NCBI RefSeq assembly: GCF_030758415.1
Contig: NZ_CP132334.1
Coordinates: forward strand, 992,001 to 1,056,000
Length of the DNA stretch: 64,000 nt
Reading direction: 5' to 3'
Source: Parvularcula sp. IMCC14364
GTDB taxonomy: Bacteria > Pseudomonadota > Alphaproteobacteria > Caulobacterales > Parvularculaceae
Part shown: piece after piece, positions 1 to 64,000 of the stretch
Layout: each line of letters opens with the position of its first letter
Position numbering within the stretch: position 1 is the stretch's first letter
Notes under the pieces: model-generated
Databases searched by the model: none
What the model saw: only the letters and a program-made list of their open reading frames with translations
Told to the model about the DNA's origin: nothing
Made by a program: the position numbers and the translations under genes

Positions 1-53
1 GTGGCGGATTTTCTGGCGGCGGCGGCGGCGGCGGCGGCGGTGGGGGCTGGTAA
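1..53 (+). CDS. C-terminal end of a TPM-domain (YgcG/DUF477) protein, partial
   Basis: Reading from base 3, the frame encodes GGFSGGGGGGGGGGW followed by TAA at 51-53. A glycine-rich tail ending in Trp is the usual C-terminus of TPM-domain membrane proteins, which often accompany LemA. Only the last 15 residues are in the window, so the catalytic or structural domain cannot be checked. A lemA gene lies about 36 kb away at 36230, so the two are not neighbours here. The call rests on the tail alone. Confidence 0.6.
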   Translation, partial: GGFSGGGGGGGGGGGW

Positions 54-55
54 GG

Positions 56-244
56 TCAGCCTTTCACCTGCCGGGCAGCCTTGGCAGCAGCGATCAATTC
101 CTCGGCAATCGCTTCGGCGTCTTCCGGGTCAAAATCCAAGGGCAGGTCGAGCGTGTCCGAGAAAACATAAAGCCTTACCATGCCTGCATCGGTCGCACCG
201 ATCTGCAGGTCAGCGCCGTCTTCTGATGGTGTATTGATGCTCAT
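56..244 (-). CDS. small conserved alphaproteobacterial protein (DUF6324-like)
   Basis: This 62-residue soluble protein begins MSINTPSEDGADLQIGATD and has an acidic middle (DFDPEDAEAIAEELIAAAKAA) predicted to be helical. Its order, with a LQIGxTDxGMVR segment followed by LDFDPEDAEAIAEEL, matches what I recall of the DUF6324 family of short alphaproteobacterial proteins of unknown function. It has no signal peptide or membrane helix. A purine-rich GAGGA lies about 12 bases before the start. It converges with the TPM gene tail, with two bases between them. No function is assigned. Confidence 0.75.
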   Translation of the reverse strand: MSINTPSEDGADLQIGATDAGMVRLYVFSDTLDLPLDFDPEDAEAIAEELIAAAKAARQVKG

Positions 245-332
245 ATCAGCTTTTGTCCTCTTTTATGCGGCCTGACTTAGCGCCGATTGTACAAGAGGAA
301 AAGTGCCCTGCTGACAACTTGTTTCATTAGCT

Positions 333-416
333 TCAGGGTGTGGGAAGTATCATCACCAGCGTCAGCAGCAGGACGACGGCGGCAATCAGGAATATGGGCG
401 TTGTCTTGTTCAGCAT
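333..416 (-). CDS. 27-residue single-span membrane peptide at the end of the ABC operon
   Basis: The minus strand encodes a 27-residue peptide, start MLNKTTPIFLIAAVV and end MILPTP, ending in TGA at 333-335. Nearly the whole chain is one hydrophobic helix (IFLIAAVVLLLTLVMIL) after a short polar, positively charged N-terminus. An AAGGA site lies about nine bases upstream of the ATG. It follows the ABC permease gene after 28 bases on the same strand, so co-transcription is likely. It could be a small accessory subunit of the exporter. It is too short for homology, so the call rests on the RBS, hydrophobicity and position. Confidence 0.5.
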   Translation of the reverse strand: MLNKTTPIFLIAAVVLLLTLVMILPTP

Positions 417-444
417 GTCTGATGTCCTTCCAGGGAATATCGTT

Positions 445-1176
445 TCAGCGCCGTTGCAGACCCCAGGCAATCATCGCCAGGGCGGCGAAACCTGCAGTGT
501 AGAGTCCAAGTACGGATAAATGTTGTCCGGTATCATCACCCATACCGATCACGGAAAGGGCGGTCTGCCCGGCGTGATAGGACGGTGTCAGGCTGCCAAC
601 CGCCTGGAACCAGTCAGGAAACATGCTCGCGGGCATCCATAAACCGCCAAGCAGGGCGAGGCCGAGAAAGATCAGGTTGGTAATCGCAACGGCGCCGTTG
701 CCTTTGACCAGAAACCCGATGGTAAGACCCAGTAACGCGAACGGTAATGTCACTGACAGATGTACAAGGACAAGTTGTCCCCAGATCGGACGGGCCAGTT
801 CAACACCGCCAAGCCAGCCGCCGACCGCGTAAAGTATGGCCAGAGTAAAAGCTGAAAAAATCAGTGCACCAAACAGCTTTGAAACAAGGTAAATCCAGAC
901 TGGCATAGGCGCGACACGCTTGAGATCCAGCCAGCCGCGATCCTTTTCCATGGCAACGCCAACACCAAAGCCGAACATGGCTGGCCCCATGACAGCAAAG
1001 ACACCGAATGTTGCCAGCAAATAGGCAGCTTGTGGTCCGCCACGCCCCATCATGACACCAAAGATGGAGTAAAAAATAACGGGGAAGGCGATTGTCGGTA
1101 GCAGGAATTCTGGCGCACGCAGGAACTTAAGTGTTTCTGCAGCGCATTCGCGGGAGAGGGCGGTCAGAATATTCAT
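445..1176 (-). CDS. ABC-2 type transporter permease
   Basis: This 243-residue inner-membrane protein of the ABC-2 permease family has about six hydrophobic segments, including IAFPVIFYSIFGVMM, LLATFGVFAVMGPAMFGFGVG and VTLPFALLGLTIGFLV, and ends at a short basic tail. The N-terminus is cytoplasmic and carries a short amphipathic stretch, as in other ABC-2 permeases. Its ATG overlaps the stop codon of the upstream ATPase by four bases (ATGA), with AGGAG six bases upstream, so translation is coupled. With that ATPase it should form an exporter. The substrate is unknown; relatives move drugs, polysaccharides, lipids or copper-related factors. Confidence 0.85.
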   Translation of the reverse strand: MNILTALSRECAAETLKFLRAPEFLLPTIAFPVIFYSIFGVMMGRGGPQAAYLLATFGVFAVMGPAMFGFGVGVAMEKDRGWLDLKRVAPMPVWIYLVSKLFGALIFSAFTLAILYAVGGWLGGVELARPIWGQLVLVHLSVTLPFALLGLTIGFLVKGNGAVAITNLIFLGLALLGGLWMPASMFPDWFQAVGSLTPSYHAGQTALSVIGMGDDTGQHLSVLGLYTAGFAALAMIAWGLQRR

Positions 1177-2084
1177 GACAGGTCTCCTTGTGTTTGATGG
1201 CCTGTGAGCGCGCGGAAGGCGTCTTCCAGCCCGGTGCCGGAGACGCTTATATCACTGATGGTCTCATCATGTGAGAGAAGCATCCGCAGTGTAGCAATTT
1301 CATCTGATGTCAGAATGTCCAGATAGCGACCGGCCCGGAGAGCAGAGCGTACTTCCGCCTGCGCCTCAACCTGTGCTGCCTCAAGGGTTGTCAGGCAGCG
1401 CACTTTCTTCCCCCCGACCCGGGCACGAATTTCCGCTGTTGCCCCGTCAGCAACCAGTTGGCCCTGATCTATAACTACTATCCTGTCGGCCAGATTATCT
1501 GCTTCCTCGAGATAATGGGTCGTGAGGATGATCGTCACGCCTTCTTCGGCCAGGCCTTGAACGACCTGCCAGAGTTTCTGGCGTGCTTCCAGGTCCAGGC
1601 CGGTTGTCGGTTCATCAAGGAAGACCAGTTCCGGCTTGCCCGCGACTGCCGCGGCAAACTGGACCCGACGTTTCTGCCCGCCTGAAAGGTTATTGTACTT
1701 GCGCCCGGCAAGGTCACCCAGCCCCCCCAGAGCCAGTGAGTCTTCTACTGGCCGCGGATCGGGATAATAGGCGGAGAAGAGGGCCAGATGTTCGGAAACC
1801 GTCAGGTTTTCTGGCAGTTCCGTATCCTGCAGCATGGCGCCAATACGCCGCCGCGCGGCCATCCGGCCGGGCTTGCCGCCAAAGACCGTCGCCTTGCCAG
1901 CACTTGGTGCGACAAGCCCGAGAAGGATATTGATCAGAGTCGTTTTGCCTGCGCCATTGGGCCCCAGAATGGCAGTTATGCCGCCGGCCTCAATCGTCAG
2001 GTTTACACCCTCAAGTGCACGCACCTTGCCATATTTTTTTGCTGTGCCTGCCAGCTGTATCGGTAAGTCGTCTCGTGCAGTCAC
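1173..2084 (-). CDS. ABC transporter ATP-binding protein (ABC-2 exporter partner)
   Basis: This 303-residue ATPase has Walker A (GPNGAGKTTL) near residues 40-50, a Q-loop, the signature LSGGQKRR, Walker B (LVFLDEPTTGLD) and the H-loop TTHYLEEAD. The last 80 residues form the C-terminal extension typical of CcmA/DrrA-type exporters. The start is GTG behind a GGGGGA site. It heads the operon with the permease and the 27-residue peptide. A perfect inverted repeat lies 38 bases upstream and may regulate it. The family is certain, the substrate is not. Confidence 0.9.
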   Translation of the reverse strand: MTARDDLPIQLAGTAKKYGKVRALEGVNLTIEAGGITAILGPNGAGKTTLINILLGLVAPSAGKATVFGGKPGRMAARRRIGAMLQDTELPENLTVSEHLALFSAYYPDPRPVEDSLALGGLGDLAGRKYNNLSGGQKRRVQFAAAVAGKPELVFLDEPTTGLDLEARQKLWQVVQGLAEEGVTIILTTHYLEEADNLADRIVVIDQGQLVADGATAEIRARVGGKKVRCLTTLEAAQVEAQAEVRSALRAGRYLDILTSDEIATLRMLLSHDETISDISVSGTGLEDAFRALTGHQTQGDLS

Positions 2085-2121
2085 CGGTTGTTCCCCCTGA
2101 TCGTTAAAATCAAAGTCATAT

Positions 2122-2138
2122 ACTTTATTTTATAAAGT
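2122..2138. promoter_or_regulatory. A/T-rich inverted repeat upstream of the ABC exporter operon
   Basis: The sequence ACTTTATTTTATAAAGT has perfect 7-base arms and a 3-base spacer. It lies between the divergent starts of the ABC ATPase (2084, minus) and the tandem thioredoxin-fold gene (2258, plus). It could be an operator for either or part of an A/T-rich promoter. No regulator gene is adjacent. Confidence 0.35.
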
Positions 2139-2257
2139 TCACATAATAACTAATCACGCTGCTGTCAACCTACCAGCCTTTAGCGGCTTGCGATTTCCGA
2201 GGCTGCCAAATTGCTCAAAAGCTGATATGAAGAAAAAAAATCCGGGGGATTGAGCCA

Positions 2258-2917
2258 ATGACACTGCTTCATCCAGTAAATATCAGTTTGTCTTTTGCAG
2301 CGTCTGTTTTGCGCCTGGGTGCGGGCAGTGCGCCTGACCGGGTGCTGACCGACGAGCCTCTCGTGCTTTATGAGTTTGAGGGCTGTCCCTATTGCCGTAT
2401 CGCCCGCGAAGCTGTTTCCGAGACGGGTGTAACCGTGCTGATGCGGCCATGCCCGAAAGGGGGAGAGAGATTTCGCCCGAAGCTGAAAGAAATTGGCGGC
2501 AAGGCACAGTTTCCGTATCTGATTGATCCGAATACAGATGTGCGCATGTATGAAAGTGCTGATATTGCCCGTTATCTGCGTGATACATATGGCGACAGGA
2601 AACGCCCATTGGTGCACTGGCTGGGACCAGTTGGTCAGATACTGTCCCAGTTTGCTGTTCTGATGCGGTTGATGGGCGGGACCTTCAGGAGCAAGTCGAT
2701 TGCGCCGGCCAAAGCCCTTGAGCTTTATGGGTCGGAGCGCTCACCCGCGACGCGTATTGTCAAAGAAAAACTCTGCGAGATGGAAATTGAATATCTGTGG
2801 CAGCCAGCACCACTGGCAGGTGGCGGCATACCGCAACTGATAGACCCGAATACCAACGAAACATATACAGGCGCGCTGAAGATCCGTCGCTATCTGAAAG
2901 CTACATACGGCGCTTAG
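2258..2917 (+). CDS. tandem glutathione-S-transferase N-terminal (thioredoxin-fold) protein
   Basis: This 219-residue protein holds two GST N-terminal-type thioredoxin folds in tandem and lacks a GST C-terminal helical domain. The first, residues about 35-115, carries CPYC in EFEGCPYCRIA and the cis-Pro stretch QFPYLIDPNTDVRMYES. The second, about 148-217, has the same layout (GIPQLIDPNTNETYTGA), but the active-site motif has become SERSPA, so its cysteines are lost. A GGGGGA site precedes the ATG. It is probably a soluble thiol or glutathione-linked redox protein, perhaps with one active and one structural half. A full GST gene follows 130 bases downstream on the same strand. The substrate is unknown. 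Confidence 0.8.
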   Translation: MTLLHPVNISLSFAASVLRLGAGSAPDRVLTDEPLVLYEFEGCPYCRIAREAVSETGVTVLMRPCPKGGERFRPKLKEIGGKAQFPYLIDPNTDVRMYESADIARYLRDTYGDRKRPLVHWLGPVGQILSQFAVLMRLMGGTFRSKSIAPAKALELYGSERSPATRIVKEKLCEMEIEYLWQPAPLAGGGIPQLIDPNTNETYTGALKIRRYLKATYGA

Positions 2918-2999
2918 GCGAGCGTCGATCCTCTCAAAAGCGGCGAGACGGTTTTCAGGATGGTCATTGATGGTTGTCGCACTAGATAAAACATTCAAT

Positions 3000-3019
3000 A
3001 GGTTCAATATATTGAACCT
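3000..3019. promoter_or_regulatory. perfect 20-bp palindrome, likely operator of the GST gene
   Basis: AGGTTCAATATATTGAACCT is a perfect 20-base palindrome with no spacer, ending 28 bases before the GST start codon. Its length and placement fit a dimeric repressor or activator site over the promoter. No regulator gene adjoins it, so the protein that binds is unknown. Confidence 0.55.
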
Positions 3020-3047
3020 GTAGTCGCACGAAAACGAGGGCAGCCTG

Positions 3048-3719
3048 ATGATTGTTGTACACCACCTGGAAAATTCGCGCTCACAGCGCATCATCTGGCT
3101 GCTGGAAGAACTCGGGACGGCGTACGAGATCCGTCATTATGAGCGTGACAAGGAAACATCGCTGGCACCGAAAGAGCTGCTGGATGTGCATCCACTTGGC
3201 AAGTCCCCGATTATTACTGACGGTGACCTAGTGGTGGCTGAAAGTGGTGCGATCGTTGAGTATCTGATTGAGAAATATGGTGATGGCAGACTACAGCCTG
3301 TCGGCGGAGCGCAGGACCGTCTCAACTATCGTTACTGGCTGCATCATGCTGAGGGCACTGCGGCTGCACAGTTGGTTCTGAAGTTGATCTTTACCCGTGT
3401 CAAGGAACAGAAACTGCCAATCGTGGTGAAACAGATCGCTCACAAGATTGCTGACAAGGTTCTTGAGAGTTATGTTGACCCGAATGTTCAGCGGAGCATG
3501 GTGCACTGGGAAAGTGCCTTGTCTGAAACCGGCTGGTTTGCCGGCGAAGAAATGAGCGGGGCTGACATCATGATGAGTTTTCCGCTGGAAGCAGCGTCTG
3601 CCCGGGCCGGATTGGGCAGGTCCTTCCCGAACATCAGCGAGTTTCTTGATCGTATTCACGCCTTACCAAATTATCAGAAAGCCTTGGCCAAGGGCGGTAA
3701 GTACGATTTCGTCCAATAA
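3048..3719 (+). CDS. glutathione S-transferase
   Basis: This 223-residue cytosolic GST has the N-terminal thioredoxin fold at residues 1-78 (MIVVHHLENSRSQRIIWLLEELG, with S11 or R12 in the usual catalytic area; cis-Pro in GKSPII; GSH-binding ES in VVAESGAIVEYL) and an all-helical C-terminal domain after residue 90. It would conjugate or reduce substrates with glutathione. GAGGG precedes the ATG. The perfect palindrome just upstream suggests a dedicated transcription control. It converges with the hfaA-like gene, leaving only three bases between the two stop codons and no room for a terminator. Confidence 0.88.
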   Translation: MIVVHHLENSRSQRIIWLLEELGTAYEIRHYERDKETSLAPKELLDVHPLGKSPIITDGDLVVAESGAIVEYLIEKYGDGRLQPVGGAQDRLNYRYWLHHAEGTAAAQLVLKLIFTRVKEQKLPIVVKQIAHKIADKVLESYVDPNVQRSMVHWESALSETGWFAGEEMSGADIMMSFPLEAASARAGLGRSFPNISEFLDRIHALPNYQKALAKGGKYDFVQ

Positions 3720-3722
3720 GCT

Positions 3723-4133
3723 TCAGCGTGCATTCACAACGGACATCTGGTTGCCAAAGTTACGCTGATTGATATTGATGACAGAGTTGTTGATCCCGTT
3801 CAGTTCTACACTGTTCCCGATGCTGACTGCATTGAGTGTTGTTGATCTGAGGGTTGACCCGTTTCCTGATGAAACACCAGCACGATAGCTTGTTGCAAGG
3901 CCACCCGGTGCAGGACCGGAAGCATCACCGGCATCAATGATACGTCCATTGACGATGATGCGCGTACCTTGAGGATCGCGCTTATTGGTCTGGTAGGGCT
4001 CTGCATAGGCGCTGCGGGTCTGACCGTATGGGGTCAGTAGGCTTTCGCCACCCTGATTTTGAGCACTGGCCGTTCCTGCTGACAGAGTCAGAAAGGTTGC
4101 TGTGCCTGATAGGAGAAGTGGAAGTATACGCAT
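3723..4133 (-). CDS. hfaA: HfaA-like holdfast-anchor / curlin-like secreted protein
   Basis: This 136-residue exported protein has a clear signal peptide (MRILPLLLSGTATFLTLSAGTASA, cleavage after ASA). The mature chain ends in an Asn/Ser/Val-rich repeat region (AVSIGNSVELNGINNSVINI, then NFGNQMSVV) of the type found in curlins and in the Caulobacter holdfast-anchoring protein HfaA. In Caulobacter, HfaA, HfaB and HfaD fix the holdfast polysaccharide to the cell surface. Here the gene is the last of a minus-strand operon after the HfaB-like and repeat-protein genes. A stable hairpin sits in the 68-base gap upstream. AAGGGTAAG precedes the ATG. The gene name is by context and repeat style, since sequence similarity in this family is low. 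Confidence 0.65.
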   Translation of the reverse strand: MRILPLLLSGTATFLTLSAGTASAQNQGGESLLTPYGQTRSAYAEPYQTNKRDPQGTRIIVNGRIIDAGDASGPAPGGLATSYRAGVSSGNGSTLRSTTLNAVSIGNSVELNGINNSVININQRNFGNQMSVVNAR

Positions 4134-4155
4134 TTTCTTACCCTTTTCGACAGTT

Positions 4156-4179
4156 GGTCAGGCGCGGTTGCGCCTGACC
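4156..4179. promoter_or_regulatory. strong intercistronic hairpin between the repeat protein and hfaA-like genes
   Basis: A perfect 10-base stem (GGTCAGGCGC with its complement) encloses a 4-base loop. It lies between the stop of the eight-repeat gene (4202) and the ATG of the hfaA-like gene (4133) on the minus strand. No U-run follows on that strand, so an mRNA-stability or partial-attenuation element is more likely than a full terminator. It could set the ratio of the two surface proteins. Confidence 0.6.
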
Positions 4180-4201
4180 TTGTTGTGGACTGCCTTGTCG
4201 A

Positions 4202-5512
4202 TTAGTTAGGCAGGTTGGCGATATTCACAGAGTTGCCGATGGCAGCTGCTGTGATTGATACGTTACCTGTTACATCACCAAGGTCTGCATTGACGACAGC
4301 CTGTGTCAGGGCGCCGTTGTACTGTTGCGTGTTCACATCAAGTACAGCAGTGGATGGCAATGTCGTAATTGACAAGGTGTTTGTAATTGCAGCACTTGTC
4401 AGGCTAACGTCGCCTTCGATTTCACCGAAATTGGCATTTGTGATCGCAGTTGGGTCATAAGACGCCCACTGACGGTTGTTGATGGACACATGGTCTGCAT
4501 TTTCGATGTCATATGATGCAGAGTTGCCGATTGCGGCAGAAGTATGTGTCACATCACCGGTGATGTCATCAAGCTCCAGATTTGCCACAGCGCGCGCATC
4601 GCCGTTGAAGCGTTGCAGGTTGTTGGAAACCAGGCTGCCCTGACCTTCGACAGAGAAAGAGTTTGCGATGGCGGCAGCTGTCGTTTCGATAGCTGTACCG
4701 TTCGGTCCACTCAGATTGCGACCGTTCACATTGAGGTGTGCAGCGATTTCGCTCTGCCCTCTGACGAACTGATTGTTGTTGATAACGCTTGTGCCTGAAG
4801 TACCAGGGTTCAAATCATTATCGAATGCAATGGCTGCAGAGTTGCCGATAGCAGCCGTTGTGCCTGCGATCGTGCCAACAGTGTCAGTTGCTGTCAGATT
4901 GGTTGTGGCAAATGCATCATTATTTCGCAGACCGAACTGGGTGTTCGTGATGCGGGCGTTGCCAGTTACGTCAGCTGAAAAGCTGTTGTTGATGGCAGCT
5001 GATGTCAACTCGACAGTCTCGTCAGAGCCAGCGATTGAAGCATCAATTCTAGCGCGCGCGCCTGCGGTATAGTCAACCTGATTATTTGTAACGCGTGTCA
5101 GTTGTGATGCGCCGCCTTCTGGATCATCAACAGTGATGGACGCTGAGTTTCCGATGGCTGCTGCCGTTGCATTGATAGAGCCTACAGTATCGGACGCATG
5201 TAGATTCACATTAGCCGTTACGTTGTTGTCGAAGAACTGCTGATCGTTCGGGCGCAGACCTTGAGCCTGATCGTTCACAATATTTGTGCGCCCGCCAAGT
5301 TCAGCAGCGAAGCTGTTGCCGATTGCAGCTGAAGTCAGTTCTACTTCTTCAGAAACAGCATCCAGACTGGCATTCAGAGTCGCACGGACTTTGGCCCAGT
5401 TGTTTTGATCATTGTCGAGATCATTGACTGTGTCAGACCCGGCGAGGGCTGTTCCCATGCTCAGACAGGATGCGCTGATGAGGGCGATTGATGTTAGAGT
5501 TGCTTTCTTCAT
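4202..5512 (-). CDS. HfaD/curlin-like surface protein with eight AAIGNS repeats
   Basis: This 436-residue secreted protein starts with a signal peptide (MKKATLTSIALISASCLSMG, cleavage near ALA-GS). I chose this ATG because AAGGAG lies nine bases upstream; the open frame extends 53 codons further but that part overlaps the hfaB end and lacks a signal. The mature chain holds eight copies of a [ST]xAAI[GNAT]N[ST] motif starting near residues 60, 116, 170, 218, 278, 324, 372 and 421, so the period is about 45-56 residues. Asn/Gln-rich links such as NNQ lie between them. This layout recalls curlin fibres and Caulobacter HfaD. It probably assembles on the outer surface, exported by the HfaB/CsgG-like pore encoded just upstream. 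Naming it hfaD would be a guess from context. Confidence 0.7.
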   Translation of the reverse strand: MKKATLTSIALISASCLSMGTALAGSDTVNDLDNDQNNWAKVRATLNASLDAVSEEVELTSAAIGNSFAAELGGRTNIVNDQAQGLRPNDQQFFDNNVTANVNLHASDTVGSINATAAAIGNSASITVDDPEGGASQLTRVTNNQVDYTAGARARIDASIAGSDETVELTSAAINNSFSADVTGNARITNTQFGLRNNDAFATTNLTATDTVGTIAGTTAAIGNSAAIAFDNDLNPGTSGTSVINNNQFVRGQSEIAAHLNVNGRNLSGPNGTAIETTAAAIANSFSVEGQGSLVSNNLQRFNGDARAVANLELDDITGDVTHTSAAIGNSASYDIENADHVSINNRQWASYDPTAITNANFGEIEGDVSLTSAAITNTLSITTLPSTAVLDVNTQQYNGALTQAVVNADLGDVTGNVSITAAAIGNSVNIANLPN

Positions 5513-5561
5513 GGTGGTCTCCTTTCGGTGGTTGAAACCTGGGTAGTGTGGTGGTTGGTTG

Positions 5562-6923
5562 TTATCGCGATCTGAGAGATCGACGCAGCGCCAGGGATCC
5601 GCCAGGCTGACGCTGATAGGGTTGGGATAAAACCGACGTGCCCGCTGAGATTGAGCTGCAGTTGCCCTCAACCAGTGAACAAATCGTGTTGGCGGAATTC
5701 TGTGTCAGAGGGCCAAGGCGCAGAATGAACAGATCCTGTTTCGTGCCCTCGATTGATGTTCTGATGACTTCAAATGGTGCAGCGCCAAGTTGCTGCGGAA
5801 ACCTCCGGGCATAACTTTCCCAGATACTTTGAGCGGCCTGTTCAGTCTCGTAAAAGCCGATTTTGGCAAAATAGCTGTTAGGGCCTGTGCTGTAGATGGA
5901 GAAATTTTTTGCCAGGGTTGCGCGCACCGCTTCCGGCTCTGCGGCAACAGATGCTTGTGCGAGAGGCTGGCTGTTTTGCAATGCAGCACGCTGATGATAG
6001 TTTTCAAACCTGTCCGTCCCCCGTTTGGGTGATGCATGGTCAAGCGCGCGTTCAACACTGCTGAAACACTGGCTTGGGGGCAGGTTATAAAGGCCGGCGG
6101 TGAATTCGAAGACAGCCCGGTCAATCGTGGCCCGAACCGCAGATTGCACTGGCTCCAGGGCTCTGCGACCTGTGCCCACATCAACCAGTACACTGCCGAT
6201 GAAGTCAAACACACCAGCTTCGCGCTCATAGCCGACGATCTGTTTCTTGAAAGAGCGTACCGCCAGGACTTCACTGGAGCGAGCATCCACAAGGCGCAGG
6301 TCAATACCGACATCAAACACCTGATAGTTTTGCCCGACAGCCAGCGCACCGGAGGATGAAGAGGAGCCGCCGATGAAGAAGTCTGTAGCGCCCGACTGAA
6401 TATTCGGATTAAATTCCGTGATACCGCCTACAATATAGAGGTCGGCGCCCTGAAGCTGGCCTTGCTGAACGGTGCGAAGGGATTGTTCAGAGTCCCGGAT
6501 AAGACCCGCATTGGCGTAATCCAGTTCAACCTGAAGAACGCCAAGGTCGAAGCGCTCTACCAGACGCATTCCGGCGTCGCTGACAGCGGTCATGGCCATC
6601 AGGGTTGCGCCCTGTGTTATCCTGCGCCCGCTAAAGGCATCATTGGCGCCTGTCATGTCTGAAATATGGCCGACAGCAATGCGTGGTGCAGAAAATGACT
6701 GACGTGCCGCATGATAGGCAACGCAGCGCAGGGCTGATGTATAGTCAGTCTTGCTGATCGTTGAGTCAGGCCCTTTGACGGGCTGCACATGTTCCTCGAA
6801 ACCAGTCGTGCTGCATCCCTGTAAGACAATCAGTGATGCGGCGGCGGCGGCAACCTTTTTGAAGCTGGAACGCTCCGTTTTTCTAGATTGATTTGCCGTT
6901 GGGCGGGCAACCGGACTGAACAT
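5562..6923 (-). CDS. hfaB: CsgG/HfaB-family outer-membrane lipoprotein with SPOR-like C-terminal tail
   Basis: This 453-residue lipoprotein has a long n-region, then a hydrophobic stretch and lipobox LQGC (Cys37). Residues about 50-280 match the CsgG/HfaB curli-export family (RIAVGHISDMTGANDAFSG; the VGGITEFNPN segment; GIDLRLVDARSSEVL). CsgG-type proteins form an outer-membrane pore for curli or holdfast-anchor subunits. After a linker, residues about 345-430 look like a SPOR-type domain (SYFAKIGFYETEQAA; LFILRLGPL; ANTICSLVEG), which in other proteins binds septal peptidoglycan. The gene heads the operon. The 49 bases between it and the repeat protein contain only that gene's RBS. AGGGA precedes the ATG. 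The CsgG/HfaB assignment is firm; the SPOR part is by pattern. Confidence 0.85.
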   Translation of the reverse strand: MFSPVARPTANQSRKTERSSFKKVAAAAASLIVLQGCSTTGFEEHVQPVKGPDSTISKTDYTSALRCVAYHAARQSFSAPRIAVGHISDMTGANDAFSGRRITQGATLMAMTAVSDAGMRLVERFDLGVLQVELDYANAGLIRDSEQSLRTVQQGQLQGADLYIVGGITEFNPNIQSGATDFFIGGSSSSSGALAVGQNYQVFDVGIDLRLVDARSSEVLAVRSFKKQIVGYEREAGVFDFIGSVLVDVGTGRRALEPVQSAVRATIDRAVFEFTAGLYNLPPSQCFSSVERALDHASPKRGTDRFENYHQRAALQNSQPLAQASVAAEPEAVRATLAKNFSIYSTGPNSYFAKIGFYETEQAAQSIWESYARRFPQQLGAAPFEVIRTSIEGTKQDLFILRLGPLTQNSANTICSLVEGNCSSISAGTSVLSQPYQRQPGGSLALRRSLRSR

Positions 6924-7234
6924 ATCAATTCCCTCATTACGTGTTTGCCCAATGAGGAGTACAATTACCGTGCCATTAACTTTTGAGCGGGTTTTGCGGT
7001 TAAAACCTCGTAAATTTGATGATTTTGAACCATTTGGATGTCTCTTTTTGAAATTTCAGAGACAGGATGATCCGTTTAGACACATTGCTGTGTCACATTC
7101 AGGGATGCTTTAATGGAGGGTGTATTTTTTCTGCGCTAGCATTATCAAAATGCTAACGCGTTCGTTACCATCCGTTAGCGGATTAAGAAATTTTTTACCA
7201 TACCGGATCTGTGAACAGGTGCGTGCTGATAGGT
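6924..7234. promoter_or_regulatory. promoter region of the hfa-like operon with two inverted repeats
   Basis: This 311-base A/T-rich gap holds no gene. Two inverted repeats stand out: GACACA-4-TGTGTC at 7079-7094, and TAGCATT-5-AATGCTA at 7137-7155. Both lie upstream of the HfaB-like start, so they are candidate operators. One could also end the transcript of the pentapeptide-repeat gene. No clear -35/-10 pair could be fixed by eye. Confidence 0.4.
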
Positions 7235-8110
7235 TCAAGCGCAGTTTTTAATAGAAAGTCCTTGTGGTAACTTTGTTTTACTGCTTCCACAGGCCAGATC
7301 AATCTGTTTCTGAAGCAGGCCAGTTGTTGTAGACAGGTCTGCGCGCGTGAGGTCCGCACCTTCAAGGTTCGCATGGGCAAGATCAACATTTGACAATATG
7401 GCGTCATGGAAAACCGCTTTTTCAAAATTCGCTTTGGCGAAGTCAGTGTGTGAAATGCGCGCATTGGAGAAGTCAGCCCCATAGAAGACACTTCTGTCGC
7501 CGTAACTGCTGGTGATTTTCGCATTTGAAAAAATTGCCCCGGTGAACTGTCCGGCAGAGAATAAAGTCAACTCAATCGTCGTGCCCCTCAACATGGCCCC
7601 TTGTGCCATCAATCCGGTCAGATCGGCATTGTCAAAGGTTGCCGCAGAGAAATCTGCACCACGCGCCGAGGCCGCTGTCATAATCGTTCGGTCAAAAATG
7701 GCACCAGTTGCGGCAACACTGTCCATGGCCGCTTTATCCAGATAGGTCTTGGTAAAATCTGCCTGATCCAGCGACGAGCGCGTAAAAGTGGCATGTGATA
7801 ACATGCGAGAGGAGAAATCTGCGCCTGTGAAATCCTTGCCGACAGCGATATAGGTTTCTGTATCGTGCTTCGAGGCTTGGGGTTTTGTACGGGAAAATCC
7901 TTCTCCTGCGCGTCGAAGGCCATAGCGCAGTTTCGTGCCAAATGTATCATTGGTCATTTTAACGAGACTGGCAACCGCATACAGAGTGTCATTCGCGGCA
8001 GCACGCACAGGGGCAGGCAGACTGCGCTGCTGCTCATAGGAAGCGTTAGAGTAGAGATATGTGAAGAGGACCAGAAAAACGGTCACGACCAGCGCTACAA
8101 TGCGAAACAT
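7235..8110 (-). CDS. membrane-anchored pentapeptide-repeat protein
   Basis: This 291-residue protein has one N-terminal membrane helix (VALVVTVFLVLFTYLYS) and then, from about residue 90 to 275, a run of pentapeptide units of the A(D/N)LxX type, such as GADFSSRM, ADLTGLMAQ, ANLEGADLTRADL. These repeats form a right-handed four-sided beta-helix. The helix has no cleavage site, so the repeat domain is probably anchored and periplasmic. The ATG at 8110 is preferred over the GTG one codon upstream because AGGAG sits seven bases before it. The role is unknown; pentapeptide proteins are mostly scaffolds or binding surfaces. It lies on the same strand as the hfa-like operon, 311 bases upstream. Confidence 0.8.
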   Translation of the reverse strand: MFRIVALVVTVFLVLFTYLYSNASYEQQRSLPAPVRAAANDTLYAVASLVKMTNDTFGTKLRYGLRRAGEGFSRTKPQASKHDTETYIAVGKDFTGADFSSRMLSHATFTRSSLDQADFTKTYLDKAAMDSVAATGAIFDRTIMTAASARGADFSAATFDNADLTGLMAQGAMLRGTTIELTLFSAGQFTGAIFSNAKITSSYGDRSVFYGADFSNARISHTDFAKANFEKAVFHDAILSNVDLAHANLEGADLTRADLSTTTGLLQKQIDLACGSSKTKLPQGLSIKNCA

Positions 8111-8161
8111 CACAATTCTCCTGATGCCAGATTATGGCATTCACCCCCGCACAGCCAGAAT

Positions 8162-8191
8162 AGCCTGCCTTAAAAGTTTTAAGGGCAGGCT
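8162..8191. terminator. hairpin downstream of nrdJ
   Basis: AGCCTGCC pairs perfectly with GGCAGGCT around a TTAAAA/TTTTAA inner stem with one bulged G. It lies just after the nrdJ stop codon in the direction of its transcription and before the pentapeptide-repeat gene. No long U-run follows, so efficiency is uncertain. Confidence 0.55.
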
Positions 8192-8233
8192 TTCAGGACC
8201 ATTAAGGTTCTGGAGAGTAGATTTACAGTTTGT

Positions 8234-11200
8234 TTACGAACAACCTGTGCTGGCACCGCAGCTTTCGCATTTCAGGCAGGTGCCAGAGCGCACGAGCGTG
8301 AACTGGCCACAATCCGGGCAGGCATCGCCTTCATACCCTTTGATGATGGCTTCTTCCCGCTCTCCTTTGGGCGAGGCAAACTTGCCGGCCGGAACAGAAG
8401 TTGGTGCGGATGCAAGGCGGGAATTGGCCTGACCGGCACCACTCACACCTGCCTCCCTGGCGGTACTTTCATTTGCCGGTGCGAATTTCTCGCGCAGGCG
8501 GTCAAACTCTCCGCCACGCAGGACGACCAGATTGTCCATAGTAGATGAGCGGGAGAACCCCTTGGAAATGAGACGCGATGCCTCTTCCTGGATTTTCTCC
8601 TCATTCACGCCACGACCGAGTTCGTCGAAACTTTCCTGACCAGCTGAATGGGCAAGATCTTCACGGCCCAAATAGGAAATAGCCAGCTCCCGGAAGATGT
8701 AATCCAGAATGGAATTCGCATTCTTGATCTTGTCATTGCCTTGAACCGGGCCGGCAGGCTCAAATCGCGTGAACAGATAGGCGTCCACATATTCTTCGAG
8801 CGGCACCCCATATTGGAGGCCGAGTGAAATTGCGATGGCAAAATTATTCATCAGGGAGCGGAAAGCGGCACCTTCCTTGTGCATGTCCAGGAATATCTCA
8901 CCCAGTTCACCATTATCAAATTCACCCGTGTGCAGATAGACCTTGTGGCCACCGACAATGGCTTTCTGGATATATCCTTTGCGCCGGTCGGGCAGGCGTT
9001 TGCGCCCAGGCGCCCGCTCTACAATACGTTCAACCACACGCTCGGTGAATATGCGTGCTTTCTCTGCTAATGGCGTGTCTTCCAGTTCGTCTTCAAGATC
9101 ACTTTCGGCCAGTAAGGTGCTGGTGAGCGGTTGTGACAGTTTCGACCCGTCACGATAGAGCGCAATCGATTTCAGGCCCTTGGCCCATGCATTGCGATAA
9201 ACCCGTGCGCAGTCATCAACGGTTGCCTGAGTTGGCAGGTTGACCGTTTTCGAGATCGCGCCGGAGATGAATGGCTGCGCTGCCGCCATCATGTCAATAT
9301 GGGCGCTGACGGGCAGGGCGCGTGTGCCGATGCGCCCGCATGGTGTCGCGCAGTCAAAGATCGCCAGATGCTCCTCTTTCAGATGCGGTGCCCCTTCAAC
9401 GGTCATTGTGCCGCAGCAATAAAGGTTGGCTTTGTGAATATCCTCGTCATCAAAACCAAGATCGCGTAACATTCTGTAGCCTGACTGGCTCAGTTGCTCA
9501 TCTGTGAAGCCCAGCGTGCCACGCAGGAAAGACTCCCCTAGCGTGTGCACATTGAAAATATATGTCAGGTCAAAAGCTGCAGGCAGGGCTTTTTCCAGTG
9601 CGTCGATCTGTGCATCACCGAAACCCTCGCCGCGCAAAGTATCATGGTTGACGCCCGGCGCGTCCCGCAAGCTACCGCGCCCTGTCGCGTAATGTCTGAT
9701 GTCAGTAATCTGGCTGTCAGTATAGCCCAGTTTTTTCAGGGCACGGGGCACTGCATGGTTGATAATCTTCAGGTGGCCCCCGCCAGCCAGTTTCTTGAAC
9801 TTGACCAATGCGAAGTCCGGCTCAATGCCGGTCGTGTCACAATCCATGATCAGGCCAATCGTGCCTGTGGGGGCGACGACCGAAACCTGCGCATTGCGAT
9901 ATCCGTGCTGTTCGCCAAGCTGGATTGCCTGATGCCAGATATCAGCGGCGGTGAGTGAAAGCCCTTTGAATGTTTCGCTTTTGCCCAGCACCTGCGGCCG
10001 GACCGTCAATCCTTCAAAGCTATAGACAGCACCTGCCGCTGCAGCATGGTTGCGAATGACCCGCATCATGTCTGCCGCGTTCTTCTGCCAGGCCGGGAAG
10101 GGACCGACACCAGCGGCCATTTCGGCTGAGGTCCGGTAAGCGGTTGCACTCATCAGGGCACTGATCGCCCCGGCAACGGTACGTCCTTCATCTGAATTAT
10201 AGCCAAGGCCGCAACGCATCAGCAATCCGCCAAGATTGGCGTAGCCAAGGCCCAATGTGCGGTAACTGTGAGAGCGCTTTGCGATCTCATGGCTTGGATA
10301 GGCTGCCATCATGACAGATATTTCAAGTGTCAGTGTCCACAGCTTGCAGGCATGTTCAAAACCCTGTGCGTCAAACGTCCCGTCCTCACCAAGGAACTTG
10401 ACCAGGTTGATCGAGGCAAGGTTGCAGGCCGTGTTGTCAAGAAACATATATTCAGAACACGGATTTGATCCTCTGATCTCACCATCTGCGGGGCAGGTAT
10501 GCCACTCATTGATTGTATCATGAAATTGCAAACCCGGATCGGCGCTGAGCCAGGCAGCTTCGCTGATCTTGCTCCATAAAGTGCGGGCGGGCAGGGATTT
10601 ATGTACGCCACCATCGGTGCGGCGTGTCAGATTCCATTCATCATCATTGTCAACGGCCTTGAGAAAGTCGTTGCTGATGCGGATTGAGTTGTTGGCATTC
10701 TGCCCGGAAACAGAGCGATAGCCTTCGCCGTCCCAGTCTGTGCTGAATGTATCGACAACAATGTCGCCATACCCTTGCGAAGACCATTGGATGGTGCGCT
10801 TGAGAAGTGTCTCAGGTACGCCGTCACGCCGTGCAGCTTTTATGGCGCGTTTCAGCTCCGGGTTTTGTGCGGGGTCAAATGGGTCCTCTCCATCGGGTAT
10901 TTTCGTGGCGGCAAGAACAGCATCAAGATGCTTTTGAACCTGCCTTGAGCCGACCACCAGAGCTGCGACCTTCTGCTCTTCTCTTGCTTTCCAGTCGATA
11001 AAGTCTTCCACATCCGGATGATCGATATCGACAATGACCATTTTTGCTGCCCGGCGGGTTACACCGCCTGATTTTATGGCACCTGCGGCGGCATCGCCCA
11101 CCTTCAGAAAGCTCAGCAAGCCGGATGAAACACCGCCACCTGAGAGAGGCTCGCCGGCCCCGCGAATGTTCGAAAAATTTGTCCCTGAACCGGAGCCAAA

Positions 11201-11878
11201 CTTGAACAGTCTGGCTTCGCGACGCCACAGGTCCATGATGCCCCCTTCTGTCACGAGGTCATCCTCGACAGACTGGATAAAGCAGGCTTGGGGTTGCGGG
11301 CGTTCGTAAGCTGTTGTGGCGAGTTCAACATTACCCGTTTTGTGATCTGCGTAGAAATGACCTTGGGCAGGGCCATCTATGCCATAAGCCCAGTGCAGAC
11401 CGGTATTGAACCATTGCGGGCTGTTGGGAGCTGCGATCTGGCTGGCAAGCATGAACCGCATCTCGTCGTAATACGCGCGGGCATCTTCTTCGCTGGCGAA
11501 ATAGCCGCCTTTCCAGCCCCACCATGTCCATGCGCCCGCCATACGGTCAAACACTGCCGTGGCATCGCGCTCGCCGGTAAGGCGTTCAGACTCTGGCAGT
11601 TTTGCCAGGGCGTCTTCGTTTGCGACATGACGGGCGAGAAATCCGGGAATGCCTTTTTCATCAACAGGCTTCGTCTTTGCCGGAATACCCGCCTTGCGTA
11701 GATATTTCTGCGCGAGAATATCAATAGCCGTCTGCGACCATTCTTCGGGCACAGTCAGACCTTCGATGCGCGCCGAGGCGCTGCGAGCCATTGAATAGAG
11801 TTCGCTGGTTGCCTCGCGAAACACCATGTCGCCGTAAGCGCCGGTCTCGGATGTCGTAAAAAAGCGGTCTATCTTCAT
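8234..11878 (-). CDS. nrdJ: vitamin B12-dependent (class II) ribonucleoside-diphosphate reductase
   Basis: This 1214-residue enzyme reduces ribonucleotides to deoxyribonucleotides using adenosylcobalamin to create a thiyl radical. The family hallmarks are visible. NPCSE near residues 472-476 carries the radical Cys474 and Glu476. The redox cysteine pair is likely Cys199 (QPQACFI) and Cys485 ([11 protein letters not shown]). PTGTIG lies further on. The C-terminus is Cys-rich (CPDCG ... [14 protein letters not shown]) and re-reduces the active site. The length is typical of the long alphaproteobacterial form. No class I genes are in the window. A NrdR-box-like palindrome lies 54 bases upstream. 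I saw no cobalamin riboswitch. The start is set by the conserved MKIDRFFTT opening, although its RBS is weak. Confidence 0.96.
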
Positions 11879-11931
11879 CTCTTGGCCCGTTGTTTTTCAG
11901 CCGAATTCTCTTACCCGGCCTTTGATATTCT

Positions 11932-11943
11932 ACCATATATGGT
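11932..11943. promoter_or_regulatory. candidate NrdR box upstream of nrdJ
   Basis: ACCATATATGGT is a perfect 12-base palindrome 54 bases before the nrdJ start. It resembles the NrdR consensus acaCwAtATaTwGtgt at its core. NrdR boxes usually occur as pairs about 31 bases apart; I found no convincing second box, so this is tentative. Confidence 0.35.
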
Positions 11944-12134
11944 GATGCTGTGCGTTTTATTCAGGTGTTCGGCACAATAGAAAAGCATTTTTGGGACAAT
12001 GATTCTGTCAGAAGTAAACAACTGAATTTCAACAGTCAGATGCGCGAAATCCTGATTAAAACTGGACGCCTTGCCCATAGCGGGCCATATTCTGGCCCAA
12101 ACTCCGAACTAGAAAGCCGTAAAGGCAAGGCAAT

Positions 12135-12545
12135 ATGATAAAGAAACTTTTCGCCTGGTGGGATACTGCTACCCTTGGCACCTCCTGGACACTATTCCGC
12201 AAAGGCGCCAAAGAGATCGGACAGGACGCGCAGGGCAACCGCTATTTTGAAGAAGGCGGCAAGCCGAGCTTTCCTGATGGGCGCCGTCGCCGCTGGGTGA
12301 CGTATCATGGTGTTGCGGAGCCAAGCCGGGTGCCTGCTGACTGGCATGGCTGGCTCCACCATACATTTGACGAACCGCCGACCACAGCCCCCTTGCTGCG
12401 CCAGAAGTTTGAAAAAGAGCATCTGCCAAACATGACCGGTACGCCGCTGGCCTACCACCCCAAGGGCAGCCTTTATCACACAGGGCAGGGTGGCAAGACA
12501 GGTGTTGGCCGTGACTATGAAGCATGGTCGCCTGAAGACCAGTAA
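12135..12545 (+). CDS. NDUFA12 (B17.2)-type NADH:ubiquinone oxidoreductase subunit
   Basis: This 136-residue protein belongs to the NDUFA12/B17.2 family, an accessory subunit of complex I shared by mitochondria and alphaproteobacteria. Characteristic parts are WDTATLGT, GTSWTLFRKG, EIGQDAQGNRYFEE, RRRRWVTYHG, the P(A/E)xWHGWLHH motif (here VPADWHGWLHHTFDE) and a polar C-terminus. It would bind the matrix-facing arm of complex I at the cytoplasmic side. AAGG lies close before the ATG. The DUF2155 gene follows after 13 bases, the usual alphaproteobacterial order. Confidence 0.95.
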   Translation: MIKKLFAWWDTATLGTSWTLFRKGAKEIGQDAQGNRYFEEGGKPSFPDGRRRRWVTYHGVAEPSRVPADWHGWLHHTFDEPPTTAPLLRQKFEKEHLPNMTGTPLAYHPKGSLYHTGQGGKTGVGRDYEAWSPEDQ

Positions 12546-12558
12546 GCCGGAGTGAAGA

Positions 12559-13353
12559 ATGAAGTTTGTCCACGCACTTTCCTTACTGATCGCGCCGCTT
12601 GGTGCCGGGGCCATTTCTGCGGCGCTTGCCCAGTCTGGTGACGGCTTCTCAACGCAACGGAATACTGCCGGCTGGGAGACTGCTGAAGATCCACAGGCAG
12701 AACAGCGCCGTGAAGAAACAGCGCCGGCAACACCGCCTGTCGCGTCCGGCCCTGTCATGCGGGGAAATCAGGCTTTTGGCTGGCAATTCTCTGTCAACGC
12801 GCCACAGGGTGACACGGATGCAGAGCTCACTGAACTTGAGCGGTTATCGATTTCTGCTTCCGGTCTGAAATATGGCAGTGGCTTGTATGATGCCAAGTCC
12901 GATAATCCGCTTATCCCGGTTTCGGTTACCTTGAGGGCGCTCGACAAGATCACGGCGAAATACACTGATTTAACAATAGAAATTGACGAAACCTCACGAT
13001 TTGGCGAACTCGCGATTACGCCACGCACCTGCGACAAGCGCCCCCCGGAAGAGTTTCCTGAGACAACAGCTTTTCTTGAAATTGATGATCTGGACGATAC
13101 CCGGACGCAAGTGCTCGACGCTGATTATGAAGGGCAACTGGGGCGTGAGGATGACCCGGCTGAAGCCGTACTCATAGATGCCGCCCTGACCGAATCTGTC
13201 ACGGTTGAGCCTGATCTGAATACAGCAGAGGTTACAGATCATCTGTTCTCCGGCTGGATGTTCGCGTCCAGCCCGTCGCTCAATGCGTTGGAGCATCCTG
13301 TCTATGATGTCTGGGTGATAGACTGCAAGATGGTTGAGCCGCCGACACTCTGA
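12559..13353 (+). CDS. secreted DUF2155-domain protein
   Basis: This 264-residue exported protein has a signal peptide (MKFVHALSLLIAPLGAGAIS, cleavage near ALA-QS). Its C-terminal half matches DUF2155: the ITPRTCDKRPPEE segment, the acidic middle, and the closing LFSGWMFASSPSLNALEHPVYDVW then VIDC. In many alphaproteobacteria it follows the NDUFA12 gene, as here (13 bases apart, GGAG before the ATG), and precedes aat. Residues about 75-155 hold an unassigned beta-rich region. Function is unknown; conserved Cys residues near both ends of the domain could form a disulfide. Its 3' end overlaps the convergent aat gene by 52 bases. Confidence 0.88.
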   Translation: MKFVHALSLLIAPLGAGAISAALAQSGDGFSTQRNTAGWETAEDPQAEQRREETAPATPPVASGPVMRGNQAFGWQFSVNAPQGDTDAELTELERLSISASGLKYGSGLYDAKSDNPLIPVSVTLRALDKITAKYTDLTIEIDETSRFGELAITPRTCDKRPPEEFPETTAFLEIDDLDDTRTQVLDADYEGQLGREDDPAEAVLIDAALTESVTVEPDLNTAEVTDHLFSGWMFASSPSLNALEHPVYDVWVIDCKMVEPPTL

Positions 13354-13973
13354 GGCAGGGCGTAAAAATCCCCCCGATAGCTGAGCGCCTCATCCAGCCA
13401 TTTCTGGTAGGTAATCTTTGGGATTTCCTCAACACCGAACTGGCTGAGATGCTCTGTATAGAACTGCGTATCAAGCAACCTGTAGCCGCCGGCAATCAGA
13501 CGCCCGGCCAGATGAACCAGCGCCACCTTGCTGGCATTGTTCACGCGGGAGAACATGCTTTCGCCGAAGAACGCGCCACCAAGGCTGACACCGTAAAGGC
13601 CCCCGACCATCCTGTCATCCTGCCAGGCCTCGACTGAATGTGCGAAGCCCATCTCGAATAATTCGCAATATGTTTCCAGAATACGTTGATTGATCCAGGT
13701 ATCTTCCCGACCGTTGCGCATTTCAGCACAGGCGCACATGGTGCCGCGGAAATCTGAATTGATCCGCACCTCAAATACATCCTGCCGGACCAGTTTTCGA
13801 ATGGAGCGGGAGGCCCGGAAGTCCCTTATGGGCATCGCGCCCCGGTGTTCGGGCAACACCCAGAACACATCCGGGTCGTTGCGGCCCTCTGACATGGGAA
13901 AGTAGCCGAGTGTGTAGGCTTTCAGAAGGTCATCGGTAGAAAGGGCTGAACCCTTCGCAGAATCACTGTGCAT
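13302..13973 (-). CDS. aat: leucyl/phenylalanyl-tRNA-protein transferase
   Basis: This 223-residue cytosolic enzyme transfers Leu or Phe from tRNA to N-terminal Arg or Lys of proteins and so marks them for ClpS/ClpAP, whose genes are also in this window (from 62960). Family motifs are LLKAYTLGYFPM near the start, FWVLPEHRGAMPI, the SIRK segment, THGxW-like FAHSVEAWQDDRMVGGLYGVSLGGAFFGESMFS split over residues about 137-170, and the DTQF motif. The length is normal. It converges on the DUF2155 gene with overlapping ends. Confidence 0.95.
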   Translation of the reverse strand: MHSDSAKGSALSTDDLLKAYTLGYFPMSEGRNDPDVFWVLPEHRGAMPIRDFRASRSIRKLVRQDVFEVRINSDFRGTMCACAEMRNGREDTWINQRILETYCELFEMGFAHSVEAWQDDRMVGGLYGVSLGGAFFGESMFSRVNNASKVALVHLAGRLIAGGYRLLDTQFYTEHLSQFGVEEIPKITYQKWLDEALSYRGDFYALPQSVGGSTILQSITQTS

Positions 13974-14014
13974 GATCGAAGAGTAGCAGGTTTTTACGAT
14001 TCAGCGAGACTGAA

Positions 14015-15889
14015 TTATTCTGCTGCAGTCTGCGCTGAACCGTCCAGCATCAGGAAGCCGCCGGACTGGCGCGACCATAATCCGGCATAAATGCCATCTT
14101 TTTCAATCAGGGTTTGATGCGTGCCTTCTTCGACGATCTTTCCCTGATCCAGCACGATCAGCCGGTCCATGGCGGCGATAGTTGATAGCCTGTGAGCAAT
14201 GGCGATAACTGTTTTGCCCTGCATCAGGTTATTCAGTTGCCCCTGAATAGCGGCTTCGGCTTCCGAATCGAGTGCCGAGGTTGCTTCGTCCAAAACCAGA
14301 ATGGGCGCATCCTTCAGGATCACCCGCGCAATCGCAATGCGCTGGCGCTGCCCGCCCGAAAGTTTCACGCCGCGCTCCCCCACATGTGCATCATAGCCTG
14401 AGCGCCCTTTGCCATCTGTCAGGTCGGGAATGAAGTCATGTGCTTCAGCCAGCCTTGCGGCGTTGATGATGGACTCCATGCTCGCGTCAGCTTGCCCATA
14501 GGCGATATTCTCCCGGATGGAGCGGTGCAGAAGGGATGTATCCTGCGTGACAACGGCTATATTGCGCCGCAGGTCTTCCTGCTTCGCGCAATTTATCTGC
14601 TGCCCATCTATCAGTATGCTTCCCTTTTCGGTGTCATACAGGCGAAGTAGTAGATTGATCAGGGTGGACTTGCCAGCGCCAGAGCGGCCGATCAGGCCGA
14701 CTTTCTCGCCAGCGTCGATCGACAGATCAAAGTCACTGAGAACGCCTTTGCTTTTGCCATAATGAAACGAGACATTGTCGAACCTGATCTCACCACGCGT
14801 CACCGAAAAGTCCTGCGGCGATGCGACATCTGTTACGCTGATGGGCTGTGAAATGGTCTCGATACCATCCTGAACAGAGCCAATTGATTCAAACAGGCCT
14901 GCCACTTCCCACAAAAACCAGTGGCTCATGCCCTGCAGGCGCATCAGCAGCGCACCGGCAACGGCGAGCGCGCCAGCTTCAATCTGTCCCGCGGCCCAGA
15001 GCCAGAAACCAAGCCCGAGCGTTGCTGTAATCAGCGCACTGTTCAATACATGCAGCCAGAACGACAGCCAGGTAACCTGACGCATCTGGCGATAAACCGT
15101 GTCGAGCATACCCTCCATTCCCTTGCGGGCATATTGGTCTTCCGCACTGCCGCAAGAGAACATCTTGACAGTCTGAATGTTGGTATAGGCATCAACAATA
15201 CGCCCCGTCACAACAGAACGCGCATCTGACTGTTCCTGTGAAAGGTCTTTCAATTTCGGCAGAAAGATCACCATCACTGTGCCATAACCGAGCACCCAGA
15301 GAAGGATCGGGATGGTCAGACGCCAGTCACTTCCGGCAAACAGGAAGATGGCACCGGCAAAATACACGCCCACATAAACAAACAGATTTGTCACTTGGAT
15401 GACAGCATCGCGCACACCGAGTGCTGTCTGCATCACCTTGGTTGAAAGCCGCCCGGCAAAATCATCTGCAAAGAAACTGGTTGACTGCCGCAGCAGATAT
15501 CTGTGTCCGCGCCAGCGGATTTGCATGGCGAAATTACCCAGTAGGCCCTGATGGGTGATGGTGTCATCAATAAGTGCAGCAACTGGCCAGATGAGCATCA
15601 CAAGAACAGCCATGATGATCAGGGGCGTGCCGTGGGTCTCAAAAAATGTGCTGCGATCCGCCGTGGCTAGCCAGTCAACAAGCGCCCCGATAAAATCGAA
15701 GATCATCAACTCGATCACAGCCATGAAGCCGGAAATCAGCAAGCCGCTCAGCAGCAGCCATCTGAACGGCTTAGTGTAGTACCAGATAAAACTGCCCAGT
15801 TTTTCAGGCGGCCGCTCAGGGGCGTCTTCCGGAAAAGGGGGGACAATATTTTCAAACCAGCGAAACAGCATCGAAAAATCTCTCGGCAT
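14015..15889 (-). CDS. ABC exporter, fused membrane and ATPase domains (MsbA/MdlB-like)
   Basis: This 624-residue half-transporter has six membrane helices in residues about 30-330 and a nucleotide-binding domain from about 365. It has Walker A (GLIGRSGAGKSTL), Q-loop, signature LSGGQRQRIAIARVIL, Walker B (ILVLDEATSALD) and H-loop (AHRLSTI). It should work as a homodimer in the inner membrane. The membrane domain carries QxSTSFFADDFAGRLSTKVMQT, common in the alphaproteobacterial subgroup of unknown substrate. An in-frame ATG six codons later (15871) has a better placed GAGAG and could be the real start. No partner gene is adjacent. Confidence 0.9.
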   Translation of the reverse strand: MPRDFSMLFRWFENIVPPFPEDAPERPPEKLGSFIWYYTKPFRWLLLSGLLISGFMAVIELMIFDFIGALVDWLATADRSTFFETHGTPLIIMAVLVMLIWPVAALIDDTITHQGLLGNFAMQIRWRGHRYLLRQSTSFFADDFAGRLSTKVMQTALGVRDAVIQVTNLFVYVGVYFAGAIFLFAGSDWRLTIPILLWVLGYGTVMVIFLPKLKDLSQEQSDARSVVTGRIVDAYTNIQTVKMFSCGSAEDQYARKGMEGMLDTVYRQMRQVTWLSFWLHVLNSALITATLGLGFWLWAAGQIEAGALAVAGALLMRLQGMSHWFLWEVAGLFESIGSVQDGIETISQPISVTDVASPQDFSVTRGEIRFDNVSFHYGKSKGVLSDFDLSIDAGEKVGLIGRSGAGKSTLINLLLRLYDTEKGSILIDGQQINCAKQEDLRRNIAVVTQDTSLLHRSIRENIAYGQADASMESIINAARLAEAHDFIPDLTDGKGRSGYDAHVGERGVKLSGGQRQRIAIARVILKDAPILVLDEATSALDSEAEAAIQGQLNNLMQGKTVIAIAHRLSTIAAMDRLIVLDQGKIVEEGTHQTLIEKDGIYAGLWSRQSGGFLMLDGSAQTAAE

Positions 15890-16006
15890 ACGCTGGCTTG
15901 TTCTTAATTTGCCAGCCGAACCGAATATCAGAATAGGCCGATATTGTCACGGTCGAAAAAAATGAACTTTTCATGTCAGTGGCAAATCTGATGTTAGGCA
16001 GGTTGA

Positions 16007-16411
16007 CACTACTATAGCAGTTTACGTGATGACTCGGCTGATCTCCAGTCATCAGGCATATCTCTCGGAGAAGAATTCAGTTATATGATCAATGTTCATC
16101 GTAACACGATGTATCTGACATTTGGAAATGAGCGTCTGGGCACGGTCACCTATACCAAGAGTCTTGTGAGCAATGTCGATGCATTCGGCCAGGTTGATCC
16201 TGATGATAATGAATACAGCTATGGCGGTGACTCTCTGTATTTCAAAGCCGGTATTTATAATCAGTGCAGCACATCGGATATAGAAGGCTTCTGGTATGCA
16301 GCCTGTCCGGGCACCGGAGACTGCGCGACTGACAAGGCTGACGGTAATTATGCTCAGGCTACATTCTCCCGCCTTGTGCAGGGGCCATCAACGGCACCTG
16401 ACAGTAATTAG
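16007..16411 (+). pseudogene. remnant of a polysaccharide lyase family 7 (alginate lyase) gene
   Basis: The open frame from 16007 encodes about 134 residues that match only the C-terminal part of PL7 alginate lyases: SLGEEFSYMINVHRNTMYLTF, then DSLYFKAGIYNQ and a closing YAQATFSRL. YFKAGxYNQ is the PL7 signature near the C-terminus, with catalytic or binding Tyr residues. The N-terminal two thirds, with the RTEL-type and QIH motifs, are absent; a TGA stands at 16004-16006 in this frame. The first ATG, at 16085, lies inside a beta-strand of the fold, so translation from it would give a broken domain. I read it as a decayed gene. A short active peptide is unlikely. Confidence 0.7.
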
Positions 16412-16536
16412 CTGAAACTATACCGCCAGGTGCTGAAGTTTGCGCCGGGGCGTAGGTTCGCAGTATGACTGAAAAATACTGTGCGTGCCTTTGTATGCGT
16501 CAGATAGCCGCCCGGCGATGATATCAGGAGAATGGG

Positions 16537-19350
16537 ATGACAGAGACTCAAGAAGCATTGTCAAGCGACTTGGCTGTATCACTGCGCAAGAGACTGGCAG
16601 AGCTGCGGGATTTTATTTCGGTAGACCCGCTATCAAATCCGGTACGTCAGCTCGCGCATGAGCTTTCCTGTCAGCTGGAAAACCAGGAGCTAAATGAAAC
16701 GGATTTGTCGACACTTATCAAATTGTTCAGTGACAATGCTTTCAGGGACAGGGCAAAGACGCTGCAGCGGTATGTCGAATTGAAAGAAGGCGAAGATCCG
16801 CAAGCTCGACTGAAGAGAGCGATTTTGAAACCTGCTGTTTCGAACAGTTTTGCGGCATTTTCCCGCTATTGGGAAGAGACGAAAGATGTTGTGGTCTTCA
16901 CAGGTCACCCAACATTTATTTTGTCAAAGCGACAACGGGAATGGCTGATCAATGGTGCCACAGGGCAGGGAGCAACCCTTGATGATGTAGAGCATTACCC
17001 TGACAGCCCGATCACGCTAGCAGCTGAACATGCTGCCGTTCTGGAGGCCATGGGACAGGCATCTCAAGCTATAAGTTTGTTGCATACGGACATTATAGAT
17101 ATTGCCCGCAAAGAGTTTCCAGATGACTGGCGCAGTTTGCGCCCGGCCCCAGTGCATCTTTCTACCTGGGTTGGCTATGACATGGATGGGCGCACAGATA
17201 TCGGTTGGCAGGATGTTATCAGACACCGGTTGGAAGAGAAAAACCAGAGGCTGCAGATATATCAGGAGAGATTGGGCCAAATTGGCCAGCTTGATTCTTC
17301 GTCTCAACTCAAAGAAGCACTGTGCGAACTTGAGGAGATGCAATCTCATACCCGTGAGGTGTTGGCATATTTCGACAAAAGACCAGAAACTATCAGTGCC
17401 ATATCTGATGCCGCCAATAGCCTGACGGCAGCTGGGGGAAAATACGCCACTCTCGATAAAGTCCGTACAGGCCTTGAATATGTGGCAAGAAATGGGACAG
17501 ACCAAGCAGCACGCGAAGCGATTGCGCTGCTTTCTGATATGAACGTGTTTAATCTGGGTATGGGGCATATCCATTTTCGTCTGAATGCCGCCCAGATCAG
17601 GAACGCGGCCCGCCAAGTTTTGAAACTGGACACGGATGAAGACCTCTTCGGGCGTTCTGCTCTAGAAAAGGTTCAGAAACTGATCCGGGATGCGCAATCA
17701 GTTGAGGTCAATTTTGCCTCACTGGCCATCGAAAAATCTGCAGCCTCAAGACTGGTCATTGCGATGGCACAGATACTGAAACATATTGATGCCGAGCAGC
17801 CAATTCGATTGCTGATTGCCGAGTTGGAAAATCCGGTCACAGTGCTCGCGGCGCTCTATCTGACGAAACTGTTTGGCGTTGAGGACAGAATAGATATCTG
17901 TCCGCTGTTTGAAACGCCGCGCGCGCTCGATCGTTCTCGTCGTATTCTGGATGTCCTTTTCAGGCAAGAGGCGTACCGTGAGTATGTTGAGAAGCGTGGC
18001 TGTATCAGTATTCAGGCAGGGTTTTCGGATGCAGGTCGTTTCATGGGGCAAATCCCGGCTGGCCTGGCTATTGAGCGTCTGCAAGGGCATATGGCCGACC
18101 TTATGGACAAGAATGATCTTGGCCATCACAGGGCGATCATTTTCAATACCCACGGTGAGTCAATGGGGCGTGGCAATCATCAGGGCAGTTTCGAAGACAG
18201 GGCGTTATACGCCTTGTCGCCATGGGCACGCGCGCAATTCGCCAAAAGGGGTATTCCGCTTGTGCATGAAAACAGTTTTCAGGGGGGAGACGGATACCTT
18301 CTTTTTGGCAATCGCCAGTTGGCGCTGTCCGTCGTCAGCTCTATTCTGGAGGCGCGTCATTCTGCTGAGTGTGTGCAGAGAAAGCCTGATCCCTTTTATG
18401 AGGATATCAGCACAAGTCTTGATTTTTACCGCACTGTCAAGTCAATGCAGGAAAAGCTGTATGCAGATCAGGCATACCAGACAACAGTGTCTGCTATCGG
18501 GCTTGCTTTCCTGCCCGTAACAGGATCACGGCAGTCAAAGCGACAATCTCTTCAAGACCAGGAAGATATGTCATTGAGACGCATACGGGCCATTCCACAT
18601 AACGCCATTCTTCAACAGATGGGCCTGTTGGCAAATCTGACAGGCGGTATTGGTCAGGCGATATCTGCAGAGCAGGATTATTTTGTCTGGCTTGAGCAAA
18701 ATTCGGACAGGTTCGGACGCTTGATGAGGCTTGTCACCCGAGCGCGCAGTCTGAGCGAGATAAAAATCTTTATCGCTTATATGAAACTGTTTGACGGGTC
18801 GTTCTGGGCGACGCGCCCCTTGTCCCGCAGAGAGCCTCAACTGGGGCAGTCTTGCGCGGTTCTGGCAAGAGAACTTTCAGAGGACAAACGGTATTTTGCA
18901 GCCCTGAAACTGGCTGCGCAGCTACGGTCAGACAGTATTGCGCTGTCAGATCAACTTGAAGCAATGCAACTGCGACAATCGGAAGTTTTCATGCCGGATG
19001 AGTTGGATATTCTGCACGCCATCAGGATTGCCATTCTGCAACATATTTTCCTGCTGGCGGCCAGATTGCCAGACCTTGCGCCATATGCTGGCACAAAGAA
19101 AGAAGATGTTCTGCAGATGGTTTTCCGCCTTCAGACTGATGAAGCAACAGCACTCCTGGAGGAAACATTTCCGCGTGACAGTCTTGCAATGGAAGACTTT
19201 GATATGGCGGAAGTAGCAAATTATCCTGCTGATATGCCGAAACTCAACGATTCAATTCGTGCTGAATTCATCGAGCCACTGCGACGCTACACAAAAATGG
19301 TTCAGCAAATTACGAGCGGCATCAGCAACTTCTATTCTGCCATTGGTTAG
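16537..19350 (+). CDS. divergent phosphoenolpyruvate-carboxylase-like protein
   Basis: This 937-residue protein has the length and overall order of PEP carboxylase, which makes oxaloacetate from PEP and bicarbonate. Matching landmarks are TGHPTF near 122-127 (canonical HPTE), WVGYDMDGR near 211-219 (canonical GGDRDGN), PLFET near 456-460, GFSDAGRFMG near 494-503 (canonical GYSDSxKDxG), and THGESMGRG near 538 (canonical HGRGGxxGRGG). Several active-site positions differ: Glu after HPT is Phe, the Lys of YSDSxKD is replaced, and the first Arg of the GRGG loop is His, while the second GRG Arg and the metal-ligand Glu and Asp seem kept. The C-terminal QNTG motif is not obvious. It may be inactive, regulatory or of altered chemistry. 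It stands alone, flanked by the PL7 remnant and tRNA-Ser. Confidence 0.75.
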   Translation: MTETQEALSSDLAVSLRKRLAELRDFISVDPLSNPVRQLAHELSCQLENQELNETDLSTLIKLFSDNAFRDRAKTLQRYVELKEGEDPQARLKRAILKPAVSNSFAAFSRYWEETKDVVVFTGHPTFILSKRQREWLINGATGQGATLDDVEHYPDSPITLAAEHAAVLEAMGQASQAISLLHTDIIDIARKEFPDDWRSLRPAPVHLSTWVGYDMDGRTDIGWQDVIRHRLEEKNQRLQIYQERLGQIGQLDSSSQLKEALCELEEMQSHTREVLAYFDKRPETISAISDAANSLTAAGGKYATLDKVRTGLEYVARNGTDQAAREAIALLSDMNVFNLGMGHIHFRLNAAQIRNAARQVLKLDTDEDLFGRSALEKVQKLIRDAQSVEVNFASLAIEKSAASRLVIAMAQILKHIDAEQPIRLLIAELENPVTVLAALYLTKLFGVEDRIDICPLFETPRALDRSRRILDVLFRQEAYREYVEKRGCISIQAGFSDAGRFMGQIPAGLAIERLQGHMADLMDKNDLGHHRAIIFNTHGESMGRGNHQGSFEDRALYALSPWARAQFAKRGIPLVHENSFQGGDGYLLFGNRQLALSVVSSILEARHSAECVQRKPDPFYEDISTSLDFYRTVKSMQEKLYADQAYQTTVSAIGLAFLPVTGSRQSKRQSLQDQEDMSLRRIRAIPHNAILQQMGLLANLTGGIGQAISAEQDYFVWLEQNSDRFGRLMRLVTRARSLSEIKIFIAYMKLFDGSFWATRPLSRREPQLGQSCAVLARELSEDKRYFAALKLAAQLRSDSIALSDQLEAMQLRQSEVFMPDELDILHAIRIAILQHIFLLAARLPDLAPYAGTKKEDVLQMVFRLQTDEATALLEETFPRDSLAMEDFDMAEVANYPADMPKLNDSIRAEFIEPLRRYTKMVQQITSGISNFYSAIG

Positions 19351-19698
19351 GTTCAGGACCTATTAATCTTGTGGACTAATGCGAAGGGTGATTCCAGATT
19401 TCACTGGAGACTTTGCAATGAGCTATTTGATTTGGCTTCCCCGGGGCAGACCGAGGGGATGTTCCTAAAGATGTCCGGCAACTGGCGATAAAATGCCGAC
19501 AAACCTTCGACAGATACTTATAGATGCCCGCAGTTTTGGCTAATGGTGTGAACACAAGGGGATCAAAACGTACAGATTTCGTAAAGCAATTTGTGCGCGT
19601 TCTCGTTGGGTTCCGCTTTATTTGGTGGTTTTTTCTGGCCCCATCGGGGCAATCATAATTTGGGATGTTTTCGCTAAAGCGTTGATTTGGTTGGGTTC
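19351..19698. other. 348-base region without a supported gene, downstream of tRNA-Ser
   Basis: This stretch lies between the end of the PEPC-like gene and the 3' end of the tRNA on the opposite strand. A minus-strand open frame (19376-19825) runs through it, but it also crosses the whole tRNA, lacks an RBS and has no recognisable domain, so I do not call it. I looked for a second copy of the tRNA 3' end as an integration scar and saw none. Confidence 0.6.
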
Positions 19699-19790
19699 TG
19701 GCGGAGACGAAGGGATTCGAACCCTCGATACGGTTTAAGCCGCATACTCCCTTAGCAGGGGAGCGCCTTCGACCACTCGGCCACGTCTCC
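19699..19790 (-). tRNA. tRNA-Ser(GCT)
   Basis: The minus strand folds into a 92-base class II tRNA. The acceptor stem GGAGACG pairs with CGTCTCC, the discriminator is G and CCA is encoded. The D-arm is GCCGAGTGGTCGAAGGC, the anticodon loop CTGCTAA gives GCT (serine, AGC/AGU codons), a long variable arm follows, and the T-loop is GGTTCGAATCC. Residue pairing is complete by eye. Confidence 0.96.
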
Positions 19791-19873
19791 ACCGGCGAAA
19801 CTGCCAGATTTCGACAAAGATGCAAGAGCGAACATGCGTTTTGCGAAAAAACTGCCGAATTTATGGCAAGACC

Positions 19874-22282
19874 CTAACAGGGCGTGTCTGAAAGTTCCCG
19901 GTTGTTGAGATCATCGGCTTCGAGATAGACGCTTTGCTCGCCAAGGTCGCAATCATCCAAGCTGTTTTGGCTTGCGCTATCACCGTCCTCTGCAGCGCCA
20001 TCATACAGCTGAGAGCTTGTGGCGGATGGGCCACTCATCAGCTGGTCGATCATCAGCCGGTCTGTGAGCAATCTTGTGTCAGGCGAGGAAGTGTCGGCCG
20101 CAGGTTGGCGCAGCATGTCGTCAGCCGTCATGTCGGCGGCGATCAGGAAAGCAACCGGCTGCGGCATTGATCCGCGGCTGGCTTGCGATGCGGACATCGT
20201 GTTGGCTGCTGGCGTGATGGCGGAGGTCGGCGGCGTGATGCCAATGGCTGTGGTGGTACCGCCACCGCGCACCAGATCGCGTGATAATTGTCCGGTGATG
20301 GGCTGACTGTTAATCCGGGCACGGTAAATCTGAACATTTTCCATCACCCGCTGCACGTAATTCCGGGTTTCGCCAAAAGGGATCAGCTCGACCCAGTCCA
20401 CTGGATCAACATCTGGCTGTCTCGGATCGCCATATGTCTCAACCCACTGGTCAACGCGGTGGGGGCCTGCATTATACCCTGCCAGTGTCATGATATAGGA
20501 ACCGTCAAAACGCGCCTGCAGGTGCTTCAAATGTGCTGAACCAATAATCATGTTGTAGGATGGATCATCAAGCAGACGCGAGCGATAATAAGGCAGTCCT
20601 TCCTTGCGCGCGGTAATCTGCGCCGTGGAGGCCAGTAATTGCATAATGCCACGCGCTTTGGCCGAGGAGAATGCCTGCGGATTGAACTCGCTTTCCTGTC
20701 GTGACAGGCCGAGGATAAGAGCATGTTCTGCGAAGGCTTTTGCTTCGTCTGGAACGGCGATGAGGGGGTAAGAGACACTTGGCGCATCGGCGTTGCGCCG
20801 CACGGCAACTTTGCCGGCGCGTACGGAGAGGAAGACCATTCCCTGTTCAGTCATGAACTCTTCGTAGGCGGCGTATTCTTCAGGTGTCTGTAACTGGTCA
20901 TCAAGTTGCCGGGCAAAAATAATAAACTCCCGGTCGCGATCCAGCTCTGCCAGAACGCGCATGGCATAGACGACAGGCCGGGCATCGAAAACAACTTTTG
21001 CATCCTCTGTCAGTGTCGTGACGGGGGGAAACCCTGGCGGTGCTATCGAGCCCTGAACTTTTTCCCAGGCAAGCTGGCCGTAATATGTCAGGGGATATTT
21101 TGCAGCGACCTGATAATGCAGGTTTGCCCGTGTTGTATCACCGGCAGCCTCGAAGGTGCGGCCCAACCAGTATTGTGCGCGGGCCAGGCTGATCGGGGCT
21201 GTTACACCGGCGTTGAGATAGGCGAAATGTGGGCGGGCGCGTTCAGGATCATTGAGGAACCGCAAAGCGATCCAGCCTGCTTCAAATTCGGCGGCGGCAA
21301 AGTTGGCACCTTCAATCAGGCCGGTGTAAGCCGTCATGGCATAGGCATCTTCATAAAATCCGTTTTTCAGTGCCCAGCGCGCCAACAGCCGCTTTTCTGT
21401 CCACCAGCGCGCGCGGTTGCGGATTTCCTTTTCGGCAAAAGGTGCCTGACGGGCGTAACTGATCGCGGTCAGTTCCTCGCCCTTGCGGCGATAATATCGC
21501 GTTACGGCGTGCAGCACGCCAGAGTCTGTTTTTTCCTCGGGCGTGAGACGATTAAACAGGGATACGGCATTGCCGTCAGCCCGCAACAAGGCGATTCTGG
21601 CTTCTGCCTTGCGTTTTTCACTGGGCGAAAGATAGGGCAGGAGGCGCCGTGTGTTGGTTGCCACAATTTCAAAAAGTTGCCGGTCTGCTTTCCTGGCATG
21701 GTCTTCCGGTCTCAGGTAGTCGCCATAATATCTGGCGATTTCACGCTCATTGGTTGAGCCCCAGTCATGGTCAATCCAGGCATTGCGAAAATGGCTTGTG
21801 GCACGCTCTGTTTCGCCCTTGGCCAACAGCGCTTGCGCCAGCCTTAAATGGCCTGTGCCGGTACGAGGTGTACGGTTGCTGAAAAACGCTATGACGGAAT
21901 CAGGCCGTGCATCTTCCGGAATACTTTTCTCGGCCAGCTGCTGGATATAGCTGATGCTTGGCCAGTCCTTGTGGGCATCAATGAACCTGCCGGCTGACAT
22001 AAAATCAAGATCAGGCGGGTCTTTGCGAAACCAGGCCCACTGCGCGATGCTCTGTGCCACGGTGTCAGAGAGTTGTGACTGCTGACCGCGTGCACGGGAC
22101 CATTGCCGTGCGTCCAGCGCCTCGAAATAGGAGGCCAGCATAGCATAATCTGCCGGGGAGAGATAAACGGGCTCTGGCGCAGCCGGTTTGATACGGGGGA
22201 CTGGCGCAGCCAATGCGCTTGTGCAGAAGCCCAGAATTATCAGCGTGGCCGCTGCTGTAATGCATTTCCTGATTAACGACAT
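19874..22282 (-). CDS. soluble lytic murein transglycosylase (SLT domain)
   Basis: This 802-residue periplasmic enzyme cleaves peptidoglycan glycan strands. The start is placed at MSLIRKCITAAATLIILGFC, a signal peptide ending near ALA-AP; 38 more upstream codons are open but give no signal. Residues about 50-510 form the helical Slt70-type superhelix. The SLT catalytic domain is around residues 545-680, with the catalytic Glu in LGLSRQESEFNPQAFSSAKA, then GIMQLLASTA, AGYNAGPHRV and the closing VELIPFGETRNYVQRV. The last 130 residues are low-complexity Ser/Thr/Asp-rich and unlike the core. It runs divergently from dapA and next to tRNA-Ser. Confidence 0.93.
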   Translation of the reverse strand: MSLIRKCITAAATLIILGFCTSALAAPVPRIKPAAPEPVYLSPADYAMLASYFEALDARQWSRARGQQSQLSDTVAQSIAQWAWFRKDPPDLDFMSAGRFIDAHKDWPSISYIQQLAEKSIPEDARPDSVIAFFSNRTPRTGTGHLRLAQALLAKGETERATSHFRNAWIDHDWGSTNEREIARYYGDYLRPEDHARKADRQLFEIVATNTRRLLPYLSPSEKRKAEARIALLRADGNAVSLFNRLTPEEKTDSGVLHAVTRYYRRKGEELTAISYARQAPFAEKEIRNRARWWTEKRLLARWALKNGFYEDAYAMTAYTGLIEGANFAAAEFEAGWIALRFLNDPERARPHFAYLNAGVTAPISLARAQYWLGRTFEAAGDTTRANLHYQVAAKYPLTYYGQLAWEKVQGSIAPPGFPPVTTLTEDAKVVFDARPVVYAMRVLAELDRDREFIIFARQLDDQLQTPEEYAAYEEFMTEQGMVFLSVRAGKVAVRRNADAPSVSYPLIAVPDEAKAFAEHALILGLSRQESEFNPQAFSSAKARGIMQLLASTAQITARKEGLPYYRSRLLDDPSYNMIIGSAHLKHLQARFDGSYIMTLAGYNAGPHRVDQWVETYGDPRQPDVDPVDWVELIPFGETRNYVQRVMENVQIYRARINSQPITGQLSRDLVRGGGTTTAIGITPPTSAITPAANTMSASQASRGSMPQPVAFLIAADMTADDMLRQPAADTSSPDTRLLTDRLMIDQLMSGPSATSSQLYDGAAEDGDSASQNSLDDCDLGEQSVYLEADDLNNRELSDTPC

Positions 22283-22483
22283 GTACTTCAAGTTACCTGC
22301 TATCCGGCGGTTGTTATGTGATCGTCCTGTGGCAAAAATTTGCATGGAATCCCGCAAGGCATGATAAACACACATCGCAAAATGCAAAAAGGGCAATTAT
22401 CTCCCGATTGCATCGTGATTTTGCCCTATGGCGACCACTTCTTCCGGTAACAAGGTTGGCCGGTTGAAAAACAAGGATAAGAA

Positions 22484-23377
22484 ATGGCTGACAGTATGCA
22501 TGAGCAGTTCACTGGATCAATTACGGCACTCGTAACCCCGTTCCATCAGGGGCATGTTGACGAGGATGCGTTTGTCAAGCTCGTGCACCGCCAGATAGAA
22601 GCAGGAACACACGCTCTTGTCCCTGTGGGGACGACAGGGGAATCGCCAACATTGAGCAGCGAGGAGCATTGTCGTGTTGTCTCTTTGTGTGTCGAAGCTG
22701 CTGCCGGCAGAGTCCCGGTGATTGCAGGAGCGGGTTCTAACAATACTGCAGAGGCAGAATATTACGCGAAAGCCGCCGAGAACGCGGGGGCAGATGCTGT
22801 CCTTTGCGTGACCGGATATTACAACAAACCGTCCCAGGAGGGCCTCTGGCTGCATTTCAGGGCAGTCCACGATGCGACGTCTCTTCCGGTCATTCTCTAC
22901 AACATCCCCGGGCGGACGAATGTTGATATTCAGCTGGCAACGATGAAGCGCCTGTCCGAACTGGAACGGATTATTGGCGTTAAAGATGCCACCGGGGATC
23001 TGGCACGTGTTGCCTTGCAACGGCTTGGCTGCGGCACGGATTTTTTGCAGCTGTCCGGCGAAGATATGACGGCCGTTGGCTATAATGCCATGGGCGGGAA
23101 GGGGTGCATTTCCGTGACAGCTAATGTGGCACCGGATTTATGTGCTAAGATGCAAGCTGCATGCAGGGGCGGGCAGTGGCCGGAAGCACTGGATATTCAG
23201 GACCAACTTGCACCATTGCATGATGCGCTGTTTTCAGATACCAGCCCGGGTCCAGTAAAATATGCACTTTCGAGAATGGGTTTCTGCTCGCCAGAAGCGC
23301 GGCTGCCGATTGCACCAGTTGCAGAAGCAGCCCGCTGCAAGGTCGACAGCGCCCTCGAAAGTCTGAACCTGTTGTGA
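22484..23377 (+). CDS. dapA: 4-hydroxy-tetrahydrodipicolinate synthase
   Basis: This 297-residue cytosolic aldolase condenses pyruvate and aspartate semialdehyde in lysine and diaminopimelate synthesis. The Schiff-base Lys167 is in [10 protein letters not shown], the catalytic Tyr139 in [11 protein letters not shown], and the substrate loop [14 protein letters not shown] is at residues 49-62. [10 protein letters not shown] is also standard. AAGGATAAG precedes the ATG. smpB follows after seven bases, a common alphaproteobacterial pairing. Confidence 0.97.
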
Positions 23378-23384
23378 TGATCTG

Positions 23385-23870
23385 ATGGTAAAAACAGTCA
23401 GTGCCGGTGGCAAATCTGTGGCCGAAAACCGCAAGGCCCGGCATGAGTATGAAATTGAGGATGAATTTGAAGCCGGGCTGGTTCTGACAGGAACGGAAGT
23501 CAAGTCCCTGCGCACCGGAAAGGCCAATATCGCAGAGAGTTATGCTTCACCCGAGGCTGGCCCTGCGGGCGTGGAGATATGGCTCATCAATGCAAATATT
23601 CCTGAATATCGTCAGGGTAATCGGGAAAACCATGAGCCCAAGCGCAAGCGCAAGCTGTTATTGCACAAGAGAGAAGCCAATCGGCTTATCGGTGCCGTCG
23701 AGCGTAAAGGCTATACTATTGTTCCTTTACGTCTCTATTTCAATGATCGAGGCATGGCGAAACTGAAAATCGGTCTGGGTCGGGGCAAGGCACTGCATGA
23801 CAAGCGCGCAACTGAAAAGAGCCGGGATTGGAACCGTCAGAAGCAGCGGCTGCTGCGTGACAGGGGATAG
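23385..23870 (+). CDS. smpB: SsrA-binding protein (trans-translation)
   Basis: This 161-residue OB-fold RNA-binding protein delivers tmRNA to stalled ribosomes. Motifs seen are [19 protein letters not shown] at the N-terminus, [33 protein letters not shown] and the basic tail ([21 protein letters not shown]) that enters the mRNA channel. It is seven bases downstream of dapA, so it is probably co-transcribed. Its end converges with the uracil-DNA glycosylase gene. The tmRNA gene itself is not in the window. Confidence 0.97.
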
Positions 23871-23899
23871 CAAGGGGTGGGGCTCCGTCAGGGTAAGCT

Positions 23900-24571
23900 C
23901 TACGCACCTATTCTTGACGTTGCCAGCCGGAAAACGTCTTCAAACATTTCTTCGGTAAGACGACCTGTGTTGGTGTTGTATCGCGAGCAATGATAGCTGT
24001 CGATGAGCGTCAGCTTTCTGGCGTCCAGAGAGAGTAAATGTTCCGCACAATGGACAAATTTATATTCTGCACGCCTTAGCCCCAGCGCGCTGAGCGTGTT
24101 TTCATGTGCAATTCGTCCGAGGCAGACAATCACTTTCAAGTTGGGGAGTGAATCAATCCGCGCTTTCAGGAAAGGGCGGCAGTTTTTCATTTCGGCCCCG
24201 ATTGGCTTGTTCTGTGGCGGAACACATCGAACAGCGTTTGTGATCATCGCCCCGTTCAACTCCAGCCCGTCATCCGGCATTGCGGCATAGGTGCCCTGTG
24301 CAAGCCCGAATTTCAGAAGTGTCGCATAGAGAAGGTCGCCAGCCCAGTCGCCTGTGAATGGACGGCCGGTTTTGTTAGCCCCTTGCAGGCCTGGAGCCAG
24401 GCCAACAATAAGCAACTCTGTTTGTGCGCTCCCGCCTGCAGGCGCAAAAGATGGCACAGCGCCGTTAAACCAGTCTGGATATTTCTGCTGATTGTCATCC
24501 CGAAATGCCACCAGTCTGGGGCAAAGGTCACAATCGGGACGCGGCTCGGCGGTGTATTCAGGATCACCCAT
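23900..24571 (-). CDS. uracil-DNA glycosylase, family 5 (UdgB type)
   Basis: This 223-residue base-excision enzyme removes uracil and other deaminated bases from DNA. The family 5 motifs are visible: GLAPGLQGANKTGRPFTGD around residues 57-75 (active site A, with Asn rather than Asp/Glu-type chemistry), and SYHCSRYNTNTGRLT near the C-terminus (active site B). N-terminal Cys residues (CDLCPRL) and CV/CLGRIAH supply likely ligands for the [4Fe-4S] cluster. Its ATG overlaps the stop of the upstream NYN gene by one base (TGATG), so the two are translationally coupled. Confidence 0.92.
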   Translation of the reverse strand: MGDPEYTAEPRPDCDLCPRLVAFRDDNQQKYPDWFNGAVPSFAPAGGSAQTELLIVGLAPGLQGANKTGRPFTGDWAGDLLYATLLKFGLAQGTYAAMPDDGLELNGAMITNAVRCVPPQNKPIGAEMKNCRPFLKARIDSLPNLKVIVCLGRIAHENTLSALGLRRAEYKFVHCAEHLLSLDARKLTLIDSYHCSRYNTNTGRLTEEMFEDVFRLATSRIGA

Positions 24572-25173
24572 CAGTCTGCGAATTCGTCTTCGAAATCATC
24601 ATCATAGCTGGCTTCCTTTCGAGGCGGCGCACCTTTTCTGCCGATCACGTTTTGAATATCTACAAGGTCGATAAAGTGATCCGCCTGCCGCCGAATATCG
24701 TCACCAGCCATTGGCGGCGATGTTTTAACCGTTGAGACGAGGATTACTTTAACCCCTCTGGCCTGAACGGCTTCGATTGCATATCTGAAGTCGCCATTGC
24801 CAGTGAAGATCACTGCAGCATCAAGGGTATCTGACAGCGTCATCAGATCGACAGCAAGCTCAATGTCAGTAGATCCCTTGAAGCGCTTCTTGCCCTGACT
24901 GTCGGTGAACTCGCGCGCGAGTTTCGTGACCATGGTGTAGCCGTTATAGTCAAGCCAATCGACGAGAGGGCGCAGGGGAGAATAGTCCTGATCGCGATCT
25001 TCCTGCATCGCTGTATAATAGTAGGCTCTTATCAGGCGGCTTTCGCTGCGGGTCTTGCTCAGCAGTGTCTTGTAGTCGATATCGAAGCCAAGTGTCCGTG
25101 CGGTCTTGTAAAGATTGGCGCCGTCAATGAAAATTGCGCATTTATCGTCTTCATCCAGTCCAAGCCAGTTCAT
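24571..25173 (-). CDS. NYN-domain (LabA/DUF88) protein, putative RNase
   Basis: This 200-residue cytosolic protein has the NYN fold of PIN-like nucleases. FIDGANLYKTARTLGFDIDY gives the first acidic position near residue 17, KGSTDIELAVDLMTL the second (near 118) and VIFTGNGDFRYAIEAVQARG the third. These Asp residues fit a metal-dependent RNase site. The tail is acidic (DDDFEDEFAD). It is the first gene of a two-gene unit with the uracil-DNA glycosylase. Substrate and role are unknown. Confidence 0.88.
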   Translation of the reverse strand: MNWLGLDEDDKCAIFIDGANLYKTARTLGFDIDYKTLLSKTRSESRLIRAYYYTAMQEDRDQDYSPLRPLVDWLDYNGYTMVTKLAREFTDSQGKKRFKGSTDIELAVDLMTLSDTLDAAVIFTGNGDFRYAIEAVQARGVKVILVSTVKTSPPMAGDDIRRQADHFIDLVDIQNVIGRKGAPPRKEASYDDDFEDEFAD

Positions 25174-25278
25174 GAATGTCTACCTCTTAAATATAAATTC
25201 CAAATATGACTGCCCTTGCGGCAAGCATGACAAATTACAGATGTTCCTGCGTCAAATCAAACCGGGTTGGAGCGCAAC

Positions 25279-25788
25279 ATGATTATCATTGGACTCGGCG
25301 CAAATCTGCAATGGTCTGGACGCCAGCCAGCAGAGAATATCAGCCTGGCGATAAGGGCTGTTGCACGGCTTGGTGTACCCTTCAAAAGCTCAAGCCTTTA
25401 TGAGAGTGAAGCCTGGCCTGACCCGGATGATCCGGTTTACGTCAATGCTGTTATTGCCCTCACGGACACAGGCCTGACACCGGAGGATTTTTTGGTGTCA
25501 CTGCAGACACTCGAGATCACGTTTGGGCGTCAGCGTGACAGCAAGAACAGATATGCCTCGAGATCAATGGATCTTGATCTGCTCGCATTCCATGACGAAA
25601 TCATTGGTTCGGGGGCGACGGAAGAGTTGACGATACCGCATCCGGGCCTTCAGGTGCGTAGTTTTGTGCTCATGCCACTGGTGGAGATCTTGCCTGTTTG
25701 GGTGCATCCGGTTTCCGGGTTGACCACCGAGCAGATGCTTCGACGCATTGATGCTCAGGGCACCAGAATACTTGGGCGTGGGGATTAA
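25279..25788 (+). CDS. folK: 2-amino-4-hydroxy-6-hydroxymethyldihydropteridine pyrophosphokinase
   Basis: This 169-residue cytosolic enzyme makes the pyrophosphate ester of the pterin for folate synthesis. Landmarks are GLGANLQWSGRQPAENI, SSLYESEAWP, FVNAV-type YVNAVIALTD, the RDSKNRYASRSMDLDLL core with ATP- and Mg-binding Asp residues, and TIPHPGLQVRSFVLMPL. I chose the ATG at 25279 over the TTG four codons upstream because GGAG is six bases before it and the family starts at MIIIGLG. It is followed after 75 bases by rpoZ. Confidence 0.95.
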   Translation: MIIIGLGANLQWSGRQPAENISLAIRAVARLGVPFKSSSLYESEAWPDPDDPVYVNAVIALTDTGLTPEDFLVSLQTLEITFGRQRDSKNRYASRSMDLDLLAFHDEIIGSGATEELTIPHPGLQVRSFVLMPLVEILPVWVHPVSGLTTEQMLRRIDAQGTRILGRGD

Positions 25789-25863
25789 ACTTTAGTAACA
25801 TTTGTTGCATATTCCATGCAGGCTCGATAGAAGGCTGTCTGCTTCATTATCAAGGAGATTTTC

Positions 25864-26232
25864 ATGGCACGAGTTACGGTTGAAGATTGCGTAGACAAGG
25901 TAGAGAACCGCTTTAATCTGGTCCTGCTGGCCGCACATCGCGCGCGGACAATTTCTGCCGGTGCGCCCGTCACCGTGGATCGGGATAATGACAAAAACCC
26001 GGTCGTTGCCTTGCGTGAAATAGCCGACGAGACCGTTGAGGTACCAATCATTGAAGATGATCTTGTCACTTCAATGCAGAAACAGCTCGAGATTGATGAG
26101 CCTGAAGACGCAGAAGGTGCAGCAGCAGAGAAAGCTGATTTGCCAGAGCATGACACAGTCAGTGAAGACGACCTTTTACGTGCATTGCAAAATTCCGGGA
26201 TGACCCCGGTACAGCCGGGTAACCGCAGCTGA
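25864..26232 (+). CDS. rpoZ: DNA-directed RNA polymerase omega subunit
   Basis: This 122-residue subunit helps assemble beta-prime into RNA polymerase. The conserved core is [21 protein letters not shown], then [12 protein letters not shown] and [15 protein letters not shown] in the first 65 residues. The remaining acidic, low-complexity tail is typical of alphaproteobacterial omega. AAGGAG precedes the ATG closely. It lies directly before the rsh gene, as in most relatives, and ten bases separate them. Confidence 0.96.
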
Positions 26233-26242
26233 GGTATCATGA

Positions 26243-28816
26243 TTGCCGGCTTTTGACAGGCTGGTCCAGACTCTTCAGAGCAAATTGATGGGTGCAGACA
26301 ATATCGGTACGAAAGGCACGGATGGCGCGCAAGCACCTGTTTCGAATAGCGCACAGACGAAACGTGCGTCGGCAGCAGAAGCGTCGGCTGGCGCAGAGAA
26401 GGCTGTCCCGCAACAAAACGATAATGATCGACACGCGGCGGCGTCGCAAGAGACAGGGGCTGATCTTATCGGCACTTCAGAAAAAACACCGCATCCTGAA
26501 ACGGGTTCGGCGAACGGCCCCGCAGGCGATGCTCAAGCGCAAGCTGCGGATCAAACGGCTGAAAAAGTAGAACCTACCAACGCGCATCCGGTCGGCTTCA
26601 TTCGTCAATACGAACTCATCGAGCGGATTAAAATCTATGATCCGAAGTGCAACGAGGATCTGATCAATCGGGCCTATGTCTATTCGATGAAGGCGCATGG
26701 TGGCCAGACACGCAAAAATGGTGACCCTTATTTTACCCACCCGATTTCGGTTGCCGCTATTCTGACGGAACTGAAAGCAGATCCTGAAACCATCATCACG
26801 GCACTATTGCATGATACGGTCGAGGACACGGATGCGACGGTTGAGGAAATTCGTGACCTGTTTGGGCCATCGGTCGCTCATCTTGTTGACGGGGTCACAA
26901 AACTCTCCCAGTTCGAGATGTCATCCGAGGCGACAAAAGAAGCGGAGAATTTCCGCAAGTTTGTTTTGGCCATGTCGCGAGATGTCCGGGTATTGCTGGT
27001 GAAACTTGCTGACCGGCTCCACAACATGCGTACCCTGCATTATATTCCAAAAGAGGCAAAGCGGCACAGAATTGCCTTGGAGACAATGCAGATCTATGTG
27101 CCATTGGCTGGCCGTATCGGTGTGCAGAAATTTCGGGAAGAACTTGAAGACCTATCTTTCAAATATATGAACCCGGAGGGCTACCAGACCATACAGTCCA
27201 ATCTTGAGCGCCTCGGGAACTATAATGTGCGTGCGGTGGTTCATCTTGGCCAGACATTGCGCAATAGTCTGCAGGCCGAGAGTATCAAGTCGGAGGTTTA
27301 CAGCAGGGAGAAGAGGCCGTTTTCCATCTGGCGCAAGATGCAGCGCAAAAATCAGGGTTTTGATGAACTGGCTGATATTTATGCCTTTCGTATTCTGGTT
27401 GAAACAGAAGAGGACTGCTATCGGGCGCTTGGTGTTATCCACAGAAACTTTACCATGATCCCTGGTGAATTTGACGACTATATATCTGTACCAAAACCAA
27501 ATAACTATCGCTCAATCCATACGGCTGTTCTGGCGCCTGTCGATAACACGCAGATCAAACAGCGTGTAGAAGTGCAGATCAGAACAAAGGAAATGCATGA
27601 ATCTGCAGAACGCGGTATTGCCGCGCATTGGCGCTATAAGGATATTTCCGCCCAGCCTGAAACCGATAATGCCGGTATGATCGAAATTACCAATGCTGGC
27701 AGTTATGACCCTTATGACTGGGCGCGCAATGCTGTGGAAATGTTGCAGCAGGGTGATTCTGCTGATGAATTTCTCGCCCATGCCAAACTGGAGCTTTTTC
27801 AGGATCAGGTGTTCTGTTTCACCCCGAAGGGACGAGTGATCGCTTTGCCCGCCGGTGCGACACCTATAGACTTTGCCTATGCTCTCCATACAGAGGTTGG
27901 TGAATCGTGCGTTGGCGCGCGCATCAATGGCGCAACGCGGCCCTTGCGTACACCATTGAAGAATGGGGATGTGGTGCGCATTCTGCGGTCAGAAAATGCA
28001 CCAATCCCGCAGAACTGGGAATCACTGGTTGTTACCGGGCGGGCGCGATCTTCAATTCGGCGGCGGATAAAAGAGCTTAAACGTAAGGAACAGGTCAAGC
28101 TGGGCAGAAGGATCTTGGAGTCTGAGTTCTCAGCACACGGCTTTGTCATGACGGATAGTTCCATTGAGCCTGTTCTGGCACGCCTCGGTTTTCAGAAAGT
28201 CAAAGATGTCTATCAGGCAGTTGGTTCCCTGAAGGTCAGCCCGGCAGAAGTGCGCGAAGTTGTGTATCCGGGCACCAATGCTGGTTCGGATGGTGATGAC
28301 ACTTTGCGTAAAGTCACGACCCGGCAGAAGTTGCGTGAAGCGATATCTGTCGAGGGCCTCACTCGGGGGGTCTCTGTAAGACTTGCCCCCTGTTGCTCCC
28401 CATTGCCGGGGGAGCGAATTATTGGCTTGCCGACTGAAGATGATATGGTTGCCATACACCGTATTGATTGCGATAGTGTCGCTACAACAAGCATAACCGA
28501 AGATGAGTGGCTCGACATGCGCTGGCGTGACAATCTCGAAGGCGGTTTTGTCGCACCGATCAGCATAAATGTTAATAATCGCATCGGGGCACTTGCTCAC
28601 GTTTCCTCTATTATGGCTCACTACGAAGTTGACATTGTAGATATCAAGCTTGTGAATCGGGAAGTCGAATTCAATGAAATCCAGATGGATATCTTGATCC
28701 GGGACGTGCGCCATTTAGGTAACGTCCTGACAGGACTGCGTGCGTCCGAGCATGTCATTGGCGCAGACAGGCGATATGAATCACAAGACCGTAAAACCGG
28801 GACCTGGGAGATTTGA
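26243..28816 (+). CDS. rsh: bifunctional (p)ppGpp synthetase/hydrolase, Rsh (RelA/SpoT)
   Basis: This 857-residue stringent-response enzyme makes and degrades (p)ppGpp. The HD hydrolase is at about 140-265 (HGGQTRKNGDPYFTHP, HDTVEDTD, LADRLHNMRTL). The synthetase is at about 365-475 (FAFRILV-type YAFRILVETEEDCYRALG, then EFDDYISVPKPNNYRSIHT). The TGS domain (VFCFTPKGRVIALPAGATPIDF) is near 535-595 and an ACT domain at the end. Both active sites look intact. The first about 110 residues form an Ala/Gln/Glu-rich, probably disordered extension not usual in the family. The start is TTG at 26243 with GAGGT seven bases ahead; an in-frame ATG at 26288 would shorten the extension by 15 residues. Confidence 0.95.
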   Translation: MPAFDRLVQTLQSKLMGADNIGTKGTDGAQAPVSNSAQTKRASAAEASAGAEKAVPQQNDNDRHAAASQETGADLIGTSEKTPHPETGSANGPAGDAQAQAADQTAEKVEPTNAHPVGFIRQYELIERIKIYDPKCNEDLINRAYVYSMKAHGGQTRKNGDPYFTHPISVAAILTELKADPETIITALLHDTVEDTDATVEEIRDLFGPSVAHLVDGVTKLSQFEMSSEATKEAENFRKFVLAMSRDVRVLLVKLADRLHNMRTLHYIPKEAKRHRIALETMQIYVPLAGRIGVQKFREELEDLSFKYMNPEGYQTIQSNLERLGNYNVRAVVHLGQTLRNSLQAESIKSEVYSREKRPFSIWRKMQRKNQGFDELADIYAFRILVETEEDCYRALGVIHRNFTMIPGEFDDYISVPKPNNYRSIHTAVLAPVDNTQIKQRVEVQIRTKEMHESAERGIAAHWRYKDISAQPETDNAGMIEITNAGSYDPYDWARNAVEMLQQGDSADEFLAHAKLELFQDQVFCFTPKGRVIALPAGATPIDFAYALHTEVGESCVGARINGATRPLRTPLKNGDVVRILRSENAPIPQNWESLVVTGRARSSIRRRIKELKRKEQVKLGRRILESEFSAHGFVMTDSSIEPVLARLGFQKVKDVYQAVGSLKVSPAEVREVVYPGTNAGSDGDDTLRKVTTRQKLREAISVEGLTRGVSVRLAPCCSPLPGERIIGLPTEDDMVAIHRIDCDSVATTSITEDEWLDMRWRDNLEGGFVAPISINVNNRIGALAHVSSIMAHYEVDIVDIKLVNREVEFNEIQMDILIRDVRHLGNVLTGLRASEHVIGADRRYESQDRKTGTWEI

Positions 28817-28818
28817 CG

Positions 28819-29409
28819 ATGGCGATGACGACCGACGATGTGCTTGAAGAATTTCGTGCCTGCGGGGCCTTGTTGAAAGGACATTTTATCCTGTCCTCTG
28901 GCCGGCACAGTGATACCTATCTCAACAAGTCTATTGTTTCCATGTATCCTGACAGGACTGAACGTTTGTGTAAGGCACTGGCGGAAAAAGCCACGGCAGA
29001 ACTGTCTGGTGCGCCGCAATTCATTATTTCTCCCGCTATGGGGGGAATTATCTATGGATACGAAACCGCCCGCGCCATGAAGGTGCCATTCATGTATACC
29101 GAGCGTGTCGATGGAGAGTTTCAGCTCAGGCGCGGTTTTTCTGTGCCAGATAAAGCACCAGTGCTGATTGTGGAAGATATTATCTCCACAGGATTGTCCG
29201 CGCGGGAATGCGTTGATGCTGTCAGAGCCAATGGGGGTGATCCACTGGCGGTGGCATGCCTCATTGACCGCTCAAATGGTGCTGCAGATATAGGTGTGCC
29301 CATTCTCTCACTGGCTGCGCTGGACGTGCAGTCCTGGGCCGCAGATGAACTGCCATCACATCTTGCGGATGTGCCTGCTGTCAAACCCGGCAGTCGAGGG
29401 CTCGCCTGA
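28819..29409 (+). CDS. pyrE: orotate phosphoribosyltransferase
   Basis: This 196-residue enzyme joins orotate and PRPP in UMP synthesis. The PRPP motif is VLIVEDIISTGLSARECVDA, the flexible catalytic loop is RVDGEFQLRRGF, and FILSSGRHSDTYLNK sits at the N-terminus. GGGAG lies eight bases before the ATG at 28819. An upstream TTG at 28813 is a weaker start. The stop of rsh is two bases before this start, so the genes are coupled. Confidence 0.96.
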   Translation: MAMTTDDVLEEFRACGALLKGHFILSSGRHSDTYLNKSIVSMYPDRTERLCKALAEKATAELSGAPQFIISPAMGGIIYGYETARAMKVPFMYTERVDGEFQLRRGFSVPDKAPVLIVEDIISTGLSARECVDAVRANGGDPLAVACLIDRSNGAADIGVPILSLAALDVQSWAADELPSHLADVPAVKPGSRGLA

Positions 29410-30170
29410 TGTCAACTGACGAACCATGCCGTCTTGGCGTCAATATTGATCATGTGGCCACATTGAGAAACGCCAGAGGTGGGGTCATGCCCGATCCTGT
29501 GCGTGCTGCCCTTCTTGCAGCCGCGGCCGGGGCCGATGGTATAACGGCTCACCTTCGGGAAGACAGGCGCCATATTGTCGATGCAGACATGTACAGGCTG
29601 AAAGAAGAGGTGAACCTGCCGCTGAATTTCGAGATGGCCGCAACGGAAGAAATGCTGAAGATTGCGCTGGATGTGCAGCCGCACGCGGTTTGTCTGGTAC
29701 CGGAAAACCGCACAGAGCGCACGACTGAGGGCGGACTTGATGTTGTCTCTCACAAGCAGCAACTGGCATCATTCGTGGACAGATTGTCGTCTGCCGGTAT
29801 TCGCGTGTCTCTCTTTATTGACCCGGAGTTTGCGCAGGTCGAGGCCGCGAGGGATATCAATGCCGCTGTGGTTGAGCTGCATACAGGTACGTATCATGAA
29901 GTCGTGCTGGCAACGCGCCCTGAATTGATAAAGCAGGAACATGCCAAGATTTCCGATAGTGCTGAAGCAGGGGCCAGTCTGGGGCTCGAGATACACGCAG
30001 GGCACGGCCTGACTTTCGACAATGTGCAGCCAATAGCAGGCATCCAGCAGATCAGGGAATTGAACATAGGGCATTTTCTTGTCGGCGAAGCCGTCTTCAT
30101 GGGATTGGACAGGTCTGTGCGAGAAATGAAGCGTCTGATAGAGGACGCAAGAACGGGGATGCTTGTATGA
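29409..30170 (+). CDS. pdxJ: pyridoxine 5'-phosphate synthase
   Basis: This 253-residue TIM-barrel enzyme closes the pyridoxine ring from 1-deoxyxylulose 5-phosphate and aminoacetone phosphate. It shows [17 protein letters not shown] at the N-terminus, [35 protein letters not shown] and [12 protein letters not shown] near the C-terminus. Its start overlaps the pyrE stop by one base (TGATG), and its end overlaps acpS by four bases. The pdxJ-acpS pair is widespread in proteobacteria. Confidence 0.97.
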
Positions 30171-30571
30171 TCCTCGGTATTGGAAATGATCTGATAGATA
30201 TTCGCCGGATCGAGAAGAGCCTTGAGCGGTTTGGCGAGCGTTTCGTCAACAGGGTTTTCACAGAGCTAGAACAACAAAAATCAGACCGCCGTTTGAACCG
30301 TGCTGCGTCCTATGCCAAGCGTTTTGCTGCCAAGGAAGCCTGTGCCAAGGCGCTGGGTACAGGTCTGTCCCGTGGCGTCTACTGGCGCGATATGGGAGTC
30401 GTCAATCTTCCAGGTGGCAAGCCAACCATCCAGTTGCAGGGGGGCGCATTGGCCCGCCTGAACGAGATCACGCCAGACAGGATGACGACGGAAATCCATT
30501 TGACCATAACAGATGATTTTCCGTTGGCGCAGGCCATTGTCATCATCTACGCTGCGGCGAAGTCGACTTAA
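30167..30571 (+). CDS. acpS: holo-[acyl-carrier-protein] synthase
   Basis: This 134-residue enzyme transfers 4'-phosphopantetheine from CoA to acyl carrier protein. It begins [21 protein letters not shown], with the Mg-binding Asp in GNDLID, and has [19 protein letters not shown] with the second metal ligand Glu. [17 protein letters not shown] closes the fold. The ATGA overlap with pdxJ shows coupling. lepB starts 18 bases downstream. Confidence 0.97.
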
Positions 30572-30589
30572 AACGGGCGGGGCAGGAGT

Positions 30590-31423
30590 ATGTTGAGTAT
30601 GGACAGGTTCAAGCGGTTATTCGCAACGAAAAGCGATGGGGAAGCGACACCCCGGAAATCTGCAAAAAAACCAGCAGCAGATATGACACCTGCAGAAGAA
30701 GCCTGGGACATTCTCAAGACCATTTTGCTTGCCGTCGCAATTACGCTGGTTTTCCGCATGGTCGCCTGGCAACCATTCAACATTCCCTCCGGTTCCATGC
30801 GGCCCAACCTGCTGGTCGGTGATTTCCTGGTCGTGTCAAAATTTGAATATGGATACTCGAAGGCCTCGCTGGTATATCCGCTGACGCGCTTGCCGCTTGA
30901 AGGCCGCCTTTTCGGCAGTGACCCGGAGCGGGGGGATGTTGTGGTTTTCAAGAACAGCCGTGATGGCAATAAGGATTACATCAAGCGTGTTGTTGGCATG
31001 CCGGGTGATGAAGTCAGAACCGTCCAGGGCACACTCTATATCAACGGTGAACCGATCAAGCGGGAACTTGTTTCCACTGATACGATCAGGTGCTCTGGTA
31101 TAAAGTCGCAAGCAGCTACATTTCGCGAAACGCTGCCCAATGGTGTAACCTATCTTATTCAGGAATGCGCCGGGAACAATTACAGGCTGGACAATTATGG
31201 CCCGCGTATCGTGCCGGCAGGGCATTTTTTCATGATGGGTGACAATCGTGATAATTCACAGGACAGTCGTACATCAATGGTGGAAGTTGTGCCGGCTGAC
31301 CAGATCGTTGGTAAGGCACAACGGCTTGTTTTCTCTGTGGACGGATCTCAATCAGAGATCTGGCAGTTCTGGAACTGGCCATCCGCTATTCGCTATTCAA
31401 GATTATTTGACCCGGTAGAATGA
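30590..31423 (+). CDS. lepB: signal peptidase I
   Basis: This 277-residue inner-membrane serine protease removes signal peptides on the periplasmic face. One N-terminal helix (ILLAVAITLVFRMVAWQPF) follows a basic cytoplasmic segment. The catalytic Ser69 is in NIPSGSMRP and the catalytic Lys132 in DYIKRVVGMPGD; the C-terminal GDNRDNSQDSR box is present. The ATG at 30590 and another at 30599 are both possible; GGAG suits the second better. It serves the many exported proteins of this window. The stop overlaps rnc by four bases. Confidence 0.96.
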   Translation: MLSMDRFKRLFATKSDGEATPRKSAKKPAADMTPAEEAWDILKTILLAVAITLVFRMVAWQPFNIPSGSMRPNLLVGDFLVVSKFEYGYSKASLVYPLTRLPLEGRLFGSDPERGDVVVFKNSRDGNKDYIKRVVGMPGDEVRTVQGTLYINGEPIKRELVSTDTIRCSGIKSQAATFRETLPNGVTYLIQECAGNNYRLDNYGPRIVPAGHFFMMGDNRDNSQDSRTSMVEVVPADQIVGKAQRLVFSVDGSQSEIWQFWNWPSAIRYSRLFDPVE

Positions 31424-32133
31424 CACGAACACCTGCTGAAGAGCTGGATTGGCTCCAGCAGAGACTGAACTACAGCTTCAAGGATATTTCCCTGCTTGAG
31501 CGCGCCGTCACCCATGCGAGCCTCTCTGGCGATACGGAGAATATTCGTAGCCTTGAACGGCTGGAATTTCTCGGTGATCGTGTGCTTGGATTACTCACAG
31601 CAGAGAACCTTTGGCGTCGCTATCCTCACTATGCTGAAGGTGACATGGCCCCAAGGCTCAACGCGCTGGTTCGAAAGGACACTTGTGCCAGAGCGGCTGC
31701 TGCAATAGGCATCGACAGGATTATCCGCCTTTCCCCGGCAGAGGAAGAAAATGGCGGTCGCCAGAAACCGGCTATTCTGGGAGATGCGTGCGAGGCATTA
31801 CTTGGCGCGCTCTACATTGATGGCGGTCTTGATGCCGCAAACAAGGCCTATGCAATGTATTGGCTGGAGGACTTCGACAATCTCGCTGAGCGTTACAAGG
31901 ACAGTAAGACAACTTTGCAGGAATGGGCACAGGCTGTGTATAAAGTGACGCCGAAATATCGGGTCGTTGAGAATTCAGGCCCTGCACATGAGCCTGTTTT
32001 CACCGTCGAAGTGTGTATAGAGGGGCTGGCCCCGGCCGTTGCCTCCGGCAGTTCAAAGCGGGCAGCGCAAACACTGGCCGCGCAGCAATTCCTGTTGCGC
32101 GAGAAAATCTGGACACAAGATGACATCAACTGA
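31420..32133 (+). CDS. rnc: ribonuclease III
   Basis: This 237-residue enzyme cleaves double-stranded RNA, including rRNA precursors. The catalytic signature is RLEFLGDRVLGL near residue 45, followed by the second acidic site in GDACEALLGALYIDGG. A C-terminal dsRNA-binding domain starts near residue 160 (TTLQEWAQ; the SSKRAAQTLAAQQFL end). Its start overlaps the lepB stop as ATGA, and its end overlaps era by 14 bases. Confidence 0.97.
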   Translation: MTRTPAEELDWLQQRLNYSFKDISLLERAVTHASLSGDTENIRSLERLEFLGDRVLGLLTAENLWRRYPHYAEGDMAPRLNALVRKDTCARAAAAIGIDRIIRLSPAEEENGGRQKPAILGDACEALLGALYIDGGLDAANKAYAMYWLEDFDNLAERYKDSKTTLQEWAQAVYKVTPKYRVVENSGPAHEPVFTVEVCIEGLAPAVASGSSKRAAQTLAAQQFLLREKIWTQDDIN

Positions 32134-33076
32134 TTTTGACAATCGCAAATGTGCGTTTGTCGCCGTAATTGGCGCGCCGAATGCCGGCAAGTCCACCTTT
32201 GTAAATCACATGGTGGGGGCGAAAGTCTCCATCGTCACCCACAAGGTGCAGACAACCAGAACCAGCATTCGCGGTGTTGCGCTGAGCGGTAAGGCGCAGC
32301 TGATCTTTGTCGATACGCCTGGTATCTTCAAACCTCGGCGACGCCTTGATGAGGCAATGGTGAGCGCTGCCTGGGAAGGGGCGGATGATGTGGACTTCCG
32401 GTTGCTGCTTGTTGATGCCAGAGCCTATGACGCAGTGTTGCGAAATGCGGAACCGTCCAGAGCCGATGTGAAGGCGGCTGAAGATACAGACCTTATTATC
32501 GAGAATCTGAAGCAGGGCAACCAGAAAGTAATTCTTGTGCTGAACAAAATTGACCTATTGCCAGCAGAAAACCTGTTGCCACTGGTTCAGCATTTTTCTG
32601 ATACAGGACTGTTCGAGGAAACCTTTATGATTTCTGCTGAGAAAGCGCGTGGCACGGATGCAGTCATGACTTTTCTTACTGAAAATGCACCACAGGGTGT
32701 TTGGTTATATCCTGAAGATCAGTTGTCTGACATATCAGACCGCCTCATGGCCGCTGAAATTACAAGGGAAAAACTGTTCCTCAGAATGCACCAGGAGCTA
32801 CCATATTCCCTGACGGTTGAAACCGAAAGCTGGACCAGAACCAAGAAGAAGGAACTGCGGATAGAACAGGTTATCTATGTCGAGCGTGACGGTCAGAAAG
32901 CGCTCGTGCTGGGGCAGGGTGGCAAATCGATAAAGTATATCGGGCAGACAGCACGCGAAGAGATGGAGACGCTTTTTGGCGAGAAGGTACATCTCTTTCT
33001 GTTCGTCAAGGTTCGGGAAAACTGGACCGACAGCAAGGCGCGGCTGCACGAAATGGGTCTGACACTCACCACCTGA
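32120..33076 (+). CDS. era: GTPase Era, 30S ribosome assembly
   Basis: This 318-residue GTPase acts in 16S rRNA maturation. G1 is GAPNAGKSTFVNHMVG, G3 DTPGIF, G4 NKIDLL, and a C-terminal KH domain has VLGQGGKSIKYIGQ. The ATG at 32120 was chosen because the GTPase domain starts a few residues later; an open frame further upstream is only the shadow of rnc. It overlaps the rnc end by 14 bases. A longer than usual insert follows G3 (residues about 95-125, NAEPSRADVKAAED). Confidence 0.96.
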   Translation: MTSTDFDNRKCAFVAVIGAPNAGKSTFVNHMVGAKVSIVTHKVQTTRTSIRGVALSGKAQLIFVDTPGIFKPRRRLDEAMVSAAWEGADDVDFRLLLVDARAYDAVLRNAEPSRADVKAAEDTDLIIENLKQGNQKVILVLNKIDLLPAENLLPLVQHFSDTGLFEETFMISAEKARGTDAVMTFLTENAPQGVWLYPEDQLSDISDRLMAAEITREKLFLRMHQELPYSLTVETESWTRTKKKELRIEQVIYVERDGQKALVLGQGGKSIKYIGQTAREEMETLFGEKVHLFLFVKVRENWTDSKARLHEMGLTLTT

Positions 33077-33114
33077 TCCAGCCGATAATTTCCACCGTAT
33101 AAAGATTGCCTGTG

Positions 33115-33846
33115 ATGGAATGGTCTGATGAAGCAATTATCCTTGAAGCAAAGCCGCATGGTGAAAATCATGCAGTGGTCAATGTTTTCACACCGTCTGC
33201 CGGGCGTGTGGCGGCACTCGTTCATGGCGGGCAGGGGCGGCAAAAGCAGCCGCTTCTGCAAGTGGGCAATGGGGTAACAGTTACGTGGAAGGGCAGGTCT
33301 GAAGATAGCCTCGGACACTTTGCCATTGAGCTCACATCGCCGCGCGCAGCTTCTTTGATGTATAATCAGTTGGCTGTCACCGCGCTGAGTGCTGTCACAG
33401 CCTTGCTCCGCCTGTCCCTGCCTGAGCGCCAGTCATTGCCTCAACTCTATGAGGCAACCAGCGTCATGCTAGACTTGCTCGAAGAGAAGGATATCTGGCC
33501 GGTGGTTCTGGCAAAGTGGGAGCTTGGTCTGTTAAGCACGCTGGGATTTGGCCTCGTTCTGGATGAATGTGCCGCGACCGGGCTACGCCTTGAAGACGGT
33601 GCTGAGCTTGTCTTTGTTTCTCCCAAGTCAGGCAATGCCGTGTCTTACAAGGCTGGCCTTCCCTATAAGGATAAAATGTTTCCGTTGCCGCCTTTTCTGA
33701 TCGATCAGGGCGAGCCTGTCAGACAGGATATCGCAGCAGCTTTGAGGCTGACATCTCACTTCATCGAGGAGCGGATACTGTTTCCCGCAGACCTGCAGCT
33801 GCCCGATGCGCGCCAGCGTTTGCAATCGCGTTTAGAGCGCGCATAA
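33115..33846 (+). CDS. recO: DNA repair protein RecO
   Basis: This 243-residue protein loads RecA with RecF/R and anneals DNA. It begins MEWSDEAIILEAKPHGENHAVV with the N-terminal OB fold (VFTPSAGRVAALVHGGQGR), then a helical C-terminal domain with the ELGLLSTLGFGLVLDECA segment. The ATG at 33115 fits the family start; a TTG nine bases upstream is the alternative. It lies between era and parC, the common alphaproteobacterial order. Confidence 0.94.
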   Translation: MEWSDEAIILEAKPHGENHAVVNVFTPSAGRVAALVHGGQGRQKQPLLQVGNGVTVTWKGRSEDSLGHFAIELTSPRAASLMYNQLAVTALSAVTALLRLSLPERQSLPQLYEATSVMLDLLEEKDIWPVVLAKWELGLLSTLGFGLVLDECAATGLRLEDGAELVFVSPKSGNAVSYKAGLPYKDKMFPLPPFLIDQGEPVRQDIAAALRLTSHFIEERILFPADLQLPDARQRLQSRLERA

Positions 33847-33895
33847 GGCGAACATACGCTTGCAAGAGTGACCCGAAGAGCCGTAAATCAAGCGC

Positions 33896-36139
33896 ATGAG
33901 TGATATTACCGAAGAAATATTCCTGGAGCCACTGTCGGATGCGTTGTCCCGGCGGTATCTGGCCTATGCCTTGTCCACGATTACAGCGCGCGCCCTGCCA
34001 GATGTGCGTGATGGCTTGAAGCCAGTGCAGCGCCGCATCATCTATGCGATGTTGCAGATGAAGCTCAATCCTGGAGGTGCACACAAAAAGTCAGCGCGTG
34101 TTGTCGGTGATGTGATTGGTAAATACCATCCGCATGGTGATCAGTCTATTTACGATGCGCTGGTTCGACTGGCACAGGACTTTGCCGTTCGGTATCCATT
34201 GGTGGATGGTCAGGGGAACTTTGGCAATATCGATGGTGATAATGCGGCCGCCATGCGATATACGGAAAGCCGTATGACAGAAGCGGCAACCCTTTTGCTG
34301 GAAGGGATTGACGATGACACTGTTGATTTCAGGGAAAACTATGACGGTAATGACACCGAGCCTGCGGTGTTGCCTGCGGCTTTTCCGAATCTTCTCGCAA
34401 ATGGGGCAACCGGCATTGCTGTCGGCATGGCAACATCCATTCCGCCGCACAATGTTGCTGAACTGATTGATGCATCCGTTCACATCATTAAATATCCGAA
34501 TGCGTCTGCGAAAACGCTTGTTGAAAAATATGTCAAAGGGCCTGATTTCCCGACCGGTGGTGTCTGTGTCGAAGAGCAGGAAAGCATTATTGAGGCTTAT
34601 GCTACGGGCAAGGGTGGATTTCGCGTAAGAGCGAAATGGACGTCAGAAGACCTGGCGCGCGGGCGCTATCAGGTCGTTGTCACGGAAATTCCGTATCAGG
34701 TGCAAAAGTCCAAGCTGATTGAGAAAATCGCTGAGCTTATACAAAATCGTAAATTACCGCTGCTGGCTGATATACGTGATGAATCCGCCGAGGACATCAG
34801 GCTTATTCTTGAGCCAAAGTCCCAGAATGTGGACCCGGCTGTATTGATGGAAACGCTGTTCAAGCAGACAGATCTGGAATCGCGCGTCTCCTTGAATCTG
34901 AATGTTCTGGATGCCCGGGGAACGCCGCGCGTGATGTCTTTGCGCGAGACGTTGCAGGCGTTTCTGACGCACCGCAAGGATGTGCTGGTGCGCAGAACAA
35001 AATACCGCCTAGAGAAGATCGCGCACCGCCTTGAAGTCCTCGAAGGCTATCTGATAGCCTATCTGAACCTTGATGAGGTGATACGGATCATCCGCTATGA
35101 GGACGAGCCAAAAGCAGAATTGATGAAGACGTTCGACCTGTCGGATGTGCAGGCTGAAGCCATTCTCAATATGCGCCTGCGCTCTCTGCGCAAACTGGAA
35201 GAACTGGAACTCAAGCGCGAGCACAAGGAGCTCCGCAAGGAGCAGAAAGACTTGCGTGCGCTGTTAAAATCTGACGATGCGCAGTGGAAAAAAATCACCG
35301 ATCAGTTGCGTGAGGTCAAGAAGGCGTTTGATCCAAAGAGTGACCTTGGCAAGCGCCGGACAGTCATTGAAGGCGCCCCGGACGAGATCGTTGTGGACCT
35401 TGATGAGTTGATTGAAAAAGAGCCTGTTACGATTATTCTGTCTGAAAAAGGTTGGGTACGCACGATGCGTGGCCATGTCGAGAAGACAGCAGATATCAAG
35501 TACAAAGAGGGTGACCGGGAAGGACATATCCTGCATGCCATGACCAATGAAAAGCTTATGCTTTTTGGCACGAATGGAAAATTCTATACCATGGACGTGC
35601 GAGATTTGCCCGGCGGGCGGGGGCATGGTGAGCCAGTCAGGCTGATGGTTGATTTGGGTAATGATCACACCATCACCAACTTGTTTATCTATAAGGGTGA
35701 TCGCGCTTTGCTCGTTGCCTCAACCGCAGGGCACGGTTTCTTTGTTTCTGAAGAAGATTGTCTGGCCACCACGCGCAAGGGAAAGCAAATCCTCAATGTC
35801 TCTGGAGACGCTGAAGCAAAGGTTTGTCGCTTGATGAAAAGTCTGCCCGGCAAAGACATGATGCTCGCGTCCGTTGGGAGCAACCGTAAGCTTCTGATCT
35901 TTCCGGCAGAGGAGTTGCCGGTCATGTCCCGCGGCAAGGGGGTTGTCCTGCAGAAGGTTTCGAATGGTGATCTGGCAGATGCCATCACTTTCTCCCGCAA
36001 GGAAGGCTTGACGTGGCAGGACCGGGCAGGGCGGGTGCAGTCTGAGGCAAAGTGGAAGGACTGGCTGGGTAAACGGGCCCAGGCTGGAAAGATCGTGCCC
36101 AAAGGCTTTCCGAGGGCCATCAGTTTCGGCAAATCCTGA
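33896..36139 (+). CDS. parC: DNA topoisomerase IV subunit A
   Basis: This 747-residue subunit cuts and rejoins DNA. The active-site Tyr122 is in [14 protein letters not shown]. The winged-helix region carries [20 protein letters not shown], where the position aligned with the quinolone-contact Ser of other bacteria is Gln83. A coiled arm lies around residues 360-490 ([20 protein letters not shown]). The C-terminal beta-pinwheel starts near 495. parE is not in the window. A 90-base gap separates it from lemA. Confidence 0.96.
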
Positions 36140-36229
36140 GTAAATCTTGCAGCCGCGTGAAATTTCGCCTTTAAGAGGTTGCCAACAGTCTTGCGATAAA
36201 GGTGCAGGACAAAACACAAGAGGGCCGTC

Positions 36230-36793
36230 ATGGGTACAGCACTGATTTTTCTCGGCGTTCTCGCCGTTCTTGCCTTCATTTTCATCGGTATTTACAACCG
36301 GATTGTGATGCTCAATCAGCGTTGCGATCAGTCTTTTGCAGATGTTGATGTGCAGCTTAAGCAGCGGCACGATTTGGTGCCTAACCTTGTCGAGACGGTC
36401 AAGGGATACGCAGCGCATGAAAAAGACACCCTTGAGGCCGTCATATCTGCCCGAAATTCAGCTGTTTCTGCGAATGGGCCTACGGCACAAGGCGCGGCGG
36501 AAGGTATGCTCGGCGCTGCCCTCGGGAAGCTTTTTGCGCTGGCCGAGGCATATCCCGATTTGAAGGCCAACACGAACTTCCTGGAATTACAGCGTGAACT
36601 TGCCGATATTGAGAACAAGATCGCCGCTGCGCGTCGTTTCTTCAATAATTCCGTTCAGGAATATAATACACAGATCCAGCAAATACCGGGCAACTTCATT
36701 GCTCCAATGGGTAATTTTGAAACACGAGAGTTTTTCGAAATTCCCGAAGCAAGTCGTGCGGCTGTTGAGCAGGCACCGGAAGTCAAGTTTTAA
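36230..36793 (+). CDS. lemA: LemA family protein
   Basis: This 187-residue protein has an N-terminal helix (ALIFLGVLAVLAFIFIGIYN) and a helical bundle with RCDQSFADVDVQLKQRHDLV, then NLVETVKGYAAHEK. The family end AARRFFNNSVQEYNTQIQQ, then PGNFIA, is present. LemA proteins are inner-membrane anchored with a periplasmic or cytoplasmic helical domain of unknown function. The M48 peptidase gene starts 13 bases later; LemA and HtpX-like proteases often travel together. Confidence 0.94.
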   Translation: MGTALIFLGVLAVLAFIFIGIYNRIVMLNQRCDQSFADVDVQLKQRHDLVPNLVETVKGYAAHEKDTLEAVISARNSAVSANGPTAQGAAEGMLGAALGKLFALAEAYPDLKANTNFLELQRELADIENKIAAARRFFNNSVQEYNTQIQQIPGNFIAPMGNFETREFFEIPEASRAAVEQAPEVKF

Positions 36794-36805
36794 GGCTGAA
36801 GTCCC

Positions 36806-37771
36806 ATGGGCGCATACGGCCTGCAAAGCCATATTTGGAATAACAACCTGAAGTCCATTTTACTGATGGCAGGTTTTCCGTTTTTGCTCTGTGTGCTGCT
36901 ATATGGATTTATCCTGATGACCGCCGGCGTTTCTGGCAGGTTTGTCAATCTGCCAGAGGCCATGTTGGCCTCTTGGGGCATGTTCTTGCAAAACTGGCCA
37001 TTGGCGCTCATTGGGGCGGCAGTCTGGTTTTTGATCGCATGGATGTTCCACCAGAAGATGATTAACGCAGCAACCGGGGCCAAGCCTGTCAGTCGCAAAG
37101 AGGCACCTGATCTCTACAACATGCTTGAAAATCTGTGTATTGAGCGTGGCATGACGATGCCGCGCTTGTGTATCATCAATTCTGCTGCCCTGAATGCCTA
37201 TGCCAGTGGCATTGATGACAGTAATTATACCGTCACGCTGACAAGTGGTCTCATCAAGACACTGGATCAGGCAGAGTTGCGGGCTGTTATTGCCCATGAG
37301 CTGACCCATATTCGCAATAGAGATGTCCGGTTGCTGATTATCTCAGTCATATTTGTCGGTATATTTTCTTTTATCGGCGAGCTGATTTTTCGTGGCTTCT
37401 TCCGTGTCGGGCGTCATGCCGGCGGCTATTCACGAGGGCGCAATGGTGACAGCCGGGGAGGCGGCGCTGTCATTCTTATTGCCATCGCCATTATAGCCGT
37501 TTCCTACCTTTTGGCTCTGGTGATCCGCTTCGCAATTTCCCGGCGACGGGAATATTTGGCCGATGCCGGGGCGGTCGATTTGACCCGTGATCCGGATGCC
37601 ATGATCTCGGCCCTGAAGAAGATCAGCGGTCGCTCAGCGCTGGAAGTTCCCAATGATGTGCAGCAGATGTGTATTGATAATGATCAGCCCTTTGCAGGTG
37701 TTTTTCTGACGCACCCCAAAATCGAGAAGCGGATCGCTGCCCTTGTCGCATATGCGGGCGGGCAGAATTAA
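36806..37771 (+). CDS. M48-family (HtpX/Ste24-like) membrane zinc metallopeptidase
   Basis: This 321-residue inner-membrane protease has two N-terminal helices (residues about 15-40 and 55-80), the zinc motif AVIAHELTHIRNRD near 163-176 with catalytic Glu, a second pair of helices (LLIISVIFVGIFSFIGEL; VILIAIAIIAVSYLLALVI), and the third ligand region RREYLADAGAVDL. It degrades damaged or misfolded membrane proteins in known homologs. It forms a unit with lemA and ends at a strong hairpin terminator. Confidence 0.92.
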   Translation: MGAYGLQSHIWNNNLKSILLMAGFPFLLCVLLYGFILMTAGVSGRFVNLPEAMLASWGMFLQNWPLALIGAAVWFLIAWMFHQKMINAATGAKPVSRKEAPDLYNMLENLCIERGMTMPRLCIINSAALNAYASGIDDSNYTVTLTSGLIKTLDQAELRAVIAHELTHIRNRDVRLLIISVIFVGIFSFIGELIFRGFFRVGRHAGGYSRGRNGDSRGGGAVILIAIAIIAVSYLLALVIRFAISRRREYLADAGAVDLTRDPDAMISALKKISGRSALEVPNDVQQMCIDNDQPFAGVFLTHPKIEKRIAALVAYAGGQN

Positions 37772-37861
37772 TTTCCAAGACTCTGGCCCGCTGGTTGTGG
37801 GATACTTGATTTAAGCAAGACGACTTTCATGCGCTCTTCAGCTCTGAACAGTGACAAAAGG

Positions 37862-37890
37862 AGCTGCGCTTTCCAGGAGCGCAGCTTTTC
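37862..37890. terminator. bidirectional hairpin terminator between the M48 peptidase and decaheme genes
   Basis: AGCTGCGCT pairs perfectly with AGCGCAGCT around a 7-base loop. T-rich sequence follows on the plus side (TTTTCATTTT) and the mirrored A-run precedes it, so it can end transcripts from both sides. It lies in the 143-base gap after the M48 gene and before the decaheme stop. Confidence 0.85.
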
Positions 37891-37914
37891 ATTTTGGTGA
37901 CATGATCTATCAGA

Positions 37915-40900
37915 TCACTCGGGCAGGTAACTGCCCATGTCTGGTGTGTCGTTTACGGTGAAGATTTCGCCATCATCATCAAGGAACAGGTCTTCCATCT
38001 CTGTCCGGGTGAAAGGTCTTGATCCCAGTCGCCCAAAGACAGCCATCTGATGACCTGTTTCATCCACAGCACGGTCACGATCCAGCCCCTTGGAAAGCGC
38101 AAGCGCGGCTGATTTGGTGCGCTTCCAGGCAATCAGTTCCGGGTTGGGTGCGGGGGAGAAGCCATAGAAATTTGGCTGCAATGTCGGGCTTGTCAGCTGC
38201 AGCAGTTTGAAGCCGTTCACACCGTCCGCAACATAGGCAAACAGGGAAGCATTGGTGGTGGCCACCATCACGTCTCTGGCATCAGAAAGCTTTCCGTCCA
38301 GCGTAACCTGCTGGAAGATTTCAGGCTCCTCCGCCTTTTCAATATCGACAATGACCAGGCCTTCGCTGCCTGCGGCAACATAGGCATATGTTCTGGCAAG
38401 ATAGACCTTATGCGCATCCGCAAACGGAACAGTTGCAGACGGGATGTGCACAGGCGCATCAAGTGTCGTGATATCCATCAACTCCAGGCCATTTGCCGTC
38501 GTCACCCACAGATAGCGGAATTGGACAGCGGTTGCGCGGGCATCATCCAGCGGAATGGTGCCCTTGTGAACAGGCTGAAGCGGATCATCAAGATCAATGA
38601 TGGCGAGGCCTGCATCTGTTGTGATGTAGGCAATATAGCCAGCAAGAGTGATGTGACGTGCACCGCTGAGAATTGCCCCTTCATTCCAGGTCAGTTGACG
38701 TTCAAGGAAGTTGTTCAGTGGATCACCATCAGCCATTGTATTTACATCAACCAGGATCAGGCCTTCTTCCGAGTCCACGACCACAGCGTAGTTGTAGATA
38801 GGGTGGAACGGTTGCTCCTGATTATCGACGCGCATCAGGTCACCAACATTGCGCTCTGGCGCAATCGGCTGGGTGGTCGGCAGGGCCATGCAGGTTGCAT
38901 TATTGGTCTTCACATGTGTGTCGTGACCAAGTGGAGAGAATGGCGCGGTGATGGAGCGTTCCGAGAAGCCTTTGTTGCCGATGCTGGCAATGTCATAGAC
39001 ACGGAAGCCTCCTTTGCCTTCAGCAACAAACAGGTATTCACCACGATGCTGCAGGCAGTTGACGGCACCTTGAGTATCCTGCCGGACATTGGCGATCTCT
39101 TCCAGGGCACCGGTTTCGCCAGACCCCTTGTTGTCCAGATCGAAAATCCGGCCACGGATCCAGTTTACGAGTTCCCGATCATTCTGCTCGACATGCTTCT
39201 CGAAATAATCCGGATAGGCATAACGATGAAGGTAGGAGCCGAACACAGCCTGTGGCTCATCCCATTCAGTCACCCGGATGGCTTCATAGGCGTCCGCAGT
39301 ACCAACCCAGGTATGCAGGCCGACAAAATTCACGAAGTTTGTACCAAGCAACAGGAGCTGCGCCATAATCGCGTTATTGTCATTCTCTTCAGAGACGTGA
39401 CAATCCGTACAGGTCTTTGTTTCTGTCAGACGGACCGTGTGCGGGAAGTGTGGTGCAAAGGCCTGTGAGGAATATCCTGAGGCTGCAATAGGTGGTTGCT
39501 GCACATAAATCCGTTCACGGTTTACGTTTGTGGAAGACAGAACAAGTGCTGATGTAGATCGGACAGGGGCGACGATGTTGTCTTTTGTTGTTTGGTGCTT
39601 ACCCAACTGGAACATCTGATCACGGGCAACCTGAGGGTTATAGGTCGCATAGTTTCGCGTGGTAGTCCCCTCGAACTTGTTTTCTTCAACCTTCCAGTTG
39701 GCCTCAATCGGCAAATGACAGCCCCCGCAGGAAGTCGTCCAGGAGAGGTGACATGTATAACAGGCCATATCGTCATCATCATGTGCCCGCTCTGCTTTTG
39801 TGGCCCCTGGGCCCCAGAGGAAATCGCCATTAGCGTTTCGCGTATCGGTTACGAGCTTGGCGCGCGCAGATTTGTCATTGAAATCAGGGTGGTCTCTGTT
39901 CACAGAATCCTTGACCAGGGACATTTCCCATTCAACAGAAGGATCAATAATCGAGCGCTGGATCAAGGCACGTTGGCCATCGCGTGTCACCCATTCAAAC
40001 CGGCGGCGGCCATCAGGGTTACGCAAGGCAGAAAGGTCTGTGCCGCCCGGACGCGCTGCAACGTTGGATGTGCGCAAGGTAGGGTAGGCATCTGCTGTGC
40101 CGTGACAGTCACGGCAGCGTATTTCGACCGCATTGGCGACTTCACCGTGAATATAGCCATTGCCATGACTGTCCTGTGCAAAGTGGCAGTCTGCGCATTG
40201 CATACCGACTTCAGCGTGAATGGACATCATGTGAACGGCCTTGCCCGGATTGGTACCAGGCGGCACAAATTTTGGCTCATCGCCTTTGCGCCATTTTTCA
40301 GGATCGTCATTCTCAACGATATTGCCTTCGGCATCGAGGAGATTGCCATACCGGTCACGCTTGAAGATGGCGCGGAAATTCCAGCCATGCCCGTGATAGT
40401 CAGCGAACTGTGTGTCTTTAAGCTGCGGATTCAGGTCATACACATTGCGCAGGAATTCCGGGTCAGACCATTTGCCCCGGACAGCGGCACCTTCCGGGTT
40501 ACGATCCAGAATCTCGCGTTGTTCGGCGATGGTTGGGTAGCGTTGTTCTTCCGGCCACATGAATGGGGCATCGGATTCGTAATCCCACATTGTGTAGCCG
40601 TAATATGTATTCAGGAACATGTTGGGCTGGTGCATGTGGCAGTTCATGCACAATGATGTCGGGATTGCCCGTGTAAATTCGTGGCGCAGCGGATGGCCGC
40701 TGACATCATGCGGAATTGTCGGGTCCTTGGTTACGGATGTCCCGTCTCGGCCATATTGCGCGTAGACCATGGAGTGACGGATTTCACGATCGTTGGCGTA
40801 GACTACGTGACAGGATGCACAACCGGAACTGCGATAGTCACCCTGCTGTTCATTTGTCCCAAAGAACCATGTGAAGGGATCATTCAGACGTGTCTTGTGG

Positions 40901-42042
40901 ATGTTGAGGACAGGAATCGCCACACGCAAACCGGTGCCGGGACCACGGTTTGACTGCCGCAAATCAGGCCGACCTGGCTCCTCAAGGCGCTGAATAAGGC
41001 CAAGGGAGTTCGGCAGACCAACTTCGGCAAACTGTGTGATGACATTCCGGCCGCCACGTTCAAAGACGCGGAAAACATCGGCGGGTGGTACAACCTGCCA
41101 TGTCGGCAACGTGCCAAGAGCAGGCAGCGCCCCGCGCGCCAGCGCGTTCTCGGGCGGTATCTTGTCACAGCCCATCAGGTCGAGAATGGCATTGGGTTCT
41201 GTGCGTTCTACGCCCGGAGAGCACAGGCCGGCAGCGGTTCCATCCCGCGTATAGGCTTCACCAATCACGTAATTCTTGAATGGCAGGATGCCGTTATTAT
41301 ACGCCGCACCGCCCCAGAGCATGGCACCCGTGGCCATCAGAGAACGTTCAGCTGCCTGAATGATTTCGATATGGCAAGCACCGCAAGCTTCGCGGGCTAC
41401 CCTGTAATCAGATGGATTAACGAAGCGGATATATTCTGGCGCTTCCTTGTTAAGGAGTGTGTAGGAGCGTTCGGGATTAGCGGCAGAGGGCCAGTGCCAG
41501 CTTTCAGGATATGTGGGCAGAACATGCGCCGCATTGCGGTATTTCTCGAAATCGTTTTTGGGGGCAAAATAGTCACCGTCTTTTTTGCTGCCGCCATGCT
41601 CTTTACCGTCATGGCCTGACCCGGCATGGCCATCATCATGATGTCCGGCACCATCGCCATACTCATCCTTGTCATGGCCGCCTGCGTGCTCACCACCATG
41701 GCTGATATTGGCTTTTGTCAGATGTGCAGGCCATTCCACATCTTCCGGTAGGAACACGGTTGCATCGCCGCCGTGACAGTCCGTACACCCAAGGTTGATA
41801 CCGGGTGTTGCGTGCATGGAGGGTTCGTCTGTTTCAAGGTGACAGCTCATGCAGCCATCACTCTTGGCGCGCACCATCTCAAGTGTTTGAGATTTGGGGG
41901 CGTTGGGCGCCGTGACATATGTCACTTTTTGCGGCTTTTCCTTGTCGCCAGCTGCATATGCGGGCGACAAGCCAACAAGGCTTATCACACCTGCTGCCAG
42001 CACAAGCAGTCTGGTTAAATTGATCGTGCTTCCAGTAAGCAT
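37915..42042 (-). CDS. decaheme c-type cytochrome with C-terminal LVIVD beta-propeller
   Basis: This 1375-residue exported cytochrome has a signal peptide (residues 1-30, ending AYA). Ten CxxCH heme sites lie at about 64, 86, 220, 408, 465, 616, 643, 761, 772 and 878. Between sites 2 and 3 is a His/Asp/Gly-rich stretch (about 109-150) that could bind metal. From about 1000 to 1290 come roughly six repeats of the LVIVD type (LVIVDIEKAEEP, AIIDLDDP, LILVDVNTM), which form beta-propellers at cell surfaces. Heme domain plus propeller suggests a periplasmic or outer-surface electron-transfer and binding protein. It is the last gene of the minus arm, 13 bases after the barrel gene, so a barrel partner is likely. 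Electron donor and acceptor are unknown. Confidence 0.88.
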   Translation of the reverse strand: MLTGSTINLTRLLVLAAGVISLVGLSPAYAAGDKEKPQKVTYVTAPNAPKSQTLEMVRAKSDGCMSCHLETDEPSMHATPGINLGCTDCHGGDATVFLPEDVEWPAHLTKANISHGGEHAGGHDKDEYGDGAGHHDDGHAGSGHDGKEHGGSKKDGDYFAPKNDFEKYRNAAHVLPTYPESWHWPSAANPERSYTLLNKEAPEYIRFVNPSDYRVAREACGACHIEIIQAAERSLMATGAMLWGGAAYNNGILPFKNYVIGEAYTRDGTAAGLCSPGVERTEPNAILDLMGCDKIPPENALARGALPALGTLPTWQVVPPADVFRVFERGGRNVITQFAEVGLPNSLGLIQRLEEPGRPDLRQSNRGPGTGLRVAIPVLNIHKTRLNDPFTWFFGTNEQQGDYRSSGCASCHVVYANDREIRHSMVYAQYGRDGTSVTKDPTIPHDVSGHPLRHEFTRAIPTSLCMNCHMHQPNMFLNTYYGYTMWDYESDAPFMWPEEQRYPTIAEQREILDRNPEGAAVRGKWSDPEFLRNVYDLNPQLKDTQFADYHGHGWNFRAIFKRDRYGNLLDAEGNIVENDDPEKWRKGDEPKFVPPGTNPGKAVHMMSIHAEVGMQCADCHFAQDSHGNGYIHGEVANAVEIRCRDCHGTADAYPTLRTSNVAARPGGTDLSALRNPDGRRRFEWVTRDGQRALIQRSIIDPSVEWEMSLVKDSVNRDHPDFNDKSARAKLVTDTRNANGDFLWGPGATKAERAHDDDDMACYTCHLSWTTSCGGCHLPIEANWKVEENKFEGTTTRNYATYNPQVARDQMFQLGKHQTTKDNIVAPVRSTSALVLSSTNVNRERIYVQQPPIAASGYSSQAFAPHFPHTVRLTETKTCTDCHVSEENDNNAIMAQLLLLGTNFVNFVGLHTWVGTADAYEAIRVTEWDEPQAVFGSYLHRYAYPDYFEKHVEQNDRELVNWIRGRIFDLDNKGSGETGALEEIANVRQDTQGAVNCLQHRGEYLFVAEGKGGFRVYDIASIGNKGFSERSITAPFSPLGHDTHVKTNNATCMALPTTQPIAPERNVGDLMRVDNQEQPFHPIYNYAVVVDSEEGLILVDVNTMADGDPLNNFLERQLTWNEGAILSGARHITLAGYIAYITTDAGLAIIDLDDPLQPVHKGTIPLDDARATAVQFRYLWVTTANGLELMDITTLDAPVHIPSATVPFADAHKVYLARTYAYVAAGSEGLVIVDIEKAEEPEIFQQVTLDGKLSDARDVMVATTNASLFAYVADGVNGFKLLQLTSPTLQPNFYGFSPAPNPELIAWKRTKSAALALSKGLDRDRAVDETGHQMAVFGRLGSRPFTRTEMEDLFLDDDGEIFTVNDTPDMGSYLPE

Positions 42043-42055
42043 ACGGACAAGCCCC

Positions 42056-44341
42056 CTAATAAGTCACAGTGCCGTTGAACAGGATGGAATAATAATAATC
42101 ATCCCGTTCCTTGTTCTCGAACAAATCATCAAATCCATCTCCGGGCACAAGCGCTGCGCCAGAAAGGCGGAAAACAAAATTCTGAATAAATCTCGGCCGA
42201 TAGATGGTTGAGACAGAAACATCCCAGCCAATATCCTCGGCAATGTTCCCCTGTATGCGCAAGGCTTCGAGGGAGCTTGTATCTTCAAACCATAAGTGGT
42301 TCGCGTTGAGCGAAATGCGCAATGGCGGTGTCACGTCGAAGTCTGCGCCAGCCCCAAGCAGGATTGTACCCGGATTGGTGAAATTAGACTGGCCCTGTTC
42401 CTTGGATGAGCGCAGCGAATTCAGGACACCATTGCGCCCGTTGACGCTGATAACGCGGCCACCACCGGCAAACGGTATGGTCTGGCGTATCCAGTAGCTG
42501 GTATCGGCACCTGCAAACTGGGGGTTTTCGAAAATGGCATCAAAGCCCTTTTCTTCATCATCATACGGATCATCATCGCCACTTGCATACATGCCTGACA
42601 ATCTGAGGCGGATCCAGTTGTAATCAACGGAAGGCTCAACGGCGACGAAATAGGCATTAATGTCCGCTGGCTGGTCCGTAAAGATGCTGTTCCGGTTCTC
42701 TCCCAGTGCGTAATACACTGATGAAGTCCAGTTCATCCGTTTCCAGCGACCATCCATGTTATAGCCAAGATACACAGCGTCATAATCTCGCCCGCGAATG
42801 CTGCCGAGCAGGGCAGGGCGGACCGGGAAGCCGTTGTCATCAATCTGCACATCGTCTTTTTCCCGGTTCATATTGTAGACAATGGTGCCCTGGCTCGTCA
42901 TGCCAGGGAACGGGAAGTCCTGACGAAAGGCATTGGCGGCGAAGACGTAATCATCACGCAGCGCAGATGTTATGTCATTGAGACCGGAGTTGGTGTCTTT
43001 CTCAAGCCGGGCGAATGCTGCAAGATTGTATTGCCAGCGGTTGTTGTCCCGGTTGCCAAAGAAACGGATGCCGAACTGGTTGTCCTGAAACAGAAAGCCA
43101 CGGAAATCCGTGTTGAAAGGCTGAATGCCGAATCGCAGGGAATCAAAGTCATACCGGTCCGAGACGTTGCGGATGTGATAGTCCACAAAAGCTTCCTGAA
43201 TACCAATCCAGCCGTCGCGGCGTGTTGAACCCTTGCTGGGCTCCACAAACAGGACACGCTTTTCGTTGATATCCACATAATTGTAGTTGAAGGCAGCCGT
43301 GATCCGGTATTCGTAATCCTGCGGCTTGAAAGCAGTCGAACCTTTGATGAGGGCTGCCTGGGCAATAAAGGTCTGCGCCGCCACAAAGCTGTAGGCATCG
43401 CCAAACACGTCAAGGCGGCCCGGTAATTCGGTGGTCTGCACACCGACTGGCACAGGGAATGTCCGAGGTTCAATAATCGTGTCAGAGATACCGCTGAGAG
43501 CAATGAACCAGTCATCTGTACCCTTGATGGGCCGGTCGCCTTTGAGGGTGTTTTGCCCATACGGGTTGAGCAGGTTGTGATTTACCAGGCCAAGATTGGA
43601 CGCAAGTCGCCAGCGATCCGGTATCGGAACAGGATCACCGACAAGATCGTATGCTGTCGGCGGCTGGATACCGTCAAGATTTGGGGGAGCGACCCGGTTT
43701 TGCTCACCGATACGGGCAGGACGACCAGGGCGACGGCGAATGCCACCATTGATGGTGTCGCGTGTCGCAGGATCATATTCATCTGGATCATAATAGACCT
43801 GCGTTGCCAGATTAAGCTGCAACGGCGAACTGGCCAGAGAGCGATTGATGTCCGCAACGATGCTGTCTGCGCTCCAGTCTTCGGTTTCGACATAGAGGGC
43901 CGTTCCGTCCTCGACGCTTCCTTCAAGCGCTGCTTCGAGATCAGATAACAGTCCGTCATCAGGTTGAGCATCTGTGCTCTGCGACTGGTTCTGGCGCCGG
44001 GGTGGCTGCATCAGGGCCAGAGCGATGATTGCTTCATCCGGTTCATCGCTTGAGGCTTGTGTAGCCGTGCCGTGTGACTGTCTTGCCGCCCAGGTGTCCT
44101 GTATGTCGAATTCCACCGACGCGTATGTCGCAACCGGTGTCAGGTCCATCTGGAAGGACTCATCGGCGAGTGTATAGTTGATATCCGCCAGAATGGAGTC
44201 CGCACTGAGGTCAGTTGCGGTGCCAGCAATATCATTCTGCAGACTTGCTTCACTGCCGGGTATATAGCTGCAGCCGCAAACCAGTGCTGCAAGACTGGTG
44301 GAAAGAAGCAGGCGAGGGGAATTCATTTTATCGCGCAGCAT
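42056..44341 (-). CDS. predicted outer-membrane beta-barrel (porin-like) partner of the cytochromes
   Basis: This 761-residue exported protein begins MLRDKMNSPRLLLSTSLAAL, with a possible lipobox around VCGC (Cys24). I chose this ATG because AGTGAGG lies just upstream; the longer open frame lacks a signal. Residues about 40-230 contain two related units, LSADSILADINYTLADES and WSADSIVADINRSLASSP. From about 250 to the end, alternating strands rich in Tyr, Trp and Phe (GFLFQDNQFGIRFFGNRDN; YDAVYLGYNMDGRWKRMNW) and a final aromatic residue (VTY) fit an outer-membrane barrel. By analogy with porin-cytochrome conduits it may house or dock the decaheme cytochrome, 13 bases downstream. It does not match a porin family that I can name. 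Confidence 0.65.
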   Translation of the reverse strand: MLRDKMNSPRLLLSTSLAALVCGCSYIPGSEASLQNDIAGTATDLSADSILADINYTLADESFQMDLTPVATYASVEFDIQDTWAARQSHGTATQASSDEPDEAIIALALMQPPRRQNQSQSTDAQPDDGLLSDLEAALEGSVEDGTALYVETEDWSADSIVADINRSLASSPLQLNLATQVYYDPDEYDPATRDTINGGIRRRPGRPARIGEQNRVAPPNLDGIQPPTAYDLVGDPVPIPDRWRLASNLGLVNHNLLNPYGQNTLKGDRPIKGTDDWFIALSGISDTIIEPRTFPVPVGVQTTELPGRLDVFGDAYSFVAAQTFIAQAALIKGSTAFKPQDYEYRITAAFNYNYVDINEKRVLFVEPSKGSTRRDGWIGIQEAFVDYHIRNVSDRYDFDSLRFGIQPFNTDFRGFLFQDNQFGIRFFGNRDNNRWQYNLAAFARLEKDTNSGLNDITSALRDDYVFAANAFRQDFPFPGMTSQGTIVYNMNREKDDVQIDDNGFPVRPALLGSIRGRDYDAVYLGYNMDGRWKRMNWTSSVYYALGENRNSIFTDQPADINAYFVAVEPSVDYNWIRLRLSGMYASGDDDPYDDEEKGFDAIFENPQFAGADTSYWIRQTIPFAGGGRVISVNGRNGVLNSLRSSKEQGQSNFTNPGTILLGAGADFDVTPPLRISLNANHLWFEDTSSLEALRIQGNIAEDIGWDVSVSTIYRPRFIQNFVFRLSGAALVPGDGFDDLFENKERDDYYYSILFNGTVTY

Positions 44342-44348
44342 GTGGCCC

Positions 44349-46502
44349 TCACTTCCCTTGGCAAACATTTTGAGCGTCAGAATCAACAAACGGGGTAAAC
44401 GGACAGTTGATATAGCGCAGACGAATTTCTTCTCCGTTAACCGGCACGACAATATTGTCGGCACGAATCTCCGGCGGTGCGTTGTTGATGGTGCCCAGAC
44501 GCAAGCCCGCATTGTGCAGGCCGAGGAATGAAATCATGTCGTCCTGGTCAATCCCGTCACCGGACACGCCAATGCCGCCGACGAGCTCGCCATCACGATA
44601 GATTGGCACACTACCCGGGAAAATCTGGATGCCATTCTGCAGCCGGTTTTCTCCTACAGCAGACGGATTGTCTGCTTCCGGCAGGAAAGTGCAGACCGGG
44701 GCTGTGTCAGTAGGTGTGATATCACGCAGGAAGGCGGCATGTTCGATCACATTGTCCAGTACCAGATCAATCTGCAGACCGGTTGCAAACGGGCTCCAAG
44801 TATCGATTGGCAGAGAGAGCGGCCCGTTAACGGTATTGACTTCCCCATCCGGAAAATAGGGCCGTGAGAGGTTCCCGCCAGAGCGGTCAGCAAAAGCAAC
44901 CGTACCTGTCAAAGCCGTCTGGTCATTCAGGAAATCACGTACAATCTGAGTGTAGTCACGCTCCAGAGGGTCCGGAATGAACTGCCCTGATACGGCATCA
45001 GGGTTGGCCCGCGCAAAATCGCCGACAGGACTGGTGCCTGTATTCTGCAAGTCATCAGCTGCATTGGGACCAGAAAAGAAAGCGGCTGTGCGTGCCTTTT
45101 GCAAGGAAACGTCGGTGCCGAAAATCGGCGCATCCGGCCCGCGAATGACGCCGAGAATTTCGCCATTGGTGTCAACGATGGAGATGGTGACCTGCGCCAG
45201 GCTATTGAGAGGCTGGCGGATCTGTCCCCGGGCCTGAGCCATGATACCGAAAGATTCTTCCAGCAGGACACTGACCTCATTTGCCGTCAGTGGGGCGGAA
45301 ACAGTGCCGGCGTCTGTCCCGGCTATCGGCGGATAGCGATTGTTGCCGAAACCGTCACTGAGCACATAGGCGTCCGGATTGGAGAATTCGGCAGGGGTAA
45401 CAGCCCGGAAACCGGATTCTTCGGAGCCATAAGCCGTGCCTGCGCGTACGGTTACGCCCCCTGCATTCTCATAATAGCTCTTAACGGGTGTGAGTTGCCC
45501 CTCAACCCCATTGATGCTGGCAAATGACGGTACCGTAGAAGCATCAGTCATCAGATCATTTTCGGTTGCGTCCGAAAAGCGCAGGAATGTTCCGTCAACG
45601 GAAATGCGCCCGGCGCGGATATTGGTCGGCGCTGCGAAGCCGACAGCGCCAGCTATCGCGATCAGCTCTTCAATATCTGTGTCCAGGTCGAGTGTGTTGG
45701 TATCGAAGCCGTAATCATTGTCGGCAGAAACGCCGATAGCGCCCACGACAACACCGTTCTTGTAAAGAGGGATGCCGCCTGGGTCAGCCGCCAGCCCGAG
45801 TGGAGAGCGCTTGGGGCCGATCAGGGCGCCGCCAAAGCCGGTTGCGCCAAACTGCGACTGTGTATCGAGCCGCCGTGTGTTCAGGTCAGAGCAGGGCAGC
45901 TGACTGAACTGCACCCCAAAAAGAGGGCCGCTTTCAAGCCCGATGGTCGTTGGAGCAGGGGGGAAGTGTTCCTGCACAATCTGGCTCGCTGTGCGGGTTG
46001 TAAAGGCATTGCCCTGGGAGGAAAGGTAGGCTCCTGTGACTGCTTTTGCGATGGCTGTGACAGGGCGCGGCACAATGGTAATGCCCTGTACACCGCGATT
46101 ATCTTCAGGATTAACAGCGAAATCCACATTGGGACCGGAGCGGAGTGGTTCGACTGAGTTTTCAAAAGTGCTGAGGTCTGTAACAGTGTCGTCACTCGGG
46201 TCACTGTCGATAGTCCCGTTCATGGAAAAAACGGCCAGCACGTTGCCAACGCGGTCGACAACAGCGATTGAGGCCGGAATGTTGCGGGCAGAGGCTTCTG
46301 CCACGGCCTGTGCCAGAACGGTTTCAACGTCCGCGACGGTAAGGTTTTCCTGAGCAGGAATATCAAACGTCGCCTTCGGGCTTGGGGGCGTTCCTTCATT
46401 CGGGGCCGGCGCAGGATCGCTGCCGCCGCCGCCACTACACGAAACAACCAGCAATGCTGCTGATCCCAAAAGTAAGGATTTCAGGCTCGACCTTACTGTC
46501 AT
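44349..46502 (-). CDS. lipoprotein with two GlcG/HbpS-like heme-binding-type domains
   Basis: This 717-residue lipoprotein has a lipobox VVSC (Cys22) followed by a Gly-rich linker. Residues about 52-300 and about 390-710 each look like a GlcG/HbpS domain, with LTVADVETVLAQAVAEA and PASIAVVDRVGNVLAVF, then DGELVGGIGVSGD near the C-terminal domain end. HbpS proteins bind heme and sense redox stress; GlcG roles vary. In most genomes this domain is single and about 140 residues, so this double, enlarged form is unusual. It starts 102 bases after the pentaheme gene and ends seven bases before the barrel ATG. It probably sits at the membrane near the cytochromes. Confidence 0.8.
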   Translation of the reverse strand: MTVRSSLKSLLLGSAALLVVSCSGGGGSDPAPAPNEGTPPSPKATFDIPAQENLTVADVETVLAQAVAEASARNIPASIAVVDRVGNVLAVFSMNGTIDSDPSDDTVTDLSTFENSVEPLRSGPNVDFAVNPEDNRGVQGITIVPRPVTAIAKAVTGAYLSSQGNAFTTRTASQIVQEHFPPAPTTIGLESGPLFGVQFSQLPCSDLNTRRLDTQSQFGATGFGGALIGPKRSPLGLAADPGGIPLYKNGVVVGAIGVSADNDYGFDTNTLDLDTDIEELIAIAGAVGFAAPTNIRAGRISVDGTFLRFSDATENDLMTDASTVPSFASINGVEGQLTPVKSYYENAGGVTVRAGTAYGSEESGFRAVTPAEFSNPDAYVLSDGFGNNRYPPIAGTDAGTVSAPLTANEVSVLLEESFGIMAQARGQIRQPLNSLAQVTISIVDTNGEILGVIRGPDAPIFGTDVSLQKARTAAFFSGPNAADDLQNTGTSPVGDFARANPDAVSGQFIPDPLERDYTQIVRDFLNDQTALTGTVAFADRSGGNLSRPYFPDGEVNTVNGPLSLPIDTWSPFATGLQIDLVLDNVIEHAAFLRDITPTDTAPVCTFLPEADNPSAVGENRLQNGIQIFPGSVPIYRDGELVGGIGVSGDGIDQDDMISFLGLHNAGLRLGTINNAPPEIRADNIVVPVNGEEIRLRYINCPFTPFVDSDAQNVCQGK

Positions 46503-46604
46503 CTCAAATATACCTCCCCCAACGCCATCGGCTCAGGATCTCCAAATTCAGTTCACATCAGACAGCCTCGGACACAGGCTGCGAAAAATAACGACTTCTG
46601 GCAA

Positions 46605-47960
46605 TCAAAGCTGCCGTAACTGGCTTTGCACGCGCCGGATAGCATTGCGCATCCGAGCAAAATCATATCGGTTCGGATCATCCACTGCAGCATAGGCGTC
46701 ATCCAGCGCAGGCATGATTTCATCGACGGTTTCGGCCCCGAGCATACTCTCGGTTTCCAAAGCATCAAGGAACGTGCCAATCGCGATTACAGCCTGTTCG
46801 GCAGCGGCGTATTCGGTATAGGTGGAGGAAAGGCTGTCATTGACAATATTGTCCATGATCTCAAGCATTTCGCCCCGACCAAACTCTGCTTCAGCCATGG
46901 TTGCAGACAGTTTGCCGGCAATCGCAGACAGGTTCTGTGTCGCAGCAGCGTAGTTACCACCGGTTTCAGAGACAGTTTTGTGGAAACGGACACCGGCCTG
47001 GCGCAGTTCCCGGTCCATCTCCGGCGCGACGACTTTCACAGCGGCCCGCAGCATGATCATATTGGCGTCATTGAACACTGGAACACCTGGCCCCAGCTGG
47101 CGATTCGGGTTTGGTCGCCATGTGGGCCGATAATCAGGCTCATTGGAAAAAGTAACGTGACAGGCATGGCAATCGAAGAAGATCAGTTCTGGGAAAGCAC
47201 CGTTCCGGCCCAGCTTTGGATTGGCAAACAGTTCCAGCTGGTTCTGCAGCGCGATAGCCTGACCAACGGCCCAGATTTTTGCGCCATTCGAGTAATCTTT
47301 CCGTTCTTTGTAGTCATCATCTTCATCATGGTGCTCTTGCAGGCTGGTAAACAGATCAAGCTCAAATGAAATCCGCGGGTGTCCAGCCCCCATGATGCGG
47401 TGTGTGATGAACTGGTTAGGTTTGTCCGAGCCCAGGTGACAGCCGAGGCAAAGTTCAGCGCGTGCCGCCGGGTCTTCGGTTGGATACAGACCATCAGCAA
47501 TGTTCTGTGCGTGAGTACGTCCGGCCGCATAGTGACTGGTCAGCCAGTTTTCTGCGCCGCCGTGACAGGCCTCACAGCCGACGCCTTCGGTAATATCAAA
47601 GCGCTCCCCGCGCTGGTCTTCCGGGACAAAATCAGCGTGGCAGGCAAGACATTCCTCTGCTTTGTGCGCAGGCCCAATGCCCAGATTGCGGGCAATCACA
47701 CGGGATTTGTCACTCAGCAATACCTTGTAGGCGCGAGAATGAGCCCCTGTAATGCTTGATTGGTCCTGCCAGATTACGAATTCGTCCTGTCTGACGGTCG
47801 TTCCGGTGGGGGAGGGGCGGCTGTGGCAGGTAGAGCCACTACATGAGAAAACACCTTCATGGACAAGGCCATCCACAAGCGGTGTCTTGGTTTCCTGTGC
47901 GATTGCCTCGCCGCCAAGCATGACAGCAAGGAAACCCAACATAATAATGCGCAGTTTCAT
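46605..47960 (-). CDS. pentaheme c-type cytochrome with one CX4CH site
   Basis: This 451-residue exported cytochrome has a signal peptide (MKLRIIMLGFLAVMLGGEAIA, cleavage near AIA-QE), and AAGGGG precedes the ATG at 47960. Heme sites are CSGSTCH near residue 40 (four residues between the cysteines), then CLACH near 104, CEACH near 129, CLGCH near 171 and CHACH near 264. Order and spacing recall the cytochrome c554 family, which carries electrons in nitrifiers. Residues about 300-451 are helical without heme motifs. It is the first gene of the minus arm, divergent from the FAD fusion gene. It may shuttle electrons through the periplasm. Confidence 0.87.
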   Translation of the reverse strand: MKLRIIMLGFLAVMLGGEAIAQETKTPLVDGLVHEGVFSCSGSTCHSRPSPTGTTVRQDEFVIWQDQSSITGAHSRAYKVLLSDKSRVIARNLGIGPAHKAEECLACHADFVPEDQRGERFDITEGVGCEACHGGAENWLTSHYAAGRTHAQNIADGLYPTEDPAARAELCLGCHLGSDKPNQFITHRIMGAGHPRISFELDLFTSLQEHHDEDDDYKERKDYSNGAKIWAVGQAIALQNQLELFANPKLGRNGAFPELIFFDCHACHVTFSNEPDYRPTWRPNPNRQLGPGVPVFNDANMIMLRAAVKVVAPEMDRELRQAGVRFHKTVSETGGNYAAATQNLSAIAGKLSATMAEAEFGRGEMLEIMDNIVNDSLSSTYTEYAAAEQAVIAIGTFLDALETESMLGAETVDEIMPALDDAYAAVDDPNRYDFARMRNAIRRVQSQLRQL

Positions 47961-48031
47961 GCAGAGCCCCCCTTCGAACCTCTTGCTAACATATCCCAGA
48001 GTTGGGGGTTTGTTAACACCGCATTTCACGT

Positions 48032-48052
48032 TTTGAGTGATAATATCTCAAA
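48032..48052. promoter_or_regulatory. inverted repeat in the divergent promoter of the electron-transfer cluster
   Basis: TTTGAG and CTCAAA form a perfect 6-base inverted repeat with a 9-base spacer, placed between the divergent pentaheme (minus) and FAD-fusion (plus) genes. It could be the operator that controls both arms. It does not match FNR or CRP site spacing. Confidence 0.4.
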
Positions 48053-48070
48053 GTTTTCGTGGCGAAGCTA

Positions 48071-48099
48071 TTTCAAACCGGATTTCTTTTAGCTATAGT
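48071..48099 (+). promoter_or_regulatory. candidate promoter for the plus-strand arm
   Basis: TTTCAA and TATAGT are separated by 17 bases and end 26 bases before the GTG start at 48126. The -10 is good; the -35 matches the sigma-70 consensus only in part, so an activator may be needed. Confidence 0.35.
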
Positions 48100-48125
48100 G
48101 TTTTCGAACTAAGGGGAGACATCGA

Positions 48126-50570
48126 GTGGGGCAACTCTACAAGATTGCAATCGTTGGCTCTGGTCCAGCCGGCCTGAGTGCTGCTGTCCATGCTGCGAAG
48201 CTTGGCATTTCTCATGTGCTGCTTGAGAAAACCGACCACCTTTCCGATACCATATATAAGTATCAAAAAGGCAAGTACGTCATGGCGACGCCGGAAGTAC
48301 TTGTTCTGCGTTCGGATATATCCTTTCAGGCTGGTAAAAGAGAGGAAATCCTTGGCACATGGGACAGTGAATCTGAATTTCATCAGACCAATGTTCAGTA
48401 TAATGCGGATGTCAACAAGATCACGGGTGAGCGCGGCAATTTCAAAATTGAAACTGCAGCAGGTGATACAATCATGGCGGAGCATGTTGTGCTCGCGATT
48501 GGCACCCAGGGTAACCCGAACAAGTTGAGATGCCCCGGTGGCGACCTGCCATTTGTGCAGTACCAGCTTGATGACCCGAAAGAATATTTTGACGAAAACA
48601 TCATCATTGTCGGTGGTGGTGATGCCGGTATCGAGAACGCGCTGGGCCTGTCTGAAGATGCCGGTCAGGGAAATAATGTTGTCCTGCTGCAAAGGAGCAA
48701 CGGTTTCCCGCGATCTAAGCCGGCCAATGTATCGCTGCTTGAAGACGCCAAGGCGCAAGGCAAGCTGGACTTCCTGATAGGCACGACGCCGCTCAAGCTG
48801 GAGCCCGGCGTGATGACCGTCGAGACACCTGATGGGCAGGCAGAATTGCCTGTAGACCGCGTGATTGCCCGTCTCGGCAGTGCCCCGCCACGTCGCTTTG
48901 TTGAAGATATCGGGATTGAATTTACCGGCCCTGACCGGGATGCGCTGCCGGTCCTCTCGGAAGTGTTTGAATCAAGCACACCCGGCATTTTTGTTGTTGG
49001 GGCGCTGGCCGGTTATCCGTTGATCAAGCACTGCGCGAACCAGGGCTATGACGTTGTCGAATTTGTCAATGGCAACACTGACCTGAAACCTGCTGATGAA
49101 CCAATCCTGCGCGATATATTCAAGGACCTGCCCGGCGGCTACGAAGTATCCGAATGGCTGGAAATCCTCCGTAACAAAGTCGATATTTTCCGCGATGTTT
49201 CCATCCTTCAGCTGCGTGAATTCATGCTTGAATCCACCATGCACTACAAAAAGAAGGGTGAAGTAGTCTTCAAGCGGAATGAACTGGGTGACTCCCTGTT
49301 TGCCGTTGTCGGCGGTACCGTCAATGTAGAGATCAATCCCAACGACCCGAGTATTGTGGTGCCGCTGGGGGACGGGGAAATATTTGGCGAAATCGGCCTG
49401 ATTTCCGGTCGTCGTCGTGGCGCGACCATCCGGTCAGATGCCCCGTCAATTCTTGTGGAAATGCCGGCGCGCGCCGCTAAAAAACTGATTGCGACAATCC
49501 CTTCGGTGAAACGTGCTGTGGATGAAATCGCGACAGAGCGTCAGATCAAACAGATTTTCGGCAACGACATCTCCCCGGAATGGGTCGATCGCCTGAAAGA
49601 AACGTCCGAGATGCTGGAATTGAAGTCCGGCGAAACCATTATCCAGGAAGGTGAGGTCAGTACAGACGTCTTCATCATCCGCTCGGGCAGTGTGATTGTT
49701 GAGAAAAATATTGGCGGCAAGGAGATCTTCATCTCCTACGTGGCTGCTGGCGCGCTTATCGGTGAGATGGCTTTGTTTGAAGAAGGCAAGCGCACAGCGA
49801 CGGTTCGCACAACGATCAAATCTGAAATCATCAAATTGCAGGGCGATATTTTCAGCGCCATGATGGAAGAGCGTCCGATGATCCGCAAGCGGATCGAGGA
49901 AACGATCGCAGCGCGGCGTGAAGTTAACTCATTCATCGAATCACAAAAGAGCGGTTTTGGTTCTGTTGTGGATATGTATTCCTCAGTCGCCAACTTCCTC
50001 CTTGAAGAAGGCCTCGGGGAGGCGACAGACGCCTTGCTGATTGATGAGAGCCTGTGTGTCGGCTGTGACAACTGCGAGGTTGCCTGCGCCGAAACCCATC
50101 AGGGTATTTCGCGCCTCGACAGGGAAGCTGGCAAGACCTACGCCAACATTCACGTGCCAACATCCTGTCGCCACTGCGAGCATCCGCATTGTATGGGGGA
50201 TTGCCCGCCAGATGCCATTCGTCGTGCGCCAGATGGGGAGGTCTTCATCAACGAAACCTGCATCGGGTGCGGCAACTGTCAGCGTAACTGTCCTTACGGC
50301 GTTATCCAGATGGAGCGTGTGCCACCCAAAAAGCCGGGGCTGTTACAGTGGCTCCTGTTCGGGGCAGGGCCAGGACCGGGGCAGCCCAGCAAGGCATGGG
50401 TCAACAAGGTTTCTTCAGAAGAAGAGAAAACAGGCATGAAGGTCGCGGTGAAATGTGACATGTGCAAAGGGATCAAAGGCGGTCCTGCCTGCGTCAGGGC
50501 CTGTCCGACGGGTGCTGCGATCCGGGTTTCACCGGAGCAATATCTCAACGTCGCGCAGCGCAAGGGGTAA
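48126..50570 (+). CDS. FAD/NAD(P) oxidoreductase fused to two cyclic-nucleotide-binding domains and a four-cluster ferredoxin
   Basis: This 814-residue cytosolic protein has three parts. Residues about 1-320 form a thioredoxin-reductase-like flavoprotein: FAD motif GSGPAG (11-16), NAD(P) motif GGGDAG (163-168), and STPGIFVVGALAG (284-296); the redox CxxC is absent. Residues about 355-465 and 485-590 are two cNMP-binding domains with FGEIGLISGRRRGAT and IGEMALFEEGKRTATV, both keeping the Glu and Arg that hold cAMP or cGMP. Residues about 640-800 carry four [4Fe-4S] motifs (CVGCDNC, CRHC, CIGCGNC, CDMCKG, each with a distant Cys) like NrfC/HybA subunits. It would take electrons from NAD(P)H to the cytochrome b encoded six bases later, with gating by cyclic nucleotides as inference. 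The GTG start has GGGGAG upstream. Confidence 0.92.
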   Translation: MGQLYKIAIVGSGPAGLSAAVHAAKLGISHVLLEKTDHLSDTIYKYQKGKYVMATPEVLVLRSDISFQAGKREEILGTWDSESEFHQTNVQYNADVNKITGERGNFKIETAAGDTIMAEHVVLAIGTQGNPNKLRCPGGDLPFVQYQLDDPKEYFDENIIIVGGGDAGIENALGLSEDAGQGNNVVLLQRSNGFPRSKPANVSLLEDAKAQGKLDFLIGTTPLKLEPGVMTVETPDGQAELPVDRVIARLGSAPPRRFVEDIGIEFTGPDRDALPVLSEVFESSTPGIFVVGALAGYPLIKHCANQGYDVVEFVNGNTDLKPADEPILRDIFKDLPGGYEVSEWLEILRNKVDIFRDVSILQLREFMLESTMHYKKKGEVVFKRNELGDSLFAVVGGTVNVEINPNDPSIVVPLGDGEIFGEIGLISGRRRGATIRSDAPSILVEMPARAAKKLIATIPSVKRAVDEIATERQIKQIFGNDISPEWVDRLKETSEMLELKSGETIIQEGEVSTDVFIIRSGSVIVEKNIGGKEIFISYVAAGALIGEMALFEEGKRTATVRTTIKSEIIKLQGDIFSAMMEERPMIRKRIEETIAARREVNSFIESQKSGFGSVVDMYSSVANFLLEEGLGEATDALLIDESLCVGCDNCEVACAETHQGISRLDREAGKTYANIHVPTSCRHCEHPHCMGDCPPDAIRRAPDGEVFINETCIGCGNCQRNCPYGVIQMERVPPKKPGLLQWLLFGAGPGPGQPSKAWVNKVSSEEEKTGMKVAVKCDMCKGIKGGPACVRACPTGAAIRVSPEQYLNVAQRKG

Positions 50571-50576
50571 TCTGAA

Positions 50577-51464
50577 ATGGCTCAGAAAAACGGGAACAAG
50601 CGCTCTCATCGTGATGATGCCCAGCATGAGAGTTTCCTGCGGCACCAGAACTTCATGTATCTTAAATGGGCGCTGTTCATCTGCCTGATTGCAGTTGTGG
50701 CCTATTTCCTGATTGATCCGACACCGCGCCATAATGGTGGGACATGGTACGGCTACACTATGGGTACGATCGGTGCGCTGCTGATTGTCTGGTTGACCAT
50801 GCTCGGTGTGCGCAAGCGCGCGATTACGGCCGGCAAGTGGAGTCTGAAAGGCTGGACATCCGCCCACGTATATCTCGGCCTTTCCCTGACCGTTATTGCA
50901 ACCTTGCATACCGGCTTTCAGTTTGGCTGGAATATCCACACACTAGCCTATGCATTGATGATGCTGGTGATTATCTCCGGCGCGTTCGGCATCTATTTCT
51001 ATGCCAATATCCCGCGTGCCATGAGTGAAAACAGGGCTGAGACCACGCAGGCGGAAATGATCCAGCTTTTGAATTCTCTGGATGATCAGCTTGAAGATGC
51101 GGCCCGACCACTTTCTGCACAATATGTTTCTGACGTTCAGAGTGCCATCAATGACACCAAAATTACTGGTGGTCTGTTCACCCGCTTATCCGGGCGAGTC
51201 AATAAATGTGCGACAGCACGGGCGCTGGCAAGGCTGCGTGATGCCGCAGACGGCTCCGGCGGGACAATGGTTGATCAGTATGGTGAAGACCTGAGCTCTG
51301 CCATCAGCATTCTCGACAGAAAGTCTGTGATGCTGAACCGTGTGCGGCGACACATCCGGTACAAGTCATTGCTCGAATTGTGGCTCTATATTCACGTGCC
51401 TGCGACAATATTTCTCCTGGCTGCACTGACAGCTCATATTCTTAGCGTATTCTTCTACTGGTAG
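50577..51464 (+). CDS. membrane cytochrome b-type subunit with two His-x13-His pairs
   Basis: This 295-residue inner-membrane protein has about five helices, near 27-46, 58-78, 92-113, 120-145 and 268-295. His97 and His111 sit in one helix and His273 and His287 in another, both 14 apart, the spacing used to bind two b hemes in cytochrome b and similar quinol or formate-type membrane anchors. A 120-residue soluble segment (about 146-262) separates the helix pairs. It lies six bases after the Fe-S fusion gene and eight before the FHA cytochrome gene. It should pass electrons between the cytoplasmic Fe-S protein, possibly quinone, and the periplasmic hemes. AAGGGG precedes the ATG. No named family was recognised. 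Confidence 0.8.
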   Translation: MAQKNGNKRSHRDDAQHESFLRHQNFMYLKWALFICLIAVVAYFLIDPTPRHNGGTWYGYTMGTIGALLIVWLTMLGVRKRAITAGKWSLKGWTSAHVYLGLSLTVIATLHTGFQFGWNIHTLAYALMMLVIISGAFGIYFYANIPRAMSENRAETTQAEMIQLLNSLDDQLEDAARPLSAQYVSDVQSAINDTKITGGLFTRLSGRVNKCATARALARLRDAADGSGGTMVDQYGEDLSSAISILDRKSVMLNRVRRHIRYKSLLELWLYIHVPATIFLLAALTAHILSVFFYW

Positions 51465-51471
51465 GGCGGTC

Positions 51472-53397
51472 ATGACTTTTATCATCAGAAAAATTCGACG
51501 TCGTCCCAATGGTCAGGAAGTGGTTCGTGATCAACCTGTCAACAAAACAGAGTTGACGGTCGGCAGGGCGACAGAATGCGACATATACCTGCCGGACCTG
51601 ACAGTCAGTCTCAATCACGCGACGATTGAAGCTGCCGGGACCAGCATTCGCGTACAGGCCACCAGCGACAGGCCGATCAAGGCAAAAGGTAAATTCGGGA
51701 CCAGGTTCGTCTTCCCCTCAAAGGATGAAACCACCATCAAGATTGGTCCTTACCAGATCAAAATTTACAAGGAAGACGGCAATGATGCGATCATTGTCGC
51801 GACCGAGCGGACAGAAGAAAAAAGCCAGATGCTTCAGCCAGAGGATGAAGAGAAGATCTTCAGCCTCAAGAAAGCTGTCATTGGCAAACGCTCCCATGCC
51901 TGGTTCTGGGCATTGGTGACCCTGTTTGTGGCCGTCGTAGCGCCGCTTTATTATTTCTATAGCGACCGTAAGGCTGATGTCTCTAACCCGATTGAGATTC
52001 GGGCAGACCAGGAATTGATCGGCACACGTGTAGATCAGCTCTGGCTTTCCGGGCCAATGTCACTGGCACATACCAGTCTGGCTGATAACTGTAATGCGTG
52101 TCACCTTAATGCCTTTGAATCCGTACAGGATGTGACCTGCCTGTCATCCGGCTGTCATGATGGTATCAGAAACCACGCCGAGCAGGATGATCTCTGGGCC
52201 TCCAAGCCGCCTTTGTCTGCCGGTGAGGAAATCCTCCGCACCGTGGCACAGGCCACCGGCAAGAACGAGATGGCCTGTGGTTCGTGTCACATGGAGCATA
52301 ACGGGCGTGAGGGGATCATCCTCACTTCTGAAAATACATGTAATGATTGCCATGCCGAGATGGACACCAGGCTAGCCAGCACAGAGCTGATCAACGTCAG
52401 TCACTTTGATGTTGACCATCCAAATTTCCGACCCACAGTGATCACGGAGCCTCATTTTGATAATCCGGTGACCGCGCGGATCAGTCTTGACGACAATCCG
52501 AAGTCATATTCCGGTCTGAAATTCCCCCATGATATTCACCTCGAGGCAGGCGGGGCCGTTGCCAAACAGGCAATCGACCTTGCTGATGAATGGGGATTTG
52601 AAGAGGTTCTGGGGTGCGAGGACTGTCACCAGACAAACGCAGCCGGTGCCCTCTTCCTGCCTGTAAACATGGAAGAGAATTGTGGCATGTGCCACTCTCT
52701 CGCGTTCGATCAGGACCCTGAAACGGGTTATGTCCGGACATTGCGCCATGGCGAGCCGCAGGATGTGATCGCCAGTATGCAGGATTTCTACAACTCCTCT
52801 GCTGCACGCCTCTTTGATGAAGCAAACACAGGTGGGTCCACGCGCCGCCGCCCTGGCGATGTTGCGCAGTTGCGGGAAGATAACAGGCTTGTCGACTCTC
52901 TTGTCTTTGCAAGTGACCGTGCGAAACAGCGCGTTGCAGAAATCTTCAACGAAGGCGGTGCCTGTTATGACTGCCACGTTGTTGTTGAGCCGGAAGATGG
53001 TGATCCGTTGAAATATGATATTTCACACGTATCCGTCGAAGAGCAATTCATGACGAAAACGACTTTCCACCACGAAAGCCACGACTTCATGAACTGCCTC
53101 GACTGCCACGAGGCTGAGACATCAGACAGTGCAACGGATGTGCTGCTACCCGGCATTGATAACTGTCTCGACTGTCACCGCGGCGAGACGACGGTGAACT
53201 TCATCCCGTCCAGTTGCCTGATGTGCCATGAATATCATGATGATACCCATCAGCCATTCATGACACCACACAACTCCTCGCGGTCACGCCACGCTTCCTT
53301 GTGGCCACGACGCGAAGATGCCGTCGCCTCAGCCGATGACAGCCTGCCACAAAGTGTTGTTGTTGCGGCTGACACAATGGATGTTATGCAGGATTGA
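51472..53397 (+). CDS. FHA domain fused through one membrane helix to a ten-site multiheme cytochrome c
   Basis: This 641-residue protein has no signal peptide. Residues about 1-105 form an FHA fold (LTVGRATECDIYLPDL, VSLNHATIE), the phosphothreonine-binding module, so it is cytoplasmic. One helix follows (about 143-164), and the rest is periplasmic. That part has nine CxxCH sites, near 207, 269, 290, 382, 404, 498, 542, 565 and 582, plus CLSSGCH near 223 with four residues between the cysteines. It is translated right after the cytochrome b gene and should take its electrons outward while the FHA domain reports phosphorylation inside. The FHA Arg of GR and a Ser/Asn site are kept, but the usual Arg of SRxH is Leu-Asn, so binding needs testing. 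It has no homolog that I can name. Confidence 0.9.
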   Translation: MTFIIRKIRRRPNGQEVVRDQPVNKTELTVGRATECDIYLPDLTVSLNHATIEAAGTSIRVQATSDRPIKAKGKFGTRFVFPSKDETTIKIGPYQIKIYKEDGNDAIIVATERTEEKSQMLQPEDEEKIFSLKKAVIGKRSHAWFWALVTLFVAVVAPLYYFYSDRKADVSNPIEIRADQELIGTRVDQLWLSGPMSLAHTSLADNCNACHLNAFESVQDVTCLSSGCHDGIRNHAEQDDLWASKPPLSAGEEILRTVAQATGKNEMACGSCHMEHNGREGIILTSENTCNDCHAEMDTRLASTELINVSHFDVDHPNFRPTVITEPHFDNPVTARISLDDNPKSYSGLKFPHDIHLEAGGAVAKQAIDLADEWGFEEVLGCEDCHQTNAAGALFLPVNMEENCGMCHSLAFDQDPETGYVRTLRHGEPQDVIASMQDFYNSSAARLFDEANTGGSTRRRPGDVAQLREDNRLVDSLVFASDRAKQRVAEIFNEGGACYDCHVVVEPEDGDPLKYDISHVSVEEQFMTKTTFHHESHDFMNCLDCHEAETSDSATDVLLPGIDNCLDCHRGETTVNFIPSSCLMCHEYHDDTHQPFMTPHNSSRSRHASLWPRREDAVASADDSLPQSVVVAADTMDVMQD

Positions 53398-53464
53398 TAG
53401 TATTCACCCGGTCAGGCTTCATACAGATTGACTGGGTGCCGCAGCCAGCTAGATAATTGAGATT

Positions 53465-55480
53465 ATGATAACTGAGATTGGTCACTATGCGCTGGTGCTT
53501 GCCCTCATTGTGGCAATCGGTCAGACAATCATCCCCCTTCGGGCCGCCCATATTGGCGATAACAAGGGTATGGCGTTTGCCAAAAACGCGAGCATGGCGC
53601 AGTTCATTCTGGTGCTGGTCGCGTTTCTGGCTCTTATGCATGCCTATGTAACTTCGGACTTCAGCGTCGAGAATGTCTATCAGAACAGCCACTCGGAAAA
53701 GCCGATGATCTACAAGATCGCCGGTGTCTGGGGAAACCATGAAGGCTCGATGGTTCTCTGGATATTGATGCTGTCTTTTCTGGGTGCCCTGGTTGGTCTC
53801 TTTGGCGGTAATCTGCCACCCTCCCTGCAGGCGCGCGTCCTTGGTGTTCAGGCCCTGATCGGTGCTTGTTTTCTGGCTTTTTCCCTGTTCACATCCAACC
53901 CCTTTCTCCGGATGGACCCTGTGCCGGTCAATGGGACAGACCTGAATCCGCTATTGCAGGACCCTGGTCTCGCTTTTCACCCACCATTTTTGTATCTGGG
54001 TTATGTGGGCATGTCCGTCGCGTTTTCTTTCAGTGTGGCAGCCCTTCTTGAAGGTCGCGTGGACCCTGCATGGGCCCGCTGGGTTCGCCCGTGGACCTTA
54101 CTCGCATGGTCAAGTCTCACCCTTGGCATCGCCATGGGATCATGGTGGGCCTATTATGAACTCGGCTGGGGCGGCTACTGGTTCTGGGATCCGGTTGAAA
54201 ACGCTTCTCTCATGCCCTGGCTTGCCGGCACAGCACTGCTCCACAGCGCTATTGTGGTCGAGAAGCGCAACACGCTGAAGCTCTGGACCATTTTGATGGC
54301 CATTACCGCGTTCTCGACGTCATTGCTTGGCACATTCGTGGTGCGCTCAGGCGTTCTGACAAGTGTGCACTCATTCGCCAATGACCCGGACCGGGGCGTT
54401 CTGCTGTTGGGAATTTGTATTCTCCTCACAGGCGGGGCGTTTGTTCTATACGCCCTGAAGGGACACGCCATGAAAGCGGGCGGGACTTTTCAGACGGTCA
54501 GTCGTGAGTCAGCCCTTATACTGAACAATCTGTTGCTTTCCGTCATTCTGTTCATCGTGCTCATTGGCACCTTCTGGCCGACTATTGCCGAATTGATGAC
54601 TGGTGAGCGGATCACTGTTGGCCCGCCATATTACAACATCCTGACTATTCCGCTGATGATGCTTCTCGCGGCGGTTATGGCTTTCGGCATTCTGCTGCCC
54701 TGGAAGAGGGGAGACATGAAAACCGTTTCAGGCCGTCTCAAATGGGCTGGGGGCCTGACGGTCATATTCACACTCACCGCCTTTTACCTGTCCGGGTTCA
54801 CCAACATTCTGGCCATCGTTGGCTGTCTGATTGGTTTCTGGATCATGCTGAGTACACTGACGGATGTCGCGCTGCGCATGAAGCTGTTCCAGACACCGGT
54901 CAAGACCAGCCTCAATCGTGCTGCGGGCTTTCCGCGCGCTTTCTGGGGCGGCTCACTGGCCCATTTTGGTGTCGGCGTCTGTATAATCGGCATGGTTGGA
55001 ACTTCTCTGTGGGTTACAGAAGAACAGACCATCATGAAGCCGGGCGACGTCATTGATGTGGCCGATTACCAGCTCAGAATGGAGCGCATCGAGATCCTGA
55101 ATATCGCCAACTACGAAACTGAAATGGCGACATTCAGCCTCATCAAGGATGGGACAGTCATCAGCATGGTCCAGCCGGAGCGCCGCTGGTATCCTGTTGC
55201 TCAGCAGCAGACAGTCGAAGCTGCCATTCTGCCGCGCTGGTCATCTGATATATATGTGGCCATCGGGGAGCCTCGCGGCGAAAATAACGAGGCACGTATC
55301 GTGCGCGCCTATTATCATCCGCTTGTGATGTATCTCTGGGGCGGCTCTGTGCTGATGGCGTTTGGCGGTATTGTTTCGTTGACTGATCGTCGCTATCGCG
55401 TTGGTGCACCAAAGCCGAAACAGGCAAAATCAACGGCGCCGCAGGGGAACACATCACCTGTTGCTGTGCCTGCAGAATGA
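53465..55480 (+). CDS. ccmF: cytochrome c maturation heme lyase subunit CcmF
   Basis: This 671-residue inner-membrane protein, about 15 helices, attaches heme to apocytochromes in system I. The heme-handling WWD-type loop is visible as YYELGWGGYWFWDPVENASLM near 235-255, and conserved periplasmic His residues are in the loops. The C-terminal 30 residues are hydrophilic and cytoplasmic. It follows the FHA cytochrome gene after 67 bases and leads ccmH after ten. ccmE, usually adjacent, is not here. It may be the housekeeping gene, or a copy serving the unusual heme sites of this cluster. Confidence 0.93.
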   Translation: MITEIGHYALVLALIVAIGQTIIPLRAAHIGDNKGMAFAKNASMAQFILVLVAFLALMHAYVTSDFSVENVYQNSHSEKPMIYKIAGVWGNHEGSMVLWILMLSFLGALVGLFGGNLPPSLQARVLGVQALIGACFLAFSLFTSNPFLRMDPVPVNGTDLNPLLQDPGLAFHPPFLYLGYVGMSVAFSFSVAALLEGRVDPAWARWVRPWTLLAWSSLTLGIAMGSWWAYYELGWGGYWFWDPVENASLMPWLAGTALLHSAIVVEKRNTLKLWTILMAITAFSTSLLGTFVVRSGVLTSVHSFANDPDRGVLLLGICILLTGGAFVLYALKGHAMKAGGTFQTVSRESALILNNLLLSVILFIVLIGTFWPTIAELMTGERITVGPPYYNILTIPLMMLLAAVMAFGILLPWKRGDMKTVSGRLKWAGGLTVIFTLTAFYLSGFTNILAIVGCLIGFWIMLSTLTDVALRMKLFQTPVKTSLNRAAGFPRAFWGGSLAHFGVGVCIIGMVGTSLWVTEEQTIMKPGDVIDVADYQLRMERIEILNIANYETEMATFSLIKDGTVISMVQPERRWYPVAQQQTVEAAILPRWSSDIYVAIGEPRGENNEARIVRAYYHPLVMYLWGGSVLMAFGGIVSLTDRRYRVGAPKPKQAKSTAPQGNTSPVAVPAE

Positions 55481-55490
55481 AGGCAGAGGG

Positions 55491-55952
55491 ATGAAGCGGT
55501 TTCTTCTTATCATCTTGCTGGGGGCCTTCTGGCTCAGTCCTGCGCTCGCGATTGACCCGGATGAAGTGCTTGAGGACCCCGCCTTGGAAGAGCGTGCGCG
55601 GGAAATCTCAAAGGGCTTGCGCTGTGTCGTCTGCAAGAACCAGTCAATCGACGAGTCTGACGCCATGCTGGCAAAAGATTTGCGCATCCTTGTGCGCGAG
55701 CGGGTCGCCGCCGGGGACAGCAATGAAGAGGTAACGGACTATGTTGTGGACCGATACGGTGAGTTTGTTCTGCTGCGGCCACGCTTTTCACCAAAAAATC
55801 TTGTTCTGTGGATTTCCCCAATCATTATGCTGATGATTGGTGGTGGACTTGCTGTATACTTCCTGCGGTTACAAAAACAGCCGGATATCAAAGTCGCCCC
55901 GTTAAGCGCCGAAGAACAAAAAGAGCTGAACCGTCTCAATAAAGACGCATAA
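55491..55952 (+). CDS. ccmH: cytochrome c maturation thiol protein CcmH
   Basis: This 153-residue protein has a signal peptide (MKRFLLIILLGAFWLSPALA), a periplasmic domain with the redox motif LRCVVCKNQSIDESDAML and one C-terminal helix (LVLWISPIIMLMIGGGLAVYF). It reduces apocytochrome cysteines before heme attachment by CcmF. The ATG at 55491 follows GAAGGCAGAGGG. It starts ten bases after ccmF, so they form one unit. Its end converges with ccmI, 14 bases apart. Confidence 0.93.
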   Translation: MKRFLLIILLGAFWLSPALAIDPDEVLEDPALEERAREISKGLRCVVCKNQSIDESDAMLAKDLRILVRERVAAGDSNEEVTDYVVDRYGEFVLLRPRFSPKNLVLWISPIIMLMIGGGLAVYFLRLQKQPDIKVAPLSAEEQKELNRLNKDA

Positions 55953-55966
55953 TCAACTCCAGAATC

Positions 55967-57145
55967 TTAGCGTCCCAGCGCCGCTTTTGCATCCGCATCA
56001 TCAGGTGACAACCGCAGCACTTGTTCATAGGCCGCCCGCGCTTCTTCCGTCCGGCCAAGTGTGCCGTAAGATCTTGCCAGCATTTTCCAGCCAGAAAGGT
56101 CTTCCGGGTCTTCAGCGAGCCGCGCGGCGAGGCCAGCCACCATGCCCTCAATCATCTGGCTTTGTTGGTCACTTGTCATCTGCTGCGCGGCCTGAATATC
56201 TGCGGCAGTTGGCCCGCGCTGAGGCTGGGGTTGCTGTACAGGTGGAACAGTCGCAGAGCCGGTCTGCTGAGCCCGGCTGATAACGGACCCGAAATCACCA
56301 TCAGAAACAGCAGCAAGTTGTTGGCGCACGACTGGCAGCCATGGCGCGTCAGGCGGTGATATGCTGATCAACCGCTCCCAGTCTGCAACCGCGGCAGGGA
56401 CGTTTCCTTGCTGTGCCTTGGCAAGCGCCAGATAGTAAACTGCCTGCGGGTCATTCTCGTTCTCTGACAGAAAGGCTTCAAAGATTGACCTGGCTTCCTG
56501 ACTGACCATGCCACCATTGCCCACAACCAGGGTCTCGGCATACTCGGCGGCCAGTTGTCGGTCGCGCCCGCCCACAACGCGATTGGCTTCCCGGTAGGCC
56601 TCAATCGCTTCATCATAGCGATTGAGGTTGATGAGTGAGCGCGCCAGCAGGGCCCAGCCCTCCGCGTCTTCAGGATTAGCCGCCAGGCGCTGGCGCAGGG
56701 AGCCGATCATGTCATTCATCCCTGAATGCATACCGTCTGCAGCGGATGGGGCGCTGGCGAGATCAATGCGCTCAGCAAAGGGAGAAGCAGGCTGGTCCGG
56801 GCTGCCATTGGTGAAATAGACGATGCCAGCAAGAATGGGCATAAGCCCGGCAAAACTGAACAGCAGAATTGGCGGCCCGTTCTTTGTCTGCGCTTTTTCC
56901 TCCTGCACAGCTCTCGCTTCCAGCAGCATGCGTCGCTCGATTTCAAGTTTGGCTGCTTCGCGTTCCTCCGGCGCGATCACCCCGCGGCTTACATCCCGGT
57001 CCAGTTCTGAAAGCTGATCGCGGTAAACCGTCAGATTATATTCGCTGGTCCCCGCCTGTTCTGTCTGTCCGCGACGCAAATACGGAATGACAAGCATCGC
57101 AACAGCGCAGAATGTCAGCAGGGCACAGACCAGGAACAGCAGCAT
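55967..57145 (-). CDS. ccmI: cytochrome c maturation chaperone CcmI
   Basis: This 392-residue protein has two N-terminal helices (MLLFLVCALLTFCAVAMLVIPY and ILLFSFAGLMPILAGIVYF) around a cytoplasmic coiled stretch (residues about 25-100), then a periplasmic TPR domain with units such as DAEGWALLARSLINLNRYDEA, then EAYREANRV. CcmI holds apocytochrome c for CcmF/H. The ATG at 57145 is favoured by the signal-like helix; an open frame 14 codons longer is possible. Its opposite orientation to ccmF/ccmH is unlike the common ccmI-ccmE-ccmF-ccmH order. Confidence 0.9.
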   Translation of the reverse strand: MLLFLVCALLTFCAVAMLVIPYLRRGQTEQAGTSEYNLTVYRDQLSELDRDVSRGVIAPEEREAAKLEIERRMLLEARAVQEEKAQTKNGPPILLFSFAGLMPILAGIVYFTNGSPDQPASPFAERIDLASAPSAADGMHSGMNDMIGSLRQRLAANPEDAEGWALLARSLINLNRYDEAIEAYREANRVVGGRDRQLAAEYAETLVVGNGGMVSQEARSIFEAFLSENENDPQAVYYLALAKAQQGNVPAAVADWERLISISPPDAPWLPVVRQQLAAVSDGDFGSVISRAQQTGSATVPPVQQPQPQRGPTAADIQAAQQMTSDQQSQMIEGMVAGLAARLAEDPEDLSGWKMLARSYGTLGRTEEARAAYEQVLRLSPDDADAKAALGR

Positions 57146-57274
57146 CTTCAAACCTCGATAAAATCTACGCAAGACATAGGGCAGCAAAGCCGTCTTGAAC
57201 AGACTTCTTGATCAACTCAAGTCTCTCGCCGCTCTATCTTGATCGGGCAAGGGGGTGCCCCTAAGGTCCGCCCT

Positions 57275-57922
57275 ATGGATCGAAAAGTTGCTATCTGTAC
57301 GCCGATACACCGTTACACTCATGCGGATTTTACAGCCTCGCTCATCAAGACCTATCGCGCCGTGAAGAAGCCGGAAAATCTGGCCTGGCTGAACATGGTC
57401 GGTAACGCCAATCTCGCGCAGGCCCGCAATATTCTGGTTTCCGAAGCGATCAGGCGCGGCGTGGATGATGTTGTCTTCATCGACTCCGACATCGGCTGGG
57501 AGCCGGATGCCTTTGCGGCGCTTTTTGAGGCGCCTGATGACTGTCTGATTGTCGCTGGCGCCCCCCAGCGGCGGGATCAGCAGGATATCAAGTTTTGCAG
57601 CGTCGTTGATGATAAAAAGGCAACCAATGGGCGACTTGTCTCCGGTATAGCGGCGACAGCATTCATGCGTATAAAGTCGGGAGTTTTTGCTTCCCTGAAA
57701 TATGCAGAAGCCTATCAGCACCCTGACGGTGAAACCCGCGCATGGTTTGATTATGTGCGTTATTATAACAAGGAACATGGTGTCAGCGGTTTCATCAACG
57801 AGGATTATTATTTCAGCATGAAGTGCAAGGAGGAGGGGGTCGAAAACTGGATCGACCCGACGATCCGGTTGCGCCATTACAACAATGTGGCCCTGACGGC
57901 GTGCATGGTTGATCACCTTTAA
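57275..57922 (+). CDS. GT-A-type glycosyltransferase-like protein, first of a tandem pair
   Basis: This 215-residue soluble protein starts MDRKVAICTPIHRYTHADFT and has the DSDIGWEPDAF motif near residue 70, where the D-x-D of GT-A glycosyltransferases binds metal and nucleotide sugar. A second stretch, SGFINEDYYFSMKCKEEGV, follows the family order, and the chain ends in RLRHYNNVALTACMVDHL. It has no membrane helix. The ATG at 57275 has AAGG nearby. Its neighbour at 57931 shares the same layout with about half of its residues, so they arose by duplication. Acceptor and sugar are unknown. The next gene follows after eight bases. Confidence 0.72.
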   Translation: MDRKVAICTPIHRYTHADFTASLIKTYRAVKKPENLAWLNMVGNANLAQARNILVSEAIRRGVDDVVFIDSDIGWEPDAFAALFEAPDDCLIVAGAPQRRDQQDIKFCSVVDDKKATNGRLVSGIAATAFMRIKSGVFASLKYAEAYQHPDGETRAWFDYVRYYNKEHGVSGFINEDYYFSMKCKEEGVENWIDPTIRLRHYNNVALTACMVDHL

Positions 57923-57930
57923 GGAATGTC

Positions 57931-58578
57931 ATGGCCCGCAAAATAGCCATCTGTACACCAATCCATCGCAACACGGATGCAGATTTCACATCCTCTTTGC
58001 TGAAAACATTTCGCACAGTGAAGGAGCAGCTCGCCTGGTTGAATGTTGTTGGTCAGGCCAACATTGCCCATGCGCGCAACATCCTCGTGGCGGAGGCATT
58101 AAAGCGCGGGGCAACCGATGTCGTGTTTATCGATTCTGACATTGGCTGGGAGCCGGAAGAATTTATGAAGCTCTTCGCCGCGCCGCAGCACTGCCGTATT
58201 GTTGCCGGGGCACCACAGCGGCGAGACCCGAAAAATGTATCCTTCTGTTCCATTCCTGACCGGCAGCAAATGAAACGTGAGGGCAATCTGGTGTCAGGGC
58301 TGGCGGCAACAGCGTTTCTTCGCATACAGACGAGCGTTTTTGCCGAACTTGACTATGCCAGAACATATCATCACCCGGAGGGCACCTGTAAATCATGGTT
58401 CTTCCACGACATTGCGCCGCCGCGCGAAGGGGAGCCTGACGGGTTTATCGCGTCTGATTTCTATTTCAGTACCAAATGTACACAAGCCGGGATTGATGTC
58501 TGGATTGACCCGGATATTGAGTTGCGCCACTACGCCACCGTGCCGTTGACAAGTCGACTTGTTGATTACCTGACTTAG
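57931..58578 (+). CDS. GT-A-type glycosyltransferase-like protein, second of a tandem pair
   Basis: This 215-residue paralog of the upstream gene begins MARKIAICTPIHRNTDADFT and keeps VVFIDSDIGWEPEEF, GAPQRRD, ATAFLRIQ and the ending ELRHYATVPLTSRLVDYL. The central loop differs most (IPDRQQMKREGN against VDDKKATNG). The DSD metal site is kept in both. It may form a heterodimer or have a different acceptor. It ends the unit; gdhA lies 135 bases downstream behind its own start region. Confidence 0.72.
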   Translation: MARKIAICTPIHRNTDADFTSSLLKTFRTVKEQLAWLNVVGQANIAHARNILVAEALKRGATDVVFIDSDIGWEPEEFMKLFAAPQHCRIVAGAPQRRDPKNVSFCSIPDRQQMKREGNLVSGLAATAFLRIQTSVFAELDYARTYHHPEGTCKSWFFHDIAPPREGEPDGFIASDFYFSTKCTQAGIDVWIDPDIELRHYATVPLTSRLVDYLT

Positions 58579-58713
58579 GCAATTAATCATTGTGCGGCGC
58601 AGCAAAACCTGCACGCTTTCACCACGCGGCGGTTAACCAAAAACTGCTTGCCAACTCAGGCAAAAGAGAGAAGTCTGGCGGCATTTCACAGAGAGAAAAC
58701 AGGGGAGTGAAGA

Positions 58714-60072
58714 ATGGCCGGTTCAAAAGCAGTCCAGAAAGAAGTCAAGGAATTCATGACAGGCCTCAAGCGGCGTAATCCGCATGAAGGTGAGTTTCAT
58801 CAGGCCGTGCAGGAGCTGGTCGAGACAGTCATGCCATATTACCTTGATCACGATCAGTTTCGTAAATGGCGTATTCTTGAACGGATGACCGAGCCTGACA
58901 GAGTGGTGATGTTCCGCGTCACCTGGTCAGATGATACGGGCACGATCAGGGCAAACAAGGCCTGGCGGGTGCAGTTCAACAACGCCATCGGCCCTTATAA
59001 AGGCGGTATGCGTTTCCACCCGAGTGTGACGCTGAGCGTCCTGAAGTTTCTGGGTTTTGAGCAATGTTTCAAAAATGCCCTGACCGGTCTGCCCATGGGC
59101 GGTGCGAAGGGGGGGTCCAACTTCAATCCAAAGGGGCGCTCGGATCTTGAGATCATGCGTTTCTGTCACTCTCTGATGACGGAACTTTTCCGACATATTG
59201 GCGAGAGCAAGGATGTGCCGGCGGGGGATATTGGCGTTGGTGCGCGCGAGATCGGCTACATGTTCGGTCAATATAAGCGTCTTGAGAACAATTTTGTTGG
59301 TGTGCTGACGGGTAAAGGGCTTGAGTATGGCGGCAGTCTTATTCGTAAAGAAGCAACCGGATATGGCACCGTATATTTTGCCCAGAACATGCTGAACCAC
59401 ATTGATGACAGCGTCGAAGGCAAGGATGTTGTCGTTTCAGGTTCCGGTAATGTGGCAACTTACGCGATTGAGAAAGTGCTCCATTATGGCGGCAAGCCTC
59501 TCACGGCGTCAGACTCCGGTGGCAGTATCTATGACCCTGATGGCATTGATGAAGAGAAACTGGAATTCATAAAGCAGTTGAAGGAAGTCCGTCGTGGCCG
59601 GATCAGTGAGTATGCTGAGAAATACTCATCTGCCAAATATCTTGAAGGCAAACGCCCTTGGGGTGTTAAATGTGACATTGCCCTGCCATGCGCGACCCAG
59701 AACGAGCTGAATGCTGATGATGCCAAAGAGCTCATTGATAATGGCGTCAGAGTTGTTGCTGAAGGCGCTAACATGCCTTCGACGCTGGAAGCCGTGCATC
59801 ACTTCCTTGATGCTGGTGTCCTCTTCGGCCCTGCTAAAGCGGCAAATGCTGGTGGTGTGGCAGTTTCCGGCCTTGAGCAGAGCCAGAACTCACTGCGTAT
59901 TTCTTGGGATGCGGAGGAAGTTGATGGACGGTTGCAGAACATCATGAAAGACATTCATGCAAAATGCGTGAAATATGGCGAGGGCGATGGCAAGGTCAAT
60001 TATGTTGCCGGCGCCAATATCGCGGGCTTTGAAAAGGTCGCAGCGGCGATGGTCGCATATGGTGTTGTCTGA
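58714..60072 (+). CDS. gdhA: NADP-specific glutamate dehydrogenase
   Basis: This 452-residue cytosolic enzyme makes glutamate from 2-oxoglutarate and ammonium with NADPH. The family signature is the Lys of PMGGAKGGSNFNPKGRS near residue 128, with GPYKGGMRFHPSVTLS before it. The Rossmann segment is VVVSGSGNVATYA; Ser/Asp after the second strand (TASDSGGSI) fits NADP preference. The length matches the hexameric small family. GGGAG precedes the ATG. A strong bidirectional terminator follows 45 bases after the stop. Confidence 0.96.
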   Translation: MAGSKAVQKEVKEFMTGLKRRNPHEGEFHQAVQELVETVMPYYLDHDQFRKWRILERMTEPDRVVMFRVTWSDDTGTIRANKAWRVQFNNAIGPYKGGMRFHPSVTLSVLKFLGFEQCFKNALTGLPMGGAKGGSNFNPKGRSDLEIMRFCHSLMTELFRHIGESKDVPAGDIGVGAREIGYMFGQYKRLENNFVGVLTGKGLEYGGSLIRKEATGYGTVYFAQNMLNHIDDSVEGKDVVVSGSGNVATYAIEKVLHYGGKPLTASDSGGSIYDPDGIDEEKLEFIKQLKEVRRGRISEYAEKYSSAKYLEGKRPWGVKCDIALPCATQNELNADDAKELIDNGVRVVAEGANMPSTLEAVHHFLDAGVLFGPAKAANAGGVAVSGLEQSQNSLRISWDAEEVDGRLQNIMKDIHAKCVKYGEGDGKVNYVAGANIAGFEKVAAAMVAYGVV

Positions 60073-60117
60073 TTAAAGTCAGCGTGTTCTCGCACTTTAA
60101 GTGATACTAGGACTGAG

Positions 60118-60151
60118 AATACCCTGTCTTGCCAGACGGGGTATTTTATTT
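60118..60151. terminator. bidirectional rho-independent terminator
   Basis: AATACCCTGTCT pairs with AGACGGGGTATT (one G-T wobble) around TGCC and runs into TTATTT on the plus side, with the mirrored A-rich side on the minus strand. It separates gdhA (plus) from the convergent carboxypeptidase gene (minus). Confidence 0.92.
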
Positions 60152-60224
60152 GGTACTGCTAATGCCTGCCTGTGAGGCTGGATCCAGTATTACAGGCAAA
60201 AAAATGATCTGGTTGAGACTGTCT

Positions 60225-61643
60225 CTAGTTTCCGGATGCGTCGGTTTCGCGCATCACGAAACATCCACCACCGTCAGCGATGATGGCAGAACAGACCAGA
60301 GATGACTGGTTCTCTGTCATGTAATTGAACCTGACACGATAGATCGATTTGCCATCCGAAATGATTTCGGAAATGACGGGGGAGGCGCCGATCAACAGTG
60401 TTGTGAATGCCTGCTGAATTTCTGCCAGTTCCGTATTCGCTCTGTCCTGCGTGCTGTACGCGCCAGTCTGAATACTCCAGATCAGGTCCGCTGTTGGCAG
60501 GTTTGCATCTGCATCACCTTGTGCGTAGGGACCTTCCTCATAGGCTTGCGCCAGCGACATGGCGTTGAGACGTTCGGTTTCAGTCATATTCTCGGTGATC
60601 AAAATCCCCATATCATCTGTGAGGCCCAATTCCGCCGCCCTGTTGGCCAGTTCGTACTGCATGGCTGTTGAGCCATTGACGGTAGGGGCATTGCCAATAT
60701 CGTTGGCAGAAACCAGCTGATAGTCAGCTGGTGGCCAGACACCGCCAAGCGTGGCAAGGGTTGTCGGTTTCATGTTAGGTCTTGGTTTCGCGCGATAAAC
60801 AGCACTGACCAGATACGGTTTTGCTGCAATATCCTTATACGCCTTGTCGAGAATTTCGCGCATATGGCGGTTGCGGGTCGTACCAGATCGACCGCCAAGG
60901 ACGATACCAATCAACCGGTTGTCACCGCGCGTGATGGTTGTCGCAAGATTATAACCGGACATGCGGGTATAGCCGGTCTTCAACCCATTGGCGCCGTCAA
61001 AGCTGCCAACCAGCTTGTTATGTGTGTTGTAGGTGTTGCCCTTCCAGCTTAAATTTTCCTTCTGGAAATAGTGCCAGTATTGCGGAAAGTCCTGCATCAT
61101 TCGCCGCGCCAGCACAGCCATATCGCGAGCGGTTGTGTATTGCTTTGAGTTTGGCAGGCCGGAGGCATTCCGGAACTGTGTTGAGCGCATACCCATGGAC
61201 CATGCCTTGTTGGTCATTTTGGTGGCGAAGGCTTTCTCGCTTCCGGCAATTTTCTCCGCCACGACAACAGCCACATCATTGGCGGATTTGATGACCAGCG
61301 CGTTGATGGCATCTTCAACCTTGATGGTCTGGCCGCGCTTGAGGCCAAGGTCCGATGCAGGCATCGATGCGGCGTAGTGACTGGCGGTAAGTTTTGACTC
61401 CAGTGTCAGGTTGCCTTTTTCCAGTTCTTCAAACAGGAGATAAAGCGTCATGATCTTGGTCAGGGAGGCCGGATAGCGCCGCTGCGTGGAATATTTGTCG
61501 AAGAGAATATCGCCAGTATCCGCATGGATCACCAGCGCGGCATATTTACTGTTGGCCAGGGCTGGTTGCGCAGCGCCGATCAGGGTGAGGGCTAGTGAGG
61601 CGAGTAAGGCAGGCAAAAAGTTGAAAAAGCGAGGGGCCAGCAC
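60225..61643 (-). CDS. D-alanyl-D-alanine carboxypeptidase (DacA/PBP5-like) with SPOR-like tail
   Basis: This 472-residue periplasmic enzyme trims the peptidoglycan pentapeptide. It has a signal peptide (residues about 1-30, ending ALA), SxxK at Ser60 and Lys63 (YPASLTKIMTL), SxN in VIKSANDVAVVVAE, and KTG in GLKTGYTRMSGY. After residue about 370 the chain carries a SPOR-like domain (IWSIQTGAYSTQDRANTEL; IYRVRFNYMTENQ), expected to bind denuded septal glycan. PBP5's usual beta-domain and amphipathic anchor are replaced by this tail. Confidence 0.93.
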   Translation of the reverse strand: MLAPRFFNFLPALLASLALTLIGAAQPALANSKYAALVIHADTGDILFDKYSTQRRYPASLTKIMTLYLLFEELEKGNLTLESKLTASHYAASMPASDLGLKRGQTIKVEDAINALVIKSANDVAVVVAEKIAGSEKAFATKMTNKAWSMGMRSTQFRNASGLPNSKQYTTARDMAVLARRMMQDFPQYWHYFQKENLSWKGNTYNTHNKLVGSFDGANGLKTGYTRMSGYNLATTITRGDNRLIGIVLGGRSGTTRNRHMREILDKAYKDIAAKPYLVSAVYRAKPRPNMKPTTLATLGGVWPPADYQLVSANDIGNAPTVNGSTAMQYELANRAAELGLTDDMGILITENMTETERLNAMSLAQAYEEGPYAQGDADANLPTADLIWSIQTGAYSTQDRANTELAEIQQAFTTLLIGASPVISEIISDGKSIYRVRFNYMTENQSSLVCSAIIADGGGCFVMRETDASGN

Positions 61644-61808
61644 GTTATAACTCCTGTTTCAACTCATTCCCGCTTCGTGCCAGAATGATACTTTGTAACA
61701 CTGCTTCTAGGCAACTTGAAATTGCTTCAATTCGGTAAACAGCGGGTTAATAAATCATTTACCAAGCTGATGTCTCAAGAAGCGGGCCAGTTTTCACACC
61801 AATAAAGT

Positions 61809-61825
61809 TTTGTGCGCTGCACAAA
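61809..61825. promoter_or_regulatory. PhaR-like operator 1 upstream of the phasin gene
   Basis: TTTGTGC-GCT-GCACAAA is a perfect inverted repeat with 7-base arms. Its TGC-N3-GCA core fits the TGC-rich PhaR sites reported for phasin promoters. It lies just before the putative -35. Confidence 0.6.
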
Positions 61826-61832
61826 TTCCACC

Positions 61833-61860
61833 TTGACAACACGCCTGATTCTCCACATAT
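61833..61860 (+). promoter_or_regulatory. candidate sigma-70 promoter of the phasin gene
   Basis: A perfect -35 TTGACA (61833-61838) is followed after 16 bases by ACATAT. The start codon at 61924 leaves a leader of about 55 bases. Operator 1 lies before the -35 and operator 2 overlaps the end of the -10, so repression by a bound PhaR dimer is plausible. Confidence 0.55.
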
Positions 61861-61874
61861 GTTGCAGCGCAACA
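61860..61874. promoter_or_regulatory. PhaR-like operator 2 upstream of the phasin gene
   Basis: TGTTGC-AGC-GCAACA is a perfect 6-base inverted repeat with the same TGC-N3-GCA core as operator 1, 51 bases downstream of it by start. It touches the putative -10. Confidence 0.6.
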
Positions 61875-61923
61875 AAGTGTCGGTTCGATTGGGCCGATGA
61901 AAAATAATTCAGGAGATACCGCG

Positions 61924-62376
61924 ATGAGTGCAACTAAGAAAAAACCTGCTGCCGCATCAGCCGAGCAGTTTGAAGATTTTGCCGAGCAGGCAACAACATC
62001 AATGAAAGACGGCTTTGAAAAAATGTCAAAGGGCATGACTGACGTAAGCGAATTTTCAAAAGAAAATTTCGACGCTGTCATGGAATCCGCCACACATTAC
62101 GCCAAGGGTGTTGAAGAAATCGCTGCTGACAATGCAGCTTTCGCCAAAGAGGCCGTTGAAAAATCTGTTGAGCAGATGAAGGCTGTTTCTTCTCTGAAAA
62201 CACCACAGGAATTCATGCAGGCCCAGACAGATTTCGTGCGCACAGCATTTGAAACCAATCTGGCGCAAATGCAAAAATTTGCTGATGCATGGACAGCCAC
62301 TGCCAAGACGGCTTCTGAGCCGCTGAGCAAGCGCTACACAGAAGTTGTAGAAAAAGCCCAGGGTTACCGCTTCTAG
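61924..62376 (+). CDS. phaP: phasin family protein (polyhydroxyalkanoate granule)
   Basis: This 150-residue helical protein starts MSATKKKPAAASAEQFEDFA and contains the phasin-family helix pair (FSKENFDAVMESATHYAKG, then VEEIAADNAAFAKEAVEKSV) with heptad patterning. Phasins coat polyhydroxyalkanoate granules. GGAG lies before the ATG at 61924. The paired PhaR-like sites upstream support a role in storage granules. No PHA synthase gene lies in the window, so the granule role is inferred. Confidence 0.9.
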   Translation: MSATKKKPAAASAEQFEDFAEQATTSMKDGFEKMSKGMTDVSEFSKENFDAVMESATHYAKGVEEIAADNAAFAKEAVEKSVEQMKAVSSLKTPQEFMQAQTDFVRTAFETNLAQMQKFADAWTATAKTASEPLSKRYTEVVEKAQGYRF

Positions 62377-62473
62377 GCTGTTGCGTTACGCAGCATTGAC
62401 AGTTTGAGTATCAGGGCCTGGCCATATGCGCCGGGCCCTGTTTGTTTACAGGACCACAATTCTGGAGGGCGCC

Positions 62474-62869
62474 ATGATCAATTTCGAAACGCTGAAGCGC
62501 ACACACAAGCCCAATAATTATCTGGTTGCAGACCGGGAAAACTGCCCGAATGCCCGGGCGGACCGCGAACCACCAGTTCTTGCGCATCCGCCCGCCACGG
62601 TTCATGCCGCCTGGGAGGCTGTCACGGCGCGTCAGGCGCGTACCATAAGAACCGATGGCGACAGTGACACCATGACCTATGAGTATGTCCAGCGTTCCGC
62701 CCTGTTTCGCTTTCCGGACACCATCACGATCCGCTTTCTTGACGCAGGCCAGGGGCGCACGAAACTCCTGATCTATTCGGCTTCCAAAGTTGGCTATTCT
62801 GACATGGGCGTCAATCGCCGCCGTGTATCTGACTGGCTCAGCGCCCTTGAAGCAGAGCTGCTCGCCTGA
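62474..62869 (+). CDS. DUF1499 family protein
   Basis: This 131-residue soluble protein starts MINFETLKRTHKPNNYLVAD. It has the DUF1499-type ENCPNARAD, VTARQARTIRTDGDSDTM, YVQRSALFRFPDTITIRFLD and KVGYSDMGVNRRRVSDWLSAL segments. GGAGG lies close before the ATG at 62474; a longer frame from 62426 lacks an RBS. Function is unknown. It sits between the phasin and clpS genes, in the plus direction. Confidence 0.85.
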   Translation: MINFETLKRTHKPNNYLVADRENCPNARADREPPVLAHPPATVHAAWEAVTARQARTIRTDGDSDTMTYEYVQRSALFRFPDTITIRFLDAGQGRTKLLIYSASKVGYSDMGVNRRRVSDWLSALEAELLA

Positions 62870-62959
62870 CCCGACTGACGGGTTGCGCGAATTATTTACC
62901 GCCATGTGTTAAGTCGATGCTTGCAGAGTGTCGCCAAAGCCCCAAATAATGCCTTCAAC

Positions 62960-63322
62960 ATGACAGCAATCAACACGTATATTCTCACGCCAGCACATTG
63001 TGGCCCAGACCGTGACCCCAACGAGGATCGGGAAACGGGCACAATCACGCGAGAAAAACCCAAGACAAAAAAACCCTCGCTCTACAAGGTTATCCTTCTG
63101 AACGATGACTACACGCCGCAGGAATTTGTTGTCTGGCTGCTTGAGTCAGTCTTCAATAAATCCGCAGAGGAGGCCGTGCGCATCATGCTTCACGTCCATC
63201 AGACCGGTGTTGGCATTTGCGGCATCTATACCTTTGAAGTCGCGGAGACTAAGGTCGCGCAGGTCATGGAACTTGCCCGCCGCAATGATCATCCTTTGCA
63301 GTGCATCATGGAAAAGGAATGA
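62960..63322 (+). CDS. clpS: ATP-dependent Clp protease adaptor ClpS
   Basis: This 120-residue adaptor delivers N-degron substrates to ClpAP. The conserved core is [56 protein letters not shown] and the closing [10 protein letters not shown]. The first about 35 residues are variable. The ATG at 62960 has no strong RBS, so the start is uncertain; an upstream frame opens at 62906. It lies 43 bases before clpA, and the aat gene (13302) supplies the N-degron. Confidence 0.94.
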
Positions 63323-63365
63323 GGGAACCACCACATAACGGTCACCCACGAACCCGGAGCATATT

Positions 63366-64000
63366 TTGGCCAGTTTTTCAGAGAACCTAGAAAAGTCCAT
63401 TCATCGCGCGATTTCCATCGCCAATGAGTACAAGCACGAGCTTGCCACGCTGGAGCATCTGCTTCTGTCGCTTATAGAAGACCCTGATGCTATCGGCGTG
63501 ATGACGGCCTGTTCCGTCGATCTCGACGAGTTGAGGCAGAACCTGAAAGACTACCTGGATGAAGACCTCGAAAAGCTCGTCTCGGAAGACGAAGATGATG
63601 CCAAACCCACCACAGGCTTCCACCGAGTGGTGCAGCGGGCGCTGATCCATGTGGAAACTTCTGGCCGCTCCGAGGTGACGGGTGCCAACATTATCGTCGC
63701 CCTGTTTGCAGAGCGCGAGAGCCACGCGGCATACTTCCTCCAGGCACAGGAGATGACCCGTTATGACGCGGTAAACTATATCTCCCATGGTCTCACTAAG
63801 AACGGACAGCCGGGCGAAAACCGCACACCTGCCGGCGCCGACCAGGAAGAAGATGCACAGAACAAGGCTGGGCAGGATGCGCTTTCGTCCTATACCGTCA
63901 ACTTGAACGAGAAGGCCCGCAAGGATGAGATTGACCCGCTGATTGGCCGGGAAAAAGAGGTTGAGCGCGCGATCCAGATTCTCTGTCGGCGGCGCAAGAA
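63366..64000 (+). CDS. clpA: ATP-dependent Clp protease ATP-binding subunit ClpA, partial
   Basis: The frame opens with TTG at 63366 behind GGAG and runs off the window end with 211 codons. The N-terminus SFSENLEKSIHRAISIANEY, then HELATLEHLLLSLIEDPDA is the ClpA N domain that binds ClpS. The middle is a charged linker with QEEDAQNKAG. The last residues, KDEIDPLIGREKEVERAI, begin the first AAA+ domain. Walker motifs lie beyond the window. The TTG start is inferred from alignment with the family's MASFS-type opening. Confidence 0.93.
   Translation, partial: MASFSENLEKSIHRAISIANEYKHELATLEHLLLSLIEDPDAIGVMTACSVDLDELRQNLKDYLDEDLEKLVSEDEDDAKPTTGFHRVVQRALIHVETSGRSEVTGANIIVALFAERESHAAYFLQAQEMTRYDAVNYISHGLTKNGQPGENRTPAGADQEEDAQNKAGQDALSSYTVNLNEKARKDEIDPLIGREKEVERAIQILCRRRK

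Follow-up and report, generated by a model that had tools for sequence, protein, structure and literature searches.

A flavin and Fe-S protein with tandem cyclic-nucleotide-binding domains: a candidate for direct second-messenger control of electron transfer in alphaproteobacteria

Introduction

The known actions of cyclic nucleotides in bacteria run mainly via transcription factors. In the mycobacterial acetyltransferase Pat, an enzyme without a redox function, a fused cyclic-nucleotide-binding domain (CNBD), present once, controls the enzyme directly. Tandem CNBDs are seen in the regulatory subunit of PKA and in PKG, where the output is a kinase. As for redox modules, the closest described ones are the FAD-dependent putative bacillithiol disulfide reductase YpdA/Bdr, the HycB/NrfC/DmsB-type ferredoxin subunits and AegA.

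In Sinorhizobium meliloti, cAMP synthesis by CyaC answers to the respiratory redox state, and the link between cAMP and respiration there runs via transcription factors (PMC10463352, in the sections drawn on here). The Sinorhizobium cyaD1 cyclase locus includes a class III phosphodiesterase (PDE), SpdA, together with a CNBD protein, the transcription factor Clr (PMC4222275); the sections of that paper drawn on here report that SpdA has no detectable activity on 3',5'-cAMP and cuts 2',3'-cAMP and 2',3'-cGMP.

Here we describe an alphaproteobacterial protein family in which tandem CNBDs are fused into a flavin and Fe-S protein. Judging from sequence and gene context, we propose with a probability of roughly 0.6 that its members are cytoplasmic NAD(P)H-linked electron-entry subunits of a membrane cytochrome chain and would be switched directly by a cyclic nucleotide. 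If true, a second messenger directly switching an electron-transfer enzyme would constitute a fast layer of respiratory control, and the idea is testable at once, since the family is present in many cultured Sphingomonadales, such as Sphingobium, Novosphingobium and Erythrobacter. Among the matches listed, no publication deals with this flavin-CNBD-Fe-S fusion, which, literature coverage being partial, is weak evidence of absence.

Domain architecture and conservation of the fusion protein

The protein (hereafter the target) is encoded in a 64,000-nt stretch of the Parvularcula sp. IMCC14364 genome (the window; Table 1), and one full-length copy occurs in that genome, a single contig of 3.42 Mb. 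Its ORF has a GTG start preceded by a ribosome-site-like GGGGAG stretch and contains no internal stop. A sequence-only reading had described a single 814-residue chain with a FAD/NAD(P) domain, two CNBDs with their Glu and Arg ligands retained, and 16 cysteines in four [4Fe-4S] motifs, the CNBDs lying between the flavin and Fe-S modules; the domain matches and the alignment described below bear out each of these points. The N-terminus is a Pyr_redox_3 domain (Pfam, 1.2e-33, residues 9-292), two stretches match the cNMP-binding model PF00027 (3e-33; 114.1 bits vs a cut-off of 27.5), and several Fer4 Pfam models match the target. The ligand motifs read FGE422IGLISGRRR431GAT in CNBD-A and GE547MALFEEGKR556TAT in CNBD-B, and the cysteines fall at 644/647/650/654, 681/684/689/693, 712/715/718/722 and 777/780/789/793. 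In the AlphaFold2 model (mean pLDDT 77.5) the flavin domain and CNBD-A are good, CNBD-B is middling and the Fe-S part is poor.

Table 1. Genes of the target locus in the window; locus counts for the accessory genes are affected by the many loci that are cut by flanks or contig ends
Feature	Coordinates	Strand	Remarks
Putatively exported cytochrome, 1375 aa	37915..42042	-	10 CXXCH + LVIVD repeats; matches in 46/89 loci
Predicted outer-membrane beta-barrel, 818-aa ORF	42056..44512	-	AlgE/OprD-like fold; matches in 42/89 loci
HbpS-domain protein, 717 aa	44349..46502	-	matches in 22/89 loci
Cytochrome c554-like protein, 474 aa	46605..48029	-	4 CXXCH + 1 longer haem motif; divergent from target; matches in 9/89 loci
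Target ORF, 814 aa	48126..50570	+	FAD/NAD(P) (YpdA/Bdr-like) 5-307; CNBD-A ~371-460; CNBD-B ~495-585; four-cluster ferredoxin region 637-800
Membrane b-type cytochrome-like protein, 295 aa	50577..51464	+	weak Ni_hydr_CYTB match below cut-off; four TM-like stretches; 6-nt gap after target
FHA + multihaem c-cytochrome, 641 aa	51472..53397	+	N-terminal FHA-like domain; one TM-like stretch ~141-159; then 9 CXXCH; 7-nt gap after b-cytochrome
CcmF/NrfE-type haem lyase (cytochrome c maturation)	53465..55480	+	stands here in the place that the PDE has in many relatives; matches in 13/89 loci
CcmH/CycH-type TPR protein (cytochrome c maturation)	55967..57187	-	matches in 74/89 loci, partly via unspecific TPR repeats

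Full-length homologues are found in 9 of 299 genomes of a phylum-wide sample (own genome included; 10 copies), and those outside the own genome are 45-61% identical to the window protein. A pattern scan of genome contigs yielded at least 592 stretches, of which at least 536 encode a relative of the target (E up to 1e-3; some possibly partial). The best 80 of these were kept for analysis; they come mainly from Sphingomonadales, with Phenylobacterium and other Caulobacterales, Parvularculaceae and unplaced Alphaproteobacteria also represented, and the relatives referred to below as examined form a set biased to the best matches. The nearest named relatives among the matches listed are Aquisalinus metagenome-assembled genomes (MAGs), at 97-98% identity.

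Conservation was assessed in an alignment of 90 rows, comprising the window protein and one protein for each of 89 loci (9 from the phylum sample and the 80 best matches, a few genomes being represented twice). At a 75% identity threshold these rows fall into 23 clusters, whose two most divergent representatives share 43% identity, and 142 of the 814 alignment positions are invariant. All 16 cysteines and the pocket residues E422, R431, E547 and R556 are identical in 90/90 rows; sites for 3',5'-cyclic nucleotides typically carry such Glu/Arg pairs. Of the 11 invariant residues in CNBD-A, nine lie within 421-434, the phosphate-binding stretch. Five of the six FAD/NAD glycines tested are likewise invariant, G168 being Ala in 4 rows, and the NAD(P) loop keeps R190 and F194 throughout (90/90). 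The target is thus a conserved family in many alphaproteobacteria, and its motifs are not chance occurrences. In one genome there are two full-length copies (L046 = G001:C17 and L045 = G001:C96), one of which has a class III cyclase with a FIST domain some 4 kb away.

Relationship to known flavin, ferredoxin and CNBD proteins

The flavin domain shares both fold and sequence with YpdA/Bdr (TIGR04018, 1.2e-37); comparison with 7a7b gives a VIA Z of 33.7 with 311 residues aligned at an rmsd of 2.9, and Foldseek retrieves 7a76 at 1.2e-26. The target nevertheless scores 129.4 bits on TIGR04018 vs a cut-off of 339.9, and differs further in that its flavin domain is fused to the CNBDs and Fe-S clusters. 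The position that we take to correspond to the YpdA/Bdr active-site Cys, in the first glycine-rich loop, is position 15 of the target, which is never Cys (Ala in 83, Ser in 4 and Gly in 3 of the 90 rows). Thioredoxin reductase carries a redox-active CxxC in its NAD domain, and no conserved Cys pair at CxxC spacing occurs in residues 1-636 of the target across the 90 rows. A function as thioredoxin or bacillithiol reductase is therefore rejected, as the needed cysteines are missing, and disulfide chemistry at the target flavin is unlikely because there is no conserved Cys pair; given the clusters and the membrane cytochromes, transfer of single electrons along a chain is the natural interpretation.

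The 16-Cys four-cluster region is shared with the HycB/NrfC/DmsB-type ferredoxin subunits (formate hydrogenlyase subunit 2, 3.7e-22) and the target also matches AegA (3.2e-20), which is likewise a ferredoxin-plus-flavin-type protein. Unlike in these, the Fe-S part of the target is C-terminal and the CNBDs are interposed between it and the flavin domain. Models of named Fe-S subunits score far below their cut-offs (AegA, 71.8 bits vs 1003; HydN, 63.5 vs 260; among the best 25 of 125 families). The regions matching the tandem CNBDs of PKA RI-alpha (377-580, 3.8e-9) and of a PKG (356-560, 1.4e-14) span both CNBDs of the target, which joins them to a redox domain in place of the kinase output, and the Pat model matches via the CNBD at 1.1e-18.

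The cytochrome operon

The two genes that follow the target are strongly associated with it: homologues of the b-type cytochrome-like protein occur in 86 and those of the FHA-multihaem cytochrome in 84 of the 89 target loci, some of the misses falling at contig ends. In the b-cytochrome, His97, His111 and His121 are present in 87/87 rows, and His273 and His287 in 86/87. The suggestion from the sequence-only reading that the target is a respiratory-type enzyme gains support from these conserved cytochrome genes, which place it in a membrane electron-transfer chain. The b-cytochrome and the beta-barrel have no match in PDB sequence searches at E up to 1, and the FHA-cytochrome and the LVIVD cytochrome none at E up to 0.01; a PHROGs scan of the b-cytochrome likewise gave no match.

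Of the GR, Ser and His positions that we take to form the phosphothreonine site of FHA domains, G31 and R32 are kept in 84/85 rows and H49 in 82/85, and position 46 is Ser in 6/85 rows and Glu or Asp in 50. Since most rows thus lack the binding Ser, phosphothreonine control through the FHA-like domain is weakened as a candidate; the window row retains the Ser. The loss also indicates that the operon tolerates the disappearance of ligand residues elsewhere. Decay of the CNBDs is accordingly unlikely, as their pocket residues are invariant while the neighbouring FHA-like domain has lost its ligand Ser in most rows.

The barrel and HbpS ORFs (42056-46502, both on the minus strand) share 164 nt, and homologues of the barrel align from residue ~205 or later, except in the sister MAG L048. 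Hence, the true start of the barrel is probably internal. Its model (mean pLDDT 64.2, middling) has 18 strands and matches AlgE/OprD barrels at Z ~26. A MtrCAB-type extracellular conduit, which we take to consist of a large MtrB-type barrel around a cytochrome, is unsupported by this 18-stranded, AlgE/OprD porin-like barrel; there is also no MtrB entry among the matches listed, which proves nothing alone.

The same gene order, as judged from position and annotation, is present on the 959-kb plasmid pMSHV of Sphingobium herbicidovorans, where the target is annotated solely as 'cyclic nucleotide-binding domain-containing protein' and the fourth gene as 'metallophosphoesterase'. This plasmid is typed conjugative, and the operon lies on it with cytochrome neighbours (NZ_CP020539.1 800868-831357, L155), so that the cluster may move between strains.

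A linked SpdA/CpdA-like class III phosphodiesterase

When ORFs were clustered over 79 stretches, namely the window plus 78 loci 14 kb or longer, 49 of them yielded a putative PDE family of ~285 aa. It matches the SpdA and CpdA models as well as PF00149, with all eight proteins scanned matching both SpdA and CpdA; the scores of the first member (145 bits vs a cut-off of 400 for SpdA, 89.7 vs 225 for CpdA) lie below both curated cut-offs. The metal-binding motifs D.H, GD, GNHD, HH and GH.H are invariant in the 8/8 aligned proteins. A profile built from eight members detects the PDE in 49 of 58 target-bearing genome entries, with 50 strong copies scoring 344 to 475 bits. Of these copies, 41 are found no further than 3.5 kb from the target; the remaining nine are 0.14-1.33 kb from a PF00211 cyclase, and for eight of the nine the target is likewise no more than 18 kb away. 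Both ORFs were called in 44 loci, and in 42 of these the PDE comes immediately after the FHA-cytochrome in the same orientation. Among 80 genomes of the same class that lack a full-length target, 39 match the profile at 1e-12, with a top score of 241 bits; this gap to the target-bearing group (241 vs at least 344 bits) is partly built in, as the profile was made from that group. The linkage of PDE and target across target-bearing genomes is new here. One genome has a second PDE copy (G301:C31:275976-278344) away from the target, with a class III cyclase some 1 kb distant, which suggests that PDE and cyclase form a unit of their own.

In the profile search of the 58 entries, neither the window genome nor eight other target-bearing entries yield the PDE; every one of the four entries from outside the class that were tested (G154, G153, G034 and G001) is among those lacking it. 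Because of this absence, the window operon provides the anatomy of the system and not the PDE evidence. Nor is the PDE proof of a 3',5' messenger, because SpdA, its best curated match, acts on 2',3'-cyclic nucleotides in the sections of PMC4222275 drawn on here.

Class III cyclases

A PF00211 cyclase is encoded in all 9 target-bearing genomes of the phylum sample and in 48 of the 49 others, i.e. in 57/58 together. It lies within 30 kb of the target in 36/58 genome entries, against ~2.5 expected under uniform placement, and within 10 kb in 15/58. Of six linked cyclases scanned with Pfam, five have CHASE2 (one is cut before the catalytic domain) and one has FIST domains. In 50 well-flanked loci the genes near the target include the PDE in 35, glutamate dehydrogenase in 19 and the cyclase cluster in 10. 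We have demoted cyclase proximity as proof, given that a housekeeping gene, that of glutamate dehydrogenase, neighbours the target in more loci than the cyclase cluster does (19/50 vs 10/50); the cyclase linkage is weaker than the counts suggest because of shared synteny and the relatedness of the genomes. In the window genome the nearest cyclase is 982 kb from the target. This genome has a CHASE2 cyclase that shares 35-45% identity, across a length above 700 aa, with 6 of the 12 target-adjacent clustered cyclases of other loci.

Possible mechanism and alternatives

The earlier suggestion of direct control of the enzyme by a cyclic nucleotide stands as a well-supported hypothesis, in view of the strict conservation of the pockets and the position of the PDE beside the target in most relatives examined; the nucleotide may be cAMP, cGMP or another one. 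The further part of the suggestion, that the nucleotide opens or closes the step from flavin to Fe-S clusters, is suggested by the domain order. It is also conceivable that the CNBDs bind cyclic nucleotide and regulate assembly or docking, be it of the b-cytochrome, the FHA domain or a dimer, and leave the flavin-to-cluster step alone. The place of the CNBDs between the flavin and Fe-S parts would suit this as well, and the FHA-like domain encoded two genes on, having mostly lost its usual phosphothreonine Ser, may be a docking module; however, no result favours docking over intramolecular gating, and we regard this alternative as unlikely.

A different ligand altogether, such as a 2',3'-cyclic nucleotide, a nucleoside or another cyclic nucleotide, from which the PDE would protect the enzyme, seems quite improbable to us. 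The substrates of SpdA are in line with it, as is the binding of 2',3'-cAMP by Clr without activation (PMC4222275, in the same sections) and the response of a trypanosome PKA to nucleosides (PMC10959531, in the part drawn on here). Against it stand the universal retention of the Glu/Arg pairs, the near-universal class III cyclases of the carrier genomes and the nine PDE copies that adjoin one. That the CNBDs are structural remnants in an unregulated enzyme is highly improbable: the window genome indeed lacks an operon PDE, but the four pocket residues are invariant over all 23 clusters, down to 43% pair identity, and the PDE adjoins the target in most relatives examined.

Under direct control of the electron-entry subunit by a cyclic nucleotide, NAD(P)H would reduce the YpdA-like FAD of the target; the NAD(P) loop motif, we presume, makes NADPH more likely than NADH. 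One-electron transfer from the flavin would then run along the four [4Fe-4S] clusters to the inner-membrane b-type cytochrome, from which the electrons may reach the periplasmic FHA-anchored multihaem cytochrome c and the multihaem proteins encoded alongside, with a final acceptor that is itself a presumed part of the scheme. The tandem CNBDs are predicted to bind a 3',5'-cyclic nucleotide and to set the coupling of flavin and cluster domains allosterically: given their linker position, their nucleotide-driven movement might bring flavin and clusters together or apart. The messenger itself, and not transcription, would thus switch the electron flow; it would be produced by a class III cyclase, which often carries a CHASE2 sensor, and removed by the operon PDE in most relatives examined. 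A fuller version, which we hold tentatively and at somewhat less than even odds, is an electron valve in which the CHASE2 cyclase senses an extracytoplasmic cue, the messenger on the tandem CNBDs admits or bars NAD(P)H electrons to the periplasmic multihaem chain within seconds, and the operon PDE resets the system.

The direction of electron flow given here is the presumed one, and the reverse is possible. As a separate observation, a target-bearing Parvularculaceae MAG (L107) is named Biocath_Alpha_06, perhaps pointing to a biocathode origin, and electron uptake is worth considering.
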